Virus record (IMG/VR): IMGVR_UViG_3300036828_001001
Location: 1 to 41,751 of that record
Length of the DNA stretch: 41,751 bases
DNA from: a virus
Direction: 5' to 3' (one strand)
Position 1 is the stretch's first letter. The number at the start of each line of letters is the position of its first letter. The position numbers and the translations under genes were made by a program. Below, piece after piece: positions 1-41,751 of this stretch. A model generated the notes under the pieces. The model searched no databases, had not been told where the DNA came from, and saw only the letters and a program-made list of their open reading frames with translations.

Positions 1-14
1 CCACCTCCGCAAAG

Positions 15-37
15 GGCCGGCCTCGTGCCGGCCTTTT
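15..37 (+). terminator. Rho-independent terminator of an upstream gene
   Basis: A perfect 7-bp stem (GGCCGGC at 15-21 with GCCGGCC at 27-33) closes a 5-nt loop and is followed by TTTT. It should end transcription of a plus-strand gene lying left of the window, just before the first gene's ribosome binding site at 51-60. Confidence 0.8.
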
Positions 38-64
38 GTCGTCAGTAGTCAGAAGGAGCTACCA

Positions 65-232
65 ATGACTGATCGAAAGACCGAACTGCTCGCTATGCCT
101 CGCGCCAAGCTCTACGAGCTCGCGGCTGAGACGGTAGAGACCATGCGCGACCACGAGCTCGGCCCCATGGAGAACAGCGAGCTCGCCGACCTGATTCTCT
201 TCATCGAAAGCCGGGAGGAAGAAGAGTCGTGA
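65..232 (+). CDS. small acidic hypothetical protein, 55 aa
   Basis: The ATG at 65 has an AGAAGGAGCT ribosome binding site just upstream. The frame runs 55 codons to the TGA at 230-232. The product is Glu/Leu-rich, with a repeated Glu-Leu pattern typical of a short helical protein, and ends in EEEES. The stop overlaps the GTG start of the next gene, so the two are probably translationally coupled. I do not recognise a family. It is the first gene of the plus-strand cluster after the terminator at 15-37. Confidence 0.75.
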   Translation: MTDRKTELLAMPRAKLYELAAETVETMRDHELGPMENSELADLILFIESREEEES

Positions 233-726
233 GCATCGAAGCCATTCGCGAGATTATCGAGATCCACGCTTTGGTCAAAGCCCCCATGCTGAAGCCAGGC
301 CAGATCTCGCCTGAGCGCTTCATGCTTGAGCATGGGCGGGTCTTCACGGTAACGCCGAAGACCTTCCTCGGTCCGCGCGGCACGCCGAAGGAGTGCTATT
401 CGAACTCTGCTAAGCGCTCGCAACGCAGTCGTTCGCCCAAGCTCACCTACGCCGAGGGCTACGTCTATTCGTTCGGAATACCGATTCCTCATGCCTTCGT
501 AGTGGACGATGACGGCAACGTGATCGACCCGACTCTGAAGATCGATGAAGAGGCCGAGCGGCACTACTTCGGTCTCGCCTTCGACCGCGGCTATCACAAG
601 GTCGCTCTGCTGAAGAGCACCTACTACTCGCTGTTGGCTCATGAGGGCCAGGGCTTGCGCGACATCGTCCAAGGCCGTACTGCTGGAATGCTCTCGTTGA
701 AGCATCACCCGGAGTTCGCGCCATGA
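229..726 (+). CDS. phage protein with Cys-His-Asp pattern (papain/transglutaminase-like candidate)
   Basis: A 165-residue protein starting at GTG 229, which overlaps the preceding stop (GTGA). The central block has the layout ECYSNS (Cys56), then LTYAEGY, then IPIPHAFVV (His88), then DGNVIDPTL (Asp100). This Cys, His, Asp order with an acidic turn after the His strand is the arrangement of papain-like and transglutaminase-like folds. Phage proteins with the same C..A, TY-EGY, HAW/F, D-G-VIDPT signature are common, but I know of no proven activity. Catalysis is therefore an inference. The gene sits in an ATGA/GTGA-coupled chain between 65 and 1,471, which suggests one transcript and an early, non-structural role. 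Confidence 0.8.
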   Translation: MSIEAIREIIEIHALVKAPMLKPGQISPERFMLEHGRVFTVTPKTFLGPRGTPKECYSNSAKRSQRSRSPKLTYAEGYVYSFGIPIPHAFVVDDDGNVIDPTLKIDEEAERHYFGLAFDRGYHKVALLKSTYYSLLAHEGQGLRDIVQGRTAGMLSLKHHPEFAP

Positions 727-1007
727 AGCGTTACAAGCTCTCACCTGAAGCTAACAGCGCCATTGCGGCGGCTGCTGCCGTGCTACAGGCCCGTCTGGCG
801 TTAGAGGCGGTACAGGCCGCTGAGCTCGCACGCGCAGCGCTAGAGGCGGCGCTGCCGCATCTTATCATGTTGGCAGCGCCGCATCGCTTCACCGAGCCCA
901 TCGAGCTGCGTGCGGTCCTGCAGGCTGTCCTCGACGAGGCTGGGCCACATCCGGAAGACACGCTGTCCAACGCGCTGCTCATTCAGATCAGGGGTGTCCT
1001 CGATTGA
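723..1007 (+). CDS. Ala/Leu-rich helical hypothetical protein, 94 aa
   Basis: The ATG at 723 overlaps the previous TGA (ATGA). The 94-residue product is very rich in Ala, Leu and Glu and is predicted by eye to be helical over most of its length. No transmembrane run or metal motif is visible. Its stop overlaps the TTG start of the following gene (TTGA at 1,004-1,007), extending the translational-coupling chain. Family not recognised. Confidence 0.7.
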   Translation: MKRYKLSPEANSAIAAAAAVLQARLALEAVQAAELARAALEAALPHLIMLAAPHRFTEPIELRAVLQAVLDEAGPHPEDTLSNALLIQIRGVLD

Positions 1008-1471
1008 TCTCGATCAACCAGCTGGCCAAATGGGAAGAGGTGTACAGCTGGTCATCGCGGAGCCGTGGCACCACGCTGCACTTCGCGATGACCCGCATGC
1101 GTACATATCTTGAGTCGTCGGAGCTGCCAGTCATCGACGTGGCGCTCACCAAGGAGCTGATCTTTGCCATCGCCAGCAGCAACGGGCTCGAGGAAGAGCA
1201 CTTCGATCGGCAGTCCGACGAGAAGCTCGAGCAGCCAGTGATCATGTTCGACTGCGACGACGGCTCGCACATCGTCGCGGATGGCAGCCACCGCATGGTG
1301 CGGCGCTTCCTCAAGTACATCTTCTTCGTGCCAGCCTGGTCGGTGCCCGAGCGCATCTGGCGGCGCTTCATCATCACCGACATGCCCGGCAGCGAGCAGG
1401 GCTGGCAGGACTATCTTGCCAAGCACAACCCCGACGCCGGGAAATTCGACATGGATCCGCCAAAGCGATAA
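1004..1471 (+). CDS. ParB/Srx-like fold candidate, 155 aa
   Basis: The TTG start at 1,004 overlaps the previous stop. It opens a 155-residue frame with no better start nearby. Residues 78-100 read PVIMFDCDDGSHIVADGSHRM in layout: a strand, an acidic turn, then DGSHR followed by a helix. This resembles the DG(N/S)HR box of ParB-like nuclease and sulfiredoxin-fold proteins, where the box binds a nucleotide phosphate. The rest (FFVPAW, WRRFIITD) has alternating strands and helices consistent with a small alpha/beta domain. The resemblance rests on this box alone. Last gene of the first coupled block; a promoter-like element follows. Confidence 0.7.
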   Translation: MISINQLAKWEEVYSWSSRSRGTTLHFAMTRMRTYLESSELPVIDVALTKELIFAIASSNGLEEEHFDRQSDEKLEQPVIMFDCDDGSHIVADGSHRMVRRFLKYIFFVPAWSVPERIWRRFIITDMPGSEQGWQDYLAKHNPDAGKFDMDPPKR

Positions 1472-1476
1472 TTTTT

Positions 1477-1509
1477 CGCTTGTGCCACCGATATCGTCTA
1501 TCACATAAG
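1477..1509 (+). promoter_or_regulatory. putative promoter, copy 1 of a recurring element
   Basis: The 76-nt gap before 1,548 contains ATTTTTCGCTT (CGCTT at 1,477-1,481), 16 nt, then CTATCACATAAG (CTATC at 1,498-1,502). The same blocks occur before 2,792 and 12,688. Read as sigma-70, TTGTGC (1,480-1,485) and CATAAG (1,504-1,509) would be 18 nt apart. The recurrence is the main evidence. Confidence 0.5.
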
Positions 1510-1547
1510 CTGTACACACGTCAACGGAGCTAAAGGAGCTCTCCAAC

Positions 1548-2615
1548 ATGAACGACATGAACACCCAAATCGATATCGCTGTCGTCGCCCGCATCCGCAA
1601 GGCGCTCAACCTCAGCAAGGACGGCGCCGCATCGGAAAACGAACGCGCCCTGGCCACCGCCAAGGCGCAGGAATGGATGTTGAAGCACAACATCAGCCTC
1701 GCCACCGTGGAGGCGTCGCACGACACCTCAACGGTCATCAAGCGCCGCAAGGAGGGCGTCAAGGGCGCCGCCATGTACGCCTGGCAGAAGTCGCTGATGT
1801 CGCAGGTGGCCAGCGCCAACTTCTGCTACGTCACGTCCAAGCAGGAGTGGATCAAGGGCGCCTGGCGGACGATCGGCTACGAGCTAATCGGACGGGAAGA
1901 GAACATCGTCGGAGCCACCGAGCTGTTCGAGTATCTGCGGACCACCACGGAGCGCCTCGCGCAGGATTACGTCGGCGGTGACTACCGCAAGAAGATGAGC
2001 AAGGACGCCATGAGCTTTAAGGCCGGCTGCGCCGGGCGTATCGCCGAGCGGGTCCGCGCCCAGCACAAGGAAGCCCTCCGCGCTCAGTCCGAGGCTGCAA
2101 CGACGGCTAACGCCAGCAGCGGCACAGCGCTGGTGCCCATCATGGCGGACTACGCCGAGGCGGAAGAGTGCGCTAACGAGGACTTTCGCATGGGCCTGCA
2201 GCCCGGCACGACGGCGCGCAACCGCTTCGTCACGGCCCGCAAGGCAGACGCCTATCACGCCTCCTGCGACGCACTGATGAAGGACACCTTCAAGGGCGTC
2301 ATTGACCGGGCGCTGCTGGGTCAGGTCGCCCGCGACGCAGCGCTGGAAAAGGTCGCTGCCGCGCTGTCCAGCACCGATCTGGACGACGCGCTCGAGTACG
2401 CGGCCAAATGGTCCGTCGAGTACCACTGCCGCCATCACGACCCCAAGCAGAAGAGCAAGCATAGCAGCGGCACCAACTATCGCCGTTACAGCGGCGGCAG
2501 CAGCCAGCAGGCGTCCATCAACTACAGCGCGCACGACGCCGGGCGCCGGGCGGGCAACGACGTCGGCCTCAACCGCCAAGTCGGGCAGGGCAGCAACGCC
2601 AAGCTGATCAAGTAA
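1548..2615 (+). CDS. DUF2786-domain protein, 355 aa
   Basis: The ATG at 1,548 follows an AAAGGAGCT ribosome binding site. The N-terminal region (about residues 8-55) has the DUF2786 layout: VARIRKALNLSKD, a turn with an acidic/Glu helix start (ENERALATAKAQEWM), then KHNISLATVE. DUF2786 is widespread in phages and proteobacteria but its function is not established. A middle region (residues 65-200) shows alternating helices and a WIKGAWRTIGYELIG segment. The C-terminus (from about residue 300) is low-complexity and rich in Ser, Gly and His (KSKHSSGTNYRRYSGGSS), suggesting a flexible tail. It stands alone between a putative promoter and a terminator, so it looks like a single-gene transcription unit. 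Confidence 0.88.
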   Translation: MNDMNTQIDIAVVARIRKALNLSKDGAASENERALATAKAQEWMLKHNISLATVEASHDTSTVIKRRKEGVKGAAMYAWQKSLMSQVASANFCYVTSKQEWIKGAWRTIGYELIGREENIVGATELFEYLRTTTERLAQDYVGGDYRKKMSKDAMSFKAGCAGRIAERVRAQHKEALRAQSEAATTANASSGTALVPIMADYAEAEECANEDFRMGLQPGTTARNRFVTARKADAYHASCDALMKDTFKGVIDRALLGQVARDAALEKVAAALSSTDLDDALEYAAKWSVEYHCRHHDPKQKSKHSSGTNYRRYSGGSSQQASINYSAHDAGRRAGNDVGLNRQVGQGSNAKLIK

Positions 2616-2626
2616 CACCGATCGCA

Positions 2627-2663
2627 GGCGTGGGCGGGAGTTCGTCTCCGGCCCGTCCACGCC
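2627..2663 (+). other. 12-bp RNA hairpin after the DUF2786 gene
   Basis: GGCGTGGGCGGG (2,627-2,638) pairs with CCCGTCCACGCC (2,652-2,663), with one G-U pair and a 13-nt loop. No T-run follows, so it is more likely a 3'-end stabilising hairpin than a terminator. The real terminator lies 15 nt further on. Confidence 0.6.
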
Positions 2664-2677
2664 GTTGCAGCCGGTCC

Positions 2678-2717
2678 GGAGGGCGCCGGCGCGAGCAAGC
2701 CCTCCACTTTCTTTTCA
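2678..2717 (+). terminator. Rho-independent terminator after the DUF2786 gene
   Basis: GGAGGGC (2,678-2,684) pairs perfectly with GCCCTCC (2,699-2,705) around a 14-nt GC-rich loop, followed by the T-rich tract ACTTTCTTTTC. It separates the DUF2786 gene from the next transcription unit. Confidence 0.7.
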
Positions 2718-2728
2718 GAATCTGAAAT
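2714..2728 (+). promoter_or_regulatory. inverted repeat, possible operator
   Basis: TTTCAGA-A-TCTGAAA is a perfect 7-bp inverted repeat with a single central base, 5 nt upstream of the CGCTT block of the next promoter-like element. Size and position suit a dimeric repressor site. No binding protein is known; the helix-turn-helix gene at 5,840 is a candidate. Confidence 0.4.
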
Positions 2729-2732
2729 AACC

Positions 2733-2763
2733 GCTTTACCCGGATAGCTGATCTATCGTTTAG
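2733..2763 (+). promoter_or_regulatory. putative promoter, copy 2 of a recurring element
   Basis: CGCTT at 2,733-2,737, 16 nt, then CTATC at 2,754-2,758, and 29 nt later the AAGGAGG ribosome binding site of the gene at 2,792. Same layout as at 1,477 and 12,627. Confidence 0.45.
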
Positions 2764-2791
2764 TTGCGTTGTCAAACGAAGGAGGTTGCTA

Positions 2792-3475
2792 ATGCAGCAA
2801 TACGAGAAGTTCCTGCCCAACGGCTTCTACCGCATGTCGGTCGAAGAGCGCCGCGCCGCCCGCACCCAAGCCCACGCCGACTGGCAGGCCTGGAAGGCCC
2901 AGCGCAAGATCGAGCTGGTCGCGGAGAAGGCCGCCAAGGCCGCTACGCAGATGACCTGCCAGGTCTGCGCCCGCCCCATCTTCGCAGAAACGGGCCTCAT
3001 TGCCCACCACGGGTACCAGCGTCCTTACGAGGGCGTCCAAACGGCAAGCTGCCACGGCGCCCGTCACATGCCGTTCGAGTGCAGCAAGGACGCCCTGGAG
3101 CAGGAAATCGAGCTCGTGCAAGCGTCCGTCGATAAGCTCGCCGCGCACATCGCGGAAGTCGAAGCGGAGCGCCGCTCCATCTACTACGTCTGGACGAGCA
3201 AGGAGTACAACAGCATCCTCCGCACCTACATCGACAGGGGCTCCAACGTCACCCGCGCTAACTTCGACGAGGTAATTGCAGTCATCCGCGCCGACGCGCG
3301 CTTCTTCCCTGGCGTGTACAACTTCGACAGGCTAAAGGCCGACGAGCTGCGCAAGCTGGGTGGGCGCCTGGAACGCATGCAGCGCTACCTCACTGAGCAG
3401 CGCACCCGCGCCGCCACGTGGAAGCAGACGCACCGCCTCGGCGCTGGCAACGAGCAAGTCTGGGTGGCGCTGTGA
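2792..3475 (+). CDS. putative zinc-binding phage protein, 227 aa
   Basis: The ATG at 2,792 has a strong AAGGAGG at 2,779-2,785, which favours it over an in-frame TTG at 2,786. A basic helical N-terminus is followed by C56xxC59, the pair H72-H73, C87 and C97 (CQVC, IAHHGYQRP, SCHG, FEC), which looks like a Cys/His metal site. Residues 100-130 (LEQEIELVQASVDKLAAHI) form a probable coiled coil. The CxxC...HHGYxRP layout is familiar from phage proteins of unknown function. It starts a new transcription unit and its TGA overlaps the next GTG start. Confidence 0.82.
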   Translation: MQQYEKFLPNGFYRMSVEERRAARTQAHADWQAWKAQRKIELVAEKAAKAATQMTCQVCARPIFAETGLIAHHGYQRPYEGVQTASCHGARHMPFECSKDALEQEIELVQASVDKLAAHIAEVEAERRSIYYVWTSKEYNSILRTYIDRGSNVTRANFDEVIAVIRADARFFPGVYNFDRLKADELRKLGGRLERMQRYLTEQRTRAATWKQTHRLGAGNEQVWVAL

Positions 3476-3969
3476 GCAGCATTCATGACCGGGCGGCGGA
3501 CATCTCCGCCGCCCTCGGAGAGGACAAAGACTGCGGCGTCCTCGCCCTCGCTCGGGTGCTGGACATCAGCTATGAGACCGCTCACATGGCGCTCATGGAT
3601 GCCGGCCGCGAGCACAGCAAGGGCACGCCGCGGCACGTCACCCGCGCAGCGCTGCGCAGCCTCGGCTTCAAGGTGCTGCGCACCTGGAGCCCAACGGACT
3701 TGGCGCTCGCTACTGGGCGCCCGGCAGCGCGGCAGATCATCACAGCTGACCCCATGCGGTTCCCCGGCACCTGGAACCACATGCCACCGATGCTGATCTT
3801 CATCAAAGAGCACGTCGCCGCATTCCGCGCCGGCACGCTGCACGACTGGACGAACGACGCCAACGCGCCGGTCCAGGAAGCCTGGGAGATCGCTCGCATC
3901 AGCGACCAGGTGCAGCTTGGGCAGCGCCCGCCCGGCGTCATCCATCTGAAGGATCACAGCCGTGGGTAG
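3472..3969 (+). CDS. small protein with cysteine-peptidase-like Cys/His pattern, 165 aa
   Basis: I place the start at GTG 3,472, overlapping the previous stop as in several neighbours. The frame is open further up but would overlap the coding end of the zinc protein. Residues 20-40 read DCGVLALARVL followed by SYETAHMAL: a Cys at the start of a helix, then a second helix. Residues 109-125 read IFIKEHVAAFRAGTLHDW: a strand with His114, a turn, then Asp125. Cys at a helix N-terminus followed by HVAA...G..HD is the pattern of papain-like C39/C70-type peptidase folds, and phage proteins with D-C-x-V-x-A-x-A are common. Activity is inferred, not shown. Confidence 0.78.
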   Translation: MSSIHDRAADISAALGEDKDCGVLALARVLDISYETAHMALMDAGREHSKGTPRHVTRAALRSLGFKVLRTWSPTDLALATGRPAARQIITADPMRFPGTWNHMPPMLIFIKEHVAAFRAGTLHDWTNDANAPVQEAWEIARISDQVQLGQRPPGVIHLKDHSRG

Positions 3970-4333
3970 GCCACGCTTCAAAGACCGGATAATGCAGACC
4001 TGCTATGAATCAGGGCGCAAGTTCGGCACTGACCCCACCAGCGAGTTCTACTGCTCGCCGCTGGGCGAAGACGGCCCACGCTGCCCGCGTGGGGGCGCGT
4101 CGCACCGTTGCTCGTACTGGCGCGGCCGTGCAGGCATCATCAATTGTACCGTGCCCGGCAGCGCGGGCTACGCCTTCTGGGCTGCCGGACGTGCCGATGC
4201 CATCACGCACGGAGCTATCTCACCGCGCTGGCTAGCGCTCGGTATCATGGGCAGTGGACTCGCTACCAAAGATCAACTACACACGTTCCTTGAAACAGAC
4301 GAAGCCCGTCTGCCATGGGAGGCCAGCCGATGA
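3962..4333 (+). CDS. Cys-rich hypothetical protein, 123 aa
   Basis: The GTG at 3,962 overlaps the previous gene and is preceded by AAGGA at 3,949-3,953. The first 65 residues carry five Cys (TCYES, FYCSP, RCPRG, HRCSYW, NCTVPG) mixed with His and many Gly and Arg, so a zinc-ribbon-like N-terminal part is likely. The C-terminal half is an ordinary mixed helix region. Family not recognised. Next gene starts with an ATGA overlap. Confidence 0.7.
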   Translation: MGRPRFKDRIMQTCYESGRKFGTDPTSEFYCSPLGEDGPRCPRGGASHRCSYWRGRAGIINCTVPGSAGYAFWAAGRADAITHGAISPRWLALGIMGSGLATKDQLHTFLETDEARLPWEASR

Positions 4334-4545
4334 GAAAGCCAAAACCTGAGGAAGCCCTCACTCACTGGATCGAGGTCAAATTCTTCCCCTCCAGCAGCGA
4401 GCAGGAACGCGACCGTGCTATGACCGAGGCGCGCATGGAGGCCTGGGATTTAGAGCGCCAGACCAAGCTCGTCCACTCGTACGCATGGAGGCACCGCGGC
4501 GGCTACGCGGTACTCAGAGCGCCGGAGGGCAACCGTGGCAGATGA
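4330..4545 (+). CDS. hypothetical protein, 71 aa
   Basis: The ATG at 4,330 overlaps the previous TGA and has GGGAGG at 4,317-4,322. An in-frame ATG at 4,315 lies on that site and is less likely. The product is charged and soluble, with an HWIEVKFFPSSSEQERDRA segment (strand then helix). Family not recognised. Confidence 0.7.
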   Translation: MRKPKPEEALTHWIEVKFFPSSSEQERDRAMTEARMEAWDLERQTKLVHSYAWRHRGGYAVLRAPEGNRGR

Positions 4546-4723
4546 TGCGCCAGTCCGCATGATCTGCGGCGACTGCGGCGGCGAGGACGTTGTGCGCGAC
4601 GCCTGGGCGAGCTGGGACGTCGGCTCTCAGACTTGGGAGCTACGTCTCACGCTCGACGCTGCCTTCTGCCACAACTGCGACACCGAGGTGACGCTCATCT
4701 CCCGTCCGGAGTTGGTGTCATGA
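4535..4723 (+). CDS. zinc-ribbon small protein, 62 aa
   Basis: The GTG at 4,535 lies 6 nt after a GGAGGGC site and overlaps the preceding gene by 11 nt. The protein has two CxxC knuckles, C11-C14 (MICGDCGG) and C45-C48 (FCHNCDT), separated by a Trp-rich linker that would form the ribbon strands. This is a typical four-Cys zinc ribbon. Such mini-ribbons are common in phage early regions and may bind nucleic acid or protein partners. The specific role is unknown. Confidence 0.82.
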   Translation: MADDAPVRMICGDCGGEDVVRDAWASWDVGSQTWELRLTLDAAFCHNCDTEVTLISRPELVS

Positions 4724-4923
4724 CCAACCACACACGCCGCCGTGGATCGGTCATCAAGAATAGCGATAATCAGATGACTCATCGCTCGTTCCTTCGCCAC
4801 ACGCAGGCCGAGGAGATCTCATCTAAGCTGTTCGAGCAGCGCTCGGAGCTGATGAAGAGCGCCTACGCTCGGCGCAAGGACCGTCTGGCGGTGCGCCGCT
4901 TCAGTTGGGAGAAGGACACATGA
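4720..4923 (+). CDS. basic hypothetical protein, 67 aa
   Basis: The ATG at 4,720 overlaps the previous TGA (ATGA). The product is rich in Arg, Lys, Ser and Gln, with an amphipathic helix around AEEISSKLFEQRSELMKSA. It could contact nucleic acid, but no motif proves it. The TGA overlaps the ATG of the next gene. Confidence 0.7.
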   Translation: MTNHTRRRGSVIKNSDNQMTHRSFLRHTQAEEISSKLFEQRSELMKSAYARRKDRLAVRRFSWEKDT

Positions 4924-5369
4924 AGATTCCTGCACCGCACGGCTACGTCACCCATAAGAACTGGGTCGTCAGTGTTGGTACCACCGTTCCCAGCGAGCCG
5001 GCTATCCTCAATGTCAGTCGCTATTGGAAACCAGGCCGTAGCAGCTGGCGTGGAGACGCGGACAGCCGCGCTTTCCCAAACCGGGACGCTGCATGGGAGT
5101 ACGCGCAGAGCCACGGCTACGTCGAGGCGTACCGCCGCGCAGACCGTGCTACGTGGAAGCGAGTCAATCGCGTCGTCTGCGTAGTCCTTGCGCAGGCGAT
5201 GGTTGAGGAAGTCCGTGCTGCCAAGACCCGCAAGGACATCATCCGTATTGGCGATGCCGTTCGAGCTACAGCCAGGCAGACTGGTTGCGAGCTGTTGGAC
5301 AGCGCTATGTTCAGCCTCGCTGCCCACACCATCGCGCAGCGCCTGCGGCCCGAGCTCTATGCCAGATGA
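4920..5369 (+). CDS. hypothetical protein, 149 aa
   Basis: The ATG at 4,920 overlaps the previous stop and has GGGAGAAGG at 4,907-4,915. This is preferred over an in-frame start at 4,905 inside the ribosome binding site. Residues 1-70 look like a small beta-rich domain (WVVSVGTTVPSEPAILNVSRYW, RAFPNRDAAWEYAQSHG). The C-terminal half is helical (AQAMVEEVRAAKTRKDIIRI). Family not recognised. Confidence 0.75.
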   Translation: MKIPAPHGYVTHKNWVVSVGTTVPSEPAILNVSRYWKPGRSSWRGDADSRAFPNRDAAWEYAQSHGYVEAYRRADRATWKRVNRVVCVVLAQAMVEEVRAAKTRKDIIRIGDAVRATARQTGCELLDSAMFSLAAHTIAQRLRPELYAR

Positions 5370-5586
5370 TTATCGAATGGCTCGATTCAAAGCTTATCTG
5401 GTAAAGCGCTCGGTCCCGTCAAAGACGGTGGAAGCTGCTAAGTACACACCAGAGGAAGCTGCAAAGTTGTTGATGGATGCAATATCAATGCAGGACATCA
5501 AGGAGGCTGCCGCTATTCTGGGCATGACGTTCAACGAGGCTAACGCCGAACGGAAGCGTCTTTACAAGGCGCGATGGGGCATCTAA
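5359..5586 (+). CDS. small helical protein with possible HTH, 75 aa
   Basis: The ATG at 5,359 overlaps the preceding gene by 11 nt. An in-frame ATG at 5,377 is an alternative, and neither has a strong ribosome binding site. The C-terminal two thirds (YTPEEAAKLLMDAIS, then MQDIKEAAAILGMTFNEANAE) have the helix-turn-helix rhythm of small DNA-binding proteins: a helix, DIKEAAAILG, a turn, and a recognition-like helix. Possible regulator; not assigned to a family. Confidence 0.65.
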   Translation: MPDDYRMARFKAYLVKRSVPSKTVEAAKYTPEEAAKLLMDAISMQDIKEAAAILGMTFNEANAERKRLYKARWGI

Positions 5587-5600
5587 GCCTGGAGGCGATG

Positions 5601-5837
5601 ATGGATACTAAAGACGTCAAAGTGCCCGCCGAAAAGATCAACGAGTTACTCGAATGGGCGCAGGCCTCTTGTGAGGATCCCGGCGAAGCTATTGCCGTTC
5701 TCACCACTGCGATCATCATCATCGCTATCGACAACGTCGTCGAGCCGATTACTCTCGAAGATCTCACTACGACCTTCACAGACAATTGGCACTATATGCA
5801 CGCTCAGATCGAGCGCCATGAAGGAAGGACTCACTAA
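5601..5837 (+). CDS. acidic hypothetical protein, 78 aa
   Basis: Two tandem ATGs occur at 5,598 and 5,601. GGAGG at 5,591-5,595 favours the second. The product has a short, strongly hydrophobic stretch (AIAVLTTAIIIIAI) flanked by acidic segments. It is about 14 residues long, so more likely a buried strand or helix than a membrane span. Family not recognised. Confidence 0.68.
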   Translation: MDTKDVKVPAEKINELLEWAQASCEDPGEAIAVLTTAIIIIAIDNVVEPITLEDLTTTFTDNWHYMHAQIERHEGRTH

Positions 5838-5839
5838 TC

Positions 5840-6148
5840 ATGCCCAAGACTCAGAAGACGCTTACAGCCGAGGAACGCGAATTCCGCAAGAAGAGGGCGG
5901 AGCTGGAGGCCTATCAGGACCTCCGCGACGACGTAATCAGCCTCGTCCGCAACAGTGACTTCACGTTCGAGGAGATTCACGCGCGCTGTGGGCCGCATCC
6001 CCGCACTTTGCTGCACTGGCTGGAGAAGAAGATCGACAAGCCACAGCTCGGTAAAATGCGCTCTACACTGCGCATCATCGGGTACGACATCGGCATCATC
6101 AATACCAACAATGTAGTGCCGATGATCAACAAGAATAGTGCGGCTTAA
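5840..6148 (+). CDS. small helix-turn-helix DNA-binding protein, 102 aa
   Basis: The ATG at 5,840 follows AAGGAAGGA. After a charged helical N-terminus (EEREFRKKRAELEAYQDLRD), residues about 38-85 read ISLVRNSDFTFEEIHARCG, PHPRTLLHWLEKK and KMRSTLRIIGYDIGI. This is a five-helix xenogeneic Cro/C1-type layout in which FTFEEIHARCGPHPRTLLHW is the HTH, and the closing LRIIGYDIGI helix is typical of phage Cro-like proteins. It is the last gene before an AT-rich palindrome and promoter at 6,167-6,217, so local autoregulation is plausible but not shown. Confidence 0.75.
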   Translation: MPKTQKTLTAEEREFRKKRAELEAYQDLRDDVISLVRNSDFTFEEIHARCGPHPRTLLHWLEKKIDKPQLGKMRSTLRIIGYDIGIINTNNVVPMINKNSAA

Positions 6149-6166
6149 AAAAGCAGCAGTGACCGT

Positions 6167-6185
6167 ATATTTTTCACAAAAATAT
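6167..6185 (+). promoter_or_regulatory. AT-rich perfect palindrome, possible operator
   Basis: ATATTTTT-CAC-AAAAATAT is a perfect 8-bp inverted repeat with a 3-nt centre in an otherwise GC-rich sequence, 4 nt upstream of a -35-like box. It could also form a weak hairpin with a T-rich arm, but the low GC makes a terminator unlikely. Confidence 0.45.
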
Positions 6186-6188
6186 CGT

Positions 6189-6217
6189 TTGTCGGCGCTG
6201 ATGCTGCTTGCTACACA
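6189..6217 (+). promoter_or_regulatory. putative sigma-70 promoter for the exported-protein genes
   Basis: TTGTCG at 6,189-6,194, a 17-nt spacer, and TACACA at 6,212-6,217. It lies in the 148-nt gap before the 6,297 gene and directly after the palindrome at 6,167-6,185. Confidence 0.5.
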
Positions 6218-6296
6218 GCTAAGGCCAAGCTGTTGTTTGGTGGGGGACTGGCGCAGACCCATTCTATTGCGTCTTCCAAAAACAGGAATACACTTC

Positions 6297-6638
6297 ATGA
6301 AGCATCTCTTTGCGGCGGCTGCCGTCGTCGCGATGATCGGCTTTGGCGGCATGGCCGCTGCGGCCACCGCCACTTCGGCGACCGCAGCCTCTGGCGTCGC
6401 CTCCGGCACGTTCTCCGTGGCCGCCGGCCCTGGCACCACGGTCGCGGCCTCGGCCGCTACGAACACCACGCACAGCACCTCTGCGGCGCTGAGCCTGCAA
6501 CCGGTGTTCTCGACGACCGCCGCCAACACGACCACGACCGGCTCGAGCGCCAACGCCTCCAGCTCGAACCAAGCCTCCATCGCTGGCGGCTTCTCGTTCC
6601 AGAGCGGCTTCGGCACCGCTGCGGCGCTGGCGCACTAA
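6297..6638 (+). CDS. exported Ala/Ser/Thr-rich protein, 113 aa
   Basis: The ATG at 6,297 is chosen because it begins a clean signal peptide: MKH, then LFAAAAVVAMIGFGGMAAA, with cleavage likely near residue 22. The upstream part of the same frame has no such character. The mature part has no Cys and is almost entirely Ala, Ser, Thr, Gly and Asn (TSATAASGVASGTFSVAAG, STTAANTTTTGSSANASS), ending with GGFSFQSGFGTAAALAH. Such a composition suggests a disordered or beta-repeat surface polymer rather than an enzyme. It is followed by a strong terminator and a second exported protein. Phage genomes of Burkholderia/Ralstonia type often carry a similar pair, as I recall, without known function. Confidence 0.78.
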   Translation: MKHLFAAAAVVAMIGFGGMAAAATATSATAASGVASGTFSVAAGPGTTVAASAATNTTHSTSAALSLQPVFSTTAANTTTTGSSANASSSNQASIAGGFSFQSGFGTAAALAH

Positions 6639-6709
6639 GTCGACTTCGGCATACGACCGCGCGTCTTGCCCTCTGAAAGCGATCTGCGCGGAACGGGCCG
6701 ATGACGAGG

Positions 6710-6747
6710 GTGGCGGGGAGTTGCCTAGCTTCTCCCCGCCACTTTTC
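6710..6747 (+). terminator. strong Rho-independent terminator
   Basis: GTGGCGGGGAG (6,710-6,720) pairs perfectly with CTCCCCGCCAC (6,732-6,742), followed by TTTTCC. It lies between the two exported-protein genes, 26 nt before the second start, so the second gene needs read-through or its own promoter. Confidence 0.85.
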
Positions 6748-6773
6748 CTTTCACACCCTAGGTGGGGCGATAC

Positions 6774-7748
6774 ATGAAACAACTCCTAGCGACCACCGCG
6801 GTCGCGCTCTTCCTGCTCGGCGGCCAAGCGCTCGCCCAGCAGACTTCGACCTCCGACGCAGCCTCGAACGCCCAGCAGGCGCAAGGCGAGACTCAGACGC
6901 AGGGTCAGTCGAATACCAACTCCAACGGCGCCAACACCAACGGGCCGCAGACCACCACGGTCGGCCCGCAGACCTCGACCTCCAACGCGGCGTCCGGCGC
7001 CGTATCGGGCTCGCTCTCCAACGCCAACAACGGCGGCCAGCAAACTACCGTCACAGCGGCGCCGGTGAGCTCATCGGCGAACGACACCAGCCGTTCCAAC
7101 TCCGAGTCAAACTCGGCTTCGCTCTCGCACTCGAACGCCACCGGCGGCCAGGGCGGTAGCTCAACCTCGTCCGCGCAGGGCGGCAACTCGACCTCGAATG
7201 GCGGCTCGTCCAACGCCGCCGCCAACAACCAAGCTTCCAACGCCGGCAATGCGCAGCAGGTGACGCTGAACTCCAACGTGCCCGCTCACACGACGGCGGA
7301 CATCAAAACCGTCGCACAGGTGAGCGCCCCGGCGCTGACCACCACGCTCACCGACACCTGCATGGGCTCGTCCAGCATGTCAGGCACCGGCATGGGCTGG
7401 GGCCTATCGATCGGCTCTACTTGGGAAGACCACAACTGCAACCGGCGCCTCGACGCCCGCGAGGTCGCCAGCCTCACCGGTGATCGGGAAGCGGCGCGAG
7501 CCGTCCTCTGTCAGGCCGAAGACATCCGAAAGGCATACGAGGCGGTCGGACGGCCGTGCCCGACGCCGCAGGCGGCGCAGGGTCCGTCTTCCTTCGTACC
7601 GCCGCCGCCTCCGCCGCCACCGGCACAGTACCTCTACGCTGCACCGCCGCCTCCGCCACCGCCGCCTGAAGGCGTTCAGCAGTCGGCGCCGGGCACGATG
7701 GCACCGATCCCCAATCCGCAGGAAGGGCCGAAATACCCGCGGAATTGA
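6774..7748 (+). CDS. exported Gln/Asn/Ser/Thr-rich protein with Cys-containing domain and polyproline tail, 324 aa
   Basis: The ATG at 6,774 follows GGTGGGG and starts a signal peptide (MKQLLATTAVALFLLGGQALA, cut after residue 21). Three parts follow. Residues 22-190 are extremely low-complexity (Gln, Asn, Ser, Thr, Gly). Residues 190-265 form a compact domain with four Cys (C196, C222, C246, C262) and the signature GLSIGSTWEDHNCNRRLDAR. The C-terminus has two runs of eight Pro. Four Cys in an exported domain suggest two disulfides. I have seen this domain at the end of similar phage proteins, but no function is known. An envelope-anchored or released surface filament is one reading. Confidence 0.8.
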   Translation: MKQLLATTAVALFLLGGQALAQQTSTSDAASNAQQAQGETQTQGQSNTNSNGANTNGPQTTTVGPQTSTSNAASGAVSGSLSNANNGGQQTTVTAAPVSSSANDTSRSNSESNSASLSHSNATGGQGGSSTSSAQGGNSTSNGGSSNAAANNQASNAGNAQQVTLNSNVPAHTTADIKTVAQVSAPALTTTLTDTCMGSSSMSGTGMGWGLSIGSTWEDHNCNRRLDAREVASLTGDREAARAVLCQAEDIRKAYEAVGRPCPTPQAAQGPSSFVPPPPPPPPAQYLYAAPPPPPPPPEGVQQSAPGTMAPIPNPQEGPKYPRN

Positions 7749-7817
7749 GATACCCGCCTGGACCTGCCGCGCGCCCCCACCTTGCGGTCTGGTCTAGCCC
7801 ATAAGAGCGGGCTCTGG

Positions 7818-7865
7818 TCGGCGCGGCTCCTCCCTGCCCCTTACCCCCGGGAGGGGCCGCGTCGA
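7818..7865 (+). other. 17-bp RNA hairpin before the His-rich gene
   Basis: Positions 7,818-7,834 pair with 7,849-7,865 over 17 bp with two G-U pairs, around a 14-nt loop. No T-run follows (the next bases are TTAAGC), and the ribosome binding site AAGGAG is only about 10 nt downstream. It could stabilise mRNA, be a processing site, or attenuate transcription. The 70 nt before it (7,749-7,817) show no gene. Confidence 0.6.
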
Positions 7866-7887
7866 TTAAGCTACCAAGGAGACATCT

Positions 7888-8169
7888 ATGGCCGATCCAG
7901 TCATCATCGCTGCCGCCGCGCTGCTGCTGATGCCGCAGCTAGCGCCCGACATTCACCTACCGCCGCTTCACGCCTTCACTGTCCCTGAGGCTATCGTCGC
8001 TTACTCGACGCTCTGCCAAAGCGACTACCGGATCATCCGCGAGGCTGAAGCCACCACCATCCCGCACGCCGATCCGCACCGTCTGTCGGTGATGCGTCCG
8101 GTACAGCCCGCATCGGCGCCAGATCCACGCCATCATCGCCGGCACCATCATCATCGGCATCATCGGTGA
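7888..8169 (+). CDS. hydrophobic N-terminus, His/Arg-rich C-terminus protein, 93 aa
   Basis: The ATG at 7,888 follows CCAAGGAGACATCT. The N-terminus (PVIIAAAALLLMPQLAP) is hydrophobic but lacks an early Lys/Arg, so it could be a membrane helix or a weak signal. The C-terminus ends in RHHRRHHHHRHHR, 13 residues of only His and Arg, a likely metal- or polyanion-binding tail. One Cys. Its TGA overlaps the next GTG. It belongs with the two exported proteins upstream by position and character. Confidence 0.72.
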   Translation: MADPVIIAAAALLLMPQLAPDIHLPPLHAFTVPEAIVAYSTLCQSDYRIIREAEATTIPHADPHRLSVMRPVQPASAPDPRHHRRHHHHRHHR

Positions 8170-8387
8170 CGACGTCGCTTAGACGCCACCTCCTAGCCGA
8201 GCCCGCTACCGAGCGGCAAAACGCCGTAACACGCTGCGGCATCATGATCCATCGACGTGACGAGACAACCTGGGAGCGCCGTGGCTGGGGCGGCGGCCCT
8301 GTCGTGCTGATCAGCAGCGATCTGAAAGAGGTCGACTGCCAGCGCTGCCTCAGATACGCGAGGATCCACGAGCATGACCGAAGCTGA
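8166..8387 (+). CDS. putative zinc-binding small protein, 73 aa
   Basis: The GTG at 8,166 overlaps the previous TGA. Cys24 (TRCGIMIH, with His29) and C58xxC61 (VDCQRCLRY) give the spacing of small phage proteins whose xCG...CxxCL signature suggests one zinc site. The rest is polar. Product role unknown. Confidence 0.7.
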   Translation: MTTSLRRHLLAEPATERQNAVTRCGIMIHRRDETTWERRGWGGGPVVLISSDLKEVDCQRCLRYARIHEHDRS

Positions 8388-8613
8388 TGCTGCTCGGATT
8401 GAGCAGCTCGAGATTGAGAATCATGCTCTAAGGATACGCGCCGAGCGGGCGCTGCAAGGCCTCTGGGGTGTGCTGAAGGCACAAGGCGGCGAGGTCTGGG
8501 TCGATCCCGAGCTGCTGGAGCGTGCCGCGCAAGGCGGGCACGTCCAATGCTGGCAGAAGGGCAGTTCGTTCCTATTCAAAGCGCTCGAACCAGGCGAGCC
8601 AGACGAGCCATAA
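8374..8613 (+). CDS. hypothetical coiled-coil protein, 79 aa
   Basis: The ATG at 8,374 lies inside the end of the previous gene (14-nt overlap). Residues 5-35 (ARIEQLEIENHALRIRAER) have a heptad-like Leu/Ile pattern, a short coiled coil. The C-terminus is acidic and Pro-rich (EPGEPDEP). Family not recognised. Confidence 0.68.
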   Translation: MTEADAARIEQLEIENHALRIRAERALQGLWGVLKAQGGEVWVDPELLERAAQGGHVQCWQKGSSFLFKALEPGEPDEP

Positions 8614-8626
8614 GCGCAGATAACGC

Positions 8627-8655
8627 TTGGATGAAACGAACTATGTCGTTAATCT
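8627..8655 (+). promoter_or_regulatory. putative sigma-70 promoter
   Basis: TTGGAT at 8,627-8,632, a 17-nt spacer, and TAATCT at 8,650-8,655, in the only gap of this stretch and 24 nt before the next start. Spacing is ideal, boxes are moderate. Confidence 0.45.
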
Positions 8656-8678
8656 AGCTCTGACACGAGGGAAGACTT

Positions 8679-8783
8679 ATGTCTTGGCGAGCTTGGATCT
8701 ATGGCACGTTAATCAGCGCGGTCCTCTATGCTGCGGTAATTGGCATCGCAGTTATCGTGTTTAATGCGCTACGACCAACCTAA
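8679..8783 (+). CDS. single-pass membrane miniprotein, 34 aa
   Basis: The ATG at 8,679 has GAGGGAAG upstream and the frame runs to TAA 8,781-8,783. Residues 9-29 (GTLISAVLYAAVIGIAVIVF) are one long hydrophobic span, flanked by WRAW before and RPT after. This is a typical phage membrane miniprotein; function unknown. Its stop lies 16 nt before the next gene. Confidence 0.68.
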   Translation: MSWRAWIYGTLISAVLYAAVIGIAVIVFNALRPT

Positions 8784-8799
8784 AGCAGGAAGGACAGAC

Positions 8800-9114
8800 A
8801 TGCCGCTTTACTTCAAACCTCTCCATCCCCAAGCCACCGACGAGATGATCGGCTTTCTGCCGCTCTTCTTCAGCGAGCGCGATCCGCGCCCAGCCAAGGA
8901 GCAGGCTCACGCCAACTATGGTCACGGCGGCGGCTGGGATCCAATGCCCGGCTTCACCATGCTGAACGACGGACGATTGAAGTACCCGGGCGACCCACCG
9001 CTGCCCATGATCGCCGAGGCCCATCTGCGCGATGAGATCATTCGCCTGTACGACTGCGCATGGGTGGCCATCATCCAGCCGGACAAGTCGTTCGAAGTCT
9101 GCAGGATGGACTGA
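8800..9114 (+). CDS. hypothetical protein, 104 aa
   Basis: The ATG at 8,800 has AGGAAGGAC at 8,788-8,796 and is preferred over the upstream in-frame start, which lies within the membrane miniprotein. The product is Pro-, Phe- and Asp-rich with a Gly/His stretch (NYGHGGGWDPMPGF), a compact soluble protein with paired Cys near the end. Family not recognised. Confidence 0.7.
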   Translation: MPLYFKPLHPQATDEMIGFLPLFFSERDPRPAKEQAHANYGHGGGWDPMPGFTMLNDGRLKYPGDPPLPMIAEAHLRDEIIRLYDCAWVAIIQPDKSFEVCRMD

Positions 9115-9118
9115 GGCC

Positions 9119-9328
9119 ATGCAGCCGAACATTCTCCTCCATCACTTCAAGCACAAGCGCGCCCCTGTAAGGGCGCGCAAGCTGCGCCCGCTGCAAGCCG
9201 TGGCTTTGTACAGGCTCAGTGCGGCGCCGGGCTACAGCGCGAGAAAAACCGCCCTAGCCGTGCGAGCCTTCTGGATCGCTGTGCTGCTGGGCTGTGCTGG
9301 CATGGTATGGCTGAGTCATACGCCGTGA
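9119..9328 (+). CDS. basic membrane-anchored small protein, 69 aa
   Basis: The ATG at 9,119 is 4 nt after the previous stop. The first 50 residues are strongly basic (HHFKHKRAPVRARKLRPLQ). Residues 50-65 (FWIAVLLGCAGMVWL) form a single hydrophobic helix near the C-terminus, a tail-anchored layout with a positive cytosolic part. Role unknown. Confidence 0.62.
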   Translation: MQPNILLHHFKHKRAPVRARKLRPLQAVALYRLSAAPGYSARKTALAVRAFWIAVLLGCAGMVWLSHTP

Positions 9329-9331
9329 TCC

Positions 9332-9511
9332 ATGCTCGAACTTATCTGGGTCACCCGTGAGGGCCATAAGCTGCTGATCAGCCAGATGGAGACCGGACAC
9401 ATCGAAAACTGCATTGCTAAGATCCGTCGTTCGAGACGCGGCTGGCGACGCGAATACCTGCCGCGCCTCGAGCTCGAACTGCAGATCAGGGATATGGGAC
9501 TTCGCAATTGA
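9332..9511 (+). CDS. small phage protein of the WxTRxGxxxxISxM type, 59 aa
   Basis: The ATG at 9,332 starts 4 nt after the previous TGA. The frame runs to TGA 9,509-9,511. The layout is LIWVTREGHKLLISQM, a short linker, GHIENCIAKI, a basic patch, and YLPRLELELQIRDMGL. This matches a familiar phage miniprotein pattern in which W-T-x-G-x...I-x-x-M precedes H-x-x-N and a terminal Leu/Glu helix. No function is known. The -35 box of the next promoter overlaps its stop codon. Confidence 0.75.
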   Translation: MLELIWVTREGHKLLISQMETGHIENCIAKIRRSRRGWRREYLPRLELELQIRDMGLRN

Positions 9512-9536
9512 CATCGCCTCGATAGGCGCGCATACA
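9508..9536 (+). promoter_or_regulatory. sigma-70 promoter
   Basis: A perfect TTGACA (9,508-9,513), a 17-nt spacer, and CATACA (9,531-9,536). Transcription would start near 9,543, giving a leader of about 30 nt before the AAAGGAG of the gene at 9,573. Best host-type promoter in the window. Confidence 0.7.
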
Positions 9537-9572
9537 AGCTGTCTCACTCGAAGCCGAAAGGAGCTTCTCTAG

Positions 9573-9995
9573 ATGTCTGAAGACCACTATACCATCATCA
9601 AAGACTTCGGTAAGACCTTCAACCTTCCAGTTGAAATGGACGAGCCGGAACACTGGCTGATCGGAAGCTTCGAGCTATACAGCCCGCAGCAGACCGACAT
9701 CGCCGGAACCAACGAGCCCACCTGGGACGTCTACGCCGTCAAGCTGATTCCCGGCGTCCGCACGATGCCGAACGGAGACCCCGGCTACCCTGACGAGTAC
9801 GACGCCTTCCTGATCAGCAGCCACGTCAAGCTGTGGGCAGCGCTGGAAGTGATCGGTCACCTGTCCGTCACCCAGTGGATCGACGAGGGGCAGATGGCCG
9901 AAGGGCAGCTCCAGGACCTCGCGGACGAAGAAGCCTCTATGCTCATGCACGCCAAGTTGCATGACGAGCATCCGGAGGATTACGAGCCGTCATGA
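9573..9995 (+). CDS. acidic hypothetical protein, 140 aa
   Basis: The ATG at 9,573 follows GAAAGGAGCTTCTCT. The product is acidic (many Asp/Glu, few Lys/Arg), with a beta-rich N-terminal part (HWLIGSFELYSP, WDVYAVKLIPG) and a helical C-terminal part (AALEVIGHLSVTQWIDEGQ) rich in Met and His. It is the first gene of the promoter-led unit 9,573-12,601. Family not recognised. Its stop overlaps the next ATG. Confidence 0.75.
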   Translation: MSEDHYTIIKDFGKTFNLPVEMDEPEHWLIGSFELYSPQQTDIAGTNEPTWDVYAVKLIPGVRTMPNGDPGYPDEYDAFLISSHVKLWAALEVIGHLSVTQWIDEGQMAEGQLQDLADEEASMLMHAKLHDEHPEDYEPS

Positions 9996-11017
9996 CCCGC
10001 CATTCAGACCGCATGCTGGCTGAGGACTTCATCGCCCAGCCCACCTACAAGCTTGGCAACAAGCTGATCGACTCAACTCTCTTCGTTCCGATCGTCAAGC
10101 AGGCCAGCAAGTTCGTCCTCGATGAGGAAGCTACCCGAATGGTCGTACGGCTCAGCAGCCAGCAGGGAATCGCCGATCCCGAGCACATGGCCTTAATGGC
10201 TAATGCCGCCTGGCCTGCCGCCGACCATGTCTGGATCGAACTGCCCAGTGAGTTCATGCTCAAAGAGCGCGAGCTGATCAACCCGGCGGGCCAGTACTGG
10301 CACAAGGTCGATGGCGTGCCATACGAGGAGCGCAAGCCACACCATCGAATGGCTGTCTTCGCCCACAAGAGGGACGACCAGAGCATGATCATTCACTGCG
10401 TTGAGCACTTCGTTGGCTCAGCGAAGGATGAGGTGTTCTCTTGGCCGCTGGGCTTTCTCTTTCACAAGTCACCGACCGAAGGTAAGCAAGACGCCAAGAC
10501 CCTCAAAGCTCTATGGGGTTACGGTAGCGACGCCACACACCTAGATCATCTGCGGGGTCGCGCGCATTTTACTCTGCATCCCGGCTTCGTAATGACCGAT
10601 CCTGAGTTCAGCACCCACGTCCGTGAGCTGCTCGGCTTCTTGCGGCTGTCGGTCGCCGCGCTGGCTATCCTCAACACCGTCGCGGAGGTCAGCGCCAGCA
10701 ACCGGCCGCCGGGCCAGTTCATCGGGAAGGGCGGACGCTCGCACCCGCGGCAGACGCGCTCGTTCGTCACCATCAAGCTGCCCAAGCGGATCAAGGACCC
10801 AGTCGCCTACGTGCGCCGCAAGTTCGCCCTGCACAGCCGCAAGCTGCACGACGTCAGCGCGCACTACCGCCACCTCCCCTACCCGCCCAACGCGCCGGGC
10901 TGGGAGTATGTCGACACGCACCTGGGCCCGCGCTGGCGCAAGCCCATCCCGAAGCACATGCGTGGCAATATCGAGCTCGGCGTCGTCGAGCACAAAGGCC
11001 ACCTGGTGAAGGCATGA
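9992..11017 (+). CDS. conserved-looking phage protein of unknown function, 341 aa
   Basis: The ATG at 9,992 overlaps the previous TGA. After a helical N-terminus, residues 70-115 carry AAWPAADHVWIELPSEFML, a strand-rich core. The middle holds a long helix (HVRELLGFLRLSVAALAIL) and a basic linker. The C-terminus reads RRKFALHSRKLHDVSAHYRH, then W and HMRGNIELGVVEHKG. An ending of the form R-K/R-x-H-x-V-x-x-H-x-R...H-x-RG...G-V is one I associate with phage proteins of unknown function. No catalytic motif is visible. It is the largest gene of the 9,573-12,601 unit and is followed by an ATGA-coupled basic miniprotein. Confidence 0.8.
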   Translation: MTRHSDRMLAEDFIAQPTYKLGNKLIDSTLFVPIVKQASKFVLDEEATRMVVRLSSQQGIADPEHMALMANAAWPAADHVWIELPSEFMLKERELINPAGQYWHKVDGVPYEERKPHHRMAVFAHKRDDQSMIIHCVEHFVGSAKDEVFSWPLGFLFHKSPTEGKQDAKTLKALWGYGSDATHLDHLRGRAHFTLHPGFVMTDPEFSTHVRELLGFLRLSVAALAILNTVAEVSASNRPPGQFIGKGGRSHPRQTRSFVTIKLPKRIKDPVAYVRRKFALHSRKLHDVSAHYRHLPYPPNAPGWEYVDTHLGPRWRKPIPKHMRGNIELGVVEHKGHLVKA

Positions 11018-11175
11018 GCAGCAATAAGCGCCACACCCAGAAGCGCCGCCGCCAGCTGCGCGCAGCGCTGAAGTTCGGGTCAGCTGCAAAGCCGACCCAC
11101 CACTCCAAATCGGGACGCACCGGCACTGCGCACTCGCGCAAGATGATGGGCCGTCGCCCCAAGGACAAAGCATGA
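11014..11175 (+). CDS. very basic miniprotein, 53 aa
   Basis: The ATG at 11,014 and TGA at 11,173-11,175 both overlap the neighbouring genes by 4 nt, which strongly supports the frame. About a third of the residues are Lys, Arg or His (SNKRHTQKRRRQLRAALK, SRKMMGRRPKDK) with no acidic residue before the end. Nucleic-acid or ribosome binding is plausible by charge alone; no family is recognised. Confidence 0.72.
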   Translation: MSSNKRHTQKRRRQLRAALKFGSAAKPTHHSKSGRTGTAHSRKMMGRRPKDKA

Positions 11176-11768
11176 CCGACACACGCGATCCAATCGAACG
11201 GCCCGAGCTCATCGAGCAGGTGCAGATCCTGCACGACCGAATCTGGGCAGAAGGCGGTGGCAACGGACGGCCGAACGACATGCCGCTCTACTACCGTCGG
11301 CTCTGGCAATCGACGAATGAGGAGGACTCAGTCGAAGGCGACATCTTTTACGATACCCTCAGTGCGAACGGGATGCTCTACCGGCTCGCCGAGCAGGAGG
11401 GCATCAAGATGATCACCGACATCAAGCAGGCTCCTATCGCTCTGGTTCTTAACTATGTGGCCTGGAAGACTGGACTGATCACCCGAGCGCGTGCCGCCGA
11501 GTTCGTGTTCGTGCTGAACCTGCCGTACGACGAAGATGAAGGCCAGGATGATAACGGCAGGTTGTGGCTCTGTGCCCAGTGGCTCATTGACGATCCTTCG
11601 AAGACCGATGCGCGCGATTACGAGTTCATCATCCACGCCTACGAGGCTCTGATGATGTCAGATGATCCCGATGGCGATCCTGACCTCAACGCCGGCGAGC
11701 GGGAGCGCCTGATGCAAATCTACACGAAGCTGGACGCCCTGCCGCGCAGCCCGAGGAAGCAGCTATGA
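11172..11768 (+). CDS. acidic hypothetical protein, 198 aa
   Basis: The ATG at 11,172 overlaps the stop of the basic miniprotein. The product is mostly helical and acidic, with a LIEQVQILHDRIWAEGG start, ALVLNYVAWKTGLITRARA in the middle and a disordered DDPDGDPDLNAGERERL stretch near the end. Its charge is opposite to that of its upstream neighbour. Family not recognised. Confidence 0.75.
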   Translation: MTDTRDPIERPELIEQVQILHDRIWAEGGGNGRPNDMPLYYRRLWQSTNEEDSVEGDIFYDTLSANGMLYRLAEQEGIKMITDIKQAPIALVLNYVAWKTGLITRARAAEFVFVLNLPYDEDEGQDDNGRLWLCAQWLIDDPSKTDARDYEFIIHAYEALMMSDDPDGDPDLNAGERERLMQIYTKLDALPRSPRKQL

Positions 11769-12010
11769 CCACTCCAAATGAAGAAGGCCGGCGCTTCGAG
11801 CAGCTGACGCTGACCATCACACGCGAGGAGGCTGCCCAGCTGGCCTTCGCCTCGCGGCAGATGCGGAACAAGTATCTCAAGCTTGCCGAGAACAATCAGG
11901 ATCGCGGTTGGAGGCCCGAGCCTGGCAAGCGCGACGCCAACGCCTACAAGCGTGACCTGTTCCATCACCTGCAACGTTCGCTCGAAAAGCGCCTGGATGA
12001 AACAAGATGA
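11765..12010 (+). CDS. charged hypothetical protein, 81 aa
   Basis: ATGA overlap at both ends. Strand-helix start (FEQLTLTITREEAAQLAFA), followed by a basic helical C-terminus (YKRDLFHHLQRSLEKRLDE). Phrases like LTLTITREEAAQL suggest a small dimeric helix-strand fold, but no family is assigned. Confidence 0.7.
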   Translation: MTTPNEEGRRFEQLTLTITREEAAQLAFASRQMRNKYLKLAENNQDRGWRPEPGKRDANAYKRDLFHHLQRSLEKRLDETR

Positions 12011-12288
12011 CGAACTCGAGAGAAGAGATACGCGCACTGGTCCTTCATCAGGTCGAGAAGGACGCGCTGTGCTGCTCGTTCGGTATCGACGAGCTTACTG
12101 ACGCAATCCTCGCCCGCGACAAGGCGCTGCTGAGAGAGGCGCAGGATGCGCTCGAGTTCGTGCTGTATTCGCTCGAAGGCCTTATTTCGAGCGAATTCGA
12201 TGGGACTTCCAGCTATGAGCCGATGATGGCAGAGCTAGAGCCGGCCCATCAGATGATCGCCAAGCTCGACATTGAACTGACATCATGA
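12007..12288 (+). CDS. acidic helical protein, 93 aa
   Basis: The ATG at 12,007 overlaps the previous TGA. It is helical and acidic, and contains the phrase ILARDKALLREAQDALEF. The next gene carries a related phrase (AHARDQALLRKIEL), so the two may derive from one repeated helical unit. Family not recognised. Confidence 0.68.
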   Translation: MTNSREEIRALVLHQVEKDALCCSFGIDELTDAILARDKALLREAQDALEFVLYSLEGLISSEFDGTSSYEPMMAELEPAHQMIAKLDIELTS

Positions 12289-12503
12289 TCGACGCCCCCA
12301 CCCCTGCCGAAGTCAAGGCCGCCGCAGAACGGTTGGGCTTCTATCTTGTGTGCGCTGCTCCACCAGACTACGATCCGATGATGAGCGATATCGAAATTCT
12401 CCTCATCGCTCACGCCCGCGATCAGGCGCTGTTGAGGAAGATTGAGCTCTGGATGGACGATCCAGCTCTCCTCGAAGAGATTGCCGCCGTGCTGGAAAAA
12501 TGA
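12285..12503 (+). CDS. acidic helical protein, 72 aa
   Basis: The ATG at 12,285 overlaps the previous stop. Begins PTPAEVKAAAERLGF and ends LLEEIAAVLEK, with AHARDQALLRKIEL in the middle resembling its upstream neighbour. Small, soluble, function unknown. Its TGA overlaps the next ATG. Confidence 0.68.
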   Translation: MIDAPTPAEVKAAAERLGFYLVCAAPPDYDPMMSDIEILLIAHARDQALLRKIELWMDDPALLEEIAAVLEK

Positions 12504-12601
12504 TCTGGATCGCGACAGGCATTGTGCTTATCGTGGGAGGGGTCATAGCGTTGGTGATCGCTATCGGTCACAGCGTGGACGATGACGAAGGACTGAGCTG
12601 A
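12500..12601 (+). CDS. single-pass membrane miniprotein, 33 aa
   Basis: The ATG at 12,500 overlaps the previous stop (ATGA) and the frame ends at TGA 12,599-12,601. Residues 2-23 (IWIATGIVLIVGGVIALVIAI) are one transmembrane helix, followed by an acidic tail (HSVDDDEGLS). Similar in design to the miniprotein at 8,679 but with no sequence identity. Role unknown. Confidence 0.68.
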   Translation: MIWIATGIVLIVGGVIALVIAIGHSVDDDEGLS

Positions 12602-12626
12602 ATCTTTTTCTGTTACCGACATTTTT

Positions 12627-12658
12627 CGCTTTAATCGTTTCCGGTTCTATCACATATT
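12627..12658 (+). promoter_or_regulatory. putative promoter, copy 3 of a recurring element
   Basis: CATTTTTCGCTT (CGCTT at 12,627-12,631), 15 nt, then CTATCACATATT (CTATC at 12,647-12,651). It shares CTATCACATA exactly with the copy at 1,498. Read as sigma-70, TTTAAT (12,630-12,635) and CATATT (12,653-12,658) lie 17 nt apart. It drives the helicase gene. Confidence 0.55.
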
Positions 12659-12687
12659 GTGGCTGCAAACGCGAACGGAGACGAAGC

Positions 12688-14184
12688 ATGACCCCCACCA
12701 TTCAACAGCAAGCCTTCCTGGACACCCTGCTTAGCAGCACCGGTCACATCGCACTGATGGCCCGCGCCGGCTGCGGCAAGACGAGCACCATCCTGATGGC
12801 AGTCGACGCACTGGTCGCCGCCCATCCGCGCGCTGAGATCCAAGTCTGCGCGTTCAACAAGACGATCGCTGACGAAGTGGGCGAGAAGCTGAAGAAGGCC
12901 GGCCACACGGACTGGCGGCAGGTGATGGCGTCCACGCTGCACAGCATGGGCTTCGGGCTGCTGAAGTTCGCCTTCAAGCCCACTGTGGATGACAAAAAGG
13001 TCCGCAAGCTGATCGACGCGCAGAACGCACCCGTGTTCCGCCAGTACGCTGCGCAGATCAATCAGTTGGTTGGCTACGCTAAGGACGCTGGCTTCGGATT
13101 CTTCAACGGCAAGGAGATCGGAAACACGTCGGCCTGGTACGAGCTCGCTGATCACTTCGACGTCAACGGGCTGGACGACACCTCCGAGGCGGACGACGTC
13201 GTTGCCGCCGCGCAGCTGATCTACAAAGCGTCGCTGGCCGACACCAGCACAATTGACTTCGCCGACATGATTTTGATGCCGCTCGTTAAGAACCTGCGCG
13301 TCAAGTTCGGCAAGGACTACATCATCGGGGATGAGAGCCAAGATTGGTCGCCCAGCAAAATCGCTCTGGTGCGCAAGTTCCTCAAGGTCACGGGGCGGCT
13401 GATCATTGTGGGCGACGACCGGCAGGCAATATACGGCTTCGCTGGAGCGGACGCTGAGGCCATGCCGCGCATGATCCGCGAGATGGGCATGCAGGTCATG
13501 CCGCTGTCCGTCACTTGGCGCTGCCCGAAGGCAGTCGTTCGCCTCGCCCAGCAGCTGGTGCCGGACATCGAAGCGGCGCCGGAAGCAGCGGAAGGGGAGG
13601 TCATCCATACCTCCGACATTAAGGCGCTGTTGGAAACGGTGGGCCCGCAGGACGCCATCCTCTGCCGGAACACTGCGCCGCTGATCGAAACCGCCTACAA
13701 GCTCATCCGCGCAGGCAAGCCCTGCAAGGTGGAGGGGCGCGCAATCGGCGAAGGTCTTATCAATCTGGCGCGCCGCTGGAAGGTGGCGACGATCGACGCG
13801 CTGCTCCAGCGTCTGGATGCGTACCAAGCGCGGGAGGTGCAGAAGGCACAGGCCAAGGGCAACGAGTCCAAGGTCGAGGAGGTTCAGGACCGCGTCGCTA
13901 CGCTGGTTGAGATCTGCAACGCCTGCATCGAGCAGAAGAAAACGCAGGTCGAGGACGTCGTCGCGTTCATCAACAACCTGTTCGCTGACGGCGCAACCAA
14001 CGTTACGGTGCTGGCGACGTACCACCGCAGCAAGGGCCGCGAGTGGCAGCGGGTCATCCTGTGGGAGCATGCGTCGCGCTGCCCGTCGCGCGCCGCGCGC
14101 CAGGCCTGGCAGATGCAGCAAGAGGAGAATCTCGCCTACGTCGCCTTCACCCGCGCCCAGCACACCTTGGTCTTCGCTGGATGA
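12688..14184 (+). CDS. UvrD/Rep-like superfamily 1 DNA helicase, 498 aa
   Basis: ATP-dependent 3'-5' DNA helicase of the UvrD/PcrA group by motif content. Q-like motif QQQAFLDTLL near the start, Walker A ARAGCGKTST (Lys31), motif Ia AFNKTIADE, Walker B DESQD (215-219), motif III GDDRQAIYGFAGAD (from 242), motif IV VTWRCP, motif V TYHRSKGREW and motif VI YVAFTRAQHT (Arg489). At 498 residues it is shorter than bacterial UvrD (about 720): the 1B and 2B subdomains are reduced, as in other phage and Dda-like helicases. The ATG at 12,688 follows ACGGAGACGAAGC. It probably acts in phage DNA replication or recombination. It is the only replication enzyme in the window. Confidence 0.96.
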   Translation: MTPTIQQQAFLDTLLSSTGHIALMARAGCGKTSTILMAVDALVAAHPRAEIQVCAFNKTIADEVGEKLKKAGHTDWRQVMASTLHSMGFGLLKFAFKPTVDDKKVRKLIDAQNAPVFRQYAAQINQLVGYAKDAGFGFFNGKEIGNTSAWYELADHFDVNGLDDTSEADDVVAAAQLIYKASLADTSTIDFADMILMPLVKNLRVKFGKDYIIGDESQDWSPSKIALVRKFLKVTGRLIIVGDDRQAIYGFAGADAEAMPRMIREMGMQVMPLSVTWRCPKAVVRLAQQLVPDIEAAPEAAEGEVIHTSDIKALLETVGPQDAILCRNTAPLIETAYKLIRAGKPCKVEGRAIGEGLINLARRWKVATIDALLQRLDAYQAREVQKAQAKGNESKVEEVQDRVATLVEICNACIEQKKTQVEDVVAFINNLFADGATNVTVLATYHRSKGREWQRVILWEHASRCPSRAARQAWQMQQEENLAYVAFTRAQHTLVFAG

Positions 14185-14567
14185 GGGCGCTGCTGGGTGC
14201 CTTCGCCTTCGCGGTTATCGTTGCGGTATGCGCGCTCAGGTGCGCATACTTGCTGATCAAGCTGCTGGTGCTGTTCGTCATGCTGGTTTGGAACCTGCTG
14301 GTGCTAGCGGACCTCTCACTTCGAAGGAAAGCTCCATGCTCGTCGAGACCCTATTCGACAACGAAGTTGGACCGCTCGTCATCGATTTCGAATCTCCGCC
14401 TAACACCGGCGACGTCGTGTACGTCAGCACCGCACAAGGTGAGCGCATGTACGTGGTCGGAGCACGCTTCTGGCGCCAGACTGAGAAGCCCGAGCAGGGA
14501 CAAGTCCTTGGCAAGGAAGTTAAGGTCATGCGCCGCCGGCACACGCTGTTCATCGGCCTCAAGCTAG
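14181..14567 (+). CDS. hydrophobic membrane protein, up to 128 aa, overlapping the next gene
   Basis: The ATG at 14,181 overlaps the helicase stop (ATGA). Residues 1-45 are strongly hydrophobic and could form two membrane helices (GAFAFAVIVAVCAL, then LLIKLLVLFVMLVWNLL). From about residue 53 the frame overlaps the gene at 14,336 and becomes Ser/Arg-rich with no visible structure, so this part looks like a passive extension. The membrane part is likely real; the full length is uncertain. Confidence 0.5.
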   Translation: MRALLGAFAFAVIVAVCALRCAYLLIKLLVLFVMLVWNLLVLADLSLRRKAPCSSRPYSTTKLDRSSSISNLRLTPATSCTSAPHKVSACTWSEHASGARLRSPSRDKSLARKLRSCAAGTRCSSASS

Positions 14568-14632
14568 TGACCGAAGTCGAAGCGCTGCTCGCTGACGAGC
14601 AGCCCAGCTCACTAAAAAACTCTGCACGCTGA
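14336..14632 (+). CDS. hypothetical protein, 98 aa
   Basis: The ATG at 14,336 has GAAGGAAAGCTCC upstream. The product has a beta-rich core (GPLVIDFESPPNTGDVVYVS, RMYVVGARFW) and HTLFIGLKLVTEVEALL, typical of a small soluble phage protein. It overlaps the membrane frame at 14,181-14,567 in another frame for 232 nt. It is the last plus-strand gene before the convergent boundary. Confidence 0.75.
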   Translation: MLVETLFDNEVGPLVIDFESPPNTGDVVYVSTAQGERMYVVGARFWRQTEKPEQGQVLGKEVKVMRRRHTLFIGLKLVTEVEALLADEQPSSLKNSAR

Positions 14633-14768
14633 GCGCACAGAGCTTTCATGGACGCTAGGGGTGGCTTTCTCGGGCTTACAGCGAGCTTCTTATTTTGCCG
14701 CCGTGCATGTACGCTGCAAGCTGATCGCCGCTGTGCGCGGCCTACAGCGACCCGCACGCAGTCACGAA
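14633..14768. other. gene-poor stretch at the convergent boundary
   Basis: The 177 nt between the last plus-strand stop and the first minus-strand stop hold a 52-codon plus frame (14,648-14,806) without a ribosome binding site, which runs into the terminator and is not called. Apart from the hairpin at 14,769-14,801 I see nothing functional. Confidence 0.5.
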
Positions 14769-14801
14769 AAGCCCCACCAGTCATGCCAGCTGGTGGGGCT
14801 T
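14769..14801 (-). terminator. strong terminator of the minus-strand late operon (possibly bidirectional)
   Basis: AAGCCCCACCAG (14,769-14,780) pairs perfectly over 12 bp with CTGGTGGGGCTT (14,790-14,801) around a 9-nt loop. On the minus strand the stem is followed by TTTTCGTG; on the plus strand only by AACG. It lies 8 nt beyond the stop of the last minus-strand gene and also faces the plus-strand genes. Confidence 0.88.
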
Positions 14802-14809
14802 AACGAGGC

Positions 14810-14980
14810 TTAGTCCTCTTTGGACTCTTCCTCTTCCTCTTCCTCGGGTTCGGCCTCGTCGGCCTCTTCCTCGGCCATCTTCTCGACCACCGCTTCGGTG
14901 CTGGTGGTGTCGGCCATGTGTTCGGGCTCGTCGGCCTTCACTTCGGCTTCCGGTTCTGGGTGGGTTTCGGTATCGCTCAT
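14810..14980 (-). CDS. extremely acidic small protein, 56 aa
   Basis: ATG at 14,980-14,978, TAA at 14,812-14,810. About 45 percent of residues are Glu or Asp, including a run of seven Glu near the C-terminus (AEPEEEEEEESKED), with three Lys and no Arg. Only AVVEKMAEEEADEA suggests a helix. Such composition fits a DNA-mimic, a histone-like antagonist, or an assembly-related acidic peptide. It is the last gene of the minus-strand arm, immediately before the strong terminator, and probably has its own promoter at 15,060-15,088. The ribosome binding site (AGAAAGA) is weak. Confidence 0.68.
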   Translation of the reverse strand: MSDTETHPEPEAEVKADEPEHMADTTSTEAVVEKMAEEEADEAEPEEEEEEESKED

Positions 14981-15059
14981 GGGTTCGTGCTATCTTTCTG
15001 CGTGGCGATGAGAACCCTAAACGAGCCCACGCTGCGTACCGTCAGGGAGCTCAGCTACG

Positions 15060-15088
15060 CTATAGCAACCCGTGGCACACCTTAAGCG
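15060..15088 (-). promoter_or_regulatory. putative minus-strand promoter for the acidic protein
   Basis: On the minus strand CGCTT (15,088-15,084) overlaps the stop of the tail-fibre gene, and CTATAG (15,065-15,060) follows after 18 nt. The box pair resembles the three plus-strand elements but the spacing is 2-3 nt longer. Weak evidence. The 101-nt gap also contains CGTGG...CCACG, a possible small hairpin. Confidence 0.35.
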
Positions 15089-16578
15089 ACTTTTGTTATG
15101 AAGACAGTGCTGTAGACTTCTGGCTCACCAGTATTCATCGCAGCAATGGTGGCGCCTGCTGAGCCTGGACCAGCAAACCATGAGTCCAACTCAAGCTGAG
15201 TGCTGCCCGTCAGTGTGAACAAGCCATCGAGATAGCTAATGACTGCACCGGTAGTAGTGATCTGGTTGTTCAAGCCAAGTGCCAGCGTTATGGCGTTGCC
15301 GGCGTCGCGCAGCCTGATCCTGTGGTAGAAGTCAACCACCGCCGAGGACGAACTGCCCATCGCCATGGCGCGCACCTGATAAGTGCCGGCGCCAATATCG
15401 ATCCAGCTGTTGGCAGTGTCCAGGCTGATGCCAGGGATGTTATTGGCCGGATTCTGATAGCTGAGCAGGCGCTTGACCCAGGTGCCCTGGCTCATGTTGC
15501 CCTCGCCACTGGCAACGCCGTTGCCCTGGCGGTTCTGGAACTGGGCGTAAGTCGGTATGTAGATACCGAGGAAGGCCAACACGGCGGCCGCGGGGTTGTC
15601 CGTCTCAGGACCAGTACTGGTGGTCAGGTTGCCCTTCAGCGTAAGACCTGGGGCATTGGCTAGCACAGGGTTAGTGACACTACCGACGATCAGCTGCGGC
15701 GTGCCCACCGAAGCGTTGGCGAGATCTCCTTGCGTGATCGACCCATTGATGATCTGGCTGGTGCCAACCGAGTTGGCGGCCAGCTGCGTCTGAGTGACCG
15801 CGTTGGCGGCGATCTCAGCTGTGTTAACCGAACCGTCGATGATCTGCGCAGAGCCGACAGAGTTGAGGGCCAGCTTAGCTTGAGTGACGACACCTGCGGC
15901 GATGGTTGGGTTCGGGTAGCTACCGGTCAGGTCGCCGCCCGCCGGGCCACTAGGTGCGCTCGAGGTGGGCGTCGGTGTGATCAGCTCGTACGCTGAACCA
16001 TCCCAAATGACCTGGAAGATGCCATTGGCGATGACATTACCTGCCACCATCGGCACGCCAAGGAACGTGACAGGCTGCACACCAAAGCCGTTGACATTCA
16101 GCGTGTAAGGGCCAGTGTTGGCTGAACCCATCTTCTTGACGCGGATCGGCACACCGACTAGCGAGGCTTGACTAGTCGGTACTGGATTAAGCGTCACAGC
16201 GCCAGCGTTCGCAGTGCCGCCGTCAACCGCGTAGTTACCCGCCTGTTGCTGAACGTCGATCTGCTGCGCCAGCGCCGCAGCCTGACCCTTGGTCCATAGC
16301 GATGCGACGACAGCACCCACTGCCCAAGCGGCAGCCGCCGTGTTCTCTTGGGCACGCAGGACACCGGTCAGCGTGTTAGAGCTAACACCGGTGTAGTAGA
16401 TGACCTCGTTTGGCACACCAGATGTTGAGCCTGCCGCCACCAGCGTGGCCGCTGCCTGCTGGCCTGCGAGAGGGACCGGAAAGTTGGCCGCAGATGCCAA
16501 TGTCAAAGTCACGTCGCCTGCAGCCGCCGCAGTGGCCAGCGTGGACGAGACGTTATTACCGAAGATAAACTTGGCCAT
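15082..16578 (-). CDS. tail fibre protein, 498 aa
   Basis: The ATG at 16,578 opens a 498-residue protein at the end of the baseplate cluster, the usual place of the fibre. Residues 1-90 (FIFGNNVSSTLATAAAAG, EVIYYTGVSSNTLTGVLRAQE) form the baseplate-attachment type of domain seen in many phage fibres. Residues about 215-312 hold short repeats with the phrases GDLTGSYPNPTIAAG, NSVGSAQIIDGSV, NAVTQTQLAANSVG and NGSITQGDLANASVG: trimeric fibre-shaft units. The C-terminal 170 residues (YAQFQNRQGNGVASG to STVFITKVA) look like a receptor-binding tip. It would define host range with the fibres at the right end. Confidence 0.88.
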   Translation of the reverse strand: MAKFIFGNNVSSTLATAAAAGDVTLTLASAANFPVPLAGQQAAATLVAAGSTSGVPNEVIYYTGVSSNTLTGVLRAQENTAAAAWAVGAVVASLWTKGQAAALAQQIDVQQQAGNYAVDGGTANAGAVTLNPVPTSQASLVGVPIRVKKMGSANTGPYTLNVNGFGVQPVTFLGVPMVAGNVIANGIFQVIWDGSAYELITPTPTSSAPSGPAGGDLTGSYPNPTIAAGVVTQAKLALNSVGSAQIIDGSVNTAEIAANAVTQTQLAANSVGTSQIINGSITQGDLANASVGTPQLIVGSVTNPVLANAPGLTLKGNLTTSTGPETDNPAAAVLAFLGIYIPTYAQFQNRQGNGVASGEGNMSQGTWVKRLLSYQNPANNIPGISLDTANSWIDIGAGTYQVRAMAMGSSSSAVVDFYHRIRLRDAGNAITLALGLNNQITTTGAVISYLDGLFTLTGSTQLELDSWFAGPGSAGATIAAMNTGEPEVYSTVFITKVA

Positions 16579-16590
16579 GAGTCTCTATGC

Positions 16591-17331
16591 CTAGGATGAC
16601 GTCACTGTCCAGGTGATCTGAAAGGGCAACTCGAGCACGCCTTGCGAGACGGCTTGAGTGAAGATAGCTGACGCGGGCTGACTAGCTGACACGTTAATGG
16701 TCGCAGCGAACGGCCCTGTCATATGCACGCTGATTGCATACGGGTTGACGGGCGGATCTGCTCCGTTCGTTCCATAGATGAAGCGGCCGACACGGCGCTT
16801 CAGCCATTGCACGTCGAAGACCTTGCCGTCACCTTTGTAGAGATGCCACGTCAACACCCTCTTGAAGATGTCGTCGTTGGCTGTAGTGAACGAAGAAGCC
16901 GAACCACCAAGGTCGGTATTGAGCGGGATTGTGTTCAGCTGCCAGGTGTTAAGCGGCCCCTTGCCTGCACCACCAGCAATGCTGAATACCGGTCTTATGA
17001 ACCCGTAGATGCCCAGAGCCACCCAATCCAGCATCGATCCGACAATCGTACTGCTGGTCCAGATGGGGAGATTGAGGTTGTTCAGGTAATCGAGATAACT
17101 CTGCGTGTACTCGTTATAGGCGCCGAAGAACGCCTGCACAGCATCGTCATCCTGATATTGAACATAAGCATACGCCGGAATGATGTTCCTGGTTGTGGTC
17201 GGACTACCTGGCGGAAAGCTTTGCGGCGCGCTCGATGGACTCGAAGCGCCCGGTGTACCAGGCGGTGGCGCTGGCCCACCTCCAGGCAAAGTAATGATGA
17301 TGCCATCGCGCGGTTGAGGATCTTCGCTCAT
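16591..17331 (-). CDS. baseplate protein, gpI/Mu gp48-like, 246 aa
   Basis: Its ATG shares one base with the gpJ-like stop (TGATG at 17,333-17,329). A Pro/Gly/Ser-rich N-terminus (about 45 residues) is followed by AYAYVQYQDDDAVQAFFGAYNEYTQ, LNNLNLPIWTSS and MLDWVALGIYGFIRPV. This is the layout of P2 gpI/Mu gp48-type baseplate wedge proteins in this phage group. Position directly after gpJ supports it. It should link the gpJ ring to the tail fibre encoded next. Confidence 0.85.
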   Translation of the reverse strand: MSEDPQPRDGIIITLPGGGPAPPPGTPGASSPSSAPQSFPPGSPTTTRNIIPAYAYVQYQDDDAVQAFFGAYNEYTQSYLDYLNNLNLPIWTSSTIVGSMLDWVALGIYGFIRPVFSIAGGAGKGPLNTWQLNTIPLNTDLGGSASSFTTANDDIFKRVLTWHLYKGDGKVFDVQWLKRRVGRFIYGTNGADPPVNPYAISVHMTGPFAATINVSASQPASAIFTQAVSQGVLELPFQITWTVTSS

Positions 17332-18527
17332 CAGGTTGCCGTGATCGTCACATTAGCTGAAGTGGCGAAGAAGTAGGACTCAGGATCTCCGTTGTAGAGT
17401 AGGCCTGATACTGGCACTGAAACACCATTGATCGACACAGCCCAGGTCATGTTGCTGATCAGATTATCAGGCAGGATGTTGGCTATAGCGTTGGTGAACG
17501 CCTGCTCCATGGCATACTGATTGATGGGCTGCCCAACTACGATCGAATTGATGTAATTGACTATCGCCGGCGTTCCGAGCGTTGCGACTGCCGTTTGCGA
17601 AACGAAGTTGGGCGAGATAGTTGAATAGTTGAGCTGGATCGTCACCGATTGCTGCGGCGGCTGCACAAACAGAACCCGATAAGTGTCGGGTGGATAGCTC
17701 AGCGTGACGGTGATGTTTCGACTAACGGTAGTCGAACCAACCAGATTATTGATATCGAACAGCGCTTGCAGGATAGCTTGCGCGACCTGGTACTGATCGC
17801 CACCACCGACGATGATCTCCCAACCGCTGCCTGACTGTCTGATTGCGATCAAGCGCGCCTGCACGCCTGGCACTTGCTCAAGCAGAGTGCGCAGATAACT
17901 GCCCATGCCCTGCGAGCCGGCACGCCAGGCCTGCAAGACCTGCACACGATAGTCTGCTGCTGACTGCGGCCCTGTACCAGGCGTCCCAGGCGTTGGGTTG
18001 TTGCAAGTCAGTGTCACGCCCGGGATGGAAGTGACAATGGTCTGGACCGTATTGGGCGGAACGGCGAAGTTACCAGGATTGTTGGCTAGACAGAACAACG
18101 GCTGCGTCGAGCCTCCGGCCGCGATCGCGCCAGCATCTTGCACCGTGAACTGATTGGTCCCATCGCTAACCACCACGCCCGCGGCCACCACGAAACCTGG
18201 TGCCGATGCGTTGGTGAAAACCACCTCGACACTGGTGTTGGTGTCACCGCCCTGCTGGACGCCCACAGCCGCACCTTGCTGAATCAGCAGCCAAGGGTTC
18301 GCGGTGGTCGGAGAGATCGAGTTGATCAGATCGACCACCAGCGAGTCGATCTGATAGAGCGCATAGGTGGCAGTGGATGACAGGTCCTCGACCAATCCCG
18401 CCGGTAACACCGTGTAACCGGGATTGATCTGCGCCACCATCGCGATCAGGTTCGCGTTAAGCGTATCAGGCGGCGTTGGCTGCGCGCCTGCTGTGCTGTC
18501 AACCGTGATGTTGATAGGAACAGCCAC
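17331..18527 (-). CDS. baseplate wedge protein, gpJ-like, 398 aa
   Basis: Baseplate J-family protein. Evidence: N-terminal helical part with VEDLSSTATYALYQIDSLVVDLINS, a beta-rich middle (VVAAGVVVSDGTNQFTVQDA) typical of the gpJ domain, the SAADYRVQVLQAWRAGSQGMG segment, and a C-terminal domain with VNYINSIVVGQPINQYAMEQAF. In the P2/Mu model, gpJ forms the ring around the hub. The gene lies between the gp25-like and gpI-like genes, the standard W-J-I order. Confidence 0.92.
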   Translation of the reverse strand: MAVPINITVDSTAGAQPTPPDTLNANLIAMVAQINPGYTVLPAGLVEDLSSTATYALYQIDSLVVDLINSISPTTANPWLLIQQGAAVGVQQGGDTNTSVEVVFTNASAPGFVVAAGVVVSDGTNQFTVQDAGAIAAGGSTQPLFCLANNPGNFAVPPNTVQTIVTSIPGVTLTCNNPTPGTPGTGPQSAADYRVQVLQAWRAGSQGMGSYLRTLLEQVPGVQARLIAIRQSGSGWEIIVGGGDQYQVAQAILQALFDINNLVGSTTVSRNITVTLSYPPDTYRVLFVQPPQQSVTIQLNYSTISPNFVSQTAVATLGTPAIVNYINSIVVGQPINQYAMEQAFTNAIANILPDNLISNMTWAVSINGVSVPVSGLLYNGDPESYFFATSANVTITAT

Positions 18528-18541
18528 AGAACAGCACTCCG

Positions 18542-18901
18542 TCAGATTGGGAACGTCACGTCAAACGGTAACTGAACCCCGAGATTGGTAGTGACATTCA
18601 CATCATATACTGGCGGATTGATTCCGCTTGTGCCAGTGCCTGGGCGTCGATTAATAATCAACGATGCAAAGAACGGAGCGAATTGCTGCTGAGTCAGTGT
18701 CACATAGTAATCAGGCATGTACTGCGTGATGACTGACTGCTGTGATGGAATGCCGCGATCAGCATAGAATGGCGACTCACCCCGGTTCAGCAGCAATGTC
18801 TGCGCGAGCGTAGTGAGCCACACCGCATCATCGCTGCCCGAAGGGTCCGTTTGGACTCCGATCCAGGCGCCAGTATTGAAGTCGCGACCCCAGGTGCGCA
18901 T
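18542..18901 (-). CDS. baseplate wedge protein, gp25/gpW-like, 119 aa
   Basis: The start MRTWGRDFNTGAW and the phrases DDAVWLTTLAQTLLLNRGE, SPFYADRGIPSQQSV and ITQYMPDYYVTLTQQQFAPFF match the small baseplate proteins at this place in related phages, which correspond to T4 gp25/P2 gpW. Its length (119) fits. It sits between the spike-side genes and gpJ and should attach the wedge to the hub. Confidence 0.85.
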   Translation of the reverse strand: MRTWGRDFNTGAWIGVQTDPSGSDDAVWLTTLAQTLLLNRGESPFYADRGIPSQQSVITQYMPDYYVTLTQQQFAPFFASLIINRRPGTGTSGINPPVYDVNVTTNLGVQLPFDVTFPI

Positions 18902-18904
18902 GAC

Positions 18905-19357
18905 CTAGATCGAGCAGAAGGTCGCGAGCGACGGGAAGTTGATCGTGACTCCAGGAAACTTAGTGCTTGCGATCGTATTGATCGTGCTGGTGAGGGTGGT
19001 CATCTGTGTCTCAATGCCAGTCACTTGGCTCTGCAACTTGGCAAGAGGCGCTAGCGCGGGCGTCAAGTAATTGGCCACGAAGCTGGTGATCCAACCAATC
19101 ACGTCAGTTATATTGACCAAGTTGAGCGTCAGCAGCGCCTCGGCCGCTTGCAGCAACGCAACCTGGCCGCTGATTGTCGAGTTCAACAACGCGATGTCGT
19201 TGTACACGGTATTGACGAGATTCTGCAGCTCAGTTGCGTTCTGCGCAGCATGAGCCTGTTTCGAAACAGCATCAAACCAGACGGTATTCAGAAGGTTGAA
19301 GCACGGCGGCATTGCAACCGGCGTAGCGCCTTCAGTAGATATTGGTAATGATTCCAT
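18905..19357 (-). CDS. putative tail/baseplate protein with helical middle, 150 aa
   Basis: An ATG at 19,357 overlaps the end of the spike gene by 26 nt. An alternative is ATG 19,312. The middle (ATELQNLVNTVYNDIALLNS, LLQAAEALLTLNLVNITDV) and the end (LAKLQSQVTGIETQMTTLTS) have heptad-like patterns and may trimerise. Low charge and many Thr/Asn fit a structural baseplate component. It lies between spike and gp25-like genes. No family recognised. Confidence 0.72.
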   Translation of the reverse strand: MESLPISTEGATPVAMPPCFNLLNTVWFDAVSKQAHAAQNATELQNLVNTVYNDIALLNSTISGQVALLQAAEALLTLNLVNITDVIGWITSFVANYLTPALAPLAKLQSQVTGIETQMTTLTSTINTIASTKFPGVTINFPSLATFCSI

Positions 19358-19976
19358 TCTGCACCATCACAGTTTGACCGCTCGGCGTTGTGAACGAACC
19401 GGTTGCTCCGTTGCCCACGCTGACACTACCGCTAACACTCAGGTCACCAGTTGTGCCTTGAATAACGACACCCGTCGGCCCCACCAGCATCTGGCAGTTA
19501 TTGGTCGGTTCCAGCAGGCAGATCGCCTGTGGGTCAGGGCTGGTGAAGCTCGCATTGCCAAGCCACGCGAAGCTCAGGCAACTCAGATTACCAGGTGTCT
19601 CATCAATGCTGGGCGGCGTGCCACCGCCAAGGCCTGTGAGGGCTCCCAACCGCGCGCTAGCTGCTATGGCTAAGCCTTTGTCGCCGACCTGGATGGGATA
19701 GGCGATGTAAGGCGGCGCCAGTACCGGCACCACCAGCTTGGGCAACGTCTTGCCAGTGACCTCGAAGTTGATCTGCACGATCCATGGTGACAGCTTCCAA
19801 CCGTCAATCGTACCTGTCACGGCCGAGACTGTGCAGGGCAGGCTGACGCCAAGCTGTGCCTGAACTTCATTCGCCTTGGCAGTGGCCAGACGGTGCAGGC
19901 TCTGCGCCAACGGTGTCTTGGTCGTGCCTTCGTTGAAGAACTGACCACTATTGATAATGCGTGTCGAGGCTCTCAT
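19332..19976 (-). CDS. baseplate central spike protein (gpV/Gp138-like), 214 aa
   Basis: The ATG at 19,976 overlaps the hub stop. The region about 30-110 has an OB-fold-like strand series with GTIDGWKLSPWIVQINFEV, then PIQVGDKGLAIAASARLGAL, typical of Gp138/gpV-type spikes where a GD-G motif is conserved. The C-terminal 60 residues (GPTGVVIQGTTGDLSVSGSV, SGQTVMVQNGIITNIY) form short beta repeats: a needle-like spike tip. The order hub-spike-wedge supports the role of puncturing the outer membrane. Confidence 0.85.
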   Translation of the reverse strand: MRASTRIINSGQFFNEGTTKTPLAQSLHRLATAKANEVQAQLGVSLPCTVSAVTGTIDGWKLSPWIVQINFEVTGKTLPKLVVPVLAPPYIAYPIQVGDKGLAIAASARLGALTGLGGGTPPSIDETPGNLSCLSFAWLGNASFTSPDPQAICLLEPTNNCQMLVGPTGVVIQGTTGDLSVSGSVSVGNGATGSFTTPSGQTVMVQNGIITNIY

Positions 19977-21025
19977 GATGCAGGCGGACTCGTGAAGGAG
20001 GTATCCTCAGGAGGCTGGTTGCTGTAAGCTTGATAGATAGTCACCCAGCTGAGCGCGCTGGCCGCCCGGCTGTCACCGACGTGGCGGATCTGGCTGACTT
20101 GCCAAGTACCCTTGAAGGCGCTCTTGTTGCGGTACTGCGAGTCAGACTGCGGCGTGGTGACCGACTGTTGCGCGGAAAGCTCAGGCAACTTAATGTAGGT
20201 GCCGATATCGATGTCTGCCCGCATCACCGTTGCGAAGCTGATCTCGGTCGAGCTCAACCAAGTAGGCTGCCCCATCATATCGACGAACTTAATGGGAACA
20301 GGCGAGTCTCCATTGGTTCCATAGTCGAAGATCTTGATGACGCCGTTGCTTATCCACATATCGACACCAGGATAAGTGGCACCGATTATCTGTTTAGAGA
20401 TCTGCTTAACCCATGGCGCCATGGCCTGCACAGTATCAAACTGAGTCGCCTCGTCGGACGGAAGCACTAAGTTGTCACTGATCTTGATGTCTGGTTTGAG
20501 GTTGGGGTAGGCCGTCTTGAACGTCTGTTCAAGTGCATCGGCAAGCTTCTGGCCCTTCTTCCAGCTTATCACTATATTAGCTGGATCGGCCTGCGTGGTA
20601 TTAATGCCGGACGACACCACTAGACCGATTGACTGATTAACGTCCATCCAGTTGCCGTAGGCCTGCAGAATATAGCCCTTGGTCAATATGCCCTGCTGAT
20701 GATCGGCTACGTTCTGCGTCGCGAACGGCAGACCGTCCTGCATGCCACCTGAAATCTCAATGTCGAGGTTGTTGAGATCACTGGCCTGCGAGATGCCGGG
20801 AATGTTACCGCTGCCACCACCCTTCTGCTTGTTACCAGACTTGCCCGCATTCTCTACCAGCGGAACACCCCACAGGATGACACTACTCTGTCCGGTCGGC
20901 GTTGCATACGAAGTCGCTTCAAGCTGAAGCTCGACCCGTAACGCACCAGAATCAAGCTTGCCATTCACCTGGTTGGTGAAGACGTACTGGCCGTTATTGA
21001 TGTCGATCTTGTAGAACCGGCTCAA
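19973..21025 (-). CDS. baseplate hub protein (gpD/gp27-like), 350 aa
   Basis: The ATG at 21,025 overlaps the plug gene's stop. The start MSRFYKIDINNGQYVFTN, the strand pairs SGALRVELQLEATSY and SSVILWGVPL, the middle ILQAYGNWMDVNQSIGLVV and the end WQVSQIRHVGDSRAASALSW resemble tail hub proteins of the gpD/gp27 fold, in which tandem beta domains form the hub ring. Between plug and spike genes, exactly where the hub is expected. A Gly/Lys-rich loop (about residues 60-75, GKSGNKQKGGGSGN) is probably disordered. Confidence 0.82.
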   Translation of the reverse strand: MSRFYKIDINNGQYVFTNQVNGKLDSGALRVELQLEATSYATPTGQSSVILWGVPLVENAGKSGNKQKGGGSGNIPGISQASDLNNLDIEISGGMQDGLPFATQNVADHQQGILTKGYILQAYGNWMDVNQSIGLVVSSGINTTQADPANIVISWKKGQKLADALEQTFKTAYPNLKPDIKISDNLVLPSDEATQFDTVQAMAPWVKQISKQIIGATYPGVDMWISNGVIKIFDYGTNGDSPVPIKFVDMMGQPTWLSSTEISFATVMRADIDIGTYIKLPELSAQQSVTTPQSDSQYRNKSAFKGTWQVSQIRHVGDSRAASALSWVTIYQAYSNQPPEDTSFTSPPAS

Positions 21026-21294
21026 GGTGAAACCTCGAACGAACTGCTACCGTTTCGAAAGACCAGCGTGCTGTTGAAATAGTATTCAATCAGATTGATA
21101 TCACTAAAGTCCGGTGACATCGTCATAGGCCTGCAAAGAACCAAGTTGCCTTGCTGATCATAAATGTTGATATACCAACGCTGACCAGCCACGTTCCACG
21201 TCGTGATCAGGTTATATTGGTCACCATCCAGAGTTATAGTGACTGCGAACAGCTCGGTGGGCTGTGGCTGAAAGGCTATGATAGTCGTCATCAT
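21022..21294 (-). CDS. baseplate plug protein, 90 aa
   Basis: Layout: AFQPQPTELFAVTITLDGD, YNLITTWNVAGQRWYINIYD, GNLVLCRPMTMSPDFSDINL, ending FRNGSSSFEVSP. The alternating strands with WN...RWYINIYD...G..L match the small baseplate-plug family (Pam3-type plug) found between tail-initiator and hub genes. It would seal the tail tube at the baseplate. ATGA overlaps at both ends. Confidence 0.8.
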   Translation of the reverse strand: MMTTIIAFQPQPTELFAVTITLDGDQYNLITTWNVAGQRWYINIYDQQGNLVLCRPMTMSPDFSDINLIEYYFNSTLVFRNGSSSFEVSP

Positions 21295-22127
21295 ACAGCC
21301 TTATTAGATGACGACGATGGAAGCTGCTGCCCTGGCGACGGCGCTATGCTAGCGCCAGGCTGTGCCGTTGCTGACGGAATGATGCTCTGTCCGACCGGCG
21401 GATAGGCCACGCCCACCACATTGGCTTGCGGATCGACCACCGGCGGGTCACCAGACGTCTGAGTGCCTGAACCAAGCTTTGCCATGGCCTGGTTCATCAC
21501 TAGTTCGGCGCCAGCCTGGCTGATGATCGGCTGCTCGAACTCCCATTCCCACTCGGTCTGCACCTGCCCGCCGGGAATCTCCTGGCTGACGTCGCGTAGC
21601 GAGAGCAACAGGCATCCCTGATAGATGAAGCTTGGCGTCGCTACATTGAACCATCCACCTGCCGCGATATGCGCTGCCAGCGCATTCTGCAGGTTAGTCA
21701 TTACGCCCTTTTTGGCGCTATAGCTAACCGCGTGACTGGCCGGCGCTATCATCCGCAGGTTGATCTTCAGCGGCTTACTGATGACGGCATTAGCTGCTGT
21801 GGCTTGGTTAGCCAATGGGAAGTGAGCAACATCGTTATCGATCAATGTACCGCCGGGCGGTACTACGAAACGAGCGAAGACCTGCGTAGGCGCCTGTGCA
21901 TTGTTGATACTTGTATCACCTAACAGCTTATTGTCACCTGGTGTTACTGCGCTCGTGACACCTTGGCTAAATGAAGCAGCCTGCAAAAGATTAACAATAG
22001 GCACACTGCTGCCCGACAGGTTATTATTGCCGCCCATCAAGATGATTGGACTGATCTCATAATCACTAGAGAACTTAGCGGCGCTGCCACTAAATCGACT
22101 GCCCTTTATGAGATCCTTGCTGATCAT
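21291..22127 (-). CDS. tail/baseplate initiator-type protein, 278 aa
   Basis: The ATG at 22,127 overlaps the tape-measure stop. A beta-rich N-terminal 200 residues (FARFVVPPGGTLIDNDVAHF, PLKINLRMIAPASHAVSY, GGWFNVATPSFIYQGCLLL) includes a TEWEWEFEQPIISQAGAE segment of the type seen in tail-tube-like/initiator proteins. The last 60 residues are Pro/Ser/Gln-rich and probably disordered. Its place directly after the tape measure is that of the tail tube initiator (gp48/gp54- or gpU-like). The assignment is positional. Confidence 0.72.
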   Translation of the reverse strand: MISKDLIKGSRFSGSAAKFSSDYEISPIILMGGNNNLSGSSVPIVNLLQAASFSQGVTSAVTPGDNKLLGDTSINNAQAPTQVFARFVVPPGGTLIDNDVAHFPLANQATAANAVISKPLKINLRMIAPASHAVSYSAKKGVMTNLQNALAAHIAAGGWFNVATPSFIYQGCLLLSLRDVSQEIPGGQVQTEWEWEFEQPIISQAGAELVMNQAMAKLGSGTQTSGDPPVVDPQANVVGVAYPPVGQSIIPSATAQPGASIAPSPGQQLPSSSSNKAV

Positions 22128-24148
22128 TGCGACGCCGCGTTGACTGTGGGCGCCACCGCGCTGCCGGTATTGCTGTGAATCAGGATCTCAGCCCGCACAG
22201 CCACCTGACGGTTACGCTGGGCGATGTCTGCCGGACCTTCATAGGGCGTCAGCGCCTGGCCTGCTGCGCCCGCGCTACCGGCGCGCTGGGCTGCCGCATA
22301 TGCCGCTCCATAATAGGTCCGTGCCTCGTACTCACTAAAGGCCCACTGTTGCGGAAGCGTCGAATGTCGCAGATCTGGTAACTGATTGGCCGCTGCCCAC
22401 GCATTGTACCGGCTCTGCCGACCAACGCCCTTCTCATGCCACTGCGCCGAACCATACGCCAAACCCGAATCGTTCGATCCTGGCGGATTGGCGCGGTTGC
22501 CGCTCTCCAAGTCAAGCTGGGCAACCATGCCTGCCGCTGCGTACTTCGACCAACCACGGCTCATGTAATACTGCATAGCCGCTATGTCGTTGCCACTGAC
22601 GCGAGACTTGGCACCTCTGCCGCTAGCGCCGGGAATGCCTCTAGCACCGCCGCCGTCATTGCCTGCTGCGACCTGAGCATCAACCGCAGCATCGTGAGCC
22701 GCATCAGCCGCCTGCGCTCTTTGATCGGCTATACGTGCCGCATAGATATCAGCCAGACCTCCGGTCAAATGTTGGACTTTATCAATCTGAGCATTCAGCT
22801 GAACTTGCAGTTCAGCGATGCGTTTCTGACGTCTCTCTGGACTCCAACCAGGATCATGCTGGACTCTTTGCAGCTCAAGTCGAGTCGCCTGAATATCCTG
22901 GTGAGCGTTAAATATCGCCGCTTTGGTTGCTGCTTCCTGCGCCTTCCTGACGCCCTCCCTCTCTGAATAATCAGACGCCTCAGGAATCATATGCATTAAA
23001 CGAAGCCCGGCCACTATCTTCGAAGCAATAGCCGAAACGCTGTTTACGAATGTCTGGAAATCGTCTTGGAACTTCTTGCTGCCTATGTAGTCAGCAAACT
23101 TGCCTAAACCTTCACCAAGCGCGTTGAAGTCAATCCTATCAACGACCTGTATCGCAAGCTTCTCAAAGCCTTCGATTATCTTGTCTAGTGTGCCGGCCTT
23201 GTCAAGAGCCGACAACTTGTCGATGAACACATTTTCAATAAAGCGGCCAGCTTCGTTAACCCTGATTGAGAACTTCTGCCAGATCTCAGCGTCCTTATCA
23301 GACAAGGCACCGAACCTGCCGACGTCTCTGCGTGTGGCAGCTATGCTCGCGGGCAACTCACCAGGACGAGCTGCCGCCATCTTGCGGAGTTCGTCCATCG
23401 TGAAGATCTGCGTAACCTTGCGGGCATTAAGATAAGCTTCGTTACCTCCACTCTGCTGGTAAAGCTCCCGCGCCTTCGTCGCCATCTCTAGCGCCAAGTC
23501 GGCGTTGCTCTTACCTTGCGGATTGATACCCATCGCCGCGAACACAGCGCGTCGGCCTGGGTCTGCCCGCGACTCTGCAATGTTCTCAAGCACAGAGTTG
23601 ACATTAAAGTAACGCGACATCTGCACATTGAGTGCCTGGCGTTCGCCAATAGAGACACCCACACCCTGCGCCATCTCGCGCTCACGGCCAATGCCTGCCG
23701 CAAACTTGTCCAGCCCCCACATAGTGAAGGCACCGGCTACCAACGACGCTGCACCGCCGAACAGAGCCCACTTGCCTATGGACACCCCGATGTCGAGCAT
23801 ATTTTTGGCGATCTTCTTGGTCTGCTCGATCGCCTTGTCGCGCCTACGTTCAGCCTCCTTTTCCTTGCTAGCTTGCTCATCAAGCTGACGGCTGTGCTCT
23901 TCGTCAGCCTTCAAGCGCTCCTCAGCTGCCTTCTCCTCAAGTTCAGCAAGCTTGCGCGCTTTGTCATAGTGCAAGTCCAAGGCGACCGTCATCGCCGCGA
24001 TGCCGGCCGCGCCTAGCTTTATTGATTCGCCGGTCTCCTGCCAAGGCCCAGGCATCTGCTTAAGCTGGTCACGATACTTGTCGAAAGCTTCGACATACTT
24101 TCGAAACTGACTATCATCGACCTGTATCTCGAGGATTGACTTAGGCAA
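22124..24148 (-). CDS. tape measure protein with C-terminal tail-lysozyme domain, 674 aa
   Basis: I choose the TTG start at 24,148, which has GGAAAGG 7 nt upstream and overlaps the stop of the -1 frame; a TTG at 24,184 would add 12 residues. The protein has a long charged helical region at 60-130 (DKARKLAELEEKAAEERLKADE layout), a membrane-like stretch (KWALFGGAASLVAGAFTMWG, about 127-145), further helices to 500, then a Gly/Ala linker. Residues about 521-628 read MQYYMSRGWSKYAAAGMVAQ, LDLESGN (Glu548), ANPPGSNDSG, LAYGSAQWHEKG: the phage tail-lysozyme fold (Phage_lysozyme2) with its catalytic Glu. It sets tail length and cuts peptidoglycan at entry. Confidence 0.93.
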   Translation of the reverse strand: MPKSILEIQVDDSQFRKYVEAFDKYRDQLKQMPGPWQETGESIKLGAAGIAAMTVALDLHYDKARKLAELEEKAAEERLKADEEHSRQLDEQASKEKEAERRRDKAIEQTKKIAKNMLDIGVSIGKWALFGGAASLVAGAFTMWGLDKFAAGIGREREMAQGVGVSIGERQALNVQMSRYFNVNSVLENIAESRADPGRRAVFAAMGINPQGKSNADLALEMATKARELYQQSGGNEAYLNARKVTQIFTMDELRKMAAARPGELPASIAATRRDVGRFGALSDKDAEIWQKFSIRVNEAGRFIENVFIDKLSALDKAGTLDKIIEGFEKLAIQVVDRIDFNALGEGLGKFADYIGSKKFQDDFQTFVNSVSAIASKIVAGLRLMHMIPEASDYSEREGVRKAQEAATKAAIFNAHQDIQATRLELQRVQHDPGWSPERRQKRIAELQVQLNAQIDKVQHLTGGLADIYAARIADQRAQAADAAHDAAVDAQVAAGNDGGGARGIPGASGRGAKSRVSGNDIAAMQYYMSRGWSKYAAAGMVAQLDLESGNRANPPGSNDSGLAYGSAQWHEKGVGRQSRYNAWAAANQLPDLRHSTLPQQWAFSEYEARTYYGAAYAAAQRAGSAGAAGQALTPYEGPADIAQRNRQVAVRAEILIHSNTGSAVAPTVNAASQ

Positions 24149-24476
24149 GGCCGCGCCTTTCCATGAACTCCCTGAACCCCTCAACCACGAACCTGTTGCG
24201 ATACATGAGCGGGCTCAGAAAGAATTCCCAAACACCACCTCGGGTCTCAGAGAAGTATATGCGCCAGCCTAGAGGAGATGCCAACCAAGCTAGTGTGGCA
24301 CTGACACAGTTTGGTTCTTCTCGCCAGAATTCTCGTCCATTGTCAATGTCTTCAAGGAACTGAGAAATTCCGTACAGTTCGATAATGAGGTCTGCCCATC
24401 GAACAGATAAGCCGCTCCGCGGATCAACTTCGGTCGGTCCTTTGCTGGTGCGATCGCAGAGATCACAGTAAAAAAA
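24141..24476 (-). CDS. -1 frame extension of the tail assembly chaperone (gpGT-like), 111 codons
   Basis: Reading the minus strand in the -1 frame from the TTT at 24,476, an uninterrupted frame of 111 codons runs to TAA at 24,143-24,141. It starts FFYCDLCDRTSKGP and continues WADLIIELYGISQFLEDI, GREFWREEPN, ATLAWLASPLGWRIYF, VWEFFLSPLMY, EGFREFMERRGLA. Its composition is protein-like, while the zero frame stops at 24,290. There is no conventional start with a ribosome binding site. A T TTT TTT slippery heptamer (24,476-24,470) sits exactly where the frame opens. Programmed -1 frameshifting of tail chaperones between tube and tape measure is known from lambda and most long-tailed phages, so a fused product of about 258 residues is expected. 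Its stop overlaps the tape-measure start. Confidence 0.85.
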   Translation of the reverse strand, partial: FFYCDLCDRTSKGPTEVDPRSGLSVRWADLIIELYGISQFLEDIDNGREFWREEPNCVSATLAWLASPLGWRIYFSETRGGVWEFFLSPLMYRNRFVVEGFREFMERRGLA

Positions 24477-24916
24477 GCAATCTGGTTCAAGACCTCCATC
24501 GCTTCATCAGGGCTGATGAGCGGTGGCTGGCCATCAATTGCAACTTGCAGCGGAGTGAGGCCCCAGCCAGCCCCATCTGGTCTTACTGAAATGACGTTGG
24601 CCAATCGGCGCATCTCGCTCAGCAGACCAGCTTCTACTCCGTCAAATCCGTCCCACCAGTTAACGCCTGGCGAGCGATAAGTGTTCTTAGCCACCTCCTC
24701 GAGCGTGTAAGCTGCCACGCTAGGGCCGGCGGTTATACTGAGGCGCTCACTCATTAGCGCCGAGAAAGTCTTTGCCAAGACCATATGGTAGGTCTTAACG
24801 GTTTCCAGCAGCAAGGGTGCGCAATGCACGTAGAGCGGCGGGGTACCGTCTGTCTCATCATCCTCATCGGCGCGTGCCAAGATGATGACGAGATTCAGCC
24901 GCTTGTCTATTTGCAT
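24290..24916 (-). CDS. tail assembly chaperone (gpG-like), 208 aa
   Basis: Zero-frame product between tail tube and tape measure. Layout: MQIDKRLNLVIILARAD, YVHCAPLLLETVKTYHMVLA, WWDGFDGVEAGLLSEMRRLAN, then PDEAMEVLNQIAFFTVISAI and, after the slip site, FDGQTSLSNCTEFLSSLKTL and DENSGEKNQTVSVPH. The helical body and disordered acidic end fit the gpG role of coating the tape measure during tail assembly. A slip at 24,476-24,470 (codons 147-149) would exchange the last 59 residues for the -1 extension. It starts 6 nt after the tube gene. Confidence 0.87.
   Translation of the reverse strand: MQIDKRLNLVIILARADEDDETDGTPPLYVHCAPLLLETVKTYHMVLAKTFSALMSERLSITAGPSVAAYTLEEVAKNTYRSPGVNWWDGFDGVEAGLLSEMRRLANVISVRPDGAGWGLTPLQVAIDGQPPLISPDEAMEVLNQIAFFTVISAIAPAKDRPKLIRGAAYLFDGQTSLSNCTEFLSSLKTLTMDENSGEKNQTVSVPH
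24470..24476 (-). promoter_or_regulatory. programmed -1 ribosomal frameshift site (T TTT TTT)
   Basis: On the minus strand the bases are GC TTTTTTT ACTG. In the zero frame they are read GCT TTT TTT ACT, giving the perfect X XXY YYZ heptamer T TTT TTT. Downstream bases are GC-rich enough for a stimulatory structure, but I could not define one by eye. Shine-Dalgarno-like GGA occurs only weakly upstream. Confidence 0.8.
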
Positions 24917-24922
24917 CTATCC

Positions 24923-25360
24923 TCAGAATAAATTGGCGTTGATGGGGTAGGTCCCCCTGATCTGCACCGGATAGTCTGTGCTCTCACCAGTCATGTCGAT
25001 GTCAGCGACGTTGTCCAGGATGCAGTTGACCAGGTAGTAGGTCGGCATAGTAACAGCATCCGTGGTGATTACAACGTCCCCGATATTGGAATCGAAGAGG
25101 CGTTGTGACTCCCATAACGCCGCTATGGGCTGTGACTTGATCAGGTAGATCAGCACAGTTGCCACCTGATAGAGGCGCCCGCTGGGCACCGCGCCGGTCT
25201 GCGCCGGTAGGTAGTCAGAAGTCGCGCCCTCAAAGGTAAGGCGTGCCATCTTGTTACCGAAGAAACCACGCGTCGCGTTGAGCGCAGGGTTGCTGACGAC
25301 TTGAACGGCCACCAATGCCCGGTTCAGTGTGCCGAGCGGGACCTGTGGATTGCCGGGCAT
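24923..25360 (-). CDS. tail tube protein, 145 aa
   Basis: Position directly after the sheath and small size (145) define the tube candidate. The product is beta-rich: LNRALVAVQVVSNPALNATR, KMARLTFEGATSDYLPAQTG, ATVLIYLIKSQPIAALWES, VPTYYLVNCILDNVADIDM-like strand (MPTYYLVNCI), and QIRGTYPINANLF. The order sheath-tube-chaperone-tape measure supports it. It should form hexameric rings of the inner tail tube. Confidence 0.87.
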   Translation of the reverse strand: MPGNPQVPLGTLNRALVAVQVVSNPALNATRGFFGNKMARLTFEGATSDYLPAQTGAVPSGRLYQVATVLIYLIKSQPIAALWESQRLFDSNIGDVVITTDAVTMPTYYLVNCILDNVADIDMTGESTDYPVQIRGTYPINANLF

Positions 25361-25384
25361 TTGCTAGCTGTCCTTCTGGCGTGA

Positions 25385-26791
25385 TTAACCGAACGTCACG
25401 GCTTGCAGGTTGAAGAAGATGTTGAGGAACCCACGCAGCGGCGGATAGACACAGGCCAGCCCCGCATACTTTCCGACAGCGTAATCGCTGGGGTTCTCGG
25501 ACGTATAGACGACGAACGGTTCGGCGTTGATCACCAGCTGGCCATCGTAGTTACCCGCATTGAAGTTGGCCGCGAAATCGGCAATTGCCAGCTTCGTCGC
25601 AATGACTTGACCAACCGCGAGCCCGCTGGAGACCGCCAGGTTACCGATCTGCACCACACGATTCTGCAGGCGATCGATGCCAGGTTGATCGTAGTACAAC
25701 GGATTCAGACTGCCAGCGCTGCCGATGATCACTTCATTGGCAAGCGCGATGGCTGCGTTGTTCTGCATCCAGTCGGCGCTATACCAGAAGTTCCAGGGGT
25801 TGCCGTCCGACATCTGGCCCTGGAAGACGATGTTGCTGCTGGGCAGCCCGCCCTGGGCGCCGGTGCCGATCCAGTTGACGTTGGCGGCAGCTAGCTGGCT
25901 GAAGGTAGCCTGATTCCCAGACAGCGGATAAGGCGTCACGCCGAATGCTGGCGCATAGCTCATCGGAGGCACCTTGTTGGATGAAGAAGGTGCCTGCTTG
26001 GCAGCGGTGCCCAAGGGCGATGCACAGTCGAACTCAGTGGAGGGGATGCCTGGTGCTTCCACCATCGCGAACACGCACTTGTGGCCGGCGTACCGAGCCC
26101 GGTTGGCGACCGTCGTGGTGACGTAGAAATACGTCATCTTGTTGACGCCGTCGTACTGAGACAACAGCGAAAGGAACGCAGCGTTGGCATCCCACGCGCG
26201 CGGGATCAGATAGGCATACTGCGAGTTGATGGTCGGTCCGCCCGGTGCTGAGTTCGGGTTGTTGTTCAGCCAGGTGGTGAGGGCTGTGATGCCGGCGGCG
26301 ACCGTGCCCTCACCCAGTTCCAGCACATCAACCGCCAGCACGCCATTACCGGCGAAGTAGGTGGTACCCATAGCCAGCAGTTCGGCCTCGCTGCCCAGCG
26401 TCACAGTGCCGGGCACCGACGCCACGCCAGGATTGACAGCCAGAGGATAGGTGAAGGTGCTGGGACCACTGACAGTGATGTTGAAACTGCCGTTGTAGCC
26501 AGCCGGCGTAGCACCGGCGATCACTGCCGGAATGACGTCTGAGACCGTCCAGCCGTGTGTGGTCGATGTGACGCCGGTAGCGATGCCGCCTGACCATGTC
26601 AAGCTCGAGAGGTTCTTGGCCGCCGCCAGGGTAGCGATGAGCGACTGCAAGGTCCCGCAGCTGGTCAACGTATTGGGCGGCGTGTTGGTGCCGCCCTGGC
26701 TGATCAGCGCAACGGTCTGTTGAAGGGTGCTGGGCTGCGGTGATTGAACGACGGAAGCGTTGACCGTCGCAATAGCGGTAATCGTGCTCAT
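25385..26791 (-). CDS. tail sheath protein, DUF3383-type, 468 aa
   Basis: Contractile sheath subunit. The start STITAIATVNASVVQSPQPS, QQTVALISQGGTN and the C-terminal part (YYDQPGIDRLQNRVVQIG, LAVGQVIATKLAIADFAANF, YVYPPLRGFLNIFFNLQAV-type end, here VYPPLRGFLNIFFN) match the DUF3383 sheath-like family of phages. Residues about 62-133 are an insertion of a small beta-sandwich: WSGGIATGVTSTTHGWTVSD, PAGYNGSFNITVSGPSTF, PGVASVPGTVTLG, probably a surface decoration. The gene is followed by the tube gene at 25 nt. Confidence 0.9.
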   Translation of the reverse strand: MSTITAIATVNASVVQSPQPSTLQQTVALISQGGTNTPPNTLTSCGTLQSLIATLAAAKNLSSLTWSGGIATGVTSTTHGWTVSDVIPAVIAGATPAGYNGSFNITVSGPSTFTYPLAVNPGVASVPGTVTLGSEAELLAMGTTYFAGNGVLAVDVLELGEGTVAAGITALTTWLNNNPNSAPGGPTINSQYAYLIPRAWDANAAFLSLLSQYDGVNKMTYFYVTTTVANRARYAGHKCVFAMVEAPGIPSTEFDCASPLGTAAKQAPSSSNKVPPMSYAPAFGVTPYPLSGNQATFSQLAAANVNWIGTGAQGGLPSSNIVFQGQMSDGNPWNFWYSADWMQNNAAIALANEVIIGSAGSLNPLYYDQPGIDRLQNRVVQIGNLAVSSGLAVGQVIATKLAIADFAANFNAGNYDGQLVINAEPFVVYTSENPSDYAVGKYAGLACVYPPLRGFLNIFFNLQAVTFG

Positions 26792-26804
26792 GGTCGAGCT
26801 CCCG

Positions 26805-28001
26805 TTAAGGGTTGATATCGGGCTCCAAGGTACGAATCTGACCCGTGGTAATCATCCGCTCACCACCGTCGGTCGTTATACGAATATCGTCCTTGGAGAA
26901 GATGACAGTACGTATCCCACCATTCGTGATGATCCGGAAATCATCAGAAACGAGAATACGAATACCGTCATACCCTCTTGGCACGTAGTCATCGAGATAG
27001 AAGTCTTCGATGAAAGCAGAGGTGATTAACTGCCGCGCGAGGTTGACTATCCGCGTCTGATAGTAATCAACCTCAACGGTGATGATCTTCTTCTGAGCAA
27101 TGATGCTCATTTCAGTCTGCCCGCGCTTGGAATCGCGGTTGATCGGCGAGTTCATCAGACCCATTACGCCTGGATTATTCAGCGTGTACTGTGTCACGAA
27201 CTCAAGCCAATCTAGAATTTCGTCGTTGCGTACTCCATAGGTAGTGATTCGCACGAAGTCTCTGACCAGCTGATACCTGTCGCCCATAGCATTCGTCCAA
27301 GGGAACGACTGAATCGGCGTAGTATCATCATCGCCAATATGGACAGATGCATAAGGCGGTGGCAGGTTATCAGGAACAAGAAAACCTGGATAGATTGGGA
27401 ACGTATTGGCTAGACGCAGCCAGATGGGCAAGCTGTTACTGACAATCTGTCGATTGTCCAGCTGTTCTGGAAAGTCGATAACCTGAGTCTCCAGAGCAGG
27501 ATAAAGTGCCTCACCACGATAATGATAAGTATTTGCTTGCCGATAGAACCCGCTGCGCTGACTGAAAGCAAAACGAGTTCCATGACGCTCCGCTATCCAC
27601 AGATCTGTCGGTGCGATGTCAGTAAGGAAGTCAACCTGCTGCTGGCACGTCAAGGTCATTGTTTGCCGGCTAAAGCTTTCATCCTCGCTCTGCTCATTAA
27701 CCGTTGTATGATGCAGGCTGCTTGGTTTGATCTGCTTGAAGCCAGCCGGAGACGCGACTGACGGCATAGTATTGAACGGCACACTGTTGAGCGGTGAGCT
27801 GTTCAAGCTGCTGTTAGCCGCCAGCGTATCGGCGCGGATCCAGAAGACAAAGCCATCTATTGGCAGTACCACCCGCTTATACAACGTGAAGACAATAGTC
27901 TCGCCACCACTGAGAACGTCAATACCGGCGGCTTGCGCGGCCGCCATCTGACTATTGGCGCCGTGCTTAGCAGCCTCTAACGCGACATCGACGTTCGTCA
28001 C
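26805..28001 (-). CDS. virion protein, probably neck or tail terminator region, 398 aa
   Basis: The ATG at 28,001 begins MTNVDVALEAAKHGANSQMA. The middle has YRLVVLPIDGF-type strands (YKRVVLPIDGFVFWIRAD), then LVRDFVRITTYGVRNDEILD and DWLEFVTQYTLNNPGVMGLM. The last 60 residues contain repeated strands (GIRILVSDDFRIITNGGIRT, DDIRITTDGGERMI), a probable beta-structured tail. The position, between connector-type genes and the sheath, suggests a neck/tail-terminator-related protein. I do not recognise a family. Confidence 0.72.
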   Translation of the reverse strand: MTNVDVALEAAKHGANSQMAAAQAAGIDVLSGGETIVFTLYKRVVLPIDGFVFWIRADTLAANSSLNSSPLNSVPFNTMPSVASPAGFKQIKPSSLHHTTVNEQSEDESFSRQTMTLTCQQQVDFLTDIAPTDLWIAERHGTRFAFSQRSGFYRQANTYHYRGEALYPALETQVIDFPEQLDNRQIVSNSLPIWLRLANTFPIYPGFLVPDNLPPPYASVHIGDDDTTPIQSFPWTNAMGDRYQLVRDFVRITTYGVRNDEILDWLEFVTQYTLNNPGVMGLMNSPINRDSKRGQTEMSIIAQKKIITVEVDYYQTRIVNLARQLITSAFIEDFYLDDYVPRGYDGIRILVSDDFRIITNGGIRTVIFSKDDIRITTDGGERMITTGQIRTLEPDINP

Positions 28002-28009
28002 GATACTAC

Positions 28010-28288
28010 TCAGCGATGGCTGGCGCCGCCCTTATGGGGCTCAGCCTTCTCGTCCTTCTCGTCCTTGTCGTCCTTATCGACCTTGGCCGTCGTCTTGGCC
28101 GGAGCGGTCTTTGGATCCGCTTCGCCTTCGGGCGCCGGCGCCGCCTTCGGATCGGCCTCGCCAGCAGCGTCTGCCGCCAACAGCGTGCCGGTGAAGACCA
28201 GCAGACTGCCTGCCGCATCCACCTTCAGCGCGACTGGTTTGCCGGACGGGTCACGAGCGACGAGAGCAAGCATTGGATATTGAGGCAT
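28010..28288 (-). CDS. small structural-cluster protein with charged tail, 92 aa
   Basis: The ATG at 28,288 has GGAGATATCA upstream. Residues 1-40 (LALVARDPSGKPVALKVDAA, GSLLVFTGTLL) resemble the beta-hairpin start of small phage decoration proteins. The rest is Asp/Lys/Ala-rich low complexity (KVDKDDKDEKDEKAEPHK). It lies between the neck-type genes. Role unknown; an assembly or decoration factor is possible. Confidence 0.68.
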   Translation of the reverse strand: MPQYPMLALVARDPSGKPVALKVDAAGSLLVFTGTLLAADAAGEADPKAAPAPEGEADPKTAPAKTTAKVDKDDKDEKDEKAEPHKGGASHR

Positions 28289-28299
28289 TGATATCTCCT

Positions 28300-28815
28300 T
28301 TAACCAGTATCGACCCAGGCAATGAAGCTTTCTCGATACATGCCGGTATCAACAAAAGAGGGGCGGCGCGGATGGCCGCGAGCATAAGGTCGTTTGAACC
28401 TGTGGCTTACACCACGCAGCGCCGCCGCAGTTGGCACGCCTTCCTCAAGGTAAGCAAGCTCCTCCTTGTCGATAAACTCTCTGAACTTCTCTCCGACGTC
28501 TTCCATAGCCGGCGCCAACAGGCTCTCAGTCGAGGCAACCGGTGCGCCCACCATTACGTCCTCGAGAGCGCCCACCATCGCGTCAGCCAGAGCGTCGGCC
28601 ACCTCCTGGCCATGCAGCTCGAAGAAGCCCGCCATGATGTCATAGCGCTTCTCGAGAATCTCAGCGATGTCCCCGGTGGTCTTACCACCGCCACCGACAC
28701 CCTTCCTCCCGCGCGGCCGCTTGCTGGCGCGCTTGGGATCCTTGGGTGCCCGCTTGGGCTCAGGCATCGGATCAGCGTAGGGCTGATCGATGACGCCAAG
28801 GTGGAGAACCGTCAT
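28300..28815 (-). CDS. neck/tail-completion type protein, 171 aa
   Basis: The start is set at ATG 28,815, which overlaps the previous gene's TGA; the longer frame up to 28,878 would overlap it deeply. After a basic Lys/Arg/Gly-rich N-terminus (KRAPKDPKRASKRPRGRKG), a helical domain (DIAEILEKRYDIMAGFFELH, VADALADAMVGALEDVMVG) is followed by RRPSFVDTGMYRESFIAWVD. The RPSF-DTG-Y-x-S-F ending resembles neck or head-tail joining proteins of the gp10 kind. Assigned by position and this motif. Confidence 0.7.
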   Translation of the reverse strand: MTVLHLGVIDQPYADPMPEPKRAPKDPKRASKRPRGRKGVGGGGKTTGDIAEILEKRYDIMAGFFELHGQEVADALADAMVGALEDVMVGAPVASTESLLAPAMEDVGEKFREFIDKEELAYLEEGVPTAAALRGVSHRFKRPYARGHPRRPSFVDTGMYRESFIAWVDTG

Positions 28816-29357
28816 CAGCTGATGCCCCAGGGCGCCGTGCCGACTGCCTGTGCAATAGCCATATAGGTGCGGCCCCAAGGTGTCTTGAGGTTCTGCAGGT
28901 CAGCCAGCGTGAAGTTCTCGTAGGCCTTCAACTGTGACAGCGACTCGCTAGTTGACTCGTCACTGGTTGCAATCACCACGCCAGGCACAAAGCCGTTGAC
29001 GTTGAATTGCTGCTGAAGTCCAGCCCAGTATGGCAGCGGTTGACCGTCGGGGCCGGTAATACTCGACATCGGATAGCCCGGCGGCAGCGGGTTGGGATCC
29101 ACCGCGAAGTTGCACAGCTGATCCATGCCAAGGTTGTAGAGCGCTCGACGATATTCCCATGGATTGGCGCAAAAGATCTTCTGGTTGACGTTGGCGTATG
29201 ACGCCCAGAAGGCAGCAATCACGTACTGGTTATCAGCCGGATCCGGCGGCAGAGCAGCGGCCGGAATACCAACAAACGTCACCAGCCAATTGGCAAAGTC
29301 TGCCACATTGATGGTCGGTGGTAACGGTGTTGGCGGCGGTGGTGATATGATGCTCAT
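28815..29357 (-). CDS. head-tail connector-region protein, 180 aa
   Basis: The ATG at 29,357 overlaps the previous TGA. A Pro-rich start (PPPPTPLPPTINVADFANWL) leads to VIAAFWASYANVNQKIF, CANPWEYRRALYNLGMDQL and LKTPWGRTYMAIAQAVGTAP. Helical with Trp-rich segments, as in adaptor/connector proteins. Located two genes after the capsid, where connectors are expected. Family not recognised. Confidence 0.72.
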   Translation of the reverse strand: MSIISPPPPTPLPPTINVADFANWLVTFVGIPAAALPPDPADNQYVIAAFWASYANVNQKIFCANPWEYRRALYNLGMDQLCNFAVDPNPLPPGYPMSSITGPDGQPLPYWAGLQQQFNVNGFVPGVVIATSDESTSESLSQLKAYENFTLADLQNLKTPWGRTYMAIAQAVGTAPWGIS

Positions 29358-29962
29358 GCACCATTCCTGGCAGCCCTGGCTTGTGCCGCTCGACTGGCCC
29401 GCGGGCGCGGTGGCGCCTTGGGTGGGCGAGCGTCAGGGCGAACGATGATGCCCTCAGTCAGCCGGCCACGATCATCCTGTTCGCTGGAGACATCCTGCTC
29501 GTACTCCACCACCATTGCGGGTGGCAGACCACTCTCAGGCATCCCGGCGTTACGTAGAGTCTCGAGAAGATGATCGGTGTTGGCGATGGCTGCGTCTTGG
29601 CGCCGCTTGCGGCCCTCTTCTGTCCTCACGCCTCTATTGTGCATGATGACAGTCATGCGCGCGTTGTCTGAGATGCGGTTCTTGGAGAACACACCCAGAA
29701 TCACGCCCATCGTGCGCATGCTTGACGCATTGACTGCTTCGCTCGGAATGAAGCCGAACGATAGCAACTGTGGCTCAATACTCATGAGCGCGCCGTCAGG
29801 TACACTGACGATCTTGTTGTGCTCACCAACCGCTAGATTGATCGGTCGCACGCCACGCCGCGCCGCAGTCGTGACTGTCTGCTCAGGATCAAGAAACTGA
29901 ATCCTGTAGTAGAAGTCGAGCTTCTGCGCCGTGCAGTTCGAAAGATAAAGCCGGTCGGCCAT
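29354..29962 (-). CDS. virion-associated protein downstream of the capsid, 202 aa
   Basis: The ATG at 29,962 is 12 nt after the capsid stop. The first 110 residues are beta-rich (LYLSNCTAQKLDFYYRIQF, NLAVGEHNKIVSVPDGAL, RMTVIMHNRGVRTEEGRKRR); the C-terminus is Pro/Arg/Ala-rich and basic (KAPPRPRASRAAQARAARNG). The basic disordered tail could touch DNA in the head. Possible head-closing or decoration protein; unassigned. Confidence 0.72.
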   Translation of the reverse strand: MADRLYLSNCTAQKLDFYYRIQFLDPEQTVTTAARRGVRPINLAVGEHNKIVSVPDGALMSIEPQLLSFGFIPSEAVNASSMRTMGVILGVFSKNRISDNARMTVIMHNRGVRTEEGRKRRQDAAIANTDHLLETLRNAGMPESGLPPAMVVEYEQDVSSEQDDRGRLTEGIIVRPDARPPKAPPRPRASRAAQARAARNGA

Positions 29963-29974
29963 GCCCTCTCCTTA

Positions 29975-31000
29975 TCAATACGGACCGCTAATCGCACGGC
30001 CTGCTTCCGGACGAATCAGCCAACCAGAGCTGAACCGCCATTCGGTCATGAAGTCCGTGGCGCCGCCGGCCAGCGGCGACATGATCTCGACCGGTGCCGG
30101 AACGTCGCTGTACTGCGTATTGCAGACCAGCATGCCAGGCTTCAGATCGGCGAACTCGTTGAGGTTGATCTGCCCGCCGCCGGGAGGTTCCGGCTTCTTC
30201 AGATCCGGCATCACCAGAATGACGATGTCGTTGCCCGCGGCGCCAGCGCCTTGCAGCGTGTCGTCGTACACCCAGGTGATCAGATCGCCGTTCTTCCCGA
30301 CGATCTTCTCGAACACGCCCGCGGTGGACGACACACCGGCGCCTTCGTTCTGGTACTGTGTCAGAGCGACCACGTTGTACTCGAACGGGCCGAGCACGCG
30401 CATCGGGCCAAGCACCGTGAACTTCTGCGCGAGACCGAGGTTCAGGGTTGCCTGCTTGATCGCCTGCACCTGCAGGCTGAGGAAGAAGGCCATGGCGCCG
30501 TTGTCGTAGGTCGACCAGTTGACGTTGTTGTACGGGTCGGACGGCAGGTTCACCACAGTCAAGCGCGGGCTGTTGAGGAAGCCCTCGTTGTTCTGCGGGT
30601 TCATGCCCTTCAAGCTGGCATCACGCGCCAGCTGGAAGTGGCCTTGGCGATGGCCCAGCTTGTAGGCTTCCGGGAGCGAGAAGCCCCAGACGCCGGCCGC
30701 TGCGACATCGTGATGGTTCCAGTCCGCGCGGATCTGCGCACGGTAGGTCGCCGTGCTGATCTGCGAGGTGAAGATGTCGACGCCAGGCAGCTCGTTGGCG
30801 CTAGCCTGACTGGCCGCCACCTTCGTGCGCATGTTGATCTGCTTGGCATACACCAGCAGATCTTCGCCGCTCAGACGGGTGCGGAGCCCGCCACCACTGA
30901 GTAGATGTGGGAACCCGCTTGGCTGGTTCCACTGGACGATGAACTCGGGCTCCGCGAAGCTCGGGTTGACGATTGAGTAGGCACCGGCTTGCAGGGCCAT
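29975..31000 (-). CDS. major capsid protein, 341 aa
   Basis: Called as the major capsid protein from position (after scaffold-type and decoration-type genes, before connector genes), size, and HK97-like features. The start YSIVNPSFAEPEFIV is followed by a beta-rich core, GVWGFSLPEAYKLGHRQGHF, PSDPYNNVNWSTYDNGAMAFF, YNVVALTQYQNEGAGVSST and FMTEWRFSSGWLIRPEAG at the end. The QYQNEG... and EWRFSSGWLIRPEAG stretches resemble DUF2184-type capsids of related phages. Codon use is regular, as in highly expressed genes. No cleavage site is evident, so maturation is unclear. Confidence 0.82.
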   Translation of the reverse strand: MALQAGAYSIVNPSFAEPEFIVQWNQPSGFPHLLSGGGLRTRLSGEDLLVYAKQINMRTKVAASQASANELPGVDIFTSQISTATYRAQIRADWNHHDVAAAGVWGFSLPEAYKLGHRQGHFQLARDASLKGMNPQNNEGFLNSPRLTVVNLPSDPYNNVNWSTYDNGAMAFFLSLQVQAIKQATLNLGLAQKFTVLGPMRVLGPFEYNVVALTQYQNEGAGVSSTAGVFEKIVGKNGDLITWVYDDTLQGAGAAGNDIVILVMPDLKKPEPPGGGQINLNEFADLKPGMLVCNTQYSDVPAPVEIMSPLAGGATDFMTEWRFSSGWLIRPEAGRAISGPY

Positions 31001-31042
31001 GGTCTATCCCTATTGCTTGAGTTGATGTTGAACGCCGCCACC

Positions 31043-31933
31043 TCAGATCTGAATGACCGCGCAGGCACCTCCGAAGTTCCAGTTGGTGTTTCCGCTCACC
31101 GGATCGTAGGAGACATTGACGCAGTTGGTCGCCTGCACATCCAGCAGTTGGATCGGCACCGGAAGCGTACCGAGCGCCACCCCAGTGGTGAGCGAACCGC
31201 CGGTGATGGTCGTGGCAGCCAAACCGACTGGACCTTGCAGATTGATGCTGGTGCCAGTAGGCGGCGGCGCAATGACTGGCCAAGTGCCGTTCAGCGAAGC
31301 GAACGCGCCGGTTCCAGTCAGTGCAGACAACGTGACGCTGGAGCCCACCGAAACCGCCGGCGTCGCAGCCATGGTCAGCACGATATGGCCAGTGACCGGA
31401 TCATAGGTGCCGCTGGTGATGGGGTCGGCACCGGAAGCCTGCACCAGCTTCTGGTCATTGAAGTCCCAAGCCAGGTTACCGCCGGCGAAGATCGGCTGGC
31501 CCTGCTGATCGACCAGAACCGGATCGCAGGCCACCACAATGCGGGCTTCTGAGCCGAGCGGATAGTAGTTGGCGCTCTGCCCAGGCTGCGCTTGCGGCGC
31601 CGTCGACGTCGGGCTGTTGACCATGTTGTAGGCCTGGTCGAACACGCTGAAGCCGGCAATTGCCTTGGCACCACCCGTCGCGCTGGTTGCCTTGCCGATG
31701 CTGGGACCCAGCGAAATGCTCGGGCTGGGCGGCGCACCGCCGGGCACGTTGGCGAACACCGCGCAGCCGCCCCACATGGGAGTGGTCTCGCTGAGCGCGA
31801 CTATACCGCCACGCAGCCGCCAGCGGCTGCTGGGATCGGGATAGGCCCCGCCTTGCACGAGCCCATAGGTGCTGGGATCGCTGAACATACCAGCGTTCGC
31901 AACAGTCGTTGACGCCGGAAAGAGTTGATTCAT
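31043..31933 (-). CDS. capsid-cluster structural protein with beta-sandwich domain, 296 aa
   Basis: The ATG at 31,933 follows CGAAGGAGCG. The start (NQLFPASTTVANAGMFSDPS, GLVQGGAYPDPSSRWRLRGG) resembles structural proteins next to capsids. Residues about 176-248 (TGHIVLTMAATPAVSVGSSV, TGTGAFASLNGTWPV, GTSINLQGPVGLAATTIT) match the layout of the domain inserted in the tail sheath (TTHGWTVSD, GYNGSFNITV, STFTYPL), so both probably carry the same small beta-sandwich. Likely a decoration or minor head protein. It is the first gene after the internal terminator at 31,968-32,009. Confidence 0.75.
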   Translation of the reverse strand: MNQLFPASTTVANAGMFSDPSTYGLVQGGAYPDPSSRWRLRGGIVALSETTPMWGGCAVFANVPGGAPPSPSISLGPSIGKATSATGGAKAIAGFSVFDQAYNMVNSPTSTAPQAQPGQSANYYPLGSEARIVVACDPVLVDQQGQPIFAGGNLAWDFNDQKLVQASGADPITSGTYDPVTGHIVLTMAATPAVSVGSSVTLSALTGTGAFASLNGTWPVIAPPPTGTSINLQGPVGLAATTITGGSLTTGVALGTLPVPIQLLDVQATNCVNVSYDPVSGNTNWNFGGACAVIQI

Positions 31934-31967
31934 CTGTTATGGCGCTCCTTCGGGCGCTACGGCTAGA

Positions 31968-32009
31968 GGGAAAGAAGCTCTCAGGCAGACGGTACTCCAC
32001 CTGAGAGCT
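31968..32009 (-). terminator. internal terminator between proline-rich and capsid-cluster genes
   Basis: AGCTCTCAGG (31,976-31,985) pairs perfectly with CCTGAGAGCT (32,000-32,009) around a 14-nt loop. On the minus strand the stem is followed by TCTTTCCCTC. It should partly stop transcription from the right and set the ratio of scaffold-side to capsid-side genes. No clear promoter lies between it and the start at 31,933. Confidence 0.65.
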
Positions 32010-32064
32010 CCCCTGCGGTTCCGCGCGGCCGACCGGCTGGGAGGGTCACACGCGGTTCAGCAAC

Positions 32065-32610
32065 TCACTTCGGTTCGGGCGTCGGCGCGATGGGATGCGA
32101 CGGCGACAGGTCGGCATCGATCACCAGCCAGCGGTAACCGACGAACGGCACGTAAACCAAGATCACCAGATCGCCCTGCACCCCAGGGAGCGGCGGCCAG
32201 ATGGTGCCCGGCGGCAGCGCGATGGGATGCTCCGGCGTACCGGCGATCACCGGCGGTGGCAGGGTGTTATCGACATGCGGCGGCGCTTCGCCACCCCAGA
32301 TGCCGGGCGGCAGCGGCGGCAGCGTGTTGTCCGGCCCGACTGGCGGCGGCCAGATGCTCACAGGCGGCGGCAGGCTGTGGTCGGGATGAACCGGAGGCGG
32401 CCATACGCCAGGAGGTGGACCACCCGGAGCGATCGGATGCGCCGGCGAGCCGGGTGGCGGCCACACGCCCACGCCTGGAGGCGGCAGGCCCTGATCTGGG
32501 TGCGAAGGTGCGCCGCCCCAGATACCCGGAGGCGGGCCGCCCGGCGCAATGGGATGCGACGGTGCGCCGCTGCTAAGCGGCGTGATCACCGCAAGATACG
32601 AATCAGCCAT
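32065..32610 (-). CDS. proline-rich repeat protein, 181 aa
   Basis: About a third of the residues are Pro. Short units recur: SHPIAPGGPPPG, IWGGAP, HPDQGLPPPGV, VWPPPGSPAHPIAP, HPDHSLPPPV, GPDNTLPPLPPG and HVDNTLPPPV. The N-terminus (DSYLAVITPLSSG) and a C-terminal strand series (LVILVYVPFVGYRWLVIDAD) look folded. The protein lies between the scaffold-like and capsid-cluster genes. Proline-rich proteins at this place occur in related phages, as I recall, without known role. A flexible fibre on the capsid is possible. Confidence 0.78.
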   Translation of the reverse strand: MADSYLAVITPLSSGAPSHPIAPGGPPPGIWGGAPSHPDQGLPPPGVGVWPPPGSPAHPIAPGGPPPGVWPPPVHPDHSLPPPVSIWPPPVGPDNTLPPLPPGIWGGEAPPHVDNTLPPPVIAGTPEHPIALPPGTIWPPLPGVQGDLVILVYVPFVGYRWLVIDADLSPSHPIAPTPEPK

Positions 32611-32645
32611 AAGGCTCTCCCTTGAGGTTATACTCTGCGCCTGAA

Positions 32646-33623
32646 CTAGGTGTTCAGGAACTCCTTGACGTGCTGAGTGACTGCCCCAGCCATCGGCAGC
32701 ATCCAGGCCGACGAATCACCACGGTACCGCGTGATGGTGTGGCCGGTCGGCGTGCGCTCGGTGAGAGGCATGAGAATGCCAGCCGGAATGCTGGCAGGGT
32801 TGTTGGCGTGATGTACCGCGTCGGCATAGACCTTGCTCTCGAGCTCCTTGAGCGCAACGTCGTCGTTGATCGCCTCCCATTTGATGTCCTTGAGGCTGTC
32901 CGAGTACGGAGACAGCTTGCGCAACAGGCGCCGACGATAGGTCGACAACGTCTCGTTGACCAGCGGAGGCGGCGCCCGCTCGCCGAGCTGGCTGAACACC
33001 TCGTCGGCATGCGCCTGCTGCTCGAGCATGGCGTGTGCCGCTTCATCGGTCATCGGGATGGGTGTGATCATCTCCTGGCGACCGAGACGGGTGGTGAGAT
33101 CGGCCACCTGCGCCCGCAGCGCTGCCATATCGGCATCGGCATGAGCGGTGTCCTCCTTCTTCTCCTCCTTCTCTTCTTCCTCATCGCGGCGCTTCGCATC
33201 GACCTTGGTGCTTTCCGGCGCCGTCTCTTCGTCCCGGCGCTTCTTGTCGGCAGCAGGCGGCTCGGGCTCGCCCTTGGCTTCTTCTTCCTCGCCGTCGGAA
33301 TCGGTCTTCGCCGCTGCGTCGGCCTTGCCGCGCTTCTTGTCGCCCTGGCGGCGCTTCCAGCCGTCGTCGCGCTCTTCCTCTTCTTCCTCGTTGTCCTTGC
33401 GGCCCATGGCATCCATGCGGGCGTCCATGCGGTCCATTCGGTCCATGCACTTCTCCGCCGCATCCATGCAACGGGTGGCAGCGTCCATGGCCGGCTTCAT
33501 CGCGTCGGCCACTGCGTCGGCGATGGTATGCTTCAGCGCCTCGTCACTGCGCGCTTGTGCGTCTTCCTTCTTCTCTTCTTCTTCCTCGGCGTCGGCCCGA
33601 ATGATCAGGTCTTCCTTTGACAT
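32646..33623 (-). CDS. putative scaffolding protein, charged coiled coil, 325 aa
   Basis: The ATG at 33,623 has GAGGAGGACACG upstream, so I prefer it over ATG 33,644. Residues 1-170 alternate Glu/Asp- and Lys/Arg-rich blocks (EEEEEKKEDAQARSDE, EEEEEERDDGWKRRQGDKKR) with a Met/Asp helix (MDRMDRMDARMDAMG). Residues 165-190 form a coiled coil (ADMAALRAQVADLTTRLGRQ). The C-terminal 130 residues (NETLSTYRRRLLRKLSPYSD, LESKVYADAVHHANNP, GDSSAWMLPMAGAVTQH) look like a folded domain. The layout and the place before the capsid genes fit a scaffold or prohead core protein. Which part is lost on maturation is unknown. Confidence 0.78.
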   Translation of the reverse strand: MSKEDLIIRADAEEEEEKKEDAQARSDEALKHTIADAVADAMKPAMDAATRCMDAAEKCMDRMDRMDARMDAMGRKDNEEEEEERDDGWKRRQGDKKRGKADAAAKTDSDGEEEEAKGEPEPPAADKKRRDEETAPESTKVDAKRRDEEEEKEEKKEDTAHADADMAALRAQVADLTTRLGRQEMITPIPMTDEAAHAMLEQQAHADEVFSQLGERAPPPLVNETLSTYRRRLLRKLSPYSDSLKDIKWEAINDDVALKELESKVYADAVHHANNPASIPAGILMPLTERTPTGHTITRYRGDSSAWMLPMAGAVTQHVKEFLNT

Positions 33624-33645
33624 CGTGTCCTCCTCAGACTTCATG

Positions 33646-34776
33646 TCAGTTTCGAGCCCGAAGGCCCAGGGTGCGGGCGCGGAGGCTAAGCGCCCGCCCG
33701 CGTTCGTCTTTCTTTAGAAGATTCTCGGCACGACGCTGAAGGCGTTTCAGACCTTCTTTGTTGTATCGGAGCGGCTGTGCGTCTGCCACGGGTTCGAGCG
33801 CTGCGGCGCGGTCGACACCCATGGGTGTTTCACCCTTGTCCCACACGCCCGCCGCACAGATGGCCACGTGGTCCACTAAGCGCGGGACGCCCTCGATAAG
33901 CACCCGCTGCCCATCCTCCATTGTCAGGCGTTCACCACCGCTTTCAGGACCGAACACCACTGTCGGGCTGGTAGAGACCTGACTATCACGCATTTCCTGC
34001 GCGGCTTCCTCATCGTAGATCTTCGCAATACCCCACACCTCATCACCCTTGATGTAGGGCAGAAAGATGCTGCCGATCGTGCGCTGAGCGAACTCCTTAC
34101 TGTCCAAGGTTGCCTTAGGCGGGTGCGTCCAGATGACCTGCAGGCCATTGCAGCGCGCCAGGAACTCCTCGTTCAGCCACTCAGCCGGCTCTCGCCAGAC
34201 GAACTCCTTGAGACCTACGCGATAGGCAGCGCCAGTGCCACTGATCCGCAGCGCGAACAACCACATATTCATGTAACGAATAGGGCTCATCAACTGCCCA
34301 GCAGCGATGGCGCGAGCACACTCCAGTTCGTTCCAGCGCAGACGACCTAGCGCGGTCAGCGCGCCCGGATGCACGGGCTGCGGTGGGCGCTCGACCGGTG
34401 CCCAGCACCAAGCGTCATGCTCATCGCACAGTATCGGTCGAAACTGCGATGGGATACGATGGATGAACGTGGTGAAATCCACGTCGTCCAACTGCATTAC
34501 CGTCTCTGTCGACATGCCGGCAAACGGCTGCTCAGCTGGTGCGATACCGCGCGTCCATGGCTCGATTAAGGTGCGTGGATCAACAACTAGACCGCATTCC
34601 TCTTCACACTCACGCGAGGCGCACTCGGCAACGCTCTCCAGACCCTCTTGCTGCCCACCTGGGAACGCCCACTCGAACGGATGATCAGAACCGCCACCGC
34701 GCTGCAACATCAGAGCAGTCTCTGCCCCGGTGCGCGGGTCTGGCGCTAGAATCAGAATGCCGGCAGCGACGATCAT
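33646..34776 (-). CDS. fusion of Nudix hydrolase and DUF2213-like domain, 376 aa
   Basis: The N-terminal 130 residues carry a perfect Nudix box G-x5-E-x7-REUxEExGU at 41-63 (G41, E47, R55-E56, E59-E60, G62), preceded by EWAFPGG, so the Nudix fold should be active on a nucleoside-diphosphate-linked substrate. After a linker, residues about 160-290 read YMNMWLFALRISGTGAAYRV, LKEFVWREPAEWLNEEFLAR, QVIWTHPPKATLDSKEFAQR and VWGIAKIYDEEAAQEMRDSQ, STSPTVVF. This resembles the DUF2213 family linked to phage prohead proteases. The C-terminus is basic and helical. Placed before the scaffold gene, where the prohead protease is expected. Confidence 0.85.
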   Translation of the reverse strand: MIVAAGILILAPDPRTGAETALMLQRGGGSDHPFEWAFPGGQQEGLESVAECASRECEEECGLVVDPRTLIEPWTRGIAPAEQPFAGMSTETVMQLDDVDFTTFIHRIPSQFRPILCDEHDAWCWAPVERPPQPVHPGALTALGRLRWNELECARAIAAGQLMSPIRYMNMWLFALRISGTGAAYRVGLKEFVWREPAEWLNEEFLARCNGLQVIWTHPPKATLDSKEFAQRTIGSIFLPYIKGDEVWGIAKIYDEEAAQEMRDSQVSTSPTVVFGPESGGERLTMEDGQRVLIEGVPRLVDHVAICAAGVWDKGETPMGVDRAAALEPVADAQPLRYNKEGLKRLQRRAENLLKKDERGRALSLRARTLGLRARN

Positions 34777-34780
34777 GCTC

Positions 34781-35134
34781 TCATTGCTTCATGTTGCCGT
34801 TAGCATCGAACCAGACGTGAATCTCTTGGCGGTGCAGAGCCATCTCTTTACCGCCCATATCGCCCAAGAACCCAGGCCCGTAGCCAATCAACCTGGCATT
34901 GGCCTTGTCCATCATGTAACCGTTCGGGTTCCTTGGGTAAGCCATCTCCTTGGCAAGCTTGCGCAGTTGAGCGAGCGCCGCCTGCTTGCTCGAATAGACT
35001 GCATTCTTGTCATAACGGCCAGGTAGGCCCTGGATACTCCACTTCCAGCCCTTAGTGTCGGGCGCATCGGCACGACGCACCACTGCATCTGCGCGACGGG
35101 CAATAGCTGCGAAAGCGTCAGCAGTGGAAGTCAT
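34781..35134 (-). CDS. hypothetical protein of the structural cluster, 117 aa
   Basis: I prefer the ATG at 35,134 (weak AGAAGA upstream) over a TTG at 35,149. A helical Ala/Arg-rich N-terminus (TADAFAAIARRADAVVRR) leads to KGWKWSIQGLPGRYDKNAVY, SSKQAALAQLRKLAKEMA and RQEIHVWFDANGNM at the end. It looks like a small soluble alpha/beta domain. No family recognised. The stop is 4 nt before the Nudix-fusion start. Confidence 0.72.
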   Translation of the reverse strand: MTSTADAFAAIARRADAVVRRADAPDTKGWKWSIQGLPGRYDKNAVYSSKQAALAQLRKLAKEMAYPRNPNGYMMDKANARLIGYGPGFLGDMGGKEMALHRQEIHVWFDANGNMKQ

Positions 35135-35182
35135 TGTGTTCTTCTGCAAGTCTTCGCAAGCTGTGCTGCGCAGGAGGCAGTA

Positions 35183-35509
35183 ATGAGCATGATGGCCGCA
35201 CAGTTCCTTGACATAACTGGCAAGTCCGTGCTGACGGCGAAAATAGACGATCTAGTTGACGCCGGCTGGGCTGTCCTGCCAGAACCACCCAATGTGGGCA
35301 GTTTCATCAGTATCAACGACGTGATGATGCGGATAGTAGGTTTTCAGTACCTAGTGAAAACCATTCAAGGGCCGGTCACCACTAATACACAGCTTAACGT
35401 CCCTGCTTTGCAAGTGTTTATCTGTGTGCCTGGACGTGAACCCCGCGCACCTAACCTAGTTGCGCCAGTTGGCTCACTTGACGGCATGCAGGCTATGGGC
35501 AGAGGCTAG
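35183..35509 (+). CDS. plus-strand gene inside the minus-strand late region, 108 aa
   Basis: The ATG at 35,183 has a strong GGAGG at 35,173-35,177. The product is protein-like throughout: AAQFLDITGKSVLTAKIDDL, AGWAVLPEPPNVGSFISIND, MMRIVGFQYLVKTIQGP, VPALQVFICVPG, LVAPVGSLDGMQAM. It fills exactly the space between the starts and ends of the two flanking minus-strand genes, and the opposite strand has no plausible gene here. Its TAG and the TAG of the minus-strand neighbour share the palindrome CTAG (35,506-35,509). It should need its own promoter, but none is clear. Function unknown. Confidence 0.72.
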   Translation: MSMMAAQFLDITGKSVLTAKIDDLVDAGWAVLPEPPNVGSFISINDVMMRIVGFQYLVKTIQGPVTTNTQLNVPALQVFICVPGREPRAPNLVAPVGSLDGMQAMGRG

Positions 35510-36516
35510 GGGCGCTTAACGCTCTTCAGCGTGAAAGTCTTGGCTCGATTACGCTGGGTCGAGTTCTCTGCCCAGCGAGTCGACAGCATCTCACGTGCCT
35601 TCTTGACTGCGGTGTCGCGATCGGTAGCGCGCACCGTATAGGCTGGCGGATTCGAATATCCTTCCGGATCCTGGAACTGCACGATCCAGGGATCAGCGAA
35701 GTCACGATCGTCAGGAATCGACTCATTCTGCGCTGGCGAGGAGACTTCTGCCAAGTTAAAGCCAACATCGCTGCGAGAATTTGCCTTTTTCAACCAGGCT
35801 AAGCCTTCTTCGCGTGTCTTGAATTTCTCAGGGCCCACTTGACCATTGGCATGACGAGCAGTCCAACCGCCCTCCTTGGGAATGATGTAGTTAATGCCCT
35901 TATCAGTTCCACCTGGTGCAGGACGTCCCGCATCCTTGCGCTGACGGAGGTACTCGCCTTCGGCATCGGATCGTTTGAACTTGAAGTCCTGCATGTAATC
36001 TTTGTTGAACTTCGCCCAATTCTGCGCCTCGGCCATGTTGCGGGCCTTGTAGGTGACCTCCTTGTCAACCTTGCCAGTGGCGGGGTTGTGCGCCTTGGCG
36101 GTGACAGTCACTTCGCCTTCAGCATCGCGGCGTGGTTGCTGACGCTGGTTCTCGCCTTCGTTGTCTGCGCATTCGCGTGATACGCGCACCGCGTCCTGGC
36201 GGGCGGCTTCGTGCGCACGGTCGTCCAGCCCATCAGCACGCTGGCTGAGGGCGTCGATGCGGTCAGCCAAGGGACTCAGCTCGTCGCTGCGGCCAGTCTG
36301 CTTGTTGCGGATGAATTCGCGTTGTTGCTGATTCATCTTTTGCACCATGCGCTGGTGCTCGGCGAAGTCCTTGTCGTTGGGCTCCTTCACTGCACCATCA
36401 ACGCCACTGATCGTGCCCTTGTTCTTCGATGCGTAGAACACCTCTTCGCCCTTCTCGCCGCCGTATTCTTTCTTCATCGCGGACATCACGTGTTCGCCCT
36501 TGGAGGTCAGCGGCAT
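35506..36516 (-). CDS. phage protein of the MPLTSKGEH type, 336 aa
   Basis: The N-terminal 40 residues (MPLTSKGEHVMSAMKKEYGG, KGEEVFYASKNKGTISGVDG) match a short module common in phage genomes as a stand-alone protein of about 40-70 residues; here it is extended. The middle is charged (DRIDALSQRADGLDDRAHEA). The later part has AEAQNWAKFNKDYMQDFKF, EGGWTARHANGQVGPEKFKT and DPWIVQFQDPEGYSNPPAYT, suggesting small alpha/beta modules. Virion role not established. Its ribosome binding site lies at the end of the 23-residue membrane gene. Confidence 0.8.
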   Translation of the reverse strand: MPLTSKGEHVMSAMKKEYGGEKGEEVFYASKNKGTISGVDGAVKEPNDKDFAEHQRMVQKMNQQQREFIRNKQTGRSDELSPLADRIDALSQRADGLDDRAHEAARQDAVRVSRECADNEGENQRQQPRRDAEGEVTVTAKAHNPATGKVDKEVTYKARNMAEAQNWAKFNKDYMQDFKFKRSDAEGEYLRQRKDAGRPAPGGTDKGINYIIPKEGGWTARHANGQVGPEKFKTREEGLAWLKKANSRSDVGFNLAEVSSPAQNESIPDDRDFADPWIVQFQDPEGYSNPPAYTVRATDRDTAVKKAREMLSTRWAENSTQRNRAKTFTLKSVKRP

Positions 36517-36520
36517 AGCT

Positions 36521-36592
36521 TCACCGTGTTATGATAAACAAGATGATTCCTAAGATAGCACAAACAATCAGGACCGACAAAGCAGCTTTCAT
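36521..36592 (-). CDS. hidden membrane miniprotein, 23 aa
   Basis: The ATG at 36,592 overlaps the stop of the MuF gene (ATGA), and the TGA at 36,523-36,521 is 4 nt before the next start, so the frame exactly fills the gap. The sequence MKAALSVLIVCAILGIILFI is one hydrophobic helix ending ITR, with Lys2 as the positive flank. It could be a membrane peptide or a lipoprotein-like leader (VCAIL is not a good lipobox). Too short to assign. Confidence 0.55.
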   Translation of the reverse strand: MKAALSVLIVCAILGIILFIITR

Positions 36593-37422
36593 GCAGCTAA
36601 CATCGCCCGCGCTGCGGCCAGCTGCTCGCGGCCTTTCTGAGTCAGCAAGGTGTCTGGTAGCTGCCGCAAGCGATAGAACCAGACATAGCTGCAACGGCAG
36701 AACGGCAGTTCGCCTGGCTGCTCAATATCGTCCGTGAAACCGTTGTCGTTTACTGGCGCCAACAAGCCCTGCTGATGAGCCCAAGAGTCACGCACCAGGA
36801 AGATCTGGCCATCGCGCGCCAAGTGTGCTGGCCGCGCGTCGTAGCCAAGCTGATGAACGTGTCTCCACTTGGCGGCGATGGCCCCACCATCCAAGGCTAT
36901 CGTAGCGTTCACCGCAGCAACCATCTTGTGGCCCTGATCGATAAACAGGCGACGCTCCTCGAATGGAAGCCGTTGCAGAGGCTTCTTGATCTCCTGCTTT
37001 AGCTTGACACGAGCGATCTCGGCAGGCCCGCCCTTCGGAATTGATGTTGCCCAACCTGTCCAGCGCCTGCCCATGCGCGCCACTGCTTCCTCGCGGTTCA
37101 AGCGTATCAGGTCCGTAGCGGCCAGCAGCCGCCGGTCCAGCTCGGCGCGCAGGCGCGGCTTCAGCATGTCATAGCTCATGCGGCTCACGCCTGTGTGGGC
37201 CCGTAGCGCTCCGTCCTGCTCGACCATGCGCCTGAAAGTGGCGCGCAAGCTTTCGCTGAGGCGTTCCTCAACGTCGTGAGCGCTGCCCCATGTAGCCACT
37301 GCCGCCTCACGTAGGCGCCGGTTCCACTCAGTCACCCGTGCTGGATCGTCATACCCATACTCGAGCATATCGTTGATGGCTGCGGTCAGCACATCGTAGA
37401 AAGATTCACCGCGAGCTGGCAT
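36589..37422 (-). CDS. head morphogenesis protein, MuF/SPP1 gp7-like, 277 aa
   Basis: N-terminal helical part of about 180 residues, then the MuF-type C-terminal domain: KWRHVHQLGYDARPAHLARD (186-204), DSWAHQQGLLAPV, and PFCRCSYVWFYRLRQ (240-254). The paired H/D residues and the terminal CRC are typical of the gp7/MuF domain. This minor head protein is usually packaged with the portal. The portal itself is not in the window. The start overlaps the previous gene by 17 nt. Confidence 0.87.
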   Translation of the reverse strand: MPARGESFYDVLTAAINDMLEYGYDDPARVTEWNRRLREAAVATWGSAHDVEERLSESLRATFRRMVEQDGALRAHTGVSRMSYDMLKPRLRAELDRRLLAATDLIRLNREEAVARMGRRWTGWATSIPKGGPAEIARVKLKQEIKKPLQRLPFEERRLFIDQGHKMVAAVNATIALDGGAIAAKWRHVHQLGYDARPAHLARDGQIFLVRDSWAHQQGLLAPVNDNGFTDDIEQPGELPFCRCSYVWFYRLRQLPDTLLTQKGREQLAAARAMLAA

Positions 37423-37591
37423 GAGTCTTCAAAGGACTCCTGATACTGGGTTGCAGCTCCTTGTGGAGCTCCTCTAACAGCACCTCAAGCACGTTCAGCG
37501 CGCTAGGGTCGAGGTGCCGGTCGTACTGCACGCGCTCCTTGGTGCGGCCGATCACCCGCGTCAGCGTCGCTAGCGTAGTCAGGTCACTCAT
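37406..37591 (-). CDS. small hypothetical protein, 61 aa
   Basis: ATGA-coupled to the upstream gene and overlapping the MuF start by 17 nt. Helical: DLTTLATLTRVIGRTKERVQ, then LNVLEVLLEELHKEL. Family not recognised. The next upstream protein (37,588-37,803) has a similar small size and a related pattern (LVEVLTRAKAYFSDDNI). Confidence 0.7.
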   Translation of the reverse strand: MSDLTTLATLTRVIGRTKERVQYDRHLDPSALNVLEVLLEELHKELQPSIRSPLKTHASSR

Positions 37592-37803
37592 TTCGCACGC
37601 CTCTTCGCTGGCACCTTAGGTGTCGACTCGGTCGGAGGATCGGTCGCAGTCGTAGGCTCTGGCAGCCCATCCAGGATGGCGTCGAGCACGCGCTGTGCCG
37701 TGACGTCATAGATGTTGTCATCGCTGAAGTAGGCCTTCGCGCGCGTCAGCACTTCGACCAACGTTGACGTGGTTACCGGATCGTTCTGCTGATCGTCACT
37801 CAA
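37588..37803 (-). CDS. small hypothetical protein, 71 aa
   Basis: The ATG at 37,803 overlaps the preceding gene's end by 8 nt and its own stop overlaps the next ATG. A helical domain (STLVEVLTRAKAYFSDDNIY, RVLDAILDGL) is followed by a Pro/Thr/Lys-rich tail ending AKRRAK. Function unknown; a similar helical pattern occurs in its downstream neighbour, so the pair may be related. Confidence 0.7.
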   Translation of the reverse strand: MSDDQQNDPVTTSTLVEVLTRAKAYFSDDNIYDVTAQRVLDAILDGLPEPTTATDPPTESTPKVPAKRRAK

Positions 37804-37969
37804 TGGGAATCTTCCTCGGTAGCTCGATCCAGTTACCTAGATCGTCAAGCTTAGCATAGGTGACCGACGCCTTGATGCCAATAGGGATCGAAGGACCCAA
37901 GATGCGCCCGTCTTGAGTCTTCCACACCTGCCAGATGAATTCCGGGTCGTTGATATCGACGAGAGTCAT
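37796..37969 (-). CDS. small hypothetical protein, 57 aa
   Basis: The ATG at 37,969 overlaps the stop of the membrane protein gene (ATGA) and follows GGAAGC. The product (VDINDPEFIWQVWKTQDGRI, IGIKASVTYAKLDDLG, WIELPRKIP) is beta-rich and compact. Family not recognised. Confidence 0.7.
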   Translation of the reverse strand: MTLVDINDPEFIWQVWKTQDGRILGPSIPIGIKASVTYAKLDDLGNWIELPRKIPIE

Positions 37970-38118
37970 TTGCTTCCGAGCGACTGGTACGCCCACAGCA
38001 GCGCGGCGGCGAGGAAGAAACCCCGGGCCACCCGCTCAGCAAACGGCACTGGCCACGTGGCCAAGAACCACATGATGAAACCAATAACGACGCAGATTAG
38101 AAAGAGAATCGCGACCAT
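37966..38118 (-). CDS. two-helix holin-like membrane protein, 50 aa
   Basis: The start is placed at ATG 38,118, which has AGGGAGCACAGC upstream; the longer frame would overlap the fibre gene. Two hydrophobic helices, VAILFLICVVIGFIMWFLAT and ARGFFLAAALLWAYQSL, are joined by a short WPVPFAERV loop. This layout resembles the small Thivi_2564-type membrane proteins of bacteria and phages. Holin function is possible, as no other lysis gene is visible, but unproven. It lies just after the fibre genes. Confidence 0.75.
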   Translation of the reverse strand: MVAILFLICVVIGFIMWFLATWPVPFAERVARGFFLAAALLWAYQSLGSK

Positions 38119-38128
38119 GCTGTGCTCC

Positions 38129-41011
38129 CTAACCAGTCGTGTAAATGCCCCCGGCGTAGATTGTATAAGCAGTGCCGCTGACAAAACCGAACACACCGCT
38201 CGAAGCCGGTCCCCAGACGTTGCCGATATAGGCGTTGCCCGTAATCACCCCGGTCAGATAGCCGTTAGACACTGATCCAAGGAGGTGGTCCGATGGACTA
38301 CCTGGGAATGGCGTCACATTGAAGAAGGTATAGCCAGCAAAACCAGCTGTCGGATTGAGCAGCCACCCACCAATGCCAAAACTTCCGCTCGCGGTCGTGA
38401 AGGTGCATGTGAAGCGAAGGCTCAGATCAAACCAGACCAAGAAGCCTAGTTGCCGGAAACTGCCACCCCCAGTGACGCCAGTGAAGACGGCATCGCCGAC
38501 AGTACCGACAATATTGGGAGTCGGTACGAAGCTAGTGGTGCCAGTGTAGTCACTCAGATCAGTCGAAGCTGGTTGGCTAGAGGTATGCACTCCAGCTGGC
38601 GAAACACTGTTGATCCACTGGTGCGCTACCGCCGTCTTCGACTGCACACCGCCGAGCGTGGTGGCTGTAGGTGCGGGAAGCTGTGCCGGCGCTATGAGCC
38701 CGCTGATGTCCGTGAACGCCGGCTGTGCAGTGGTCAGCGAGCCGTTAGTGCCTAGACCCGTGACGAAGTTGTGCGCCGTTACCGGCAGCGAAAACGCGCC
38801 GCCCATGGCGCTGGGTGCAGGTGTCGGCAGGCGCGCGGCGGGCAGAATGCCACTGGTAATATTCGAGGCGATAGTCGTGTCGATAGTAGCGCTGGGCGCC
38901 AGCGGCACGCCGTTCAGCTGGAAGGTGCCGTGTAACAGATTGAGTCCGGCTGGGCTGACCGAAACCAAGTCACCAATGACAGAGTCGTAGATCCTATAAT
39001 CAACACCAGTCGGGTTGTAGAGCAGAAACGACTTGCCCGTACCGGTGCGCGAGAAAGCTGCAAAAGCGGCATTCGGTCCAGAAGCTGAGACATTGCCATT
39101 ACCGGCAATCGAACCGTTCGCAACCAAGTTGCCACTGCCGTCAATAGTGATTTCACCGCCACCGAACAGCCCGACAGCAACCACATTGTTCTTGGAGCCA
39201 GCACCGCCGACATTGCTGAACCCCAGGAACCCGGAATTGAAGTCTGAATCGGAGACGCCAATAGTGATGTAATTTGCCGCATTCAAAGCCAGCGTTGAGT
39301 CAACGACCGACAACGCAAACTCGGCTCCAGGCGCTGTCACCACTAGGCCATTTTGACTGAACGTGGCAATATCAGCGGCACCGACACTCAGGATAAACGG
39401 CTTCTGAGTGGCACCATTTGAGGTACCAATGGCCAACCGTGCTGCATCAGATGCCATATGCATCTCAATCCAGTTAGTCGGCGCTGTCGTATTGTTGAAG
39501 ACGTCGGAGTCGTAGATGTTGATGCCGGTTGGGTTCGCGGCAAGTGGCGTCCCATTTGGGAACAGCGACACGATCATCGCCGTTGACGCTGTTGTCGGAT
39601 AGAAAGTGGCGTTGGGTGCCCCTGGGGAAGTAGGCCGCTGCGCGAGCTCCCATTGCGTCGCTCCAGGCGGAGCGACAAGCAGGCCACTTGGCAGCGTGGG
39701 CGAGGTTGCCAGCACTGTGGCGCCGGTGCCAGTGACGCCATTAGCGAGGTCCGTCGCTGTTGGCTGCGCCACGATGGGCGCGCCCACCGTGCTGATGCCA
39801 GTCACAAACATATGGGGCGTGGCCGCCAGCGAGTTAACGCCGCCCAGCACTGTCAGGCTGGGGTTCGGCAGCACACCGGCCAGATCGGTATAGTTGGGCT
39901 GTCGAACTGTTAATACGCCAGCCGTGTTGATGCCAGTTGCGAAGCTGTTGGCGACCGGCGCTAGCGCCTGCACGCCGCCCAAGGTCGTAGTCGTAGGCGC
40001 TGGAATCTGCGCAGGCGCAGCGACACCAGAGATGTCGGTGAAGGCAGGCTGGGCGGTGGTTGGCGCACCAAGCGCGCTGATGCCGGTCACAAAGAGGTGA
40101 GATGCTGGCGCTAGCGCGTTGACACCGCCTAGAGTGACGGTAGTTGGACTTGGCAGCACACCAGCCAAGTCGGTGTAGTTCGGTTGACGCAGCGTTGGCA
40201 CCCCTGCCGTGCTGATGCCCGTTACGAAACTCTGAGCGAGAGGCGCCTGTGATTGCACGCCACCAAGCGTCGTCGCTGTGGGCGTGGGCAATTGACTAGG
40301 CGCCGCGACACCCGCTATATCGGCGAACGCAGGCTGTGCAGCCACGATCGCTCCGCCGGTCGTAATACCGGTCACGAAGTTGTGAGCGGGCGCTGCAAAG
40401 GCCTGCACCGCTCCCACGCTGGTGAGCGTTGGCAACGGCAGCTGGCCTGGCGTCGCTTGCCCAGTCAGATCGTTGAACGCTGGCTGCGCAGTCTGCAAGC
40501 CACCGGCCGTGCTGACCCCGGTTAAAAAGTTGTGCGGCGTCGGATTCAGCGAGTTGATGCCGCCCAAGGTAACCGACGTGGGCGGCGGGATAACCGGGAC
40601 GCCACCAATATCGGAATACAGCGGTTGCGCGGTAGTCGGTGCGCCGGTCGGTCCAATGCCAGTGACAAACCTGTGTGCCGTCACTGCTAGAGATAGCACT
40701 CCACCTAACGTCGTCGCTGTTGGTGTCGGCAACTGGCTAGGATCGATCGTACCCGCGAAGTCACTGAAGACCGGCTGCGCTGCGATCGGCTGCCCAGCAG
40801 CGCTGATGCCAGTGATGTAATTGTGCAGCACGGGCGGGAATGAGAACACGCCGCCAAGCTTAGTCGGTGTCGGCGGCGGGAGCGCTGCTCCACCAAGTAC
40901 GACTCCAACCTTCGTCTTGAAGGAACCCACGTCGTCCTGGCCCTCAAGGTACTCCGTACCCTGTAAAACGGTCAGTTCACGGACGATTTCTTCAATGGTA
41001 TAGTTGGACAT
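38129..41011 (-). CDS. large tail fibre with tandem repeats, 960 aa
   Basis: I start at ATG 41,011, 4 nt after the stop of the previous fibre gene. An ATG at 41,035 would overlap it. The N-terminus (SNYTIEEIVRELTVLQGTEY) is short. Residues 44-425 are eight repeats of 45-50 residues with the core TATTLGGVxSL...HxFVTGIS...AQPxFxDLxG. Residues 430-700 are a different, beta-rich part (NIYDSDVFNNTTAPTNWIEM, GEITIDGSGNLVANGSIAGN) as in phage fibres with intramolecular shafts. Two more repeats follow, then a C-terminal domain of about 150 residues (GTVGDAVFTGVTGGG, VWFDLSLRFTCTFTTASGSF, AYTIYAGGIY) that is clearly related to the end of the neighbouring fibre. Confidence 0.88.
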   Translation of the reverse strand: MSNYTIEEIVRELTVLQGTEYLEGQDDVGSFKTKVGVVLGGAALPPPTPTKLGGVFSFPPVLHNYITGISAAGQPIAAQPVFSDFAGTIDPSQLPTPTATTLGGVLSLAVTAHRFVTGIGPTGAPTTAQPLYSDIGGVPVIPPPTSVTLGGINSLNPTPHNFLTGVSTAGGLQTAQPAFNDLTGQATPGQLPLPTLTSVGAVQAFAAPAHNFVTGITTGGAIVAAQPAFADIAGVAAPSQLPTPTATTLGGVQSQAPLAQSFVTGISTAGVPTLRQPNYTDLAGVLPSPTTVTLGGVNALAPASHLFVTGISALGAPTTAQPAFTDISGVAAPAQIPAPTTTTLGGVQALAPVANSFATGINTAGVLTVRQPNYTDLAGVLPNPSLTVLGGVNSLAATPHMFVTGISTVGAPIVAQPTATDLANGVTGTGATVLATSPTLPSGLLVAPPGATQWELAQRPTSPGAPNATFYPTTASTAMIVSLFPNGTPLAANPTGINIYDSDVFNNTTAPTNWIEMHMASDAARLAIGTSNGATQKPFILSVGAADIATFSQNGLVVTAPGAEFALSVVDSTLALNAANYITIGVSDSDFNSGFLGFSNVGGAGSKNNVVAVGLFGGGEITIDGSGNLVANGSIAGNGNVSASGPNAAFAAFSRTGTGKSFLLYNPTGVDYRIYDSVIGDLVSVSPAGLNLLHGTFQLNGVPLAPSATIDTTIASNITSGILPAARLPTPAPSAMGGAFSLPVTAHNFVTGLGTNGSLTTAQPAFTDISGLIAPAQLPAPTATTLGGVQSKTAVAHQWINSVSPAGVHTSSQPASTDLSDYTGTTSFVPTPNIVGTVGDAVFTGVTGGGSFRQLGFLVWFDLSLRFTCTFTTASGSFGIGGWLLNPTAGFAGYTFFNVTPFPGSPSDHLLGSVSNGYLTGVITGNAYIGNVWGPASSGVFGFVSGTAYTIYAGGIYTTG
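39737..40882 (-). repeat. eight tandem 45-50-residue fibre repeats
   Basis: Eight units in the fibre gene, each starting near LPxPTxTxLGGV and ending near AQPxFxDLxG. Units 4+5 and 6+7 carry the same alternation (APAHNFVTG versus TLRQPNYTDLAGV or TVRQPNYTDLAGV), so the array has a two-unit superrepeat of about 95 residues. Two further copies lie at about 38,540-38,830. The coordinates come from counting residues and may be off by a few bases. Confidence 0.8.
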
Positions 41012-41015
41012 CGAA

Positions 41016-41751
41016 TCAGTATCCGTTTGCCGCATAGACGCCGCCAGCGTGAATCTGATAGGCAGTGGCGCTCACTAAGCCGTAAGAAGGACCGAAGCTG
41101 TTACCGACATAGTTGTTACCGTAAATGAAACCAACCAAGTTACCGGCAGTGCTAATGCTACCAAACAGACCGGTGTTAGCTGGCGACACAGGCACTGGCG
41201 TCACTCCATATTGAACAAAATCGTAGCTGGCACTGATTCCCGGTGGTAAACCGCCAATAGTCAGAACACCGGACGCAGTGGTATGGGTCAGCGTAAACAT
41301 GACCCGGATGCCAAACCAGATAAGCGCACCAAACTTCACGTAATAACCTAACGATGAAACACCGCTAAACACCCCATCACCCAGCGTCGTTACACTGACA
41401 GTCAGCGCCGTCATATTGGCTGACCTAGGACTATAATCAGAAAGATCAGTACCCGCTGGTTGCGCCGTGGCTGGTAAGCCATTTACGTCAACAACCCCAG
41501 TCAAGAACTGGTGCGGCGTTTGCGCCGCCAAGGACTGAATGGCGCCTTGCCCGCTGATGCCGCTCCCAGCCGTTGCAGTCGGCAAGTCTAGACCGACCAG
41601 CTTGCGGAAAGCGGGTACGCCTGAGCCACCGCTGGCAGGCCCAGACCAGAAGCGGTTCTGGTTGACCGCGGGCCACACAGGCGCGTGCGCCAACGTGACG
41701 ATCTGGTTCAGGTCGATGGTGAGCGCATCGACAGCCCCGACCCGCAGCGCG
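41016..41751 (-). CDS. tail fibre protein, C-terminal part, cut by the window edge
   Basis: The frame is open from the window end (41,751) to TGA at 41,018-41,016. The TTG at 41,693 is not its start, as the upstream codons read VGAVDALTIDLNQIVTLAHA without a stop and make fibre-like sense. Residues include NRFWSGPASGGSGVPAFRKL, one repeat unit (TPHQFLTGVVDVNGLPATAQ), and a tip: LGDGVFSGVSSLGYYVKFGA, LTHTTASGVLTIGG, SGAYQIHAGGVY-type ending (AYQIHAGGVYAANGY). The tip is homologous to the end of the next fibre. Visible part about 244 residues. Confidence 0.85.
   Translation of the reverse strand, partial: ALRVGAVDALTIDLNQIVTLAHAPVWPAVNQNRFWSGPASGGSGVPAFRKLVGLDLPTATAGSGISGQGAIQSLAAQTPHQFLTGVVDVNGLPATAQPAGTDLSDYSPRSANMTALTVSVTTLGDGVFSGVSSLGYYVKFGALIWFGIRVMFTLTHTTASGVLTIGGLPPGISASYDFVQYGVTPVPVSPANTGLFGSISTAGNLVGFIYGNNYVGNSFGPSYGLVSATAYQIHAGGVYAANGY

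Follow-up and report, generated by a model that had tools for sequence, protein, structure and literature searches.

A putative phage tail assembly chaperone gene with a T_TTT_TTT slip site and a long overlap coding in two frames

Tail assembly chaperones made by frameshifting, including those with poly-T slip sites, are classical, with P2, Smp131 and Adele among the described examples (PMC3091744, PMC3931495, PMC12846349). Both lambda forms, gpG (short) and gpGT (long), bind the tape measure protein, and the part encoded in the -1 frame binds the tube protein (PMC5009743). The lambda gene lies between those for the major tail protein and the tape measure, and the -1 slip is at an X_XXY_YYZ heptamer (G_GGA_AAG) only seven codons before the end of G, such that GT consists of T fused to almost the whole of G; the -1 frame reaches 8 nt into the tape measure gene (T, 10115-10549; H, from 10542). 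In P2 (Peduoviridae), which has a contractile tail, the E/E+E' pair is made at a poly-T site with no downstream hairpin (T6G in P2, T7G or T7C in Smp131-like phages; PMC3931495, PMC3091744). The P2 gene likewise overlaps the tape measure gene by 8 nt, its two frames overlap for about eight codons after the slip, and the products are 91 aa (E) and 142 aa (E+E'). A conserved poly-T motif, GTTTTT, is present in the myovirus chaperone of phage Adele (Vandenendeviridae/Andersonviridae; TAC-N/TAC-NC), near the 3' end of TAC-N, and the open -1 frame of genes of this type is routinely missing from annotations (PMC12846349). In HK97 and Mu, the alternative frame stays open for no more than 16 and 12 codons, respectively.

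We analyzed a 41,751 nt stretch of viral DNA (IMG/VR record IMGVR_UViG_3300036828_001001, positions 1 to 41,751; referred to as the window) and describe a gene that very probably encodes a tail assembly chaperone in two forms by -1 ribosomal frameshifting, in the manner of lambda G/GT or P2 E/E+E'. The zero frame extends from an ATG at 24916 to a stop codon ending at 24290, and its residues 1-147 joined to the -1 extension give a predicted fusion (TAC-NC) of 258 aa and 29.1 kDa, matching the product of about 258 residues expected in a first-pass annotation of the same DNA. That annotation placed a frameshifted chaperone gene between tube and tape measure genes, and we find it between the sheath and putative tube genes on one side and a tape-measure-like gene on the other (Table 1), an order common to its relatives. 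The tube gene is probably such, judging from its position after the sheath, and the presence of a sheath gene (phrog_205) indicates that the tail is contractile, as in P2. From the slip, the -1 frame continues for 111 codons to a TAA, as first proposed, and we compute its end at 24143-24141. It was said merely to touch the tape measure start, whereas the likely TTG start of the tape-measure-like gene (24148-24146) gives an 8-nt overlap with the -1 stop, the same as in lambda and P2. In RothD the gene at the tape-measure-like position is annotated as a tape measure protein. We note that a Phage_lysozyme2 domain (PF18013) forms the C-terminal end of the tape-measure-like protein, and that the gene in the same place in several relatives is annotated as a lytic transglycosylase. 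Elsewhere in the window, the product of 33646-34776 (minus strand) has an odd pairing of an N-terminal NUDIX domain (PF00293) with a weak, below-cutoff DUF2213 match further on, and the 968-aa protein encoded at 38129-41035 (minus strand) has no Pfam match.

Table 1. Features of the putative chaperone locus and its neighbours in the window.
Feature	Coordinates	Strand	Remarks
Zero-frame product, predicted short chaperone isoform (TAC-N)	24290..24916	-	208 aa, 22.7 kDa; phrog_11810
Slippery heptamer T_TTT_TTT (codons GCT TTT TTT ACT)	24470..24476	-	X_XXY_YYZ phase
-1 frame extension, 111 codons, ends in TAA	24141..24476	-	phrog_14324
Dual-coded overlap, 59 zero-frame codons + stop	24290..24469	-	substitution pattern by codon position; recoding null
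Tape-measure-like gene, downstream neighbour	22124..24148	-	C-terminal phage tail lysozyme domain (PF18013)
Putative tail tube gene, upstream neighbour	24923..25360	-	phrog_6566, unknown function
Tail sheath gene	25385..26791	-	phrog_205

The seven-T run at 24476-24470 is indeed in X_XXY_YYZ phase, with GCT TTT TTT ACT read as T_TTT_TTT. T7 occurs once in the whole window (both strands), roughly the chance expectation; the run by itself is therefore unremarkable, and the evidence lies in its place and conservation. The phase of the heptamer is unchanged, and the homologous -1 frame is open, in all 88 relatives of the main set (80 distinct sequences including the window, 53 of them below 93% identity), and heptamer and open -1 frame (98-135 codons) are together in 89 of 89 loci from the viral-contig scan, the isolates and the window. 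Because the peptide pattern used for that scan, which added 80 loci, included Phe-Phe, the scan was redone with alignments restricted to the sequence before the slip. These searches, which set no condition on the slip, recovered the heptamer in 29 of 30 viral loci (the first set already contained some of them), two of two bacterial genome loci and three of three plasmid loci. The slippery run is in phase in all relatives but one, and no relative examined has a -1 stop before the region of the tape measure start. The sole exception, L118 (2900-2930), reads GTG TAT TTT ACG, perhaps a single-codon slip site, and retains an open, homologous -1 frame; a natural slip-site variant with an intact -1 frame is a useful comparison. 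Background usage in these genes is 33% TTT among Phe codons and 19% GTT among Val codons, and by the members' own codon usage the chance of NNT TTT TTT in all 53 is ~10^-88, a figure that is an indication only as it assumes independent members, which they are not.

A T run could also act at the level of transcription, with RNA polymerase adding or dropping a U such that a fraction of the mRNAs have a fused frame. Slippage is known for A or T homopolymers from about eight residues upwards (PMC3711429), and the run is T8 in 41 of the 53 relatives; however, it is only T7 in 12 (the window and 11 others), and T9 or more in none. Transcriptional slippage moreover needs no phase, whereas the run always lets both codons re-pair after a -1 shift and is always preceded by a codon ending in T (53 relatives), and we regard this explanation as improbable. 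The Rac-SA53-type site is carried by 36 E. coli genomes, and no length change is seen among the 20 matches listed. A search for a downstream stimulatory hairpin gave a mean z of -0.18 with no conserved downstream RNA structure, a likeness to P2. In 35 of the 53, a Shine-Dalgarno-like GAGGT precedes the run at the long distance of 15 nt from its end, and the Glu at this position is GAG in 39 of 45 compared with a background of 57% (p 2e-5, relatedness ignored); the motif is absent from the Rac-SA53-like group, and a stimulatory role for it is suggestive only.

The -1 frame was first thought to open exactly at the slip, although it actually opens 27 nt upstream. In nine of ten loci (isolates and window) its opening lies just 6-27 nt before the run, and the shift can therefore be placed at the run itself. 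A tblastn search of phage records with the -1 frame alone, one of the checks proposed in the first-pass annotation, did find homologues in related phages, with matches in 14 records that all start from its first residue; the zero frame matches seven. Nine isolates (Rac-SA53, vB_Apl-pPE4, RothD, Chronis, PdC23, three Yersinia YenM phages and QDWS) share this gene order, and every one of them has an identically phased T_TTT_TTT with an open -1 frame. The frame had been described as invisible to gene callers, and it is indeed unannotated in these nine records apart from a 105-nt ORF fragment in RothD, much as for Adele, but PHROGs does contain it as phrog_14324. The 53 zero-frame products all match phrog_11810 and the 53 -1 products all match phrog_14324; these are separate PHROGs families, both filed under unknown function, which we join here as one frameshifted gene. 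Scans of viral sequences with single proteins found no relatives, no Pfam family fits, and no zero-frame member matches a Pfam TAC family at E values up to 1. The CxxC reported near the start of the -1 frame is present in only six of the 53 relatives and we have rejected it as a zinc site or domain feature. Peptides predicted from the -1 frame of the window's phage include WADLIIELYGISQFLEDIDNGR and EEPNCVSATLAWLASPLGWR.

A family of its own in PHROGs and the short ORF annotated in RothD would also be consistent with the -1 frame being a separate gene, with its own start and no fusion. However, the first ATG, GTG or TTG of this frame in the window is 64 codons past the slip, beyond the conserved YG..FL.D motif, and internal initiation thus cannot yield the conserved -1 part. 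Seventeen of the 53 relatives lack any of these codons in the first 40 of the -1 frame, and conservation begins at the slip; we consider a separate gene highly improbable.

Comparison of 26 independent pairs of relatives indicates protein-level selection in both frames on one stretch of approximately 60 codons. Upstream of the slip there are 0.099, 0.058 and 0.310 substitutions per codon at zero-frame positions 1, 2 and 3, and in the overlap 0.089, 0.144 and 0.148, such that third-position changes are halved and second-position changes are up 2.5-fold (contingency p ~4e-47, relatedness ignored). Zero-frame position 2 is -1 position 3, and the pattern therefore fits two coding frames at once. 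The change in pattern begins at the slip, and in the -1 tail past the zero-frame stop the values are 0.105, 0.065 and 0.263 at -1 positions 1, 2 and 3. Codon conservation in both frames among relatives had been put forward as a check, and this comparison points to selection on both. When the zero-frame overlap of the window was recoded synonymously, the -1 frame was open in only 1.3% of trials. The zero frame goes on for 59 codons past the slip, as noted initially, if counted beyond the two TTT codons, and the overlap varies from 55 to 91 codons among relatives; the two products have no similarity to each other. We note that at ~24347-24360 (minus strand) the same dozen bases encode a near-invariant S-L-x-T in the zero frame and F-L-x-D in the -1 frame. 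Although about one T7 per window is expected by chance, a functionless open frame has a negligible probability and is refuted by the homologous open -1 frame in all relatives examined and by the codon-position signal of two frames.

The length of the overlap is the main difference from the described systems. The zero-frame stop is seven codons from the slip in lambda and eight in P2, compared with 55-91 here, where the shift replaces roughly 60 codons of the short form; the comparison covers four systems only (lambda, P2, HK97 and Mu), with Adele set apart by its published description. AlphaFold2 models the zero-frame product with a mean pLDDT of 88.9 and pTM of 0.85, confidently to about residue 190, and the last ~20 residues, of low confidence, are probably disordered. 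The slip falls inside a helix (136-155) of this model, and two more helices lie in the overlap. For the -1 part the model has six helices and a mean pLDDT of 83.6, and both alternative C-termini are thus predicted at fair to high confidence. With an overlap of 55-91 codons, the isoforms would have alternative, apparently folded C-termini. We lean towards a view in which the frameshift acts as a switch within a helix and one stretch of 55-91 codons gives two different folded C-terminal regions, so that the isoforms would be alternative proteins and not a protein and the same protein plus a tail. The zero-frame fold has no match to a solved structure (PDB) and only weak matches to viral models (E 0.09-2.8), several of which are named tail assembly chaperone; the -1 domain, searched against viral models only, has no match.

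Phase, conservation, the open frame and selection on both frames, all read from the DNA, support the initial proposal of a frameshifted chaperone, and we infer that frameshifting takes place and is ribosomal. Most ribosomes would make the 208-aa protein, and a minority, with tRNAs on UUU UUU, would slip back one base on U_UUU_UUU into the -1 frame to make the 258-aa protein. The two would have their first 149 residues in common, and the C-terminal region of the longer one would be different and entirely helical. If the roles are divided as in lambda gpG/gpGT, the shared part may coat the tape measure protein, and tail tube subunits may be recruited by the -1 part. The level of frameshifting is probably low; 6-7% has been measured for two HK97-like chaperone genes (PMC3711429), and in E. 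coli U_UUU_UUU shifts weakly compared with A_AAA_AAG (PMC5009743). Against the frameshifted chaperone we count this weak shifting, the lack of a conserved downstream RNA structure, the L118 site, the lack of detectable sequence homology to lambda G or T (hhalign probabilities of 0.4 and 0.1 percent), the lack of a solved fold match, and viral matches to named chaperones that are only weak. The likeness to P2 is one of tail type, gene layout and slip-site features.

What is new is the linkage of two parts, in separate PHROGs of unknown function, as one gene with an overlap of 55-91 codons. A function is suggested for both families at once, and the deposited genomes of several isolated phages appear to be missing part of a tail gene. 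Related prophages are present in the E. coli laboratory strains LY180 and KO11FL, and a direct test is therefore possible. The long two-frame overlap offers a natural test case for the evolution of two folded protein ends on one DNA, and it raises the question of what role the short isoform's own folded end may have.
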